In this document: piece by piece, positions 1 through 42,174 of the stretch
Numbering within the stretch: the stretch's first letter is position 1
How the letters are laid out: each line of letters opens with the position of its first letter
Assembly (NCBI GenBank): GCA_938074335.1
Contig: CALJEL010000031.1
Coordinates: 1-42,174, forward strand
Source of the DNA: an uncultured bacterium
GTDB lineage: Bacteria > Nitrospirota > Thermodesulfovibrionia > Thermodesulfovibrionales > CALJEL01
Direction of reading: 5' to 3'
DNA length: 42,174 bases
The notes under the pieces: model-generated
The model's input: the letters and a program-made list of their open reading frames with translations, nothing else
The model's database searches: none
Told to the model about the DNA's origin: nothing
Position numbers and translations under genes: made by a program

Positions 1-145
1 CAGTAGAGCAGCAGTCCTTATTAAGGATATTTTATCATGCACTGTTGCTCTGTTTATTAGCTACTGCTCTGCTGCGCTGCCGCTCTGTTGCTCTAAGAAG
101 ACTTTGAGGCAGACTGCCAGTTTTCTAATGGTAAAATAGAGATTC
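1..145. repeat. Palindromic CAG/CTG-rich repeat plus GGCAG module (cut by window start)
   Basis: Positions 1-100 hold two facing arms built of AGCAG/TAGAGCAG and CTGCTCTGCTG units around an AT-rich centre. This design recurs at 9746-9935, 22139-22248 and 35091-35196. It is followed directly (about 101-145) by a second module, GACTTTGAGGCAGACTGCC then TTTTCTAATGG, that recurs near 11852, 21650, 27032 and 35197. No coding potential is evident. The left end of the first arm lies outside the window. Confidence 0.75.
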
Positions 146-150
146 CTTGT

Positions 151-513
151 GTGGTATTGAAATGTCATACATAATTACTATTTCACATATTTTGTGGTTT
201 TAGACTCTTCATCTTTTTTGCTATTGATTCCTTTGCAATTTGTCTTCTCTATGGATAATTTAAGGATGGAATATTTACCGGTTTCTTTTTCTCCTTGGCA
301 GTATTTTAATGTACTGTCTTTCATTGAGAAGGTCATCTAATTTCTTCTCCTTTATTAGAATATCGTTCTCGTCAGATACAGTTGCCCCTGTAATAATTTG
401 GTCTTTGTAAAGAATGAAGATTCTATTATTTTCTAATAACATACCTCCACTTTTGACTTTGCAAAAGAGAGTTTTTTATCCAAGTGTGACATTTTAAAAT
501 AGTAACATTACAC
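151..513 (-). mobile_element. Internally deleted insertion-sequence remnant with both ends
   Basis: The left side (151-190) carries GAAATGTCATACATAATTAC, close to the 70-base element end seen at 24520 and 42039. The right side (about 484-513), read on the minus strand, carries ACTATTTTAAAATGTCACAC, the same end sequence pointing inward. The two ends are therefore inverted relative to each other. Between them only a short minus-strand reading frame remains (275-442). This looks like a MITE-like deletion derivative of the element whose intact left end closes the window. The family is not identified from sequence alone. Confidence 0.65.
275..442 (-). pseudogene. Probable transposase C-terminal remnant
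   Basis: The minus-strand frame encodes 55 residues, starting MLLENNRIFILYKDQ and ending in a basic tail ILPRRKRNR. It lies between the two inverted element ends and reads toward the 151 end, where the C-terminus of the element's transposase would be expected. The catalytic DDE region is absent, so it cannot transpose. Assignment to the transposase rests on position within the inverted ends and on the short basic tail, not on a recognised motif. Confidence 0.4.
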
Positions 514-526
514 AAAAAGAAAGCCC

Positions 527-555
527 TTGACAAAAAATTTTTTTTAAATTATTAT
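527..555 (+). promoter_or_regulatory. Sigma70-type promoter of the arsR operon
   Basis: TTGACA (527-532) and TATTAT (550-555) are separated by exactly 17 bases. Transcription would begin near 561-563. The promoter lies immediately right of the insertion-sequence remnant. Confidence 0.8.
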
Positions 556-576
556 ATGATTAACTGCTCATATAAT
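551..576. promoter_or_regulatory. Probable ArsR operator (inverted repeat)
   Basis: ATTATATGA (551-559) and TCATATAAT (568-576) are perfect 9-base inverted arms with an 8-base spacer. They overlap the -10 box and the predicted transcription start of arsR. This is the usual place for ArsR-family autorepression: bound repressor blocks RNA polymerase and metalloid binding releases it. That the ArsR protein encoded here binds this site is inference. Confidence 0.7.
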
Positions 577-594
577 CATAAAGGAGTTAATGGG

Positions 595-909
595 TTGAAG
601 AAGACTGAGGAATTAAAGGCAGAGATATTAATGGCCCTCGGGCATCCGAATCGGATCCGGATAGTGGAGAGCCTCCGTGAGGGTAAAAAATGCAACTGTG
701 AGCTTGTGGTTGAGCTGGGATTAGAACAGTCTAATCTTTCAAGACATCTTAAGGTTCTTATTGAGGCCGGGATATTAATATCATGGAGAGAAGGAGTAAG
801 GATGAGTTACAGAATTGCCGATAAGAGGATTTATGAAATCCTTGAGCTGGCTGGCATAATTGCCAGAAGCAATATTGAAATGAAAGCGAAGGCATTAAAA
901 GGAGCATGA
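595..909 (+). CDS. arsR: ArsR-family metalloid-responsive repressor
   Basis: Winged-helix DNA-binding repressor of the ArsR/SmtB family. The frame is open from an ATG at 556, but that codon lies inside the operator and upstream of the predicted transcription start. The TTG at 595 is preceded by AAGGAG with 8 bases of spacing and is the better start, giving about 104 residues. A KKCNCELV segment at the DNA-binding region resembles the ELCVC arsenite-sensing site of ArsR, with two cysteines of a CxC pair. The recognition helix is in LEQSNLSRHLKVL. It is first in an operon with a permease one base downstream. Probable inducers are As(III), Sb(III) or a soft metal; which one cannot be read from sequence. 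Confidence 0.88.
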   Translation: MKKTEELKAEILMALGHPNRIRIVESLREGKKCNCELVVELGLEQSNLSRHLKVLIEAGILISWREGVRMSYRIADKRIYEILELAGIIARSNIEMKAKALKGA

Positions 910-910
910 C

Positions 911-1957
911 ATGATTAAAGAACTTTTTGTTGCAGGACTGATGGCTTTAAAAGATTATATTGCCACACATGTGCTGACATGTCTTATCCCTGCCTTTTTA
1001 CTGGCAGGTGCGATGGTTACATTCATAAACCGTGTGGCAATCTTAGAGTATCTTGGAGAAAAGGCAAACAAACTCAAGTCATTTCCACTGGCAGGTGTAT
1101 CAAGCTTTCTGCTTGCTGCCTGTTCATGCACAGTCATACCTGTTGCCAGTGGTCTTTATTATAGCGGGGCAGGCATCGGGGTTGCTTTTATCGTCCTCTG
1201 GGTAGCACCTGCAGCCAATATCCTTGCACTCATCTATACTGGAAGTATCCTTGGTGGCAAGATAGTTATCTCAAGGATAATCGCAGCCCTTCTTATGGCC
1301 TTTATCGTGGGATGGGTGATGACCATATTTTTTGGGAAAGAAAATCAGAACCTGACCTACCAGAAGGCAGAGGACACAAGGTCTGCAATTGTTGACAAAA
1401 AAGAGGCAATTCTTATTTTATTAATACTCCTTTCCTTACTGTTACCAAATTACCTTGTAAGGAGCGGGCCCTATCTGAATAAGGTCCTTATATGGGCTGT
1501 CTCCACAGCTGTCATGGCAGTATATGCACTAAGGGTCTTAGCAAAGGAAAGATTAAAGCAGTGGCTCATGGAGAGCTGGTGGTTTGTCAGGATCATCTTT
1601 CCATTGCTTTTAGGCGGCGTATTCCTTGTAGGAATAATTGGGAAGATACTTCCAGAGGAATGGATCAGGAATTTTTTTGGTGGCAACGGGATAGTAGCTT
1701 CATTTATTGCCACATTAATAGGTGCAGTAAGTTACTTTGCAACCATGACAGAGGCACCATTTGTGGATACGCTTATGAAACTTGGCATGGGAAAGGGGCC
1801 AGCACTTGCGCTGCTCCTTACCGGACCAGGTTTAAGCCTGCCAAACTGGCTTGCCATAGCAAGGGTTTTTGGAGTTAAAAAGTCCTTTGTTTATGTGCCT
1901 ACCATAGTTGTTCTTGGAACACTGGTGGGCTGGTTTTTTGGAAACTTTATCTTATAG
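911..1957 (+). CDS. arsP: ArsP-like permease (UPF0718/DUF318 family)
   Basis: Integral inner-membrane permease of 348 residues, normal for the family, with about eight to ten hydrophobic segments. The conserved cysteine motif AACSCTVIPVASGL lies near residues 69-82 and the matching GAVSYFATMTEAPF segment near 269-282. Both are hallmarks of ArsP-type permeases that export trivalent organoarsenicals or other soft-metal species. It starts one base after arsR, so the two are surely cotranscribed, and it is followed by a small redox protein often paired with this permease. Substrate is inferred from family and neighbours. SO_0444-type copper/zinc efflux is the alternative. Confidence 0.82.
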   Translation: MIKELFVAGLMALKDYIATHVLTCLIPAFLLAGAMVTFINRVAILEYLGEKANKLKSFPLAGVSSFLLAACSCTVIPVASGLYYSGAGIGVAFIVLWVAPAANILALIYTGSILGGKIVISRIIAALLMAFIVGWVMTIFFGKENQNLTYQKAEDTRSAIVDKKEAILILLILLSLLLPNYLVRSGPYLNKVLIWAVSTAVMAVYALRVLAKERLKQWLMESWWFVRIIFPLLLGGVFLVGIIGKILPEEWIRNFFGGNGIVASFIATLIGAVSYFATMTEAPFVDTLMKLGMGKGPALALLLTGPGLSLPNWLAIARVFGVKKSFVYVPTIVVLGTLVGWFFGNFIL

Positions 1958-1968
1958 GGAGGTAAAAC

Positions 1969-2214
1969 ATGAAGATAGTAGTTGCCGGACCTGGTTGTCC
2001 GAGATGTTTTGCAACAGAAAAGAATGTAAAGGATGCCTGTGCCCAGTTGAATCTTAATGCTGAGATAACCCATGTCTTTGATGTGAAGGAGTTTATAAAG
2101 CTCGGCGTAAGGATGACACCGGCTGTGATTGTAGATGGAAAGATAGTGGTATCTGGAAAGATTCCATCAGTTGAAGAGCTGAAAGAGATATTCTCGAACC
2201 TTGGCGGTAAATAA
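1969..2214 (+). CDS. Small thioredoxin-fold disulfide protein (MTH895/TM0996 type)
   Basis: Eighty-one residues, the size of the archaeal/bacterial 'redox-active disulfide protein 2' group. The active site GPGCPRCF lies at residues 8-15, giving a CPRC pair, and the cis-proline region is VRMTPAVIVDG near 47-57. A GGAGGT-like ribosome site precedes the ATG. It is cytoplasmic, with no signal peptide. Such proteins commonly follow ArsP-type permeases, where they may reduce or hand over thiol-bound metalloid; that role is inference. Confidence 0.85.
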   Translation: MKIVVAGPGCPRCFATEKNVKDACAQLNLNAEITHVFDVKEFIKLGVRMTPAVIVDGKIVVSGKIPSVEELKEIFSNLGGK

Positions 2215-2231
2215 TCCTCTGGTTTAATACC

Positions 2232-2969
2232 ATGAATGAAGAATTCTTTATTACAGCGGGGCTTTTTGTCCTTTCAATCGTCTCCGGTATGCTCGGTCTC
2301 GGCGTTGCCTTTGCAGCAATTCCTTTTCTCGGATTGTTTCTGCCCGACCTTGTGCATCAGGTTCAGCCTTTGAGTCTTCTTTTAAACGGTGTTACCGCAT
2401 TCCTTGCCACAATTGGATTCTCCAGAAGCGGCTATGTTGACTGGAGGAGGGCCATTACCCTGGCGATTATTACTACTCTGTTTGCCCCTGCTGGTGCATA
2501 CCTCGTTCAGTTTATCAAACAGACTTATGTGTGGTTTGTATATTTTGCATCTGTTATTTATCTGGCATACAGACTCTTTAAACCTGTTAAAGAAAGGACA
2601 GGCAGTGAAAATTTCAGGCTTGCACTTATACTTGCAATACCTATTTCAATCCTCAGCGGTTTTCTTGGTGTAGGACCAGGATTTCTTCTCATGCCAACAC
2701 TTATCCTTGTGGGTTTTCACTCCAAACAAGCCGCAGGTATAACTGCCTTTGCGGTGACACCTCCTTCATTTTCTGCTCTTATACCACACATTCCAGCAGC
2801 GGAGTGGAATGCAAACCTGATATTGCCACTTATTATTGCAGGAGCAGCCGGCTCATTTATCGGAGCAAGGCTAACAAGTCTTTATGTGCCGGGCAATAAG
2901 ATAAAGCAAATCTTTGGAATCCTGATTGTCCTTGTTACTTTGTATAAAATCTACACTCTAATTAGATAG
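2232..2969 (+). CDS. TauE/SafE-family (DUF81) membrane permease
   Basis: A 245-residue integral membrane protein with two homologous halves. Each begins with a glycine-rich GMLGLG or GFLGVGPGF segment (near residues 19-24 and 138-146), characteristic of the TauE/SafE sulfite/sulfonate exporter family. It sits 17 bases after the redox protein within the arsR operon. The family moves sulfur-containing anions or unknown organic anions; substrate is not determinable here. A broken paralogous C-terminus lies 1.3 kb downstream at 4277-4553. Confidence 0.85.
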   Translation: MNEEFFITAGLFVLSIVSGMLGLGVAFAAIPFLGLFLPDLVHQVQPLSLLLNGVTAFLATIGFSRSGYVDWRRAITLAIITTLFAPAGAYLVQFIKQTYVWFVYFASVIYLAYRLFKPVKERTGSENFRLALILAIPISILSGFLGVGPGFLLMPTLILVGFHSKQAAGITAFAVTPPSFSALIPHIPAAEWNANLILPLIIAGAAGSFIGARLTSLYVPGNKIKQIFGILIVLVTLYKIYTLIR

Positions 2970-2981
2970 AAGGAGGTTGTG

Positions 2982-3356
2982 ATGTTGAAGAGGGTGTTTT
3001 TAGTTATATCAATAGTCTTTGTGTTCTATGGATGCAGCAATGCAGGCAGTATTGATGATGTGTTGAATAGGGCTAAAAAAGAAGGTAAGGTTGTTATGCT
3101 TGAGCTTGGCTCAGTGGGCTGCATACCCTGTGAGCAGATGAAGCCAGTAATGGAGAGGTTAAGAAGGGACTACAAAGGAAAGCTTGAGGTGATCTTTATA
3201 GATGTGAGGGTTGATCGCAAGAGTGCACAGAGATTTGGGGTCTTTATGATACCAACACAGGTCTTTCTTGATAAAGATGGCAGGGAGTTTCACAGGCATA
3301 TAGGCTATTATCCCTATGAAGAGATTGTGCCTGTACTTAAGAAGGTGGGTTTATAG
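2982..3356 (+). CDS. Periplasmic thioredoxin-like lipoprotein
   Basis: The N-terminus has a short basic start, a hydrophobic stretch and a lipobox-like FYGC, so the mature protein is probably a lipoprotein facing the periplasm. The thioredoxin fold carries LGSVGCIPCEQMKP (CIPC active site) and FMIPTQVFLDKDG with the cis-proline. The ATG at 2982 is preferred over the in-frame GTG at 2979 because AGGAGG ends only two bases before the GTG but five before the ATG. It overlaps the next gene by one base (TAGTG). With CcdA next door it probably receives electrons from CcdA and reduces periplasmic disulfides. Confidence 0.85.
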   Translation: MLKRVFLVISIVFVFYGCSNAGSIDDVLNRAKKEGKVVMLELGSVGCIPCEQMKPVMERLRRDYKGKLEVIFIDVRVDRKSAQRFGVFMIPTQVFLDKDGREFHRHIGYYPYEEIVPVLKKVGL

Positions 3357-4045
3357 TGGAATCACTATTCTCTAACATCCAGCATATTATCCAGAATCAG
3401 CATGGTCTCGCCTTTATTGCTGTTTTTATCGGAGGCATTATTTCTGCAGCAAGCCCCTGTGTGCTTGCTGCCATTCCATTGATAATTGGCTATGTTGGTG
3501 GCTATTCAGGGGGAGATAAAAAGAGGGCAGCCCTTTTCTCCCTGATATTCGTTCTCGGGCTATCCATCACATTTACAATTCTTGGAGTTGCAGCATCAGT
3601 AATGGGACAGCTTCTTGGATTTATGGGCAGGTGGCTTTATATCGGGCTTGCCATTATAGCTGTATTGATGGGACTTCAACTTATGGGTATAATCTCAATT
3701 CCCCTGCCATTTCAGAGCACAAGGGATCTCAGGACAAAGGGATTGCTTGGGGCCTTCCTGCTCGGTCTTCTTACAGGCACGGTCTCATCTCCTTGTGCAA
3801 CGCCTGTCCTTGCCGTTATCCTTGCCTATGTATCCACCCAGGGCGATGTCCTGTACGGAGGCCTGTTACTCTTTGTATATGCCATTGGACATTGTGCATT
3901 GATATTCATTGCAGGGCTTTCAATAGGATTGACAGAAAGTATTGTGAGTTCAAGAGGCATCAGGAATTTTTCTCTTTATTCCAGGCGATTCAGTGGAGCC
4001 TTGCTCATAGTAGCTGGCATCTATCTGGGTATAACAAACCTATGA
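3356..4045 (+). CDS. ccdA: CcdA-type transmembrane thiol-disulfide transporter
   Basis: A 229-residue protein with about six membrane helices. Two conserved cysteines lie in AASPCVLAAIP (near residues 31-41) and SSPCATPVLAV (near 144-154), the CcdA/DsbD-core pair that carries reducing equivalents from cytoplasmic thioredoxin across the inner membrane. The GTG start overlaps the stop of the preceding thioredoxin-like lipoprotein, which is its likely partner. It is the last intact gene of the arsR operon. CcdA also serves cytochrome c maturation, but no such genes are near. Confidence 0.87.
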   Translation: MESLFSNIQHIIQNQHGLAFIAVFIGGIISAASPCVLAAIPLIIGYVGGYSGGDKKRAALFSLIFVLGLSITFTILGVAASVMGQLLGFMGRWLYIGLAIIAVLMGLQLMGIISIPLPFQSTRDLRTKGLLGAFLLGLLTGTVSSPCATPVLAVILAYVSTQGDVLYGGLLLFVYAIGHCALIFIAGLSIGLTESIVSSRGIRNFSLYSRRFSGALLIVAGIYLGITNL

Positions 4046-4054
4046 GGTGAAAAT

Positions 4055-4135
4055 ATGAAGAGATTTTCAGTTATATGCAAATGCTGGTGGACAGGAGGTT
4101 AAGATAAATGATTCACAGGTTTCTGGCATTAACAA
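4055..4135 (+). pseudogene. Fragment of a small redox/metal-binding protein (weak)
   Basis: An ATG at 4055 opens a 15-codon frame (MKRFSVICKCWWTGG) that stops at 4102. The next frame continues QEVKINDSQVSGINKL. The two pieces read like the start and end of one small protein whose middle was lost, directly after ccdA. No family can be named. It is listed because it begins the run of gene fragments extending to 5183. Confidence 0.25.
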
Positions 4136-4159
4136 ATTAACTAAAAGCAGGAGGAATAG

Positions 4160-4285
4160 ATGAAAGAATTAAATGAGTATTTAGAGATAGCCTTAAAGTT
4201 TCATGGCCATAAATGCCCTGCTATGCCTATGGGGCTCAGGGCAGGGCTTGCAGCAATGAAGGCACTTGGCGTCGAACGTTCCAGT
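4160..4285 (+). pseudogene. N-terminal fragment of an FmdE-family protein
   Basis: AGGAGG precedes an ATG that opens with about 40 residues typical of the formylmethanofuran dehydrogenase subunit E (FwdE/FmdE) family, including [18 protein letters not shown] with the HGHxCP motif. After LGVERS the frame loses all similarity and runs antiphase to a TauE-like fragment until a stop at 4396. The family normally continues for at least another 100 residues, including the zinc-binding tail, so this is a 5' stump created by deletion. Confidence 0.7.
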
Positions 4286-4553
4286 CCTCATCTGGCTTGG
4301 CTTCGATTCAAAAAAGGCATCAGCAACCACTGCCTTTGTGGTTGTCTTTTCATCGCTTGCCGGTTTTCTGGGTCATGCCACAATAGGCAACATTAACTGG
4401 AGACTTCTGTCATTTGCAGCCACAGGCTCGGTAGCAGGTGCTTTACTCGGCTCATGGCTCATGCACTGGAAACTCAACCAAAGACATGTAAAGAAGGTGA
4501 TTGGCCTTGTCCTTTATGCAATAGCGGCGAAGATGTTATGGGAAGTGTTTTAA
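4277..4553 (+). pseudogene. C-terminal fragment of a TauE/SafE permease
   Basis: The frame reads [20 protein letters not shown] and ends in a C-terminal half with three to four membrane helices (WRLLSFAATGSVAGALLGSW then LYAIAAKMLWEVF). It corresponds to the second half of a DUF81 permease. It joins the FmdE stump at about 4277-4285, so the 5' half of the permease is gone. The ATG at 4266 is in the FmdE part and probably not a true start. Confidence 0.7.
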
Positions 4554-4570
4554 AAAACTTAAAGAGTTAA

Positions 4571-4765
4571 AACAATATCTGTTCAGGATATATTGAAAGA
4601 CTCGACACAAAGATTGAAAAAGGTGATAAGATAGAAGTAAAGGGCTCAAGGATCACCATTGATGGTAAACCTACCATCATTGCTGCTGAGGTGAGAAAAG
4701 GAGACAGTGTCCTAATTCTAAGGGACAGTGCAGGCATCCCTGTGTGGGCAGGCTGGAGGAGGTAA
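4571..4765 (+). pseudogene. C-terminal fragment of an OB-like periplasmic/DNA-binding protein
   Basis: An open frame without a start codon encodes GDKIEVKGSRITIDGK, then IIAAEVRKGDSVLILRD and an end GIPVWAGWRR. This pattern is known from the tail of small OB-fold hypothetical proteins in Nitrospirota and Deltaproteobacteria. A stop at 4568 precedes it, and the N-terminal half and start are missing. It is the third truncated gene in a row here. Confidence 0.5.
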
Positions 4766-4806
4766 ATTTAAGATTTAAAGTTAATGTTCAAAGTTTAAAG
4801 TTTAAT
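4766..4806. repeat. Degenerate TTTAAAG heptamer tandem
   Basis: Four to five imperfect units related to TTTAAAG/TTCAAAG follow the fragment stop. They resemble the AAATCTC heptamers at 23508-23535 in general design and may mark a deletion junction. Confidence 0.5.
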
Positions 4807-4853
4807 AGGCCCTGTTTTGAGCCGGGCAGGGCTTGTTAAGGAGGTGCAAGATT

Positions 4854-5183
4854 ATGCCTGATGTTATCCACGACTTCCTGAAAAAAGTGGTTGCCTTTAA
4901 TAATCTTTCTGATGACATAATCGACGACATAAAAAACATCTTTATAAAAAGGTCTTTAAAAAAGATACCGTGATTTATCATGAAGGATGATCAGGGCTAT
5001 CTGTGCTGTCAGTTATCTCAGTCTGAGTTGTCATCTATGGCAGGCATATGCAGAGAGACTGTTTCAAGGATAATTAAACAATTTAAGGAAGATAATCTCC
5101 TTGATGTTAAACGTTCTAAAATACTCATCAAGGACATTGAAAGATTTAAATCATGCTATTTGAATAAAATATATGTAAAGTAA
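4854..5183 (+). pseudogene. Crp/Fnr-family regulator with its sensor domain deleted
   Basis: GGAGGT precedes an ATG at 4854 that encodes 39 residues typical of a Crp/Fnr N-terminus (DFLKKVVAFNNLSDDIIDDI) and stops at 4971-4973. Six bases further an ATG at 4980 encodes a 67-residue piece with the family's helix-turn-helix, LSQSELSSMAGICRETVSRI. About 110 residues of cyclic-nucleotide/FeS-type sensor domain are missing between them. The helix-turn-helix part could still be made from 4980 as a small DNA-binding protein, but with no sensor or dimer helix this is more likely decay. Confidence 0.75.
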
Positions 5184-5197
5184 ACAAAGGAGTATGA

Positions 5198-6100
5198 ATG
5201 GGCATTAACACTCAAAGACGCCTGTTATTAAGCCTGGCAGTTTTATCTGTAATCTTTATTGCTGAGGTAATAGGTGGCATAATGAGCAGAAGCCTTGCCC
5301 TTCTGAGCGATGCAGGACATGTCTTTACAGATGCCTTTGCCCTGCTGTTAAGTCTTGTTGCAGCTACGCTTATGAAAAAACTGCCTGATTACAGGGCTAC
5401 ATATGGGTATCAGAGGATGGGAATACTTGCAGCATTTATAAACGGCGTGAGCCTTGTTGTAATAGCGCTGTTTATCTTCGTTGAGGGATATAAAAGGTTT
5501 AAGTCTCCCCTCCAGATAGATTCGGAGCTAATGCTTGCTGTAGCCACAGCTGGCTTAATAGGCAATCTCATCATGGCATGGATACTCGGGCATAAACATG
5601 AGGATTTAAACATCAAAAGCGCATGGCTTCATGTAATAGGCGACACAATATCTTCTGTGGGTGTAATTGCTGCAGCACTTATTATAAAATTCACAGGCTG
5701 GCTTATGGTTGACCCCATAGTCAGCGGATTGGTTGGAATCATAATAATTATAGGCGGAGGCAGGGTTATAAAGGAGTCGCTCTGGATATTCCTTGAGTTA
5801 AGTCCCGCAGGATTCAGGGTTGATAAAATCACAGAGTCGCTTTTAAGGATACAGGGAGTCCTGAATATTCATGATGTTCATATATGGTCAATAGGACACG
5901 GTATACCAGCATTTTCTGCTCATATTCAAATACCTGATCAAAAGATAAGTGAAGCCGATAGCATAAGAAAAAAGATAGAACATGAGCTTGAGCATTTTGG
6001 TATTCGGCATAGCGTAATCCAGATGGAATGTGCCGGATGCGATGAAAGGGGATTATACTGCAATATCAATGCAGCCAGCATCACGGGACACAAACATTAA
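5198..6100 (+). CDS. czcD: CDF-family divalent metal cation exporter (CzcD/ZitB-like)
   Basis: A 300-residue cation diffusion facilitator that exports Zn(II), Co(II), Cd(II) or similar ions by proton antiport across the inner membrane. Six transmembrane helices are visible. The metal-site motifs are SDAGHVFTDAFA (near residues 36-47, HxxxD) and WLHVIGDTISSVG (near 143-155, HxxxD), as in CzcD/ZitB. The cytoplasmic C-terminal domain contains HDVHIWSIGHGIPAFSAHI, with an unusual Cys-rich tail ECAGCDERGLYC that may bind metal. AAAGGAG precedes the ATG. Its stop overlaps a small ORF (TAATG). Confidence 0.92.
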   Translation: MGINTQRRLLLSLAVLSVIFIAEVIGGIMSRSLALLSDAGHVFTDAFALLLSLVAATLMKKLPDYRATYGYQRMGILAAFINGVSLVVIALFIFVEGYKRFKSPLQIDSELMLAVATAGLIGNLIMAWILGHKHEDLNIKSAWLHVIGDTISSVGVIAAALIIKFTGWLMVDPIVSGLVGIIIIIGGGRVIKESLWIFLELSPAGFRVDKITESLLRIQGVLNIHDVHIWSIGHGIPAFSAHIQIPDQKISEADSIRKKIEHELEHFGIRHSVIQMECAGCDERGLYCNINAASITGHKH

Positions 6101-6216
6101 TGAACAAAAGTGCAAAATATGGATATCAAGTGGCACTGTTGATGAATCAAAGTGTACAGACTGCGAAGCCATTTTATAAAGGCGTGGAAGAACTCAAAGA
6201 GAGGATGAAGGTTTAA
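6100..6216 (+). CDS. Small hypothetical ORF, 38 residues
   Basis: The ATG overlaps the czcD stop by one base, and the frame encodes MNKSAKYGYQVALLMNQ followed by a short charged helix. Coupling to czcD suggests it is translated or is the tail of a decayed gene. No family recognised. The next ORF begins two bases after its stop. Confidence 0.35.
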   Translation: MNKSAKYGYQVALLMNQSVQTAKPFYKGVEELKERMKV

Positions 6217-6218
6217 CC

Positions 6219-6482
6219 ATGATAAATCTTATCCTGGAGGTATCGAAAAAGGATGAAGAAATCGGGAGATTACTTGAGCGTGTAAAGGAGTATGCAGAGG
6301 TTTATATCCTTGCAAAGAATCGCCAGAAGGGCTGTAATGGCATGGGAGAGGTGGCAACACTGAGGGACGAATTTAATAGTGTGCTTGAAGAGCTCATCAG
6401 ATATTGCAGGGAAAGGGGTTACATTGGAGATGTTATTATTGATATTGATCAGTTTGCTCATGATATCCTGAAAATGGGATGA
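6219..6482 (+). CDS. Hypothetical protein, 87 residues
   Basis: Not recognised. It is a soluble, mostly helical protein with a charged amphipathic N-terminus (LEVSKKDEEIGRLLERVKEY), a QKGCNG element and a conserved-looking CRERGYIGDVIIDIDQF segment. It follows the 38-residue ORF by two bases and is last in the czcD transcript. A facing gene fragment ends just downstream. Confidence 0.5.
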   Translation: MINLILEVSKKDEEIGRLLERVKEYAEVYILAKNRQKGCNGMGEVATLRDEFNSVLEELIRYCRERGYIGDVIIDIDQFAHDILKMG

Positions 6483-6505
6483 GATGAAAAGGGAAGGAGG
6501 ATCAA

Positions 6506-6546
6506 CTTAATAAAATAAAAACAGGAGAAGTGATCCTTCTCCTGTT
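6506..6546 (-). terminator. Rho-independent terminator for the minus-strand porin fragment
   Basis: AACAGGAGAAG (6520-6530) pairs perfectly with CTTCTCCTGTT (6536-6546) over a 5-base loop. On the minus strand the hairpin is followed by a T-rich run (6519 down to 6506). It sits right after the stop of the minus-strand ORF at 6572. The plus-strand side is not U-rich, so it mainly serves the minus strand. Confidence 0.8.
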
Positions 6547-6571
6547 GATTTCAGAAATCCGAAAAAGAGGA

Positions 6572-7051
6572 TTATAGTATAAACTGAAACATTAACCTGT
6601 AGGTGTCAAAACTATCTGTCTTCTGAGGGGCGGGGAGACCCATCAGTCCTGTCTCTTTATCAAATTCTGTTTTGAGATATTCTCCGGTTATTCTGACATC
6701 CTGTTTTTTAATGTAATAGTTGATACCAATACCCGTCTGCTTTATCTTCTGATTATCAATTCCAAGCAGATGCGCAAATTTCCATGATTCATAAGATAGA
6801 TAAGGCTGGATTTTACCATAAGAGCCAATTGTAAAAGGTGGCATATATGCCAGTTTTGCATACCATCCTTCTTTCTGTCCGTTTATGCCTGCTACAAAGC
6901 TATTCCTATCAGCTGGAGCCTTGTTTGTTTTATAGGCATCATCAAAGTCTATTTTCAGATACTGACTGCTCATTGTTACTACACCGAGATCTGTTGGATA
7001 CTCAAACAAGAGATCCGCAGCATATGCCTTATAATCAACTGTCTCGTGCAA
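6572..7051 (-). pseudogene. C-terminal fragment of an outer-membrane porin
   Basis: The 159 residues show alternating beta-strand patterns (WYAKLAYMPPF, IQPYLSYESWKF, TGIGINYYIKKQDVRITGEY) and end FDTYRLMFQFIL, with an aromatic near-terminal residue as needed for BAM insertion. A complete porin would be 350-450 residues with a signal peptide; neither is present. The frame begins only where it meets the sufC coding region at 7046, so the 5' two thirds were probably lost when the two regions were joined. It could belong to a phosphate-selective-type or general porin; that is not resolved. Confidence 0.65.
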
Positions 7052-7792
7052 ACTAATGTGTTAAAATATATAGTGTCTAATGAACTCCTTAATATAAGAG
7101 AACTTAGCTACACCGTTAACGGGAAAAAGATCATAAGAGACCTTTCATTAACAATCCATCGTTCAGAGGTACATGCACTTCTTGGTGCAAATGGTTCTGG
7201 AAAGTCAACGCTTGCCTATCTCATAATGGGATGCGATGGATACAGACCGACATCCGGTCAGATAATATTTGAGGGAAATGTAATAAATGACCTTAAAATC
7301 CATGAAAGGGCAAGACTCGGCATCACTATGGCATGGCAGGAGCCTGTGCGGTTTGAGGGAATTTCTATCAAGGATTATCTGACCATCAGGAATAAAGACA
7401 TCGATCCATCCTATTACCTTAAGATGGTCGGATTGCATACAGAACTTTATCTCCACAGGATGGTTGATAAATTCTTGAGTGGAGGAGAAAGAAAACGGAT
7501 AGAGCTTGCGTCAATACTTGCCTTAAATCCGAAACTGGCAATCCTTGATGAACCTGACTCAGGTATAGATATGCTTTCAACGCAGGATATTATTAATGTT
7601 ATTAATGCCTTCAAAGAAAAGGGTTCTTCTGTTTTATTAATAACTCATAGAGAAGAAATCAGTCTTATAGCAGACAGGGCTTCACAGATATGTGGGGGAA
7701 AAATTATATGTTCTGGCAGCCCTCATGAAGTGGCAGAACATTACAAATCAAGGAAATGTTTTGTATGTGATGGAGAGATATGTAATATATAA
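7046..7792 (+). CDS. sufC: SufC-like Fe-S assembly ATPase
   Basis: ABC-type ATPase that energises the SufB scaffold in iron-sulfur cluster assembly. Visible motifs are Walker A GANGSGKST (near residue 52), Q-loop AWQEP, signature LSGGERKRIE, Walker B LAILDEPDSGID and H-switch THRE. Length (248) matches SufC. The N-terminus is uncertain: the ATG at 7046 lies in the porin fragment, and homologous sequence starts near LLNIRELSYTVNGK, so a GTG around 7073 may be used. The extreme C-terminus is KCFVCDGEICNI, an unusual CX2CX4C cluster. Its partner sufB starts 966 bases downstream, beyond repeats and a toxin-antitoxin pair. Confidence 0.85.
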   Translation: MQTNVLKYIVSNELLNIRELSYTVNGKKIIRDLSLTIHRSEVHALLGANGSGKSTLAYLIMGCDGYRPTSGQIIFEGNVINDLKIHERARLGITMAWQEPVRFEGISIKDYLTIRNKDIDPSYYLKMVGLHTELYLHRMVDKFLSGGERKRIELASILALNPKLAILDEPDSGIDMLSTQDIINVINAFKEKGSSVLLITHREEISLIADRASQICGGKIICSGSPHEVAEHYKSRKCFVCDGEICNI

Positions 7793-8095
7793 AACCCCAT
7801 TTTGCCGATACACTACTGGCAGGCTGCCTCACCATAGAGCGATAGTGCGACAGGTAGCCGCAGGCTTCCAGTCTGCGGCGATAAATGGTGAAAATACAAA
7901 AAAAGCATTGAACAGGCTGGAAGCCTGTTCTACCAGCTTGTGGCTACCAGCTTCAGGTGCCAGATCTGAAGTTAGTAGGGGCAACCCTTGCGGTTGCCCT
8001 CAAAAGGGTAGGGGCAAGCCCTACCCCTACTTCACTCCGTGCTGTAGCCTGCCAGTTTTGTTGAAAGGGGGTATCGGATTCTCTTAGCATTTTTC
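7793..8095. repeat. Repeat mosaic with REP-like GTAG palindromes between sufC and the TA pair
   Basis: This 300-base gap has no gene. It contains the GGCAGGCTGCCTC module (about 7817), a GTAGCC...GGCTAC palindromic unit (7854-7947) that also appears at 24640-24708 in inverted order, and a GTAGGGGCAA...CCCCTAC palindrome pair (7975-8030). It ends in a GGATTCTCTTAGCATTTTTC block shared with 15620-15645. The GTAG foot plus palindrome resembles REP elements mobilised by RAYT (TnpA-REP) transposases; no RAYT gene is in view. Confidence 0.7.
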
Positions 8096-8133
8096 GGATA
8101 AAAATTGATTCTGTATTTATTTAAAAATTTTTG

Positions 8134-8142
8134 TGTTACAAT
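8134..8142 (+). promoter_or_regulatory. Extended -10 promoter for the toxin-antitoxin pair
   Basis: TGTTACAAT fits TGn plus a -10 box (TACAAT, 8137-8142). The next gene's ATG is only five bases downstream, which predicts a leaderless mRNA. Confidence 0.6.
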
Positions 8143-8147
8143 AGATT

Positions 8148-8402
8148 ATGAAGGTAACGATGGACGAAACAGAGCTTTTAAAACGGATAACCTTTAATCC
8201 TGAAATCTTCGGTGGAAAGCCTATTATCAGGGGTATGCGTATAGCGGTGGAGCATATTCTGGGGATGCTGGCAAGTGGTTCTTCTGTGGAAGAAATACTT
8301 GAAGGATATCCTTTTCTTGAAAGAGAAGATATCCAGGCATGTCTTGTTTTTGCTCACAGATTAGTATCTCATGAGAGATACGAACCTGCCCTCACTGAAT
8401 AA
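8148..8402 (+). CDS. DUF433-family antitoxin
   Basis: An 84-residue protein with the DUF433 pattern: ITFNPEIFGGKPIIRGMRI at the N-terminal half and a helix-turn-helix-like segment (VEHILGMLASGSSVEEIL) followed by LEREDIQACLVFAHRLV. DUF433 proteins act as antitoxins next to DUF5615 PIN-like toxins, binding DNA and the toxin. The stop is three bases before the toxin's start. No Shine-Dalgarno is present and translation is probably leaderless. Confidence 0.88.
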   Translation: MKVTMDETELLKRITFNPEIFGGKPIIRGMRIAVEHILGMLASGSSVEEILEGYPFLEREDIQACLVFAHRLVSHERYEPALTE

Positions 8403-8405
8403 ATT

Positions 8406-8756
8406 ATGAGATTTTTAGTGGATAGCTGTGTCTCAAGTTTTGCCGTTAGAGACTTGAGAGAGGCAGGATTTGAAGTGTTATGGATTCCGGAAAAGGGATA
8501 TGATCCTGGTGATAAAGAAATAATTCAAAAGGCTTTTAGTGAAGATTATATCCTTGTAACCGCTGATAAAGACTTTGGAGATCTTGTGTTTGCCTTTAAT
8601 AGGCCGTGCCCAACAATAATCAGACTTGTAAATATACCCGCAAAGGAACAGGGGAAGGTGCTCTTAAAAGCATTAAATAAATATCAGGCAGATATAAATA
8701 AAAAAGCGATTATCACTATTGAAAAATTTAGAGTCAGGGTTAAAAGAATCTTATAA
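8406..8756 (+). CDS. DUF5615 PIN-like toxin (Mut7-C type)
   Basis: A 116-residue PIN-like ribonuclease toxin. The N-terminal acidic site is MRFLVDSCVS, and the second acidic cluster is TADKDFGDLVF near residues 53-63, both typical of DUF5615 proteins that cleave RNA. It follows its DUF433 antitoxin after a 3-base gap and ends two bases before the sufB ATG. The pair therefore lies within the suf locus and its promoter may also drive sufB. Confidence 0.85.
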   Translation: MRFLVDSCVSSFAVRDLREAGFEVLWIPEKGYDPGDKEIIQKAFSEDYILVTADKDFGDLVFAFNRPCPTIIRLVNIPAKEQGKVLLKALNKYQADINKKAIITIEKFRVRVKRIL

Positions 8757-8758
8757 CA

Positions 8759-9703
8759 ATGCAAAATAATAAAGTCCTTGAACAACTGCTGGTTGCTTTT
8801 AAGAATACAGGTGGTGAAATGGCAGTTTTTCATAACAGAGAGATAGCCCACCTTGCTGTTTCTGGTCATAAGATTCTGAGCATGAGGAATGTTGAGGGTC
8901 TGGAGGTGGAAGCAAGAGAAACCCTTCAGGGGATAAGTGCTAAGGTGATTGTTAAAGAGGGTGTAAAGATAAAGCATCCTGTGCACCTCTGTTTTGGTAT
9001 CCTCCATGAGAAGGGCACCCAGAAGATAAAGATGGATGTAAGACTCGAGAAGGATGCATCAGCACATTTTATCGCCCACTGTATATTCCCTGAGGCACAA
9101 AAGGTGAAACATATTATGGAGGCAGTTGTGGATATCGGTGAAAATTCAGAGATGAGATATTCTGAGACTCATTATCATGGACTTTATGGAGGTATAGAGG
9201 TCATACCAAAGGCGGTCATAAGGGTCAAGAAGCGTGGCAGGTACTATACTGATTTTAATCTCCTTACTGGCAGGGTAGGAAGACTCTTTATTGATTATTC
9301 TTCAGAACTTGAAGAGGATGCAATAATTGAGATGGTGGCAAGGGTATTTGGACATGCCGATGATGATATAAAGATCAAGGAGAAGGCTATTCTTTCAGGT
9401 AAAAATGCAAGGAGCCTTATAAAGACAAGGGTTGCCCTTGAGGATGAGGCAAAGGCAGAGGTTACAGGCATCACCGAGGGAAATGCAGCCGGAGCAAGGG
9501 GGCATGTTGATTGCATGGAAATAGTGAAGGATAGAGCCATAGCAAGGGCAATTCCCATTGTGAATGTTAACAATCCACTCGCAAAGGTCACCCATGAGGC
9601 AGCCATTGGAAGTGTTGACAGGCGTCAGATGGAGACGCTTATGGCACATGGATTAACACCAGAAGAGGCAGTGGATGTGATTATTAAAGGAATATTAAGA
9701 TAG
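8759..9703 (+). CDS. sufB: SufB/SufD-family Fe-S scaffold (minimal Suf/Sms type)
   Basis: A 314-residue SufB/D-core protein on which iron-sulfur clusters are built. This is short compared with SufB (about 470), as in the minimal SmsCB or archaeal-type systems of anaerobes. The typical right-handed beta-helix region runs through the middle (for example YTDFNLLTGRVGRLFIDYS), and the C-terminal helical part has the family motif VNNPLAKVTHEAAIGSVDRR, used for SufC contact. Only two bases separate it from the toxin stop, with no clear Shine-Dalgarno. Expression may depend on the toxin-antitoxin transcript or on coupling. Partner ATPase is the upstream sufC. Confidence 0.87.
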   Translation: MQNNKVLEQLLVAFKNTGGEMAVFHNREIAHLAVSGHKILSMRNVEGLEVEARETLQGISAKVIVKEGVKIKHPVHLCFGILHEKGTQKIKMDVRLEKDASAHFIAHCIFPEAQKVKHIMEAVVDIGENSEMRYSETHYHGLYGGIEVIPKAVIRVKKRGRYYTDFNLLTGRVGRLFIDYSSELEEDAIIEMVARVFGHADDDIKIKEKAILSGKNARSLIKTRVALEDEAKAEVTGITEGNAAGARGHVDCMEIVKDRAIARAIPIVNVNNPLAKVTHEAAIGSVDRRQMETLMAHGLTPEEAVDVIIKGILR

Positions 9704-10030
9704 ATTTTATATGTAAAACCGGACAGAGATTAATCCCTTCCAAAATAGAGCAGTAGACCAGCAGACCAGCAGAGCAGTAGCACAGACATTCTTGTCTGTG
9801 GCTTACTAAGTAGTGCTACAGTGCGATAGATAAAGCAGCAGTGCAGTAGAGCAGACATTTCTTCAAACAGTTCAAACTGTTCAAACTGTTTAAGCTGCTG
9901 CTCTTCTGCGCTGTTGCTCTGCTGCTCTAAGAAGGCTTTGAGGCATCCCCCGCCATTAGAGCACTGGATGAAGACAAGCTTCACCCCGTGAACCCCGATG
10001 AAAATGCATTTCTATCAGCAAATTTAGGCT
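9704..10030. repeat. Long palindromic repeat array
   Basis: Gene-free stretch between sufB and the malic enzyme. Positions 9746-9935 have facing arms of TAGAGCAG/CAGCAGAC and CTGCTGCTCTTCTGCG units. Between the arms are a small hairpin (ACAGACATTCTTGTCTGT, 9781-9798) and GTTCAAACTGTT palindromes (9875-9895). After this come the GGCTTTGAGGCATCCCCCGC block and a GACAAGCTTCACCCCGTGAA block that recurs at 12153. No ORF in it looks real. Confidence 0.75.
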
Positions 10031-10055
10031 GTTAAGGATATGAAGAGTACAAGTA

Positions 10056-10064
10056 TGCTAAAAT
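10056..10064 (+). promoter_or_regulatory. Extended -10 promoter of the malic enzyme gene
   Basis: TATGCTAAAAT places TG one base before TAAAAT. Transcription would start near 10071, leaving a 17-base leader that includes the GAGAGGA ribosome site. Confidence 0.6.
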
Positions 10065-10087
10065 AATATCTCTTTGAGAGGAAACCC

Positions 10088-11401
10088 ATGAAGAAAGAAA
10101 AAAAAGAACCTGTAGAAGATGCTCAGAGATTCGAAAAAGATGCCCTGAGACTCCATGGTCTTTACAGGGGAAAGGTGGAGATACTGCCAAAATGTCCTAT
10201 CAGAGGACTTGATGATTTTTCTATATGGTACACCCCGGGCGTTGCAGAGGTCTGTAGAGAGATAACAAGGTATAGAGAAAAGGTCTTTGAATACACTAAC
10301 AGGGCAAACACCGTGGCCATCATAAGCGATGGCACAAGGGTGCTTGGGCTTGGCAATATAGGGCCTGAGGCAGCCCTTCCTGTCATGGAAGGAAAGGCAA
10401 TTATTTTCAAGTATCTTGGAGGGGTGGATGCCTTTCCAGTTGTCCTTGATACCAGAGATGAAGATGAGATAGTTAAGGTCTGTAAATATATAGCCCCATC
10501 TTTTGGTGGTATTAATCTTGAGGATATTGAAAAGCCAAAATGTTTTTCCATCCTTGAGAGATTAAAAAAAGAGCTTGACATCCCTGTATGGCATGATGAC
10601 CAGCAGGGTACAGCAACAGTAACACTGGCTGCATTGATAAATGCATTAAAGGTTGTTGGGAAAAACAAGGATGAAGTAAAGATTGCCATGATAGGTGCTG
10701 GTGCTGCAAATACCGCCACATTCAGATTACTTACACTTTATGGTATCCCTTCTGGAAATATAATAGTGGTAGACTCAACAGGGATATTAAACAGAGAAAG
10801 AACCGACCTCATGAATGATGAGGAAAAATGGAAGATCTGCACACTTTCCAACAGAGAAAACAGGCGTGGTGGAATAAAAGAGGCCCTTGAAGGGGCAGAT
10901 GTCTGCATAGCCTTGAGCAGGCCCGGCCCCGGGGTTATAAAAAAAGAATGGATAAAGGCAATGAGCAGGGATCCTGTTGTCTTTGCCTGTGCCAATCCAG
11001 TACCTGAGATATGGCCATGGGAGGCAAAGGAGGAGGGTGCAAGGATTGTGGCAACAGGAAGGAGTGACTTTCCCAATCAGGTGAATAACTCCCTCTGTTT
11101 CCCTGGCATGTTCAGGGGGGTCTTTGATGTACAGGCAAGGTCAATAACTGATGAGATGTGCCTTGCCTCTGCAGAGGCGATTGCTCAGTTTGCTGAGAAA
11201 AAGGGTATAAGGGAAGATTATATAATTCCTGCCATGAATGAGTTTGATGTATTTACAGAGGTTGCTGTGGCAGCAGGTATGAAGGCTATAGAGCAGGGGA
11301 TTGCAAGGAGGGCTATAAAAGAAAAAGACCTGAGAGATGTGGTAATAAAAAGGATTAACGAATCCAGAGAGCGAATAAACAGGCTTATAGAAAAACTTTA
11401 A
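10088..11401 (+). CDS. maeB: Malic enzyme (oxaloacetate-decarboxylating)
   Basis: Converts malate to pyruvate and CO2 with NAD(P)+. The 437 residues fit the short bacterial form without the phosphotransacetylase tail. Visible family motifs are WYTPGVAEVC (near 47-56), SDGTRVLGLGNIGPEAALP, FGGINLEDIEKPKCF, the metal site VWHDDQQGTA, the nucleotide-binding GAGAAN, and the C-terminal CANPVPEIWP, ATGRSDFPNQVNN and FPGMFRG. GAGAGGA precedes the ATG. ndk follows after 18 bases and is probably cotranscribed. NAD versus NADP preference is not clear. Confidence 0.93.
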   Translation: MKKEKKEPVEDAQRFEKDALRLHGLYRGKVEILPKCPIRGLDDFSIWYTPGVAEVCREITRYREKVFEYTNRANTVAIISDGTRVLGLGNIGPEAALPVMEGKAIIFKYLGGVDAFPVVLDTRDEDEIVKVCKYIAPSFGGINLEDIEKPKCFSILERLKKELDIPVWHDDQQGTATVTLAALINALKVVGKNKDEVKIAMIGAGAANTATFRLLTLYGIPSGNIIVVDSTGILNRERTDLMNDEEKWKICTLSNRENRRGGIKEALEGADVCIALSRPGPGVIKKEWIKAMSRDPVVFACANPVPEIWPWEAKEEGARIVATGRSDFPNQVNNSLCFPGMFRGVFDVQARSITDEMCLASAEAIAQFAEKKGIREDYIIPAMNEFDVFTEVAVAAGMKAIEQGIARRAIKEKDLRDVVIKRINESRERINRLIEKL

Positions 11402-11419
11402 GACAGAGGAGGAATATCC

Positions 11420-11839
11420 ATGGAGCGTACACTTTCAATTGTCAAACCAGATGGAGTTCAGAAGAATCTCATAGGTGAGGTGATCAGGAGATTTGAGAAT
11501 GCCGGCCTGAGGATCGTGGCACTCAAGATGCTCAGGCTTACGAAGGATATGGCAAGGGGCTTTTATATTGTCCATAAGGATAAACCCTTTTATGATAGCC
11601 TTACTGATTTTATGTCCTCAGGTCCTGTGGTGGTCATGGTCGTGGAAGGTGAAGGGGCGATCTCAAAGGTAAGGGAGATAATGGGTGCAACAAATCCCAG
11701 GAATGCTGCACCTGGAACCATAAGGCATGATTTTGCCTCTGATGTGGAGCACAACATTGTGCATGGTTCAGACTCTCCTCAGTCAGCAGGGTTTGAGATA
11801 GGTTATTTCTTTTCAGATATAGAGATACATGAGAGATAG
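11420..11839 (+). CDS. ndk: Nucleoside diphosphate kinase
   Basis: Transfers the gamma phosphate between nucleoside triphosphates and diphosphates through a phosphohistidine. The 139 residues are normal. The start [15 protein letters not shown], the [17 protein letters not shown] segment and the active-site NIVHGSDSP (His115) are all canonical. AGAGGAGG precedes the ATG. The gene is in line with malic enzyme, and the downstream region is a long repeat. Confidence 0.97.
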
Positions 11840-12243
11840 AGTTATATCCCTAAATTGCCAATAGAAAACTGGCAGGCTGCCTCAAAGTCTTTATAATGCT
11901 AAAAAGGGCAGGCTGCCTCAAGGGCTTTACAAAGCTACGATTTTTATTTATCTAGTAACACAAGGTTTTCACTCAAGGTATGGGCTTAATAAGGTATAGG
12001 AAGCTTATTTATAACACCATTATACTAAGGTGTCGCTGGTAAAGCCCATTCAGCAGCCTACCCTTTTTATTTTTCAGAGGTGTCGCAAGCGGGGTCCCCA
12101 GAAAATCGTTAGATTTTCTGGGGTGTCAGTATTGCCTTAAGAGCACGAACTGAAGACAAGCTTCACCCCGTGAACCCCGAAAGTGCTGTAGCCTGCCAGT
12201 TTTATTGAAGGGTTTATTGGATTCTGTTGGCAATTTTTACGGT
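11840..12243. repeat. Repeat mosaic after ndk
   Basis: No gene in 404 bases. It opens with the module CCAATAGAAAACTGGCAGG (near 11858) and a second GGGCAGGCTGCCTCAAGG. TAAGGTGTCGCTGGTAAAGC (12026-12045) recurs at 27171. A strong hairpin lies at 12096-12123: CCCCAGAAAATC and GATTTTCTGGGG over GTTA. The segment 12078-12212 is repeated in inverted orientation at 34962-35089. The hairpin could act as a terminator, but no T-tract follows. Confidence 0.75.
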
Positions 12244-13335
12244 TTATATTGCCCTGATTATATATATCAAATAAAATATTCCACCTGTAAGTAGAAGGAG
12301 GCCGGGCAGTCTTTTCTTTGCTGTTACAAAGAGCATAATAATCAAGGCCATACTGAGGGCAAAGGTTATGTTCATTAGCTCTGTAGTATGGATACTCCAT
12401 TCAGTAAAAAGGAGCCCGATGCTTACAGGGATGGTTGACTGAAAGACCATTGCTCCTGTAACATTTGCCATTGCAAAGGTGTCCTTTCCCTTGAGTGTCC
12501 ATGTTATTGAATTGAATTTTTCCGGTAGCTCTGTTGCTACAGGGGCTATCAGGAGGGAAAGCACAAGGGCAGGGATACCGCTTTTAATGGCAAAGAGAGA
12601 GATATATTCAACAAATAGATGGGCACCAATGATTATGAAAAATAAACCAATAAGTACCTGTCCTATTATCCATCTCAGCCTTCTGGGACAGCCAAGGAAT
12701 ATACCGAAATGAAAATGCTCTGTGTATTCCTCTCCTTCCAGGGATTCATGTTTCATGGTGTATAAAATAAAAAAACCATAGGATATAAAGAGTATAAGTC
12801 CGAGAATCTGATTGAAGGTCTTCTCCTTTATAAGGGATGCAATAAATACTGCTATCATCACCACAATAAAGAATCTGAGTTCGAATAAAAGGGCATTAAG
12901 GTTTATATTCATGTGTGGTCTCTTTCTTTTATTGAAGACCTTAAGACCGATAACTGTCATACCAAGCAGGCACATGGCAAGGGTGCTGAGCATAAAGGGT
13001 GCACCAAGTATGGCACCCACTGCTATTGCCTCTCTGTGCTCTGCCTTTCCAGCAATGAGGGCGATTATCGGAACCATGGTCTCTGGTAGGGCGGTTCCAA
13101 CTGCTGCAAGAAGGCTTCCTGCTGTTGCGTGGGAGAGATTGAACCTTTCACCAAGACACTCCACACCATTTGCAAAGAGTTCACATCCACCGAGGATGAT
13201 GACCATACCTGTAAGAAGACCCGTGATAATAAAGGGATAAGAGGGTGAAGGACCTCCATGGCCTGCCCTGTAAAAATAAACTGATATAGAGCTTATGAGT
13301 AAAAGTCCTATGATTAATATCACATATTTTTTCAT
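12244..13335 (-). CDS. Sodium/calcium (cation/Ca2+) exchanger family protein
   Basis: Membrane antiporter of the CaCA superfamily, 363 residues with about ten helices. The two inverted alpha repeats are visible: VGTALPETMVPIIALIAGK (near residues 97-115) and APVATELPEKFNSI (near 264-277), each with the conserved acidic residue of the ion-binding site. The ATG has no Shine-Dalgarno but sits six bases after an extended -10 box. A 25-base gap separates it from the divergent plus-strand gene. Ion specificity (Na+/Ca2+, K+, H+) cannot be read from sequence. Confidence 0.85.
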   Translation of the reverse strand: MKKYVILIIGLLLISSISVYFYRAGHGGPSPSYPFIITGLLTGMVIILGGCELFANGVECLGERFNLSHATAGSLLAAVGTALPETMVPIIALIAGKAEHREAIAVGAILGAPFMLSTLAMCLLGMTVIGLKVFNKRKRPHMNINLNALLFELRFFIVVMIAVFIASLIKEKTFNQILGLILFISYGFFILYTMKHESLEGEEYTEHFHFGIFLGCPRRLRWIIGQVLIGLFFIIIGAHLFVEYISLFAIKSGIPALVLSLLIAPVATELPEKFNSITWTLKGKDTFAMANVTGAMVFQSTIPVSIGLLFTEWSIHTTELMNITFALSMALIIMLFVTAKKRLPGLLLLTGGIFYLIYIIRAI

Positions 13336-13341
13336 CTGAAT

Positions 13342-13350
13342 ATTTTAACA
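13342..13350 (-). promoter_or_regulatory. Extended -10 promoter of the cation exchanger gene
   Basis: On the minus strand, TATGTTAAAAT carries TG one base before TAAAAT (13347-13342). The start codon follows after six bases, which predicts a leaderless transcript. Confidence 0.6.
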
Positions 13351-13360
13351 TACCAATAAG

Positions 13361-14047
13361 ATGAAGAATTATATCCTCAGAGAATATGGCTCATGGTCAG
13401 TGCTGCTGCTCGGTTATATTGCCGGGATTGTGGCAGCAGAAAGGGCTGATTTATCCCTGCTCCTGCCACTTATCAGTATATCCCTCTTTGCCAATTCCAA
13501 GCAGGCCTTTGTGATATGGCTGAGATTGAAAAAAAGAGAGGCACTTTTTATCTTTATCTTTCAGATAATTATCGGTGTTTTAATGCTTCTTAAAGGAGAA
13601 GGTGGTTCCATACTCAGGCTCTATCCATTTGGCCTGATACCGCTACTTTACCTCCTCTTTCTTATCAGTTCAGGAGAGCACAGCTTATTTACAGAGATAA
13701 CAGGTTTTCTTACATTATGCCTTAGCTGTGAGATTGCATATTTTTCTTTAACCGGAGAAATAAATCCTGACCTTTATATTGCCGTGTCTTTATTTTTCAT
13801 AGCAGGTGTCTTTAAGGTAAGAGTACAGCTCAAAAAGGGTATAAAGGAAAGGGTCTTAATGGTAGCCTATCTGATAGCCTCTATCATTTCTTATTTACTT
13901 CTTGACTGTAATCCTCTTATCCTTCTGCCCCTTATTGATAATCTTATTTTTGCCCTTACCCTCTACAGGGTAAGACTTCAGGTCACAGGATGGATAGAGG
14001 TAGCAAAGGGAATTCTTTTTCTTGTGCTTTTAGGTCTGATATGGTAA
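13361..14047 (+). CDS. YwiC-like membrane protein
   Basis: A 228-residue, very hydrophobic protein with seven or eight predicted helices. The N-terminus LREYGSWSVLLLGYIAGI resembles the EHGAW-start signature of the YwiC-like family (unknown function, sometimes linked with anaerobic nitrate metabolism). The ATG lies 25 bases from the divergent start of the cation exchanger and has no visible Shine-Dalgarno. The next gene begins 38 bases after its stop with its own promoter. Confidence 0.7.
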   Translation: MKNYILREYGSWSVLLLGYIAGIVAAERADLSLLLPLISISLFANSKQAFVIWLRLKKREALFIFIFQIIIGVLMLLKGEGGSILRLYPFGLIPLLYLLFLISSGEHSLFTEITGFLTLCLSCEIAYFSLTGEINPDLYIAVSLFFIAGVFKVRVQLKKGIKERVLMVAYLIASIISYLLLDCNPLILLPLIDNLIFALTLYRVRLQVTGWIEVAKGILFLVLLGLIW

Positions 14048-14074
14048 ATTTCTCACAAGTCTCAATCCCCGTAG

Positions 14075-14080
14075 TATAAT
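14075..14080 (+). promoter_or_regulatory. -10 box of the waaF-gmhB fusion gene
   Basis: A perfect TATAAT lies five bases before the ATG at 14086. No Shine-Dalgarno exists between them, so the mRNA is probably leaderless. A convincing -35 hexamer is not seen. Confidence 0.6.
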
Positions 14081-14085
14081 TAATA

Positions 14086-15606
14086 ATGCTTAAAAAAGAG
14101 GATTTAAAACCAAGGCTACTTGTCAGGGGTGTGAACTGGATTGGCGATGCGGTGATGACCATCCCTTCACTCAGGGCATTAAGAAGGCATTTTAAAGAAA
14201 GCGAGATAAGTCTTCTTGTAAAGCCCTGGGTTGCTCCATTATTTTATGACAGCCCTTATATTGACAATCTTATCCTCTATCCACGGGAGGCAGATTCTTT
14301 AACCTGGAAGTGGAGATTTGCAAGGTCCCTTAAAAGAGAAGGATTTTCAAAGGCAATACTTTTACAGAATGCCTTCGATGCTGCCCTTATAGCCTTTCTT
14401 GCTGGAATACCTGAGAGAATGGGCTATACCAGAGATTTAAGAGGCTGCCTTCTTACAGATAGGATTCCTTATCAGAACGAAGACAGAAGGATTCATCACA
14501 TTGATTATTACCTCGAGCTCCTCAGGCGAGCTGGAATCCCTGCTCAATATTCAAGGCCATGGATAAGGCTTTCTCTCTCTGAGAGACTTGAGGCAAGAAG
14601 AAGGCTTTCTTCCCTTCAAAGACCGATACTTGCCATAAATCCCGGTGCAGCCTATGGCTCTGCAAAGAGGTGGTTTCCCGAGAGATTTGCCAGCGTAGCA
14701 GATACCTTTATGAGATTTACAGGTGGCAGTGTGGTGCTTCTGGGTGGAGACAGAGAGATAGAAATAACAAAGGAGATCAGAAAGAATATCAGCGGTGAGG
14801 ATATAATGATCCTCACAGGTAAGACCAACCTCAGGGAATTGATTGCAATAATATCAGAGTGTGATGTGCTCCTCAGTAATGACTCCGGTCCAATGCATAT
14901 AGGCTATGCAGTGGGTACACCCCTGGTGGCCCTTTTTGGCTCAACCTCTCCAGAGCTTACAGGTCCGAGGGGATTCATGGATATAGTGATAAAAAAGCAT
15001 ATAGACTGCAGCCCCTGTTTTAAGAGGACCTGTGAGAAGATGACATGCATGGATGCCATAGAGGTGGAAGAGGTCTTTGATGCCATAAAAAAATTAATTC
15101 CAGTGGAGAGGGCAGTATTTTTTGACAGGGATGGCACCCTTTGCAGAGACAAAGGTTATCTTAATGACCTGTCAGGGCTTGAGGTATTCGGAGATATAAA
15201 TGAATTAGAGAAACTCAGGAAAGGTGGTTTTAAATTGATAGGCGTCTCCAATCAATCGGGTATTGCAAGGGGTTTAGTGGATGAGGAAAATGCAAAGAGG
15301 ATAAATGCAGTCTTTATGGAGAGATATGGTTTTGATGATTTTTACTATTGTCCTCATGCTCCAGATGAGCATTGTGAATGCAGAAAACCCGAGCCAGGCA
15401 TGCTCCTCAGGGCAAGGGCAGAGCATAATATTGATCTTAAAAAGTCCTGGGTTGTGGGAGATAAGGACTCTGATATTATGCTTGCAAAGGCCTCTGGTGC
15501 AAGGTCAATACTTGTAATGACAGGTGAATTGAAGGACCATCCAGAGGCAGATCATCTGGCAGCTAACCTCAGTGAAGCAGTAAGGATTATCTTAACCGAG
15601 CAATAG
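14086..15606 (+). CDS. waaF-gmhB: Fusion of heptosyltransferase II and D,D-heptose-1,7-bisphosphate phosphatase
   Basis: The N-terminal 340 residues are a GT9 heptosyltransferase that adds heptose to the LPS inner core: RGVNWIGDAVMTIPSLRALR at the start, then INPGAAYGSAKRWF, and LLSNDSGPMHIGYAVGTPLVALFGSTSP near 260-290. From about residue 345 a complete HAD phosphatase follows: FFDRDGTLCRDKGYL (nucleophile Asp), GVSNQSGIARG, the zinc-loop cysteines in YYCPHAPDEHCECRKPEP, and VVGDKDSDIMLA. The second half matches GmhB, which makes D,D-heptose-1-phosphate in the same pathway. The two steps are usually separate proteins. Heptose supply and transfer are thus on one chain. Confidence 0.9.
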   Translation: MLKKEDLKPRLLVRGVNWIGDAVMTIPSLRALRRHFKESEISLLVKPWVAPLFYDSPYIDNLILYPREADSLTWKWRFARSLKREGFSKAILLQNAFDAALIAFLAGIPERMGYTRDLRGCLLTDRIPYQNEDRRIHHIDYYLELLRRAGIPAQYSRPWIRLSLSERLEARRRLSSLQRPILAINPGAAYGSAKRWFPERFASVADTFMRFTGGSVVLLGGDREIEITKEIRKNISGEDIMILTGKTNLRELIAIISECDVLLSNDSGPMHIGYAVGTPLVALFGSTSPELTGPRGFMDIVIKKHIDCSPCFKRTCEKMTCMDAIEVEEVFDAIKKLIPVERAVFFDRDGTLCRDKGYLNDLSGLEVFGDINELEKLRKGGFKLIGVSNQSGIARGLVDEENAKRINAVFMERYGFDDFYYCPHAPDEHCECRKPEPGMLLRARAEHNIDLKKSWVVGDKDSDIMLAKASGARSILVMTGELKDHPEADHLAANLSEAVRIILTEQ

Positions 15607-15607
15607 A

Positions 15608-15650
15608 TTAAACAGTTTGAACGGATTCTCTTGGCATTTTTCGGGGACTG
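15608..15650. repeat. Short repeat: GTTTGAAC half-palindrome plus GGATTCTCTTGGC block
   Basis: TTAAACAGTTTGAACGG is followed by GGATTCTCTTGGCATTTTTC. The second block nearly matches 8076-8095. It sits directly downstream of the waaF-gmhB stop. Confidence 0.6.
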
Positions 15651-15673
15651 CTGCTCTATTTATGCTGGGCTTA

Positions 15674-15682
15674 TGCTACAAT
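15674..15682 (+). promoter_or_regulatory. Extended -10 promoter of surE
   Basis: TATGCTACAAT gives TGn-TACAAT, ending five bases before the GTG start of surE. A leaderless mRNA is likely. Confidence 0.6.
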
Positions 15683-15687
15683 AAATT

Positions 15688-16509
15688 GTGGCAAGAATCC
15701 TTCTTACAAATGATGATGGAATTCATGCTCCTGGCATAAAGGCCCTTTACAATACCTTTAAGGATATCCATGAGGTCTATATTGTTGCTCCGGACAGGGA
15801 GCGTTCCGCCTCAAGCCATTCCCTTACACTTCACAGACCACTCAGGGTCTCAGAGATCGGAGAAAGGAGTTACAGTGTAAATGGTACACCCACTGATTGT
15901 GTTGCCCTTGCAGTGGAAAAGCTCCTTCCCCAGAAGCCAGACCTTATAATCTCAGGCATTAATGATGGCCCTAATCTCGGAGATGATATCACCTATTCAG
16001 GCACGGTCTCTGCAGCGATAGAGGGAACCATACTTGGCATCCCTTCATTTTCCATATCCCTTGATACATGGATAATGAAAAAAAACCATAGAGAGGGTTT
16101 CTGCGAAAACAATGTATGCTGGTTTGATAGTGCTACAGGGATTGCTTTGATAGTAGCGAGGTTCGTCCTTGAACATTCACTTCCCTATGACACCCTTCTT
16201 AATGTTAATGTTCCTAACCTGCCACCTCATGCCCTTAAAGGGATAAAACTTACAAGACAGGGTAAGAGAATTTATGATAATCCCATAAAAGAGGTCCTTT
16301 CACCCTCTGGAGAAAAACATTACTGGATAGGTGGTGGAGAACCATACTGGGAACATGGTGAAGACACAGATATAAGTGCTGTAATGGATGGCTATGTATC
16401 TATTACGCCTATACATCTTGACCTGACGAATTATGAGGCATTGAAATATCTTTCAATGAGGTGGCAGGAGATTGAGGAGCAGCTCCAAGGTTTCAAGAAG
16501 GTTCTATGA
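15688..16509 (+). CDS. surE: 5'/3'-nucleotidase SurE
   Basis: Metal-dependent nucleotidase that removes phosphate from nucleoside monophosphates. The 273 residues are normal to slightly long. Motifs are ILLTNDDGIHAPGI (residues 4-17, metal-binding Asp pair), VAPDRERSASSHSLTL, VNGTPTDCV and IISGINDGPNLGDDITYSG with the conserved metal-binding Asn. It starts with GTG and has no Shine-Dalgarno. Its last 38 bases overlap the next gene's TTG start, indicating coupling with the FAD dehydrogenase and pcm downstream. Confidence 0.95.
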   Translation: MARILLTNDDGIHAPGIKALYNTFKDIHEVYIVAPDRERSASSHSLTLHRPLRVSEIGERSYSVNGTPTDCVALAVEKLLPQKPDLIISGINDGPNLGDDITYSGTVSAAIEGTILGIPSFSISLDTWIMKKNHREGFCENNVCWFDSATGIALIVARFVLEHSLPYDTLLNVNVPNLPPHALKGIKLTRQGKRIYDNPIKEVLSPSGEKHYWIGGGEPYWEHGEDTDISAVMDGYVSITPIHLDLTNYEALKYLSMRWQEIEEQLQGFKKVL

Positions 16510-17884
16510 TGTAATAATCACAGGAGCAGGGCCTGCTGGTATTTTTTCAGTGCTTGAATTGCTTAAGGAGGCGCCAGGGCTCAGGATACTCGTAATAGAC
16601 AAAGGTCCTGATATTGATCAGAGAATCTGTCCCATGAACATAAGAGAGATATCCTGTGCTCAATGTAAAAGATGCGCACTTCTTAGTGGATGGGGTGGGG
16701 CAGGGGCATTCAGTGATGGAAAATTGAACCTTTCCTCTGAGATTGGCGGATTCCTTTCAAGGTATATCCCCAGGGATGAGCTTGATAAACTCATTGAGTA
16801 TGTGGACGCAATCTATCTTAAATATGGAGCCCCTGAGGAGGTCTATGGCGGAAGTGCTGAGCAGATAGAGGAGATATCAAGACTTGCCTCAAGGAATGAC
16901 CTTATCTTTGTGCCATCCAGGATAAGACATATTGGAACAGATCGCTGTAAGGATGTTTTAAGAAACATAAGGATGGACCTAAAGTCAAAGATAGATGTTA
17001 TCTTTGGCAAACAGGTCAACTCAATAATCACAAAGGATAAAAAAGTTACAGGAGTAAGACTTGAGGATGGCACAGAGCTTAAGGCCAGGTATGTGATACT
17101 GGCTCCAGGAAGAGAAGGTTCCTCATGGCTTGAAGGAGAGGCAAGGAGGCTGGGTCTTACCATGCTCAAGAATCAGGTAGACATAGGTGTGAGGGTAGAG
17201 GTCCCTGCCTCGGTGATGGAGCATCTCACAGATATAACCTATGAGCCAAAGTTTATTTTTTACTCAAAGAAATTTGATGACAGGGTGAGGACCTTCTGTG
17301 TGAATCCCCGTGGAGAGGTTGTTAAGGAATATCTTGATGGCATATGGACAGTAAATGGTCACAGCTATAGGAATAAAAAGACCAATAACACAAACTTTGC
17401 CATACTTGTCAGCACCCATTTTACAGAACCCTTTAATGAACCCATACTTTATGGAAAATATATCGCAAGACTTGCAAATTTTCTCGGTCAGGGAGTCCTT
17501 GTCCAGAGGCTTGGTGACCTTCTTCAGGGAAGGCGTTCAACACCTGAAAGGATAAAGAAGGGAGTTGTAGAACCAACCCTCAGGGATGCAGTGGCAGGAG
17601 ACCTTAGCTTTGTCATTCCCTACAGATACCTTTCAGACATCCTCGAGATGCTTGAGGCACTTGACAGGATCGCCCCGGGCATAAACTCAAGACATACACT
17701 CCTTTATGGAGTGGAGGTAAAATTCTATTCAATGCAATTAAGGCTTTCCACTGGGCTTGAGACAGAGATAGAAAATCTCTTTGCAATTGGCGATGGTGCT
17801 GGAGTAAGCAGGGGCCTCATACAGGCATCTGTCTCTGGAGTAATGGCAGCAAGAGAGATTATTAAAAAACACAGTAAAGGGTAG
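16472..17884 (+). CDS. FAD-dependent dehydrogenase (COG2509 type)
   Basis: A 470-residue FAD/NAD(P)-dependent oxidoreductase. The dinucleotide-binding site VIITGAGPAGIFSVLELL begins near residue 15 and a second FAD contact lies in LFAIGDGAGVSRGLIQASVSG near the end. The ISCAQCKRCALLSGWGGAGAF segment is typical of COG2509 dehydrogenases of unknown substrate. The start is uncertain: TTG at 16472 is the only plausible in-frame start, and it lies inside surE. pcm follows at once. Operon position gives no clear pathway. Confidence 0.85.
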   Translation: MRSSSKVSRRFYDVIITGAGPAGIFSVLELLKEAPGLRILVIDKGPDIDQRICPMNIREISCAQCKRCALLSGWGGAGAFSDGKLNLSSEIGGFLSRYIPRDELDKLIEYVDAIYLKYGAPEEVYGGSAEQIEEISRLASRNDLIFVPSRIRHIGTDRCKDVLRNIRMDLKSKIDVIFGKQVNSIITKDKKVTGVRLEDGTELKARYVILAPGREGSSWLEGEARRLGLTMLKNQVDIGVRVEVPASVMEHLTDITYEPKFIFYSKKFDDRVRTFCVNPRGEVVKEYLDGIWTVNGHSYRNKKTNNTNFAILVSTHFTEPFNEPILYGKYIARLANFLGQGVLVQRLGDLLQGRRSTPERIKKGVVEPTLRDAVAGDLSFVIPYRYLSDILEMLEALDRIAPGINSRHTLLYGVEVKFYSMQLRLSTGLETEIENLFAIGDGAGVSRGLIQASVSGVMAAREIIKKHSKG

Positions 17885-17887
17885 AGA

Positions 17888-18529
17888 GTGGATTTTGAAA
17901 ATTTAAGAAGATGGATGGTGGATACCCAGATAATCCTCAGGGGTGTGAAGGACCAGAAGGTAATAAACGCAATGCTTAAGGTACCGAGGCACAGATTTGT
18001 TCCTGAAGAATTAACAGACCGTGCCTATGATGACATGGCACTTCCCATAGGAGAGGGCCAGACCATCTCACAGCCCTATATGGTAGCAGTGATGACAGAG
18101 CTTCTTGAGTTAGATATTAATCACAGGGTCCTTGAGATCGGGACAGGCTCAGGTTATCAGGCAGCTGTCCTTGCTGAGATAGTAAAGGAGGTCTATACAG
18201 TAGAGAGGATTGCATCCCTTTCTGAAAGGGCAAGGCAGATTGTGAGGGAGCTTGGATATGATAATATCTTTTTCAGGATTGGTGATGGAACCCTTGGCTG
18301 GCCTGAGGAGGCACCTTTTGACAGGATTATTGTTACCGCTGCTGCACCCGAGATACCCGACACCCTTATTGATCAATTAAAAGAAGGAGGCATAGTGGTT
18401 GCACCAGTTGGCTCAAGATACTCTCAGGTCCTTTTAAAAGGTATAAAGAAAAAGGGCATCCTTACCACACAGGAAAGCGTCCCCTGTGTCTTTGTTCCAC
18501 TGGTGGGTGAGAGGGGCTGGAGGGAGTGA
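17888..18529 (+). CDS. pcm: Protein-L-isoaspartate O-methyltransferase
   Basis: Methylates isoaspartate residues in damaged proteins with S-adenosylmethionine. Length 213 is normal. Key segments: VPRHRFVPEEL, YDDMALPIGEGQTISQPYMV (substrate loop), LEIGTGSGYQAAVLAEI (SAM motif I), VEVYTVERI and VTAAAPEIPDTLI. It starts at GTG, three bases after the FAD dehydrogenase stop. surE-pcm linkage is a widespread repair/stress pair. Confidence 0.95.
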   Translation: MDFENLRRWMVDTQIILRGVKDQKVINAMLKVPRHRFVPEELTDRAYDDMALPIGEGQTISQPYMVAVMTELLELDINHRVLEIGTGSGYQAAVLAEIVKEVYTVERIASLSERARQIVRELGYDNIFFRIGDGTLGWPEEAPFDRIIVTAAAPEIPDTLIDQLKEGGIVVAPVGSRYSQVLLKGIKKKGILTTQESVPCVFVPLVGERGWRE

Positions 18530-18794
18530 TTTTCTCCTGATACACCCTTATCATTGCAATACATTCTAAATGAATCAATTCGCTACAGATTGCCACATCC
18601 TCTGGTTCAACGATTTCCAAAGAAGCCTACAGGAGTAGTCTACATTTTCTCTTATCCGTGAGTTTATTTTTGTTACATCCTAAAAAGAAATATTACCGAA
18701 ATATTTCCATAATATGCACAGGCGTCTCGTTTATGTTAACTTTAATTAATCCTTCATTAGAAGGAGTAAATTTGATAAAAAAGGAGGTGTTAAC
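18530..18794. other. Gene-free leader region upstream of small ORFs
   Basis: No convincing gene was found on either strand. TTACCGAAATATTTCC (18690-18705) is a partial inverted repeat, and GTTAAC occurs at 18736 and just before the ATG at 18795. The promoter of the following small operon should lie here, but no clear hexamer pair is seen. Confidence 0.4.
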
Positions 18795-18980
18795 ATGATA
18801 CCGATAATGCTTGGAATTACAACAGCTACGGTTGGGAGGATACTTATTGCGGTGCTTGCGGGTGTTATTGTGGGCGCTGGAATAAAAGATAAGATGGATG
18901 CACAAAAGATGGATGAAGTAAAAAACGAAGTAGAAAGAATTAAAGAAAAGATTAGAAGAAAGAAAGGAGGTGAAAAATAA
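18795..18980 (+). CDS. Small membrane-anchored coiled-coil protein, 61 residues
   Basis: Not a recognised family. A strong AAGGAGGTG site with five-base spacing precedes the ATG. Residues 1-28 form a single hydrophobic helix (ITTATVGRILIAVLAGVIVG). Residues 29-60 form a highly charged lysine/glutamate helix (KMDEVKNEVERIKEKIRR) likely to coil or bind a membrane or nucleic acid. It overlaps the next small ORF by one base. The pair is convergent with the CARF genes, sharing a terminator region. Confidence 0.6.
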   Translation: MIPIMLGITTATVGRILIAVLAGVIVGAGIKDKMDAQKMDEVKNEVERIKEKIRRKKGGEK

Positions 18981-19141
18981 TGATGCCAGTCACTGTCACC
19001 AAAGAAGACGCTGAAATTCTTGCGAGTATGCTACCAGTGGTTATTGGAGCGGTTGCACAGATGACAGATAGCAAAACAGAAAAGAAGAAGCAAGAAATAC
19101 TCCAGCTTCTAAAGGAGATTGAAGATGAACTTGAGCTCTAA
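18980..19141 (+). CDS. Small hypothetical protein, 53 residues
   Basis: Not a recognised family. The ATG overlaps the previous stop (TAATG) and has AAAGGAGGTG upstream within the first gene. It has a short hydrophobic segment (EILASMLPVVIGAVAQM) followed by a charged helix (KTEKKKQEILQLLKEIEDEL). The similar design to its neighbour, hydrophobic then charged coil, suggests the two proteins pair. A perfect intrinsic terminator follows ten bases after the stop. Confidence 0.6.
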   Translation: MMPVTVTKEDAEILASMLPVVIGAVAQMTDSKTEKKKQEILQLLKEIEDELEL

Positions 19142-19151
19142 TTATGAAACT

Positions 19152-19196
19152 AAGCCGCCAGGAGCCATTTTAAAAGCTAAACCTGGCGGCTTTTTT
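19152..19196 (+). terminator. Intrinsic terminator of the small-ORF operon
   Basis: AAGCCGCCAGG (19152-19162) pairs with CCTGGCGGCTT (19182-19192) over a 19-base loop, followed by TTTTTT. The stem sits just downstream of the CARF-HEPN stop on the other strand, so it may work in both directions. Confidence 0.85.
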
Positions 19197-20415
19197 AAAA
19201 TGGACTGTGAATCTTTAAGTCCTGAATAGCTGGTTTCTCTGAAAAATTAAACTCCTTAGAGATTTCTATAACGAATTTTTTCATCTCTTCATAATCCTCT
19301 TTCCTGACTGATTTAAAGCCATGTGCAAGGATAGTTTTATTCCTCAAAGAAAGTAATTGATTGGGTTGATTGGTTTTAATATCAACTATCCTTGAGGCGC
19401 TGTCATAGCCCAATGAATAAAGGCATTTATATATCTCAATCAAGCCTAATGGTCTGGTTTTGTAGTCTTCTACTTTTTCACATCTTCCATCAATGACCCT
19501 GCATATGGCTAATAAATCTTCATCTATCAGATCGTGTTCTTTTAATTTCAACTGACCTATAAATTCTAAAGCCCTGTAGAGCCGTGCTGTTGCATCATTG
19601 TATCTACCTATGTGGGCTGCTCGTTCAGCTGAGGCGATAAGCTCACCAAGCCTGTGGAGAGAAAAGGGGTTCTTCGAGATATCATCAAATTTTGAGATAA
19701 AGTCATTAATAAATTTTTCTAATTTATCATGTGGTATATTGCAGAATTTTGATAGTTCCTGTAAAAATTTTGAAAGCCCTTTAAGTTTTTCTGATGCAAT
19801 TTCAAAATGAAAATCTTCCCTTGCCAGCTGCAGATCAATTAATAGCAGAAGGGCTTCAAGATACCTTCTTAAGGACAATCTCTCATCAAGCAACTCCCTG
19901 TGCTCCACAAGTAGTTTCTTTGCTGCATTGAAGAGTTTTTCATTAAAAAGTGTAATAGCTTTTTTAATTGCAGACCTTACTCGCAATATTTTTGTTTCGG
20001 TAGTTATAACCCTTTCTGTCCCGGAGATGACTTTACCGTGCTCATCTCTTTGAGCTCCTGTAACATAGGATATAGAATCTCCGATCATTGATGCTACGAT
20101 GGTTAAGGCAGCAGTCATGGGTTTTGAACCAAAGGTTATATCAAAGGCAAAATGGCAATCCTTAAAATTATAATCTTTAAGGCTATTTTCAAACTCCTCA
20201 ATGCATTTTTCCAGTTCTTCAGGGCTTGAGATTTCCTTCCATTCGTACTGTGAGGATAGCTTTTTGAGCTCCTCTTCAAGCAAGGGCTTTTTCTTTTGAA
20301 TAGCCTCTTTTGAGGCTAAAAAGACAATCTTATCTGGATTGTGATTTCTAATACTTGCAAGCATCCCATGTTCTATCTTCTCACCTGTTCCTACTGTCAT
20401 AAAGAGACATTTCAT
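19195..20415 (-). CDS. CARF-HEPN protein of the Cas02710 (TIGR02710) family
   Basis: CRISPR-associated-type ribonuclease predicted to be switched on by cyclic oligoadenylate. The CARF fold opens with CLFMTVGTGEKIEHGML (near residues 3-19) and has a ligand loop FDITFGSKPMTAALT (91-105). A helical middle (AERAAHIGRYNDATARLYRA) leads to a C-terminal HEPN site, LRNKTILAHGF, with Arg358, Asn359 and His365 in the Rx6H pattern of RNases. The 406 residues are normal for the family. It follows the NE0113-type gene with a two-base gap. No CRISPR array, cas1/2 or Cas10 is in the window, so the signal source is unknown. Confidence 0.85.
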   Translation of the reverse strand: MKCLFMTVGTGEKIEHGMLASIRNHNPDKIVFLASKEAIQKKKPLLEEELKKLSSQYEWKEISSPEELEKCIEEFENSLKDYNFKDCHFAFDITFGSKPMTAALTIVASMIGDSISYVTGAQRDEHGKVISGTERVITTETKILRVRSAIKKAITLFNEKLFNAAKKLLVEHRELLDERLSLRRYLEALLLLIDLQLAREDFHFEIASEKLKGLSKFLQELSKFCNIPHDKLEKFINDFISKFDDISKNPFSLHRLGELIASAERAAHIGRYNDATARLYRALEFIGQLKLKEHDLIDEDLLAICRVIDGRCEKVEDYKTRPLGLIEIYKCLYSLGYDSASRIVDIKTNQPNQLLSLRNKTILAHGFKSVRKEDYEEMKKFVIEISKEFNFSEKPAIQDLKIHSPF

Positions 20416-20417
20416 TG

Positions 20418-21491
20418 TTACTCCTCCAAAAAGATTATTTTGAGTTTATCTATTAGTAATCCATAGCTCTTTCCATGATGTTGACCATAAGAAGTTATGA
20501 GATAAGGTGCGGTATAAGAAAATGGGATTTGCTGTTTTAAAGCCCTGTTTAATTTGCTCATCAATGTTCGTATATTTGACTCGTCCAGATTTAGTAAGGT
20601 GCATATTCCCTTTTTATTCTGTTGATCTGTTTTCATGGGTAAAAAACAATCATGGCAATCTCCACATATAGCTCTGGAACGATCTGGGCACATTTCTTTT
20701 TTGATTTTAGCAAATTGGAAATAAAACTTCCATAGAGAAGGACTTAGTTTTATCTCCCTGCTACCAACTTTGACCTCTTTGCTTCTTGTTAAAAAGGTAA
20801 GGGGTTGCAGTCTTTTTACAGCATCAATTTCATTCTGGGTCACGGGTATCAGATCTTTTAAAGATTTGTTCTGGAAATCAATAAATGTTCTTAATCTAAT
20901 AAAGGGTAACTCAGCAAGTTCAACTTTTGCTTTATCAGTGGTTACCTTCATTTTCTTTCCATCTGGCAAGCTTTTAACAAAGGTTTTGGGTTTTGGAGGA
21001 GGATAGAAAAATTTTGGATTGTTTTCAAATTCTTCATTTACGAGCACATGATAAAGTTTATCGTCTTTTCTACCGTAGAGCTGGAGGGCGATACCGAGAT
21101 AAAATCCCATAGTCTTTCTTCCACCTGCGATGGAGCAGTGGAGGATTGAATTATCGTCACAGGTCAGTTCACTTACAATTCTGCATATAAAATCTCCGGC
21201 AGACTCATTATCAAGAGTGGTGCGAATATCAGATAGTTCTGAATTATCATGAGATTTAATTATGTGTATTTTTTGAGGGGAAAAGCCTATCGGAGGAAGC
21301 TTGTAATCTTTTATTAGCTCTTCAAGAATGCCCCTGTCAATTAAGGAATTTTTTATTTCTTTTGCTCCTGCAGATGTGGTTATTACAATTAATTCATTAA
21401 TATAGATGTTTTTCTGACAGAGAGCATAAATAGTCTCGGTAATAATCTGTGGTGTGGTTCCAACAACACAGAGCAAAATATGGCGTTTCAT
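20418..21491 (-). CDS. CARF protein of the NE0113 (TIGR02584) family
   Basis: CRISPR-associated CARF protein, a family annotated as ring nuclease/Csm6-like. ILLCVVGTTPQIITETIYAL near the N-terminus and HCSIAGGRKTMGFYLGI near 120-135 are its two ligand-binding loops. The C-terminal part has a CX7CX2CX2C cluster (Cys268, 276, 279, 282 counted from this start) and a helix-turn-helix-like end, probably zinc-binding. The ATG at 21491 is preferred to an upstream TTG at 21509 because VVGTTPQ then lies at the normal distance. It may degrade or sense cyclic oligoadenylate and so tune the CARF-HEPN effector downstream. Confidence 0.82.
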   Translation of the reverse strand: MKRHILLCVVGTTPQIITETIYALCQKNIYINELIVITTSAGAKEIKNSLIDRGILEELIKDYKLPPIGFSPQKIHIIKSHDNSELSDIRTTLDNESAGDFICRIVSELTCDDNSILHCSIAGGRKTMGFYLGIALQLYGRKDDKLYHVLVNEEFENNPKFFYPPPKPKTFVKSLPDGKKMKVTTDKAKVELAELPFIRLRTFIDFQNKSLKDLIPVTQNEIDAVKRLQPLTFLTRSKEVKVGSREIKLSPSLWKFYFQFAKIKKEMCPDRSRAICGDCHDCFLPMKTDQQNKKGICTLLNLDESNIRTLMSKLNRALKQQIPFSYTAPYLITSYGQHHGKSYGLLIDKLKIIFLEE

Positions 21492-21538
21492 TAAAAAATA
21501 TTTTAGCAATTATTGAAACTTAATTCAAATTCATAATT

Positions 21539-21700
21539 ATGGCCCTAAACTGCCGATAGGAATGGCGGGGGATGCTGAAAAGGCTTTATCGCGACACCTA
21601 TAATTAAAACTGTTTGAACTGTTTAAACCGTTTGAACCGTTCTAATAAAGACTTTGAGGCAGGCTGCCAGTTTTCTAATGGCAAAATAGAGTTAAGGGAT
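21539..21700. repeat. Repeat mosaic upstream of the CARF genes
   Basis: Holds AAACTGCCGATAGGAATGGC (near 21546), then GTTTGAACTGTTTAAACCG palindromes (21607-21640), then GACTTTGAGGCAGGCTGCC with TTTTCTAATGGCAAAATAGAG (near 21650-21694), a near copy of 104-145. The 21510-21900 gap has only a doubtful small ORF besides. Confidence 0.75.
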
Positions 21701-21703
21701 GGC

Positions 21704-21871
21704 TTAATTCCGCATTCTTTTATGGCGCCTTATCCATCCTGAAAACACAATGTTCGCTACAATCACTATACCTGAGAGGACGGAAAGAAATACAACTATA
21801 TGAAACCGCTTTATAAGCCTTTTAATGCCAGTAATTTTTAAAAGTATAGAATCAGCAAAAAGAATGGTCAA
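21704..21871 (-). CDS. Possible small membrane protein, 55 residues (doubtful)
   Basis: A minus-strand frame from a TTG at 21871 encodes a protein with one clear hydrophobic helix (FHIVVFLSVLSGIVIVANIV) flanked by basic residues. No Shine-Dalgarno, no recognised family. It may be the tail of a decayed gene. Confidence 0.25.
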   Translation of the reverse strand: MTILFADSILLKITGIKRLIKRFHIVVFLSVLSGIVIVANIVFSGWIRRHKRMRN

Positions 21872-21894
21872 GAATAATCAGCAAACAGTATAAT
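21865..21894 (+). promoter_or_regulatory. Promoter of the glycerate kinase gene
   Basis: TGGTCA (21865-21870) and a perfect TATAAT (21889-21894) are 18 bases apart. The -10 box ends six bases before the ATG, so transcription starts at or next to the start codon. Confidence 0.65.
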
Positions 21895-21900
21895 AGAACT

Positions 21901-23277
21901 ATGAAGGACAGAAAAGAATCGGTTGCTGAAATATTTTATGCTGCATTAAAGGCTGTTGACCCTTATAGTGCAGTAAAGCTTTTTACAGATAAAATCCGTT
22001 CTGTTTATCAAGATGGCAACTTCAAAAGGCTCATTGTCGTAGGATTCGGTAAGGCAGCATGCACTATGGCAAAGGCAATAGAGGATAATCTTGGAGATTT
22101 GATTGATACAGGGATATTGATTACAAAATTCAGACATGCCATAGAGCAACAGAACAGGACAGCAGAGCAACAGCTAAATATGGCAAATAATTTATTCCTT
22201 AATAAAAACTACTGCTCTACTGCTCTTCTGCGCTTCTGCTCTATATTTGAGGCCGGTCATCCTGTGCCTGATGAAAACGGATTAAAGGGCACAGAAGAGA
22301 TAATAAAGATACTGAGAGATGCTGATGAAAATACCCTTATAGTATGCCTTATCTCAGGTGGAGGTTCCGCACTCCTTGTATCTCCATACGAGGGCATATC
22401 ACTTAATGAAAAACAGGCAATTACAGAATTGCTTCTAAAGTCGGGTGCGGATATAAATGAACTCAATACTGTGAGAAAGCATATATCAAAAGTAAAAGGC
22501 GGAAGGCTTGCAGAGATTGCCTATCCCGCAAAGGTCATATCTTTAATACTTTCCGATGTTATCGGTGATAGGCTCGATGTTATTGCATCAGGACCGACAG
22601 CCCCTGATAAGACAACATATAATGACTCATTAAAGGTTTTAGAAAAATACGGGCTGATTGATAACGCTCCGAGAAGCATAATTAATGTCTTCCAGAAAGG
22701 AGCAGATGGTTTTATACCAGAGACCCCAAAAGAGGGAAATAAAATCTTTGAAAATGTAGAAAACATTATCATTGGAAGTAACAGGATTGCCCTTAAAGCT
22801 GCAAAGGAGAAGGCAGAAGAACTCGGTTTTCATGCTGAGATAATATCCTCTGAGGTCACTGGTGAAGCAAGGGATGTGGGAAGGTGGCTTGCAGATATTG
22901 CCCGCTCAAAGCATTCAAACAGTTCAAACCGTTTAAACTGTTTAATTTCAGGAGGTGAAACAACAGTAACTGTTAAAGGTAATGGCAAAGGTGGCAGGAA
23001 TATGGAGCTTGCCCTTTCATTTGCGATAGAGATAGAAGGTATTGATGGAATAACCCTTCTTTCAGCAGGAACGGATGGAACAGACGGGCCAACTGATGCA
23101 GCAGGTGCGATTGTGGATGGAGAAACGCTTAAGAGGGCAAGGGCAATTGGGTTAAATCCAGAAGAATATCTGAACAACAATGATTCTTATAATTTTTTTA
23201 AGAAAATTAACATGCTATTCATCACAGGGCCTACAGGGACAAATGTCATGGACGTGCAGATAATGGTGATAGAATGA
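21901..23277 (+). CDS. gckA: Glycerate 2-kinase (MOFRL family) with in-frame repeat insertions
   Basis: Phosphorylates glycerate to 2-phosphoglycerate. The N-terminal part (VVGFGKAACTMAKAI), LISGGGSALLVSPYEG, LSDVIGDRLDVIASGPTAPD and the C-terminal MOFRL segment LISGGETTVTVKGNGKGGRNMELAL and LSAGTDGTDGPTDAAGA are all present. The protein is 458 residues, longer than usual. Residues about 80-116, between LITKFRHA and FEAGHPVPDENG, are encoded by a CAG/CTG palindromic repeat (22139-22248) in place of the short normal link. A second repeat lies at about residues 337-349. Both keep the frame, so the gene is intact. It overlaps mpgP by four bases. Confidence 0.9.
   Translation: MKDRKESVAEIFYAALKAVDPYSAVKLFTDKIRSVYQDGNFKRLIVVGFGKAACTMAKAIEDNLGDLIDTGILITKFRHAIEQQNRTAEQQLNMANNLFLNKNYCSTALLRFCSIFEAGHPVPDENGLKGTEEIIKILRDADENTLIVCLISGGGSALLVSPYEGISLNEKQAITELLLKSGADINELNTVRKHISKVKGGRLAEIAYPAKVISLILSDVIGDRLDVIASGPTAPDKTTYNDSLKVLEKYGLIDNAPRSIINVFQKGADGFIPETPKEGNKIFENVENIIIGSNRIALKAAKEKAEELGFHAEIISSEVTGEARDVGRWLADIARSKHSNSSNRLNCLISGGETTVTVKGNGKGGRNMELALSFAIEIEGIDGITLLSAGTDGTDGPTDAAGAIVDGETLKRARAIGLNPEEYLNNNDSYNFFKKINMLFITGPTGTNVMDVQIMVIE
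22139..22248 (+). repeat. Palindromic element inserted in frame in gckA
   Basis: ATAGAGCAACAGAACAGGAC and AGCAGAGCAACAG form the left arm; CTACTGCTCTACTGCTCTTC and GCGCTTCTGCTCTA form the right. The centre includes TTCCTTAATAAAAACTACTG, nearly the same as 35150-35168 of the intergenic copy (TTCCTCAATAAAAACTACTG). About 108 bases are read as residues 81-116. Confidence 0.88.
22909..22946 (+). repeat. GTTTGAAC-type palindrome within gckA
   Basis: AGCATTCAAACAGTTCAAAC and CGTTTAAACTGTTTAA form a dense set of palindromes like those at 9875-9895 and 21607-21640. It encodes SNSSNRLNC in a surface-variable region just before the ISGGETT motif. Confidence 0.7.
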
Positions 23278-24098
23278 AAAGACTTATCATCTTCACAGAC
23301 CTCGATGGTACACTCTTAGATGCAAGGACCTATTCCTTTGAACCAGCGATTCCTGGCCTTAAATTGCTCAGAGAAAAAGACATTCCCCTTATCATCTGCT
23401 CAAGCAAGACACGGAAAGAGATAGAGTATTATAGAGAAAGGCTTGATAACCATCATCCCTTCATATCAGAAAACGGTGGAGGGATATTCATACCAAAAGA
23501 CTATTTTAAATCTCAAATCTCAAATCTCAAATCTGAAGAAAACGGCAAGTATCAGATAATCAGGCTTGGAGCAAGGTATTCCGATCTGCGAAAGGCAATA
23601 AAGGAGTTACAGGATGAGGGATTTAATATTAAAGGTTTTGGTGATATGACTGTAGAAGAGCTTGCAGACATAGCAAATATGTCCATTGACGAGGCAAGGA
23701 TGGCAAAGGACAGGGAATTTGATGAACCCTTTGTCTTTAGAGGAAGTGAAACAGATACGCAGAGACTTTTAGAAAGGATCATTTCAAAAGGTTTCAACTA
23801 TACTCAAGGCAGATTTTTTCATGTCCTCGGAAATAACGATAAAGGAAAAGCCGTATCACTTCTGATCGACCTTTATAGAAATAATTTCGGTGAAATCACA
23901 ACCATTGCTGTAGGTGACAGCCCCAATGATATACCGATGCTCGAAAAAGTCGATTATCCTATAATAGTTCAAAAGCCTGATGGAAGTTATGATAGTAGAA
24001 TAGAAATACCAAACATAATAAAAGCAGATGGCATCGGTCCATATGGATGGAGTAAGGTTATTTTAAAAATTATATCCGACTCCAAAAGTACAGTTTAA
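23274..24098 (+). CDS. mpgP: Mannosyl-3-phosphoglycerate phosphatase
   Basis: HAD-IIB phosphatase, 274 residues. Motif I is FTDLDGTLLDARTYS, motif II IICSSKTRKEIEYY, and motif IV VGDSPNDIPMLEKVDYPI. FISENGGGIFIPKDYF is the MPGP-type cap signature. It removes phosphate from mannosyl-3-phosphoglycerate to give the osmolyte mannosylglycerate (or the glucosyl form). A heptamer tandem (23508-23535) encodes residues about 79-87, so this variable loop is repeat-derived. It overlaps gckA by ATGA. The synthase gene is not in the window. Confidence 0.88.
   Translation: MKRLIIFTDLDGTLLDARTYSFEPAIPGLKLLREKDIPLIICSSKTRKEIEYYRERLDNHHPFISENGGGIFIPKDYFKSQISNLKSEENGKYQIIRLGARYSDLRKAIKELQDEGFNIKGFGDMTVEELADIANMSIDEARMAKDREFDEPFVFRGSETDTQRLLERIISKGFNYTQGRFFHVLGNNDKGKAVSLLIDLYRNNFGEITTIAVGDSPNDIPMLEKVDYPIIVQKPDGSYDSRIEIPNIIKADGIGPYGWSKVILKIISDSKSTV
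23508..23535 (+). repeat. Heptamer tandem AAATCTC x4 in mpgP
   Basis: Three AAATCTC units and one AAATCTG lie inside the coding region. They are translated as KSQISNLKS in a loop after the GIFIPKDYF segment. Confidence 0.8.
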
Positions 24099-24112
24099 AA
24101 CGTTTGAACAGT

Positions 24113-24509
24113 TGGCAGGATTGTATCCTTAGATAACTTACTAATTCAGAAAGGGTATAATCGCCCTCCCCTCTAACCACATAATCCGCATGTTCAAGTG
24201 CCTCCTCTGGTAGGAAGGATGGGTGAGGCCTCCAATTATCACTGTGATGCCAGACTTCCTCAATCTATCTGCGATCTCATATGCCCTGATGGCGGTTGGT
24301 GTTATGGTGGATATGCAAACAATATCTGAGTTCTCTATAAATGACCAGTCAGGTTCTGCTATATCCTCTATAAAGACCTTGATGTTATACCCTTCATCCC
24401 TGAGGATCGTAGAAAGCAAGATAGAGCCGAGTCTCGGGATCGGGAATCTGCTGAATATGTGCGCACCTGGTGAGCCTATTTCTATAAAGGAGATATTATC
24501 AATCCTCAT
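24113..24509 (-). pseudogene. Truncated, frameshifted B12-binding (radical SAM) protein
   Basis: From an intact ATG at 24509 the first 90 residues match the N-terminal cobalamin-binding domain of B12-radical SAM proteins: FIEIGSPGAHIFSRFPIPRLG, then IVCISTITPTAIRAYEIADRL and VIIGGLTHPS. After this one base is missing near 24215. In the shifted frame the family sequence continues FLPEEALEHADYVVRGEGDY and TLSELVSYLR, then ends at a GTTTGAAC repeat near 24110. The radical SAM domain with CxxxCxxC is gone. Confidence 0.75.
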
Positions 24510-24519
24510 GATTCAGTAT

Positions 24520-24589
24520 GTGGTTACTATATTGAAATGTCACACATAATTACTATTTTAAAATGTCACATATATGGTAGTCTCCTTCT
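24520..24589. mobile_element. Solo insertion-sequence end, 70 bases
   Basis: Every base from GTGGTTACTATATTG to TAGTCTCCTTCT is identical to 42039-42108, which precedes a probable transposase start. Here no transposase follows. It lies just upstream of the broken B12 gene's start, so insertion or excision may have been part of its decay. Confidence 0.8.
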
Positions 24590-24639
24590 GAAACATATAA
24601 TGTTTTACCTTTGTTTTCAAATCACTTTTCTTGCTCAAA

Positions 24640-24754
24640 GTAGCCGCAAGCGTTAGCTTGCGTTTTTTGTATTTCCACCATTTATCGCAGGCTGAAGCCC
24701 GCGGCTACTTCTTCAGGATAGAGCATGTAGGTGCAATTCATGAATTGCCCCTAC
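24640..24754. repeat. REP-like GTAG palindromes
   Basis: GTAGCCGCAAGCGTTAGC...GGCTAC (24640-24708) includes TTGTATTTCCACCATTTATC, the inverted form of 7879-7902. GTAGGTGCAATTCATG with GAATTGCCCCTAC (24727-24754) is a compact palindrome with the GTAG foot. Together with 24590-24806 this is a gene-free stretch of about 215 bases. Confidence 0.7.
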
Positions 24755-24806
24755 TAATCTCAAAGGTGAAAGGATTTAAAAAATCATAAAAAGTTATAAA
24801 ATCTTT

Positions 24807-27008
24807 CTACCTGTTTATGTTACTTTCGCTAACTCTATATATCCTCAGATACTTCTCATATGTTGTCAGAACCCTTTTTACATAATTCATGGTCTCTCCA
24901 TAGGGAATATCCTCTATAAACTCATCCATGGATGAATAATTATTCCTTAGCCAGGAGTCAACTGCACGCTCTCCAGCATTATAGGCAGCTATTGCCAGTG
25001 GAGTCTCTTTATATTGTTCAAGCAGTCTTTTGAAATACAATGCTCCAAGATGGATATTCAGTTCTGGATCATATAATCTCTGAAAATTATTTGAGTGATT
25101 CTGCAGATATTGAGGCCAGGAAGCATTGAAAACTTTTTGGGAGCGCTCCTGATGGTTAAAGCTGGTAGCCCTTATAAGCCTTTCTGCTGTGTAAGGCATT
25201 ATCTGCATGAGTCCAATGGCACCTGCAGGAGATATAGCCTCTGGATTATATCTGCTTTCCTCACGGATGATTGACAGAATGAGATAAGGGTCAATGCTAT
25301 AAAGCCTTGAGACATTTAAGAGAAGCTCAGGATAGATAAAAGGATACAGCAATCTATCATCAATCCTGCCCTGCATCTCAGGAAGTGTCTTCAATTTTGA
25401 ATAAAGAGACACTGCCCTGTAATACTGACCCGCACTATAAAAGAAAAAACCTATATCCCTGATGATTTCCTTGCAATCATTTGTTTCGTAATTTGAAAAA
25501 TATAATGAATAGGATGTCCTGAGAGGACCTGGTTTTTCTGAATTTGATGATATTTCAGGCAAGGTAACAGGAAGTTCCCAGGGTGGAGCCTCTTTGATAC
25601 AGTCTTTCATAAGTGCAGCTATCTCTTCTGTGAGTTCCTCTCTGAGCCCGAGTTTTAGAAAGATTGAAAACCTCCTGAAAAGGGGTTTATAGGATTTAAA
25701 ATCCTCTTGACTGAAAATCTGACGATTTTCTGAATGCCTCTGGTCTTCAAAAGAGGTTGTAATGTTTTGCAAAATTAAAGGCCCTGAAGCCCCTGCACTT
25801 ACATCTTCTTTGACTTCTCTGCCCTCAAGTTTTTCAAGCCTCTGCCTTGCAAGGAGGCTATAAAATCCGCTGTCCTGGTCCATGAGCCTTCTGTAGCTAA
25901 GAGAAATATCTTCTCCTGTTTCTGGTTTCTGATTTATGACCTCTGCTATCCGCAGAAGCCAGTAATCATAACGGGGCTTTTTATATTTTTTCTGAAGTTC
26001 CATGAGCTGTTTTTTTGCCTCTTCATAATTGCCTATCCTGTAATAAGTCCATGCAATTGCCCATTGAATCTGTTCTGAGTCAAAAGGGAAATATCTTAAA
26101 AGCCCTTCAAGATAATTTATAGCATCTCCAAAATTCCCTCTATCTCTAATCGTCCTTGCAAAGGCAATTGCAAGGGGCACGACCCTTCTGTCTTTTGCCT
26201 TTATCAATCTATCTATAACCTTTTTTGCCCCTTCATCATTACCAGACCTGAGATAGGATAGCCCGAGCATATAGTATTCCTTTGATAAAAGGAATTCCTC
26301 TGCAGCCTCTCTGTATCTTTTCTTTTTGAAGTAAATGGTTCCAAGAAATCTTCTCAGGCTCTCTATCCTTAAAGGATTTTTTTCTTCCTCGAGTCTCTTC
26401 TTAATAGCAAGCTCAGCCTCATCATATCTAACGAGTTTTAACAGGCCCTTTAACTTTTCTTCAAATTCTTCAGACCCGAGCATACTGTAATCAATTTTAT
26501 CTTTAAATAAAGGTGAAAGGTTGCTATTTTTTATAAATAGTCTTTTGTAAATAGAGCTTGCATCAAGACCATCTTGTTCTTTTAAATAGGCAAGCAGATA
26601 ACTTGAATAGTCATCAAAGGGATATTTTTCAACATATCTCTCCAGTTCCTTTATTGCACGGTTTCTGTCATCAAGGAGTAACAGCTCTATCAGGGCAATT
26701 CTTGCCCTTCTAACAAGCAAAGGAGAGCAGGGCTGTAATTCACAGGTTTGAATTAGTTTTTCATAGTTCTTACGGGCATCCTCTGGTGAAAGGGCCATCA
26801 GGGCCTCTGCCTTCATAAAAAGCACAAGGTCTGAGACAATAGCACAGTCTTCAGGATCTTTCAAGGTATCTATGGCTTTTTGAAATTCAAGAGATTGAAG
26901 ATATTGTCTTGATAGCTCCAGTTTTTCTGAACAGTCACCTGATGCTGAAACAGCGTTAATTCCCAGGAAGGATATTGTAATCACTAATATCTGGAGAATT
27001 CGTTTCAT
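24807..27008 (-). CDS. slt: Soluble lytic transglycosylase with TPR superhelix
   Basis: Periplasmic murein hydrolase of the Slt70 type, 733 residues. A signal peptide (LQILVITISFLGINAVSASG) is followed by some 500 residues of tetratricopeptide-like helical repeats (for example WAIAWTYYRIGNYEEAKKQL). The C-terminal transglycosylase domain has SIIREESRYNPEAISPAGA with the catalytic Glu, IGLMQIMP, LAIAAYNAGERAV and YGETMNYVKRVLTTY. It cleaves peptidoglycan to 1,6-anhydro products during growth and recycling. It stands alone between repeat-rich gaps. Confidence 0.93.
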   Translation of the reverse strand: MKRILQILVITISFLGINAVSASGDCSEKLELSRQYLQSLEFQKAIDTLKDPEDCAIVSDLVLFMKAEALMALSPEDARKNYEKLIQTCELQPCSPLLVRRARIALIELLLLDDRNRAIKELERYVEKYPFDDYSSYLLAYLKEQDGLDASSIYKRLFIKNSNLSPLFKDKIDYSMLGSEEFEEKLKGLLKLVRYDEAELAIKKRLEEEKNPLRIESLRRFLGTIYFKKKRYREAAEEFLLSKEYYMLGLSYLRSGNDEGAKKVIDRLIKAKDRRVVPLAIAFARTIRDRGNFGDAINYLEGLLRYFPFDSEQIQWAIAWTYYRIGNYEEAKKQLMELQKKYKKPRYDYWLLRIAEVINQKPETGEDISLSYRRLMDQDSGFYSLLARQRLEKLEGREVKEDVSAGASGPLILQNITTSFEDQRHSENRQIFSQEDFKSYKPLFRRFSIFLKLGLREELTEEIAALMKDCIKEAPPWELPVTLPEISSNSEKPGPLRTSYSLYFSNYETNDCKEIIRDIGFFFYSAGQYYRAVSLYSKLKTLPEMQGRIDDRLLYPFIYPELLLNVSRLYSIDPYLILSIIREESRYNPEAISPAGAIGLMQIMPYTAERLIRATSFNHQERSQKVFNASWPQYLQNHSNNFQRLYDPELNIHLGALYFKRLLEQYKETPLAIAAYNAGERAVDSWLRNNYSSMDEFIEDIPYGETMNYVKRVLTTYEKYLRIYRVSESNINR

Positions 27009-27027
27009 CTATTTATTATATCAGACT

Positions 27028-27240
27028 CTATTTTGCCATTAGAAAACTGACAGTCTGCCTCAAGGTCTTTACAATGCGACAAATTTTATTTATTATGTAG
27101 CAAAAAGTCTTCACCCAAAAGGTGAAGTTAGTTATGTATAGTAAGCTTATTAATAGTATTACACTAAGGTGTCGCAGGTAAAGCCTTTTTCGGCAGACTG
27201 CCAGTTTTATTAAAGGCTTCTTATAAATTTCTAATGGCAG
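27028..27240. repeat. Repeat mosaic upstream of slt and acsE-like gene
   Basis: TTTTGCCATTAGAAAACTG (27033) with CAGTCTGCCTCAAGGTC is the inverted form of the module at 104-145. TAAGGTGTCGCAGGTAAAGC (27171) matches 12026. AGACTGCCAGTTTTATTAAAG and TTTCTAATGGCAGATT follow. The 27009-27414 gap is otherwise gene-free except for a short broken frame at 27319. Confidence 0.7.
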
Positions 27241-27282
27241 ATTACGGGGTTTTTAATTTTCACAAAAAAAATAATCTGAATT

Positions 27283-27291
27283 TGATATAAT
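27283..27291 (+). promoter_or_regulatory. Extended -10 promoter of the acsE-tpiA operon
   Basis: TGATATAAT gives TGn-TATAAT (27286-27291), about 125 bases before the acsE-like start. The leader contains a tiny frame with its own ribosome site. Confidence 0.55.
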
Positions 27292-27318
27292 ATTTTTCAT
27301 ACGGAGGTATTTATATAA

Positions 27319-27405
27319 ATGCCAGAAATTTAAAAAAGGGACTTTGAAACCTTACTTGGCAGGTTCATTGTCCATACTGATATTAAAGAAATAAATAAAC
27401 AATAA
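27319..27405 (+). other. Short frame with internal stop, leader peptide or gene remnant
   Basis: CGGAGGT precedes ATG CCA GAA ATT TAA, a four-residue peptide. The same frame then runs 23 more codons (KRDFETLLGRFIVHTDIKEI) to a stop ten bases before the next gene. It may be a leader ORF or the remnant of a small gene; no family is recognised. Confidence 0.3.
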
Positions 27406-27414
27406 GGAGGCTCC

Positions 27415-28194
27415 ATGCTCATTATTGCAGAAAACCTTAATACCAGAAATAAGGCTTACATGACAGCCCTTAAATCAAGAGACAGGAAGATGATCGAGGA
27501 TATTGTCAGTAAGATAGCAGAGAGAAAACCTGATTATGTAAATCTCCAGTGTTCACTTGATGGTGCCGGTGATGAGGAGAATCTACCCTTTGTTACCGAG
27601 ATTGTGGCAAAGATAACCGGTCTAAAGGTATGCCTTGATTCAAGAAACCTTGAGGCGCTGAAAAAGTCAATAACATTCTTAAAGGACCCTCCGATTATTA
27701 ATTATCTTTCTGCTGATGAGAGAAATCCCGAGGACTTTTTCAATCTCGTCAAAAGATCCGGTGCTGGCCTTATACTGCGGGCACTTAAGGGCTCTGTCCC
27801 TGTATCACTTGAGGCTAAACTCATGATCCTTGAAGACCTCATTGAAAAGGCAAATCTTTCAGACATACCAAATGAGAGGCTTTACGCTGATCCATCCGTT
27901 GTTCATATTGGTGGAGGTACAGGTCAGGCCCATATAGGAAATGTAAGGGACTGTCTTATAGTTCTTAATGAAATGGTTGAACCTCCTATAAATACTATTG
28001 CCTGGATAGGTAACATCTCCACAGCATCACCAAAGAATATAAGGTCAAGGCTCAATGCCTCTTTTCTCCTGTATATGGCTGGTGCTGGTCTTGATGCAGC
28101 TATTGTTGATGTAATGGATGAAGAGGTGATGAAGGCCCTTTATCTCATCAGGGCATTCAGGGATGAGGTAGTATTCTCCACCTCACTTTTATAG
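27415..28194 (+). CDS. AcsE-like methyltetrahydrofolate methyltransferase (pterin-binding)
   Basis: A 259-residue TIM-barrel protein of the pterin-binding (DHPS/MeTr) family, the length of AcsE. The start LIIAENLNTRNKAYMTAL, CLDSRNLEALKKSI, the ERLYADPSVVHIG region and IAWIGNISTASPKN with the closing GAGLDAAIVDVMDEEV line up with AcsE, which moves the methyl of methyl-THF to a corrinoid Fe-S protein in the Wood-Ljungdahl pathway. Corrinoid protein and CODH/ACS genes are not in the window, so a MetH-like or other corrinoid partner is possible. AAGGAGG precedes the ATG. tpiA follows after nine bases. Confidence 0.8.
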   Translation: MLIIAENLNTRNKAYMTALKSRDRKMIEDIVSKIAERKPDYVNLQCSLDGAGDEENLPFVTEIVAKITGLKVCLDSRNLEALKKSITFLKDPPIINYLSADERNPEDFFNLVKRSGAGLILRALKGSVPVSLEAKLMILEDLIEKANLSDIPNERLYADPSVVHIGGGTGQAHIGNVRDCLIVLNEMVEPPINTIAWIGNISTASPKNIRSRLNASFLLYMAGAGLDAAIVDVMDEEVMKALYLIRAFRDEVVFSTSLL

Positions 28195-28203
28195 GAGTCA
28201 AAA

Positions 28204-28956
28204 ATGAGGACACCACTTATTGCAGCAAACTGGAAGATGAATAAGACCACAGAGGAAACAAGGGATTTTATAATCCAGTTCTCTCCCATGGTTAAGGATA
28301 TAAACAATGTGGAGATACTCATAGCACCTCCCTTTACATCCCTCGCAGTGGCAGCTAAATATCTCAAGGGCACAGGTATAAAGCTTGGAGCCCAGAATGT
28401 CTTTTATGAAAGATCTGGCGCCTATACAGGCGAGATATCTCCGTCTATGCTCAAGGACTGTGGCTGTGATTATGTGATAGTGGGCCATTCTGAAAGAAGA
28501 CAGTACTTTCATGAAACCGATGCGATTATTAATAAGAAGCTCAGCGCTGCACAGGAGGTGGGTCTTTCTGTTATACTATGTGTTGGTGAGAGTTTAGAGC
28601 AAAGAGAAGAAGGTAAGACCTTTGATGTCCTGAAGACCCAGGTTTCAAGGGGAATAGAGGGCGCTCAACCGGCGATGCTTGTTATAGCCTATGAGCCTGT
28701 ATGGGCTATTGGAACCGGAAGGACAGCCACACCTGAGCAGATTCAAGAGGCCCATGGATTTATACGGAATATGTTGAGAGAGACCTTTAAGGAAAGGGCA
28801 GATGAGATAAGGATTCTTTATGGTGGAAGTGTAAATGCCGAGAACGCCCATACTATATTGAATATTGAAGATGTTGATGGAGCACTGGTTGGAGGCGCAA
28901 GCCTGAAGCCAGATAGCTTTATTAAGATAATAAAGGCAAAAGGAGCAATGAAATGA
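28204..28956 (+). CDS. tpiA: Triosephosphate isomerase
   Basis: Interconverts glyceraldehyde-3-phosphate and dihydroxyacetone phosphate. Length 250 is normal. Motifs are LIAANWKMNKT (catalytic Lys), IVGHSERRQYFHE (catalytic His), VIAYEPVWAIGTGRTA (catalytic Glu) and ILYGGSVNAENA with LVGGASLKPDSF for phosphate binding. The stop overlaps secG by ATGA. Confidence 0.97.
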   Translation: MRTPLIAANWKMNKTTEETRDFIIQFSPMVKDINNVEILIAPPFTSLAVAAKYLKGTGIKLGAQNVFYERSGAYTGEISPSMLKDCGCDYVIVGHSERRQYFHETDAIINKKLSAAQEVGLSVILCVGESLEQREEGKTFDVLKTQVSRGIEGAQPAMLVIAYEPVWAIGTGRTATPEQIQEAHGFIRNMLRETFKERADEIRILYGGSVNAENAHTILNIEDVDGALVGGASLKPDSFIKIIKAKGAMK

Positions 28957-29279
28957 TAACACTTATAACCCTAATTCACATACTTGCCTGTCTGTTTCTC
29001 ATATTTGTTGTCCTGATTCAGAGCTCAAAGGGTGCAGAGCTTGGAGCAGCCTTTGGGGGTTCAAGCCAGACACTCTTTGGTTCAAGAGGCGCTGCAACTT
29101 TTTTGAGTAAGGTAACAGCAATCCTTGCCACACTCTTTATGGTTACCTCCCTTGTGCTTTCCATTGCTGCATCAAAAGGAACAAGTGTGGTGAAAAAGAC
29201 TCCTCAACCACCTGTCCAGAGCATTCCCCAGGAGCCAGTGAAGATTCCACCAGCCCCTGAACCTTCCCAGAACAAATAG
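28953..29279 (+). CDS. secG: Preprotein translocase subunit SecG
   Basis: Small component of the SecYEG channel, with two membrane helices (LITLIHILACLFLIFVVLIQ and TAILATLFMVTSLVLSIAAS). The conserved middle QSSKGAELGAAFGGSSQTLF with GSRGAATFLSKVT is diagnostic. The 108 residues end in a proline-rich tail (TPQPPVQSIPQEPVKIPPAP). It follows tpiA with the usual overlap. Confidence 0.96.
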   Translation: MITLITLIHILACLFLIFVVLIQSSKGAELGAAFGGSSQTLFGSRGAATFLSKVTAILATLFMVTSLVLSIAASKGTSVVKKTPQPPVQSIPQEPVKIPPAPEPSQNK

Positions 29280-29284
29280 CCTGA

Positions 29285-30049
29285 TTGAGAAGATTAGGTC
29301 AGCATTTTCTCTTTGATCCCTCAATCCTCAGAAGGATAATAGATGCTTCAGGTTTAAAGGCAGGAGATACTGTTGTTGAGATCGGTCCTGGCCATGGCAG
29401 ACTTACAAGGCTTATCGCAGAGAAGGCAGGGAGGGTCATTGCAATTGAGCTTGATCCATTCTTTGTAAAAAGGCTGAGGGATGAACTGGCCTCCTTTAAA
29501 AACATTGAGATTGTTGAGATGGATGCCTTAAGATACCCCTATAATGAATTAGGACCCTTTCGTGTTATTTCCAACATCCCCTATTACATAACAACACCGA
29601 TTATCTTCAAACTGCTTGAGTCAAAGGATTTAATCTCCATGACGCTCACACTCCAGAAAGAGGTGGCAAGAAGGATAGTGGCAACCCCTGGCTCAAAAGA
29701 CTATGGCGTGCTATCAATAATGGTTCAATACAGGGCAATACCGGAGATAAAATTTTTTATTCCCAGGGGTGCCTTCAGGCCTGTTCCAGAGGTTGACTCT
29801 GCTGTGATTCACATGGAGATTCGTAAGACCCCTGTTAGGGCTTCTGATGAGGAGTTGTTCAAGAGGATTGTGAAGAGAGCCTTTTCCAGAAGGAGAAAGA
29901 CGCTTTTAAATTCATTAAAGGGACTTTTTAAGGGTATGGATATTAATTCTGTCCTTAAGGCCTGTGAGATTGATCCTGCAAGGAGACCCGAAAGCCTCGG
30001 CATAGAGGAGTTTATAAAGATTGCAGAGAAAGTTAGAGATTATCTTTAA
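29285..30049 (+). CDS. rsmA: 16S rRNA dimethyladenosine transferase
   Basis: Dimethylates the two adjacent adenines of the 16S rRNA 3' hairpin. The TTG start is five bases after the secG stop and gives a protein beginning directly with RRLGQHFLFDPSILRRI, the conserved N-terminus. SAM motif is VVEIGPGHGRLTRLI, the catalytic NIPYYITTPI follows, and the C-terminal helices include FSRRRKTLLNSLKG. 254 residues is normal. Its last four bases overlap the convergent PPC-domain gene. Confidence 0.95.
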   Translation: MRRLGQHFLFDPSILRRIIDASGLKAGDTVVEIGPGHGRLTRLIAEKAGRVIAIELDPFFVKRLRDELASFKNIEIVEMDALRYPYNELGPFRVISNIPYYITTPIIFKLLESKDLISMTLTLQKEVARRIVATPGSKDYGVLSIMVQYRAIPEIKFFIPRGAFRPVPEVDSAVIHMEIRKTPVRASDEELFKRIVKRAFSRRRKTLLNSLKGLFKGMDINSVLKACEIDPARRPESLGIEEFIKIAEKVRDYL

Positions 30050-30495
30050 GAAAGACCCTGGCCGATCTTAAGAAGTGTCAGGCCTGTGGCTGGATCAAAT
30101 TCTCTTTCTGCCTTTATGCCCTCTATTTCTATGATTATTGCTTCAAGGATAAGAAATACCTCTCCCGCCTCTCTCAGGCATCCCACAGATACACTGTCTC
30201 CTCTTCCAAAGGCACCGTGAAGATGTATCTTTGGCTCACTGGATTGCCAGAAGATAGTACCTATTGCCACAAGTTCGTGATTCCCCTTTATCTCCTTCCA
30301 GAGGGGTGTGGGAGGTAATTCATCCTTCTCAGGACCAACCACTATCCTTCCTTTCCTTACACCTCCGAGGAGATAAAGGACCCCTGCCTTTATATCTTCT
30401 TTCTTTGCAAGCTCCTCGAGGTTTTTTAATATGTCATCTCTGTCTTCGAGCCTTGCAACAAATATCCTTCCAGCCCTGCCTCTGGCATATCTCAT
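30046..30495 (-). CDS. PPC/DUF296-domain protein
   Basis: A 149-residue cytosolic protein with the DUF296 (PPC) fold: GRIFVARLEDRDDILKNLEE, AGVLYLLGGVRKGRIVVG, the metal-site-like KIHLHGAFGRGD and a central strand VFLILEAIIIEIEG. Bacterial PPC proteins often bind DNA or remain uncharacterised. It overlaps livK-like gene start by four bases and the 3' end of rsmA in convergent orientation. Confidence 0.85.
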   Translation of the reverse strand: MRYARGRAGRIFVARLEDRDDILKNLEELAKKEDIKAGVLYLLGGVRKGRIVVGPEKDELPPTPLWKEIKGNHELVAIGTIFWQSSEPKIHLHGAFGRGDSVSVGCLREAGEVFLILEAIIIEIEGIKAEREFDPATGLTLLKIGQGLS

Positions 30496-31607
30496 GGTTT
30501 CCAGTACTCCTCAAATTTACCCTTTCTTGTTATCCATACAACATAGGGAGATTTAACAACATCTCCTTTCTGGTCAAATTTAATATCCCCAAGGGCGCCT
30601 TTAAATTCAAGTTCATGAAGTTTCTGGTAAATTGTCTTACCATCAGTTGAACCTGCCTCCCTGATGGCTGTAAGAAGCACATTTGTTGCATCATAGGCAT
30701 AGATGGAATAAGGTCCTGGGTCACCGAATCTTTCACGATATTTCTTGAAAAACTCTTTTGCTGTTGGTAGCTTTTCAGGGTCCTGTCCGAAGGTGAGATA
30801 GGTGCCTTCTGAGGCGGGTCCTGCAATCTCTATGAATTTTGGATCAATTGTTCCATCACCGCTCATGAAGGAGGCCTTTATCCCTATCTCCCTTGCCTGT
30901 TTCACAATAAGTCCGGCCTCTGGATAGATACCTCCAAAATATATCATATCAGGACTTTTTTCTTTTATAGCTGTAAGTACTGGTTTGAAGTCCTGATCAC
31001 CTTTTGTTATACCACCATAATAGACGATCTGGCCATATCCCTCAAGGGCTTTCTTTACCTCATCAGCAAGCCCCTGACCATAGGTGGTCCTGTCATGTAT
31101 TATAGCAATCCTCTTTACTCCTAACTTTCTCTTGATGAACTCTGCACCTATCATTCCCTGCTGATCATCCCTTCCACATATCCTGAATACATTTTTATAA
31201 CCCCTTTCAGTAAGCTGTGGATTTGTTGATGCTGGTGTTATCATGGGGATATCTGCCCTGTTATATATATCTGAGGCTGGTATTGAGCAGCTTGAATTAA
31301 AATGACCTATAACTGCTACAACTCCCTGTGTTACAAACCTGTTAGCTATTGAAACTGCCTGTTTTGGATCTGACTGGTCATCACCAACAAGGACCTTTAT
31401 CTTCTTGCCAAGTACACCACCCTTGTTATTCCATTCTTCTACAGCAAGATTTACAGCGTTCTGAAAATCTGAACCCATCTTCGCCTCAGGCCCTGACATG
31501 GGACCTGCAATGGCTATTGTTATTGTATCCTGTTTTTTACAGGCAACAGACTGAAATAAAGACAGGATCACAGAGATTAGCACTATTATTTTCAGTGAAT
31601 TCTTCAT
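30492..31607 (-). CDS. Branched-chain amino acid-type ABC substrate-binding lipoprotein
   Basis: Periplasmic binding protein of the LivK/Peripla_BP_6 family, 371 residues. A signal with lipobox LFQSVACKK is followed by the family start ITIAIAGPMSGPEAKMG, DDQSDPKQAVSIANRFV, VIGHFNSSCSIPASDIYN and AIIHDRTTYGQGLADEVKKAL. Ligands of this family include Leu/Ile/Val, amides and urea. No permease or ATPase genes of the transporter are adjacent. AGGAGGT lies upstream of the ATG. Confidence 0.92.
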   Translation of the reverse strand: MKNSLKIIVLISVILSLFQSVACKKQDTITIAIAGPMSGPEAKMGSDFQNAVNLAVEEWNNKGGVLGKKIKVLVGDDQSDPKQAVSIANRFVTQGVVAVIGHFNSSCSIPASDIYNRADIPMITPASTNPQLTERGYKNVFRICGRDDQQGMIGAEFIKRKLGVKRIAIIHDRTTYGQGLADEVKKALEGYGQIVYYGGITKGDQDFKPVLTAIKEKSPDMIYFGGIYPEAGLIVKQAREIGIKASFMSGDGTIDPKFIEIAGPASEGTYLTFGQDPEKLPTAKEFFKKYRERFGDPGPYSIYAYDATNVLLTAIREAGSTDGKTIYQKLHELEFKGALGDIKFDQKGDVVKSPYVVWITRKGKFEEYWKP

Positions 31608-31656
31608 GTTCTCACCTCCTAAAAGATTTCATCCAGTAAAACCCGGAATCCCTCAA

Positions 31657-31770
31657 TTAGCCTTGAACTGATAGAAGCTTTCCTTTTATAAGCTGATAGG
31701 GTGTTCCTTCAGGGAGTTTTTCATAATCCTTATATGTATATATCTTTTTTTCAGTAATTGTCACTGGCAT
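31657..31770 (-). pseudogene. N-terminal stump of a Uma2-family (DUF820) endonuclease
   Basis: A 37-residue frame on the minus strand reads MPVTITEKKIYTYKDYEKL then PEGTPYQLIKGKLLSV and stops. This is the start of Uma2-family proteins, where TYEDYLxLPEG and YELIDGxL are typical. The nuclease core is absent. The ATG lies within the end of thiE, so it is probably the remnant of a gene formerly following thiE. Confidence 0.6.
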
Positions 31771-32359
31771 GTCTGAACTCCTCTATGTTTTTTAAAAAGA
31801 TTCTGATATTGTCTTTAATCTCTCCCTCTATTATACCTGAAGAGACAGCCACTCCATCTGCACCATGCTTTAACACAGAAATAACATTTTCTGCCTTAAT
31901 ACCACCTATTGCTATTAAAGGAATTTTAACATACCTCTTGATCTCTTTTATAGCCTGTGGTCCTTTGGGGATGCCAGCATCCTTTGTGGTTGTATGAAAT
32001 ATGGGACCGAAGCCTATATAGTCTGCTCCCCCGGACTCTGCAGCAATGGCCTCCTCAAGATCATGAGTTGAGATTCCTATTATTCCATGAAAAATTGATC
32101 CTGCCATCTCACATGGTATATCTTCCTGTCCGAGATGAACTCCATCAGCGCCTGTGGCGATGGCAAGGTCTATATAGTCATTGACAATGAAGGTGGCACC
32201 GTATTTTAAAGTGAGTTCTCTTATTGTAAGGCAATCTCTGTACTGGACTTTTCTCGGAGTATCTTTGCCCCTGTACTGTATCCATCTGATGCCTTCTTCA
32301 AGGAGGAGCTCTAAGGTCTTTATAAAATCCTTAAGACTTAAGGATGAAGGACATATCAC
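31751..32359 (-). CDS. thiE: Thiamine-phosphate synthase
   Basis: Joins hydroxymethylpyrimidine-PP with thiazole-P. 202 residues. Seen are IQYRGKDTPRK (pyrimidine/PPi site), FIVNDYIDLAIATGADGVHLGQEDI, IGISTHDLEEA, DYIGFGPIFHTTTK and IAIGGIKAENV. The annotated GTG start gives MICPSSLSLKDF; the open frame continues upstream ([10 protein letters not shown]), so the true start could lie a few codons earlier, nearer the accC stop. It is in the accBC-efp operon direction. Confidence 0.92.
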   Translation of the reverse strand: MICPSSLSLKDFIKTLELLLEEGIRWIQYRGKDTPRKVQYRDCLTIRELTLKYGATFIVNDYIDLAIATGADGVHLGQEDIPCEMAGSIFHGIIGISTHDLEEAIAAESGGADYIGFGPIFHTTTKDAGIPKGPQAIKEIKRYVKIPLIAIGGIKAENVISVLKHGADGVAVSSGIIEGEIKDNIRIFLKNIEEFRHASDNY

Positions 32360-32387
32360 CTGAATTGGTGGTTCAGGGATTATGAAA

Positions 32388-33764
32388 TCAGACAGACTGA
32401 AGGACCTCCTTCGGAAGATTTGAGCTGTTCATCTCCTCCACAAAGGATGTATTGTAGTTACCTTCAATAAACTGCGGGTTATTGAGGAGTTTTTTGTGAA
32501 AGGGGATTGTGGTCTTTACACCATCTATCATGAATTCGTCAATTGCCCTTGCCATCCTTCTTATGGCTTCCTGTCTATTCTTTCCATAGACGATCAGCTT
32601 TGCTATCATGGAATCATAATATGGCGGTACCGTGTAGCCCGGATAAATGGCTGTATCGACCCTTACACCAGGTCCGCCGGGAAGAGCAAGGAATGTTATC
32701 TTCCCTGGTGACGGGATGAACCTTTCAGGATCCTCCGCATTGATCCTGCATTCAATTGCCCATCCATTTATTTTTACATCTGACTGTTTGAGGCCAAGCT
32801 CATAACCAGCAGCAATCTTTATCTGTTCCTTTACAATATCTATGCCGGTGATAAGTTCTGTCACAGGATGCTCCACCTGTATCCTTGTATTTATCTCTAT
32901 AAAATAGATATTACCTTCTCCATCAACAATGAATTCAAAGGTCCCGGCATTTCTGTATTTTATTGCCCGTGCTGCCCTTACCGCAAACTCACCAATCTTT
33001 TTCCTCTGTTTCTCTGTCAGGGCTGGTGAAGGTGCTTCTTCAAGGAGCTTCTGATGCCTTCTCTGAATGGAGCATTCCCTTTCTCCTAAATGAATAACAT
33101 TGCCCTTTGAATCAGCAAGTATCTGCACCTCTATATGTCTGATACTTGAGATATATTTTTCTATATAAAGTTCACCATTACCAAAGGCTGCAAAGGCCTC
33201 TCTCTGAGCCATGTGGAAGGCCTGCTCAAATTCTGATTCCTCTCTTACTATCCTCATGCCCTTCCCCCCACCACCTGCAGATGCCTTTATGATTACAGGG
33301 AAACCGATCCTTTTGACAACCTTATCAGCTATTTCCTCTGAATTAATAGGTCCATCGCTTCCCGGTACCACAGGAATACCCTTTCTTTTCAGGATGCTCC
33401 TTGCCTTTGCCTTATCTCCACCTATCCTGATATTGTCAGGGGTGGGACCTATAAAGGTGATGCCTGATGTAATGCACGCCTCTGCAAAGTGGGGATTTTC
33501 GGATAAGAAACCATAACCAGGATGTATTGCCTCTGCATCAGTGATCTCTGCAGCGCTTAAGATAGCAGGGATATTAAGATAGCTCTGCTGGGGATTGGCA
33601 GGTCCTATACATATTGCCTCATCAGCAAGTTTTACATGTAATGATTCCCTGTCAGCTTCAGAAAAGACAGCAACTGTCCTTATCCCGAGTTCTTTGCATG
33701 CCCTGATGATCCTCAGGGCAATCTCGCCTCTATTTGCTATGAGTATTTTTTTGAATAACTTCAT
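32388..33764 (-). CDS. accC: Acetyl-CoA carboxylase biotin carboxylase
   Basis: ATP-dependent carboxylation of biotin on BCCP. The 458 residues are full length. [23 protein letters not shown] at the N-terminus, [32 protein letters not shown] (ATP loop), [19 protein letters not shown] and [22 protein letters not shown] are canonical. It overlaps accB by ATGA. Such a subunit may also serve a pyruvate carboxylase in anaerobes; the accB neighbour favours ACC. Confidence 0.96.
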
Positions 33765-34198
33765 ACAGGCTCTATCAGGAAAAGGGGTTCCCCGTATTCC
33801 ACAGGTTGACCGTTTTCAACAAGTATCCTTACAACCACACCATCCACTTCACTTTCAATCTCATTCATCAATTTCATGGCCTCTATTATACAGAGGGTTT
33901 GCCCTTTCTTTACCCTTGTACCAACCTCCACAAAGGGAGGTGCATCAGGTGAAGGAGAGCGATAGAATGTCCCCACTATTGGGGCTGTCACCGTAATCAG
34001 TCTGTGGGTCTCTTCTTCCTGCGGTAGCTGTGCAGGCTTTGGTATCTCCTGAGCCTTCTGTGTCTGCTGGATCTCAAAGGTTCCTATAAATCTTTCTCGT
34101 CTGACCTTTACCTTTATCCCTTCTTTTTCTATTACAAGCTCGGTAATGTCTGTATCCTTGAGGAGATTCAGGATATCCTTAAGTTCATCCAGATTCAT
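33761..34198 (-). CDS. accB: Biotin carboxyl carrier protein of acetyl-CoA carboxylase
   Basis: 145 residues: N-terminal helix [16 protein letters not shown], a Gln/Pro linker, and a C-terminal biotinyl domain ([20 protein letters not shown] and [15 protein letters not shown]) with biotin attached at Lys109. The ATG overlaps the efp stop by one base, and the stop overlaps accC. Confidence 0.96.
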
Positions 34199-34758
34199 TA
34201 TTTTACCCTCTCTACATATTCTCCAGTTCGTGTATCCACCTTTATAATATCACCCTCAACGATATGAAATGGTACCTTTATGACAGCACCTGTTTCCAGC
34301 GTAGCCGGCTTTGTACCTCCAGAGGCTGTGTCTCCTTTAAAGGGAGGTTCTGTTTCAACAACCCTGAGCTCAACAAACATGGGAGGTTCAACAGTTAAAG
34401 GCTCACCTTTATAGTAGAGGACATGGACATTCATATTTTCCTTTATGTATTTTTTTGCCTCACCAAGGGTAGCCTCATTTATATTTACCTGCTCATAGGT
34501 CTCCATATCCATAAAGATATATTCGTTACCCTGGCTGTAAAGATATTGCATTTCTTTTTCTTCAAGCTGTGGTTCCTGGATCTTATCACCAGCATTAAAT
34601 GTTTCATCAATAACCCTTCCTGTCTTCAGAGACTTTATCTTTACACGCATTATAGGCGCCCTCTGCTGCATCTTTACATGCTGGGATTCAATAACCTCAT
34701 AGGGTTCACCCTTAAACTCAATCTTCATGCCTCTTCTTAAGTCACCTGCGATAATCAC
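34198..34758 (-). CDS. efp: Translation elongation factor P
   Basis: Relieves ribosome stalling at polyproline. 186 residues, normal, with the three OB-like domains and the C-terminal [23 protein letters not shown] start with AGGAGG eight bases upstream. The tip of the first-domain loop reads [11 protein letters not shown]. The usual modified Lys34 or Arg32 position seems to be Gln32 here, followed by Arg33. It heads the efp-accB-accC operon, an arrangement common in many phyla. Confidence 0.95.
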
Positions 34759-34849
34759 AATTAAGACCTCCTGTACATATAGTATCTTCTGAATTGAGTA
34801 TAGTTTACAATATAATATCCCCTGCGGGCAAGCAGAATTAAGCTATCCA

Positions 34850-35260
34850 AATTTGATGGAAATTTGATACGAGGTGAATTTGATTAAAGCAGCAGGGCAG
34901 AGCAGCCATTTTTCTACTGGCAAAAATAGAAATCACCGAAAATTGTCGATAGAAATTTCCGATAAACCCTTCAACAAAACTGGCAGTCTACAGCACGGAC
35001 TGAAGCTTGTCTTCAGTCCGTGCTCTTAAGGCAATACTAACACTCCAGAAAATCTAACGATTTTTTGGGGTCCCCGCTTGCGACACCTTAATAGAGCAGT
35101 AGAGTAACAGAGCAGCAGCGCAGCAGTTAAATAATAATTTAAAAAATTCCTCAATAAAAACTACTGCTCTACTGCTCTGCTGCACTGCTGCTCTAAGAAG
35201 ACTTTGAGGCATCCCCCGCCATTAAAAAAAGCATTTCTATCAGCAAATTTAGGAAATCAA
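34850..35260. repeat. Largest repeat mosaic (efp to PA2779 gap)
   Basis: The 569-base gap has no gene. 34962-35089 is an inverted copy of 12078-12212 and contains the perfect hairpin AGCACGGACTGAAG / CTTCAGTCCGTGCT (34992-35024). 35091-35196 is the CAG/CTG palindromic element, the closest relative of the copy inside gckA. 35197 onward has GACTTTGAGGCATCCCCCGCC and GCATTTCTATCAGCAAATTT, shared with 9935-10027. Confidence 0.8.
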
Positions 35261-35290
35261 TTTTATCTTTTAAAAATTTTTCGTCTTTTG

Positions 35291-35296
35291 TATAAT
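35291..35296 (+). promoter_or_regulatory. -10 box upstream of the PA2779-like gene
   Basis: A perfect TATAAT with TTTG just before it. No -35 match at the right distance. The start codon is 31 bases downstream, with AAAGGGGGTG as ribosome site. Confidence 0.45.
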
Positions 35297-35327
35297 AATT
35301 AAAATTTATCAGAAAGGGGGTGAAGAT

Positions 35328-35714
35328 ATGTTTAAGAAGAGTATCGCATGGTATCTTGTAGTGGCCATGTTTATTATTGGTGTTGCTCCAAGGCTTGAGG
35401 CAGCCTTTATACCATCTCAGGCTATCAGTCTTGCCACTACTGACAGGAATGCTGATCTTGAGAGGATTCAGTCCGTGCTGGAACAGAAGATTGTAAAGCA
35501 GAGGCTTCATGATCTCGGTTTCACGGATGAAGAGATAAAGGCAAGACTTTCCCAGCTCAGTGATCAGCAGATACACAATCTGGCACAGCAGATTGATGAC
35601 CTCAGGGTTGGTAAGGCCGATGCCCTTGGAGTGATCATAGCCCTTTTAATAATAGCTATACTTATAGTGGTGCTACTTCAGCTCATGGGGCACAAGGTGG
35701 TAATTACAAAGTAA
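35328..35714 (+). CDS. PA2779-family membrane protein
   Basis: 128 residues with a signal-like N-terminal helix (WYLVVAMFIIGVAPRLEAAF), a helical periplasmic middle (LEQKIVKQRLHDLGFTDEEI and KARLSQLSDQQIHNLAQQID) and a C-terminal membrane helix (LGVIIALLIIAILIVVLLQL). This is the architecture of PA2779-family proteins of unknown function, nearly always beside a C39-peptidase/TPR protein of the PA2778 type, as here. Confidence 0.82.
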   Translation: MFKKSIAWYLVVAMFIIGVAPRLEAAFIPSQAISLATTDRNADLERIQSVLEQKIVKQRLHDLGFTDEEIKARLSQLSDQQIHNLAQQIDDLRVGKADALGVIIALLIIAILIVVLLQLMGHKVVITK

Positions 35715-35739
35715 ATTAAATTGGAGGCTGGGGTTAAGG

Positions 35740-36264
35740 ATGAGGAAGATTATTTTACTGTTAACCTCAGCCTTTATTTTTTCCTGTGCGCCAGAGGTTG
35801 CGTTGAGGGGGGATTCTGTTATAATTGACATTCCTTTCTACAGACAATCTGATTATGAATGTGGCCCTGCATCACTTACCTCTGTAATTAATTACTGGAA
35901 CAGAAAGAGAGGGGCTGAAGAGATTTCAGTGGAGGAAATCATTAATTCAATCTTTAGTCCTGGTGCTCGAGGGGTACTGGGAATTGATCTTGAGATCTAT
36001 GCAAGGAACAGGGGGTTTTTAACAGTACAAAAAAGAGGTAGCCTGGAGGAGCTGAAAGCCCTGATTGACAATGGTATTCCACCTATTATACTTGTTAGTT
36101 ATGGATTTTATGTCTATCAGCTTGATCATTTTCTTGTGGTAAAAGGATATAATGAAAAGGGTATAATAGTTAACAGCAAAAAGCCTGATGAATTTATCTC
36201 GTACAGGGAACTTGAAAGGATATGGAAGAGGACAGGTTACTGGATGCTTGTGATAAGACCATAA
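35740..36264 (+). CDS. C39-family peptidase-like lipoprotein (PA2778 N-terminal half)
   Basis: 174 residues. A signal with lipobox FIFSC at the N-terminus, then IDIPFYRQSDYECGPASLTS with the C39 cysteine, NRGFLTVQKRGSLEELKALI, and QLDHFLVVKGYNEKGIIVNS with the His site. It probably cleaves a peptide or binds it in the periplasm; function in the PA2778/PA2779 pair is unknown. In PA2778 the peptidase and TPR parts are one chain; here the TPR part is the next gene. Confidence 0.82.
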   Translation: MRKIILLLTSAFIFSCAPEVALRGDSVIIDIPFYRQSDYECGPASLTSVINYWNRKRGAEEISVEEIINSIFSPGARGVLGIDLEIYARNRGFLTVQKRGSLEELKALIDNGIPPIILVSYGFYVYQLDHFLVVKGYNEKGIIVNSKKPDEFISYRELERIWKRTGYWMLVIRP

Positions 36265-36284
36265 TTCATGATAAGAGATTAGCA

Positions 36285-36782
36285 ATGTCTGATGTAAGAA
36301 AGATACTTATTACTCATTACTTATTACGGATTACTAATGCATTACTGCTCTTCATCATAACTTTTCTGATCTTTAGTTCATGCAGCCTTCCAAGGATTAT
36401 AATTCTCAAAGACCCACTCAGCCCAGAGGAGCATATAAATCTTGGATTGAGCTATGAGGAGAAGGCAGAGTACGATGCTGCCATCAGGGAATATGAAACT
36501 GCAGCAAAAGACCTGGCGATTGCCTATTTTTATATTGGAAACCTTTACTTTAAAAAAGGTGACTTTGACAGTGCTGAGAAGGCCTACAAAAAGGCAATAA
36601 GGAAGACCTCTGATCCAAGGGCAATGAACAATCTTGCATGGCTTTATTATACACTCAATAAAGACCTTGACAGGGCAGAAGAGCTTGCCATGGAAGCTGT
36701 AAGACAGAGCCCCGATAATGCGGATTTTATAGATACACTCAATAAGATAAAGGAAAGGAGGAGAAGTTGGCAGGAGAAGTAA
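36285..36782 (+). CDS. TPR lipoprotein (PA2778 C-terminal half)
   Basis: A TPR protein with its own lipobox (FLIFSSC) after a hydrophobic leader. It has at least three TPR units (HINLGLSYEEKAEYDAAIRE, AIAYFYIGNLYFKKGDFDSA, NNLAWLYYTLNKDLDRAEEL). The frame is open from 36222, but the ATG at 36285 gives a normal signal peptide. The signal region is encoded by heptamer-like tandem repeats TTACTCA/TTACTTA/TTACGGA (36310-36345). Its end overlaps the aminotransferase start. Confidence 0.8.
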   Translation: MSDVRKILITHYLLRITNALLLFIITFLIFSSCSLPRIIILKDPLSPEEHINLGLSYEEKAEYDAAIREYETAAKDLAIAYFYIGNLYFKKGDFDSAEKAYKKAIRKTSDPRAMNNLAWLYYTLNKDLDRAEELAMEAVRQSPDNADFIDTLNKIKERRRSWQEK

Positions 36783-37975
36783 GCTGGTTGTCAGAGAGAG
36801 CGAGGAGGATTCAGCCATCTCCAACACTTGCAATTGATTCAATGGCAAAGGCCATGAGGGCTGAGGGAAAGGATGTTATAAATTTTGGCGTTGGCGAGCC
36901 AGATTTTGATACACCTGACAATATTAAAGAGGCTGCCTTCAGGGCTATAAAAGAAGGATTCACCAGATATACACCATCATCAGGAATCCCTGAACTGAAG
37001 GAGGCAATAATAGAGAAACTTGAGAAGGACAATAATCTTTTATACAGCAAGGATGAGATTATCGTCTCCTGCGGGGCAAAGCATAGCCTTTACAATATTG
37101 CCCAGGCACTTTTTGATAAAGATGATGAGGTCATAATCCCTGTTCCCTACTGGGTTTCCTATCCTGAGCAGGTGGCGCTGAATGATGCTAAACCTGTATT
37201 TGTAAAGACCCATGAAGAGAATTCCTTTATTCTTAAACCAGAGGCACTCAGGGAGTGTATTACAAAAAAGACAAAGGCACTCATCCTTAATTCACCCTCC
37301 AACCCAACAGGTACAGTTTATACGAAAAAGGCCCTTGAGGCTATAGCAGAGATATGTTTGAGACATAATGTATTTATCATATCAGATGAAATTTATGAAA
37401 AGCTCACCTATGATGGAAATAAACATATAAGCATTGCCTCACTTAATGAGGAGATAAAAAAAAGGGTTATAGTCGTTAATGGTATTTCAAAGGCCTATGC
37501 AATGACAGGATGGAGGATCGGCTATGCAGCAGGTCCAAGAGAGCTTGTCAGGGCGATGGCAGCAATACAGAGTCAATCTACATCAAATCCTACATCAATA
37601 GCCCAGAAGGCTGCTGTGGAGGCATTGAAGGGACCTCAGGATTCTGTTCAAAGGATGGTTGAAGAGTTTGACAGAAGGAGAAGATTCATCGTCAATGAAT
37701 TAAGATCAATACCCGGTATTTCCTGCATCATCCCTGCAGGTGCCTTTTATGTATTCCCCAGGATAGATGGTCTTTTTGGTAAGAGATACGCAGGCTATAT
37801 GATTGAGAACTCCTCTGCACTTTCCATGTATTTATTAAAAGAGGTCTTTGTTGCAACGGTCCCAGGGAGCGCCTTTGGAGATGATAGATATATAAGGCTT
37901 TCCTATGCCACATCAATGGACAATATCAAGAGGGGTCTTCAGAGGATAAGAGAGGCAATTGAGAGGCTCAGATGA
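36767..37975 (+). CDS. aspC: Class I/II aminotransferase, aspartate aminotransferase type
   Basis: PLP-dependent transaminase of 402 residues. Landmarks are NFGVGEPDFDTPDNIKEAA, IVSCGAKHSLYNIAQAL, VPYWVSYPEQV, NSPSNPTGTVYTKKAL, IISDEIYEKLTYDG and the lysine site NGISKAYAMTGWRIGYAAG. Aspartate/prephenate type Ib substrate range is likely. The TTG start at 36767 overlaps the TPR gene by 16 bases. Its stop overlaps era by ATGA. Confidence 0.93.
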   Translation: MAGEVSWLSERARRIQPSPTLAIDSMAKAMRAEGKDVINFGVGEPDFDTPDNIKEAAFRAIKEGFTRYTPSSGIPELKEAIIEKLEKDNNLLYSKDEIIVSCGAKHSLYNIAQALFDKDDEVIIPVPYWVSYPEQVALNDAKPVFVKTHEENSFILKPEALRECITKKTKALILNSPSNPTGTVYTKKALEAIAEICLRHNVFIISDEIYEKLTYDGNKHISIASLNEEIKKRVIVVNGISKAYAMTGWRIGYAAGPRELVRAMAAIQSQSTSNPTSIAQKAAVEALKGPQDSVQRMVEEFDRRRRFIVNELRSIPGISCIIPAGAFYVFPRIDGLFGKRYAGYMIENSSALSMYLLKEVFVATVPGSAFGDDRYIRLSYATSMDNIKRGLQRIREAIERLR

Positions 37976-38874
37976 AATCAGGTTATGTCTCCATATCTGG
38001 AAGACCCAATGTGGGAAAGTCCACACTTCTTAATACGCTCCTTGGTCAGAAGATCTCCATTGTTACAGAAAAACCCCAGACCACCAGAAACAGGATCATA
38101 GGAATCAAGAATATGGAGGATGCTCAGATAATATTTATCGACACACCAGGCATTCACAGGCCGAGACATAAACTTGGTGAGATAATGGTAAAGGAGGCAA
38201 GGGATGCCATAAAGGATGTGGATATTGTTCTTCTTATGGTTGAGCCATGGGGTCCTCAGAATGTGATAGGAATACATCCTGAGGTGAAGGATATATTAAA
38301 GATCTTAAAGTCCCCTGATTTCTCTGGAAAGACAGTGATACTTGCAATAAACAAGATAGATAAGATAAAAAAGCCAGAGCTCCTACCCCTCATAGAGGAA
38401 TATAATAAAGTTTTTAACTTTAAAGAGATAGTTCCTATATCAGCCCTTTATGGCGATGGTGTGGAGAGGCTACTTAAATTGATAGTGGAGAATCTTCCAG
38501 AAGGTCCTACCTATTATCCTCCTGATCAGGTTACAGATCAGGTGGAGAGGTTTATAGTAAGTGAACTCATAAGAGAACAGGTGATGAAACATACAGAGGA
38601 AGAGGTTCCCCATTCTGTTGCCGTGGAGATAGTTGACTGGAAGGAGCGTAAAAATGGTTTAATAAATATATCTGCAAATATATATGTTGAAAGAGATAGC
38701 CAAAAGGGTATAATAATAGGTAAGGGAGGACAGAGATTGAAGTCCATCGGTACTGAAGCAAGGAAGCACATTGAAGGTCTTCTCGACACAAAGGTATTTC
38801 TGGAATTATGGGTGAAGGTAAAAGAGAGATGGCGTGATAATATCAATGTATTAAGAGAGCTGGGGTTTAAATAA
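37972..38874 (+). CDS. era: GTPase Era
   Basis: Ribosome-assembly GTPase, 300 residues. G1 is GRPNVGKST (10-18), switch region KPQTTRNRI, G3 DTPGIHRPRH, G4 NKIDK, and the C-terminal KH domain GIIIGKGGQRLKSIGTEARK binds the 16S rRNA 3' end. Coupling to the aminotransferase by a 4-base overlap and a one-base gap before the next gene place it in a long operon with recO. Confidence 0.97.
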   Translation: MKSGYVSISGRPNVGKSTLLNTLLGQKISIVTEKPQTTRNRIIGIKNMEDAQIIFIDTPGIHRPRHKLGEIMVKEARDAIKDVDIVLLMVEPWGPQNVIGIHPEVKDILKILKSPDFSGKTVILAINKIDKIKKPELLPLIEEYNKVFNFKEIVPISALYGDGVERLLKLIVENLPEGPTYYPPDQVTDQVERFIVSELIREQVMKHTEEEVPHSVAVEIVDWKERKNGLINISANIYVERDSQKGIIIGKGGQRLKSIGTEARKHIEGLLDTKVFLELWVKVKERWRDNINVLRELGFK

Positions 38875-38875
38875 T

Positions 38876-39328
38876 ATGCTTGTTCCGATGAAGGTAGAGG
38901 GGCTGCTCTTTGATCCAAGAAGCAATATGTATATCCTTCTCCTCAAGGAGATTGATGGTACAGCAACACTTCCCATATGGATTGGAAAACCAGAGGCGGA
39001 TTCCATTGCCCTTGCCCTTGGGAGGGTGGTGACCCCGAGGCCATTAACCCATGATCTTGTAAAAAACATCCTTGATGGCTTGAGGGTGAGACTTCTGAGG
39101 GTGGTTGTGACAGAGATTATTGACAATACCTATTTTGCCCTTATTTATCTGCATGATGGCCACAGGGAGATTCCTATTGATTCAAGACCCAGTGATGCTA
39201 TTGCAATTGCCTTAAGGACAAACTCTCCAATACTTGTTGATGAGGGTGTTCTTGAAAAGAGGAGCAAGGACGAGCTTGAAGAGTGGCTCAGGAATCTCAA
39301 GCCAGAAGATTTCGGCAATGTAATGTAG
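38876..39328 (+). CDS. Bifunctional nuclease (DUF151) family protein
   Basis: 150 residues with the DUF151 core: LLKEIDGTATLPIWIGKPEA at the N-terminus and INDTYFALIYLHDG-type NTYFALIYLHDGHREIPIDS followed by RPSDAIAIALRTNSPI. Plant and Thermotoga relatives show nuclease activity; most bacterial roles are unproven. It lies between era and recO. Confidence 0.9.
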   Translation: MLVPMKVEGLLFDPRSNMYILLLKEIDGTATLPIWIGKPEADSIALALGRVVTPRPLTHDLVKNILDGLRVRLLRVVVTEIIDNTYFALIYLHDGHREIPIDSRPSDAIAIALRTNSPILVDEGVLEKRSKDELEEWLRNLKPEDFGNVM

Positions 39329-40099
39329 ATGCTTACAAGGACGAGGGCTATTGTTCTTAAGAATCTCGCCACTGGAGAGGCAGACCTTATAGTTACCTAT
39401 CTTACAGAAGAACTGGGTCTTATAAGGGCCTTTGCAAAGAGCCCCCGCAAGACAGGAAGTAGATTCGGAAGCAGTCTTGAACCCTTTTCCTTTGTAAGGA
39501 TATCTCTTTTTGGTAAGGAAGGCACTGGTCTTTTGAGGATAACAGGCTCAGATATTATTGAGCCCTTTCAGGAGATAAGGGAAGACCTGAAGAAGGTCTT
39601 CTCACTTGCACCTGTCATAAATCTCACAGAAAGGCTTCTCCCCGAAAGGGAACCCGAAAAAAAGAGTTTTTCTCTCCTGCTTTTAACATTGAGGCATATC
39701 AGGGATTCAGGACCTGAGGCTTCAGTAATTCTTTGTCTTTATTATATGGTAAGATTTCTTGATCTTCATGGATTCTCTCCGAAACTTGATCACTGCACAG
39801 GCTGTAGCCGTGATACAGCCACATATCAGATTTCACAGGGCTCTCTTTATTGTGCTGAGTGTGCATCTCAATATAAGAATGAAGGTTCAGTTTCTATAAG
39901 GATCTCTGAAGGGACCAAGAGGCTTTATTATGCCCTTCTTAAATGGAATATTAAGAGTATCCTGAGGATAAAGGTATCTCCTGCTATACTGGATGAATTG
40001 ATTCAGCTCCTTGAGGGGCATATAAGATACCATGTTATTCAAAGAGGATCACCTCCACTGTTTCACCTTCAGCAGCCCCAAGCCTTTCATCAGGGATGA
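39329..40099 (+). CDS. recO: DNA repair protein RecO
   Basis: Annealing and RecA-loading factor, 256 residues. N-terminal OB fold: RTRAIVLKNLATGEADLIVT and LGLIRAFAKSPRKTGSRFGS. A zinc site lies in DHCTGCSRDTATYQIS and GSLYCAECA, four cysteines. The last 20 or so residues (HLQQPQAFHQG) are read from the 65-base overlap with moeA on the other strand and do not look like RecO. The start touches the previous stop. Confidence 0.93.
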   Translation: MLTRTRAIVLKNLATGEADLIVTYLTEELGLIRAFAKSPRKTGSRFGSSLEPFSFVRISLFGKEGTGLLRITGSDIIEPFQEIREDLKKVFSLAPVINLTERLLPEREPEKKSFSLLLLTLRHIRDSGPEASVILCLYYMVRFLDLHGFSPKLDHCTGCSRDTATYQISQGSLYCAECASQYKNEGSVSIRISEGTKRLYYALLKWNIKSILRIKVSPAILDELIQLLEGHIRYHVIQRGSPPLFHLQQPQAFHQG

Positions 40100-41282
40100 T
40101 AACAATGCCCGAGGCATGCACGAGCGTTGTTATAAGGCCTGATTTTCCAAATACCGGTTCTGCCAGGTAATTTCCTCTGTCTTCAATTATCTTCACCCTT
40201 ACAAAGTCTGTCCTTCCTGGAGAGGAAGGGATGTTTTTTGTAAGGATTGCCCTTAAAGTCTTGGGGATACTTGGTGAGGTATCTCCTGCAAGGGTCTTGA
40301 TAACAGGTTTTATGAAATTTAAAAAACATACAGTAGCTGCTGCAGGATGCCCTGGTATTCCAAAGACAGGCACATTATTTACAATCCCTGCTATGGTTGG
40401 TTTTCCTGGCTTCATTGTTACACCATGAAAGAGTAACCCGGGGCTTCCAAGCTCATCTATTGCCCTTGCTGTAAAGTCCCTTGTGCCAACAGAGCTTCCG
40501 CCACTTATAAGGACCATCTGTGAGCTTTCACAGGCCCTTTTAATGGTATCCCTGATCAGGGTATAATCATCCCTGATGATACCCATCCTTTGAGGTATCC
40601 CACCAGCTTCAATAACAAGGCCTGCAAGATTGTAAGAATTAATATCTCGGACCTGACCCGGGGCAGGTTTTTCTCCAGGAGGGATTATCTCATCACCTGT
40701 TGAGATTATGGATACAAGGGGTTTTTTATAGACCTCTATCTCTGTTATCCCAAGACCTGCAAGGGCACCTATGTCCTGAGGCCTGAGTTTATGACCCTTT
40801 TTAAGGACAAGCTCACCTCTTTTGATATCCTCATCTCTCCTTATGACATTTTCACCTGGTGCCACAGATCTCAATATCTCTATAAGCCTTTCATCCACAG
40901 GTGCTGTATGCTCAAGCATTATGACAGCATCGCTTCCCTCAGGAAGCATCCCGCCTGTTGCAATCTTCATTGCCTTTCCTCTGGAAAGCCTGGTGGATGG
41001 TATTTCACCCATCTTTATCTCTCCTGAAAATTCAAGATAAAGGGGTATTGTCTCAGAGGCACCAAAGGTATCAGCGCTTATTACTGCATAACCATCCACA
41101 CTGGAGCGATCAAAGCCTGGGAGGTCCTCTTTTGAATAGATATCTTCTGCAAGGATTCTTGAGAGAGCATCTTCTATGGAGACCCTTTCAGCATCCGGAG
41201 TAAAGTCAGGAAGGTTTTCGAGTATCTTCTGAAGCCCCTCCTTTACAGAGACAGCCCTTTGCCTTCCGAGCATCTCCTTCAT
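40035..41282 (-). CDS. moeA: Molybdopterin molybdenumtransferase MoeA
   Basis: Inserts molybdenum into adenylylated molybdopterin. 415 residues with four-domain structure: LPGFDRSSVDGYAVISADTF, KIATGGMLPEGSDAVIMLEH, STGDEIIPPGEKPAPGQVRD, LISGGSSVGTRDFTARAI, MKPGKPTIAGIVNNVPVFGI and PGHPAAATVCFL. Domain IV is at the C-terminus, whose coding end overlaps recO convergently. Implies molybdo- or tungstoenzymes elsewhere in the genome. Confidence 0.96.
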   Translation of the reverse strand: MKEMLGRQRAVSVKEGLQKILENLPDFTPDAERVSIEDALSRILAEDIYSKEDLPGFDRSSVDGYAVISADTFGASETIPLYLEFSGEIKMGEIPSTRLSRGKAMKIATGGMLPEGSDAVIMLEHTAPVDERLIEILRSVAPGENVIRRDEDIKRGELVLKKGHKLRPQDIGALAGLGITEIEVYKKPLVSIISTGDEIIPPGEKPAPGQVRDINSYNLAGLVIEAGGIPQRMGIIRDDYTLIRDTIKRACESSQMVLISGGSSVGTRDFTARAIDELGSPGLLFHGVTMKPGKPTIAGIVNNVPVFGIPGHPAAATVCFLNFIKPVIKTLAGDTSPSIPKTLRAILTKNIPSSPGRTDFVRVKIIEDRGNYLAEPVFGKSGLITTLVHASGIVIIPDERLGAAEGETVEVILFE

Positions 41283-41284
41283 GT

Positions 41285-41986
41285 TTAGAATTCTATGAAG
41301 GGTTTTTTCCTGGTAACACTGGAGCGGTCTTCTTTAATCAGGATATCAAGCATCCTGTCAAGGGATTCTTCATGGAGTTTCCTTATCTCCCTTGACCAGA
41401 GTTCTGAAGGTGTGGTGGATAAATTTCTATTAAGGATGGATAGATACATAAGACCCTTAAAAAGCCTCTTATTTGTCTTGAAAGAGAAAAGGGCGCTCTC
41501 AAGGCAGTCTTTCAGAAAAAGGTCATTTCTCTTCTGGATCTTTTTATTTATTGTCACTGCCTCAAGCCAGTATCTTGTATCTATGAGCCTGTCTGCCCTG
41601 AGTTCAAGGACTGTATGGTTAAGACCAATTTTTGAGGCAAGGTCTTCATGGGCAACTGTATCAGAGGCAAGATGACAGAGATAACCATATACAAAGGCCT
41701 TTTGAGAATTATCCTCTGCCTTTTCAAGCATGTTGAAACCAACTTCCCAGTTGTGGGAATTCTTTTCAGGTGGAAGGAGTCCCTTGGCAAAGATTATATC
41801 TGCCACTATATTCCCGTAGAGAAAGTCCTCCCTGTATCTTGAAAGAAGATAAAAGAGATTGGCTGGAAGGATAGCGGAGAGATAAAAGACCTCATTGCCA
41901 AGGTATATATGGGTAAGAGGCCCCCAGGCAAAGGCACTGTCAGGAATAAAAATAATACCTGCAATAAAGAATACTAAAAAGGACAT
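41285..41986 (-). CDS. Zinc-dependent phospholipase C-like protein
   Basis: 233 residues. A signal peptide (LVFFIAGIIFIPDSAFA) is followed directly by WGPLTHIYLGNEV, so the mature N-terminus would be Trp, a zinc ligand in this family. Later His/Asp ligands include RYREDFLYGNIVAD, NSHNWEVGFNML and YGYLCHLASDTVAHEDL. It is a probable secreted or periplasmic metal-dependent hydrolase; substrate unknown. It precedes moeA by two bases on the same strand. Confidence 0.82.
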   Translation of the reverse strand: MSFLVFFIAGIIFIPDSAFAWGPLTHIYLGNEVFYLSAILPANLFYLLSRYREDFLYGNIVADIIFAKGLLPPEKNSHNWEVGFNMLEKAEDNSQKAFVYGYLCHLASDTVAHEDLASKIGLNHTVLELRADRLIDTRYWLEAVTINKKIQKRNDLFLKDCLESALFSFKTNKRLFKGLMYLSILNRNLSTTPSELWSREIRKLHEESLDRMLDILIKEDRSSVTRKKPFIEF

Positions 41987-42038
41987 AACATATAATAGCT
42001 TAAGAGCCCTGTAAAAATCTATTAGTTTGGCTCACCCT

Positions 42039-42108
42039 GTGGTTACTATATTGAAATGTCACACATAATTACTATTTTAAAATGTCACATATATGGTAGT
42101 CTCCTTCT
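42039..42108 (+). mobile_element. Left end of an insertion sequence
   Basis: This 70-base segment is identical to 24520-24589. It has two TGTCACA-type direct sub-repeats (GAAATGTCACACA and AAAATGTCACATA). A probable transposase gene starts 31 bases downstream and runs off the window. Confidence 0.75.
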
Positions 42109-42138
42109 TAAGGATGAGAACATTTTAAGGAGGAGGCT

Positions 42139-42174
42139 ATGCAGAAAAGATACCTTATCACGGAGGAAGAGATG
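42139..42174 (+). CDS. Start of a probable transposase (cut by window end)
   Basis: AAGGAGGAGG precedes an ATG whose first twelve codons read MQKRYLITEEEM. The short N-terminus resembles helix-turn-helix starts of integrase-core transposases. Assignment rests mainly on position inside the element end. The rest lies outside the window. Confidence 0.55.
   Translation, partial: MQKRYLITEEEM

Follow-up and report, generated by a model that had tools for sequence, protein, structure and literature searches.

How does a palindromic repeat come to be read, in frame, inside an otherwise intact enzyme gene? The question is raised by a glycerate kinase (GK) gene on the forward strand of the window, by which we mean the whole stretch of 42,174 nt analysed here (contig C31 of the source genome G000, which comprises 2.22 Mb in 116 contigs). 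An earlier note on this DNA had taken the segment at 22139-22248 for a copy of an intergenic palindrome lying in frame in GK, had compared its behaviour with that of Rickettsia elements, and had known of no such description for this lineage; we also found none for Nitrospirota in the open-access literature. An alignment with relatives, a search of open reading frames (ORFs) in related genomes and RNA folding, all proposed in that note, agreed with its idea, and so did an independently assembled genome as regards an assembly error. Beyond it, our analysis points to a horizontal origin of the GK gene, and revealed the element in ~59 ORFs of related genomes and unrelated repeats in the same loops.

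The glycerate kinase gene and its insert

The GK ORF (21901..23277, + strand), identified from the ORF list, Pfam and a structure match, encodes 458 aa with the DUF4147 and MOFRL domains. The Pfam matches were PF13660 (E 2.2e-82) and PF05161 (E 1.4e-44), the nearest solved structure was 2b8n, the glycerate kinase of Thermotoga maritima (phmmer E 1.6e-110), and the nearest named relatives were Nitrospirota MAGs. At about residues 81-115, the gene carries an in-frame copy of a CAG/CTG 8-mer palindromic element of 104 nt (22141..22244, + strand). On this strand, the copy is composed of a left arm of degenerate AGAGCARY units (22141..22173), an AT-rich centre, CTAAATATGGCAAATAATTTATTCCTTAATAAAAAC (22174..22209), and a right arm of RYTGCTCT units (22210..22244), whose unit consensus is free of stops in every sense frame. 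The earlier estimate of 108 bases and about 36 added residues held as far as the open frame and the absence of stops are concerned, but the element proper is confined to 22141-22244 and encodes ~34 residues, with a net gain of 26.

The structure of the insert sites was checked with AlphaFold2 models in two cases only, GK and the AroA protein of genome G158. The GK model had a mean pLDDT of 89, with residues 84-108 as the sole segment below 50, and its comparison with 2b8n gave TM 0.82/0.90. In the AroA model, the insert (residues 72-84) was predicted as disordered and the fold was otherwise confident, with one further weak segment at 308-315. Apart from the insert, the GK enzyme is intact, as the earlier note had described it.

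We also noticed a second repeat-like piece in GK (22905..22945, + strand), which belongs to a 9-mer TTCAAACAG family (D1) and is read in frame as HSNSSNRLNC. Residues resembling this peptide were present in G053, G023, G012 and G033. Further members of the 9-mer family lie at 9853-9902, 21595-21644 and 24090 of the window.

Copies of the element in the source genome

The 110-base GK segment matched 53 places in G000 (E <= 0.001), which confirmed that it belongs to a dispersed palindromic family. The best other copy matched it from end to end, AT-rich centre included, with 81% identity (E 4.7e-22). A full-length intergenic copy (35092..35195, + strand; match at 35091-35195), supported by sequence match and folding, was 77% identical to the GK segment (E 9.1e-19). 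Both sequence and reading frame agree with the earlier description. In total, G000 contained ~71 near-full copies of ~95-104 nt with a conserved centre. Their common plan is [AGAGCARY]n, an AT-rich centre and [RYTGCTCT]n, with 8-nt tandem units and arms of ~34 nt; the commonest left-arm units were AGAGCAGC, AGAGCAAC, AGAGCAGT and AGCGCAGC, and the commonest right-arm units ACTGCTCT, GCTGGTCT and GCTGCTCT. The window also holds a rearranged intergenic copy, or its arms, adjoining a 9-mer array (9739..9929, strand not set) and, at the edge of the contig, an incomplete intergenic copy (1..95, - strand). The RNA of the GK copy was predicted to fold with -29 kcal/mol (z -4.7). Stronger folding was predicted for the intergenic copy, with z -7.7, as well as for the consensus, with z -7.5. 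No Rfam family reached the gathering threshold anywhere in the window, no DNA similar to the GK copy was found in plasmid records, and none similar to the intergenic copy in phage records.

Copies of the CAG element are surrounded by mosaics of further intergenic repeats, from families such as CTGGCAGGCTGCCTCAAAG, CACCCCGTGAACCCC and GACACCTTA, at 1-140, 7790-8068, 9952-9998, 11843-12221, 21545-21691, 27021-27217 and 34958-35088. A 74-nt direct repeat with 99% identity (24519-24592 and 42038-42111) is unrelated to this element.

The insert in glycerate kinase orthologues and the origin of the gene

In most aligned orthologues, the GK loop between ITKYGH and EAGHPVPD has 18-21 residues as measured here, in comparison to 45 in G000, and the insert is missing. 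In the closest orthologue without the insert, from G033, the loop has 19 residues, which gives the net gain of 26; this is below the ~34 encoded residues because several native loop residues were replaced. The insert was present in the same gene of G053, a separate MAG (CALGPO010000005.1), with only 2 differences in 102 nt. Since this genome was assembled independently, the insert is not an assembly error private to our contig. The GK gene of G023 has a shorter 8-mer array at the insert site, with a similar right arm; we read this array as a putative eroded, still in-frame descendant of the insert, a homology that rests on a short alignment.

The GK genes of G000 and G053 share 89% DNA identity, and their AroA genes 69%. 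In the GK tree, G000 was grouped with G053 within family f12 (support 93/94), whereas in the AroA tree it was grouped with its congener G001 (support 100/100), in which no GK was seen. The identity between the two GK genes rises to 95-100% in a tract at 21998..22498 (+ strand; 22001-22500 by rounded positions), with flanks of 77-89%, and at several flank positions the G053-G023 identity runs opposite to the G000-G053 trend. These sequence comparisons suggest that the GK gene was most likely acquired horizontally from f12, another family of the same order, and that the ~500-bp tract with the insert was most likely exchanged more recently than the gene itself; the tract identity could in principle also be a chimera of metagenome assembly. 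Given a horizontally acquired gene and an insert tract of 95-100% identity, the insertion probably did not occur in G000, and is best placed in the f12 lineage (g12). Between G000 and G053, the insert differs at only 2 of 102 nt, as opposed to an identity of 88.5% elsewhere. We considered strong constraint as the cause and dropped this idea because the recombination tract explains the difference.

The same element in other genes and genomes

We built a profile, A2, from the inserted peptides (consensus xEQQSSRAxEQQ...TALLRYCxTAL). Of 230 genomes from the class, it matched 36, which belong to 19 genera. In a sample of the phylum, 15 of 396 genomes matched at a stricter cut, and all 15 belonged to this class. 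In the regions examined, the element was read through by 59 ORFs of related genomes with a length of 150 aa or more (a few were short or doubtful), and a Pfam family was found for 37 of the 41 that were scanned. The proteins identified by Pfam included AroA, HisF, CbiA, CbiD, CbiG/CobJ (with two inserts), CobS, ComEC and RecJ; further cases were a P-type ATPase, a BcrAD/BadFG activase, a NuoI-like Fe-S protein, RpiB, a histidine phosphatase, LptD, LptE, LolA, secretins, SpoIID, ApbE and others. The sole HisF found in G001 and the sole AroA found in G158 both carry the element. The proposed likeness to Rickettsia elements is supported, and the in-frame element recurs in dozens of genes from relatives.

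The CbiD ORF of G045 (L224) has three in-frame copies, two of them with almost identical centres. G014 and the distant G218 belong to different families, yet their CbiA genes (L286 and L290) share an insertion site and a nearly identical element, centre TGVEPF included; this similarity in sequence suggests transfer. The signal peptides of many exported proteins (L090, L171, L186, L193, L222 and others) look as if made of repeats, with a right arm (LLRYCATAL) followed by LFTIHYSLFTAYA-like residues, apparently from TTCACTA-type repeats.

Reading frame and coding fraction

Among the coding copies, the units were read in phase 2 in 38 cases, in phase 0 in 17 and in phase 1 in 5. By unit consensus in the sense direction, all frames of the right arm are free of stops, and CAR-TAG is the one stop that the left arm can form. 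With sense units nearly free of stops, the element is unusually readable. The ORF calls were mechanical, and detection based on ORFs favours stop-free copies; mapping of the copies found in two genomes, which is less biased, placed 17-18 of 31 within ORFs in G014 and 12 of 20 in G053. None of these mapped copies was recognised to have broken a gene. The same-strand neighbours of intergenic G014 copies were different genes rather than split halves (IlvD/TPP enzyme, FtsW/PBP, aminotransferase/GalT, two ABC ATPases, NuoC/NuoD, Fe-S protein/Rnf). If the frame were irrelevant, 18 of 18 in-frame copies would be expected with p about 2.6e-9, a value to which the ORF-based ascertainment applies.

In G000 itself in-frame copies are rare: only 3 of ~71 copies are coding, plus one eroded relic in AroA, and the high coding fraction is found in other genomes. 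That the G000 consensus offers too few open frames was considered as the cause, but this idea found only partial support. The consensus is open in one frame out of six, and among the 68 non-coding copies, 48 are open in one frame or more.

Loops shared by unrelated repeats

In GK, AroA and CbiA, the site where some species carry the CAG element is occupied in other species by different repeats, namely C7/G7 palindromes, arrays of GGGTCA, GAGTTAA, TTCACCC, AGAAGTC and GGGATT, and a 15-mer. Of the long GK loops, 9 of 14 were repeat-like, as was 1 of 32 short loops (Fisher p 1.6e-5, with cut-offs picked after the data were seen and with related species). It may be that certain surface loops and signal peptides of housekeeping enzymes in this class are open slots in which many unrelated repeat families, from 8-mer CAG palindromes and C7/G7 palindromes to arrays of GGGTCA, GAGTTAA, TTCACCC, AGAAGTC and others, are repeatedly swapped, that intergenic repeat DNA would thereby keep supplying new protein sequence, and that this spreads between families horizontally; we give this broader reading an even chance. 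The idea of slots has a precedent in R. japonica, for which insertion hot spots common to different groups of Rickettsia palindromic elements (RPE) were discussed (PMC3767692). Slots common to apparently unrelated repeat types over many genera are apparently new here.

Proposed mechanism and alternatives

The GK segment is, in our opinion, very probably a copy of a non-autonomous, dispersing palindrome (MITE- or RPE-like) of one Nitrospirota class, whose copies in genes are filtered by selection and whose GK insert came from the g12 lineage by transfer. The copies share centres, which points to dispersal, and they would land at many places in the genome. Those within genes would survive only when in frame, free of stops and located in a disordered surface loop or a signal peptide; we infer such a purifying filter from the mapping in two genomes, in which no copy was recognised to break a gene. 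The insertion into GK would have taken place in the g12 lineage of family f12 and been kept in frame, intact in G053 and with an in-frame deletion in G023. It would have entered G000 with the horizontally acquired gene, the ~500-bp insert tract being exchanged later, and the insert would be retained in the mature protein with a near-neutral effect on the enzyme. For the element, we identified neither transposition events nor target-site duplications, and no enzyme that would mobilise it. A Y1_Tnp/RAYT transposase as the driver was not supported: transposase counts do not track the element, as G033 has Y1_Tnp but no detected copy, the element-rich G045 (93% complete) lacks Y1_Tnp, and no pairing was seen.

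The loop length of GK varies in many species, so a hypervariable, low-complexity loop could resemble the repeat by chance; given an end-to-end match of 81% identity that extends through the centre, and dozens of unrelated proteins with this same peptide, such a coincidence is extremely improbable. An artefact of assembly or binning would be conceivable for one contig of 116, as repeats give rise to chimeras and the identity tract is sharp-edged, but it is very improbable when the separate record CALGPO010000005.1 shows the same insert in the same gene and our contig also holds a typical G000-type copy at 35092-35195.

The RNA is predicted to form a strong hairpin, and removal or bypass has been reported for palindromes of yeast mitochondria; bypassed palindromes in Magnusiomyces are cited in PMC6649704. 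If the element were spliced out or bypassed in translation here, giving an enzyme without the insert, neither the frame nor the absence of stops would be required, yet the gene-internal copies have both, and we regard such removal as improbable. The inserted loops could also have been co-opted for oligomerisation, localisation or regulation and kept by positive selection, as the same loops are used recurrently and persist across species, and right arms add to the hydrophobic cores of signal peptides. However, unrelated sequences occupy the same loop across species, which favours tolerance over a specific function, and the AlphaFold2 models predict no structure at the insert; co-option thus seems unlikely, though less so than the other alternatives. 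The dispersing palindrome with filtered copies remains our preferred explanation.

Comparison with known systems

REP sequences mobilised by RAYT (Y1_Tnp) are palindromes of 20-40 bp with a GTAG or CGTC tag at the foot, whereas the Nitrospirota consensus ends AGAGCAG..CTGCTCT and has no such tag. Short tandem heptamer or octamer repeats abundant in one lineage are represented by the cyanobacterial STRR. The TAACTGA repeats of Beggiatoaceae (PMC4679880) likewise have short tandem units of 7-8 nt abundant in one lineage. Both are direct repeats and mainly intergenic, whereas the units described here are arranged as inverted arms on either side of a centre and are also found within ORFs. The coding palindromes of Nematomorpha mitochondria (PMC6649704) are likewise long inverted repeats within functional protein genes, but they are perfect, maintained and mitochondrial, and ours is a dispersed bacterial family. 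The enterobacterial RU-1/RU-2/RU-3 (ERIC, YPAL) and the 107-bp Correia/NEMIS elements of Neisseria are also small and non-autonomous, with open frames and in-frame gene fusions that include signal peptides (PMC2759123, PMC2229807); as compared by description, they differ in hosts and sequences.

The nearest kind in behaviour, judged by published descriptions, appears to be the palindromic elements of Rickettsia (RPE) and Wolbachia (WPE), which are also dispersed palindromes of ~100-150 bp, many of them in frame within conserved proteins. The RPE and WPE inserts lie at exposed sites, some of which are occupied by one group of elements in one species and by another group elsewhere (PMC3767692, PMC10969869); the predicted disorder of the GK and AroA inserts is as would be expected at such sites. 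An insert-bearing guanylate kinase of Rickettsia was active with a changed substrate affinity (PMC2229807), which provides a precedent for tolerance. We do not claim membership, as the host lineage differs and is not Rickettsiales. The Nitrospirota element has arms of 8-nt tandem units, a variable centre, and slots shared with unrelated repeat families.

High-frequency in-frame colonisation of conserved genes was previously ascribed for the most part to Rickettsia and Wolbachia. These bacteria live within cells and have reduced genomes, so that weak selection is a natural explanation in their case. Its occurrence in uncultured genomes of ~2 Mb from a distant phylum suggests that it does not depend on an intracellular lifestyle, and the passage from repeat to protein becomes directly testable in the many pairs of species of which one has a filled slot and the other an empty one. 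Repeat DNA appears to have been turned into extra protein loops in Nitrospirota, a process known until now mainly from Rickettsia and Wolbachia, by an element which behaves like RPE, yet is apparently a different element of a distant phylum.
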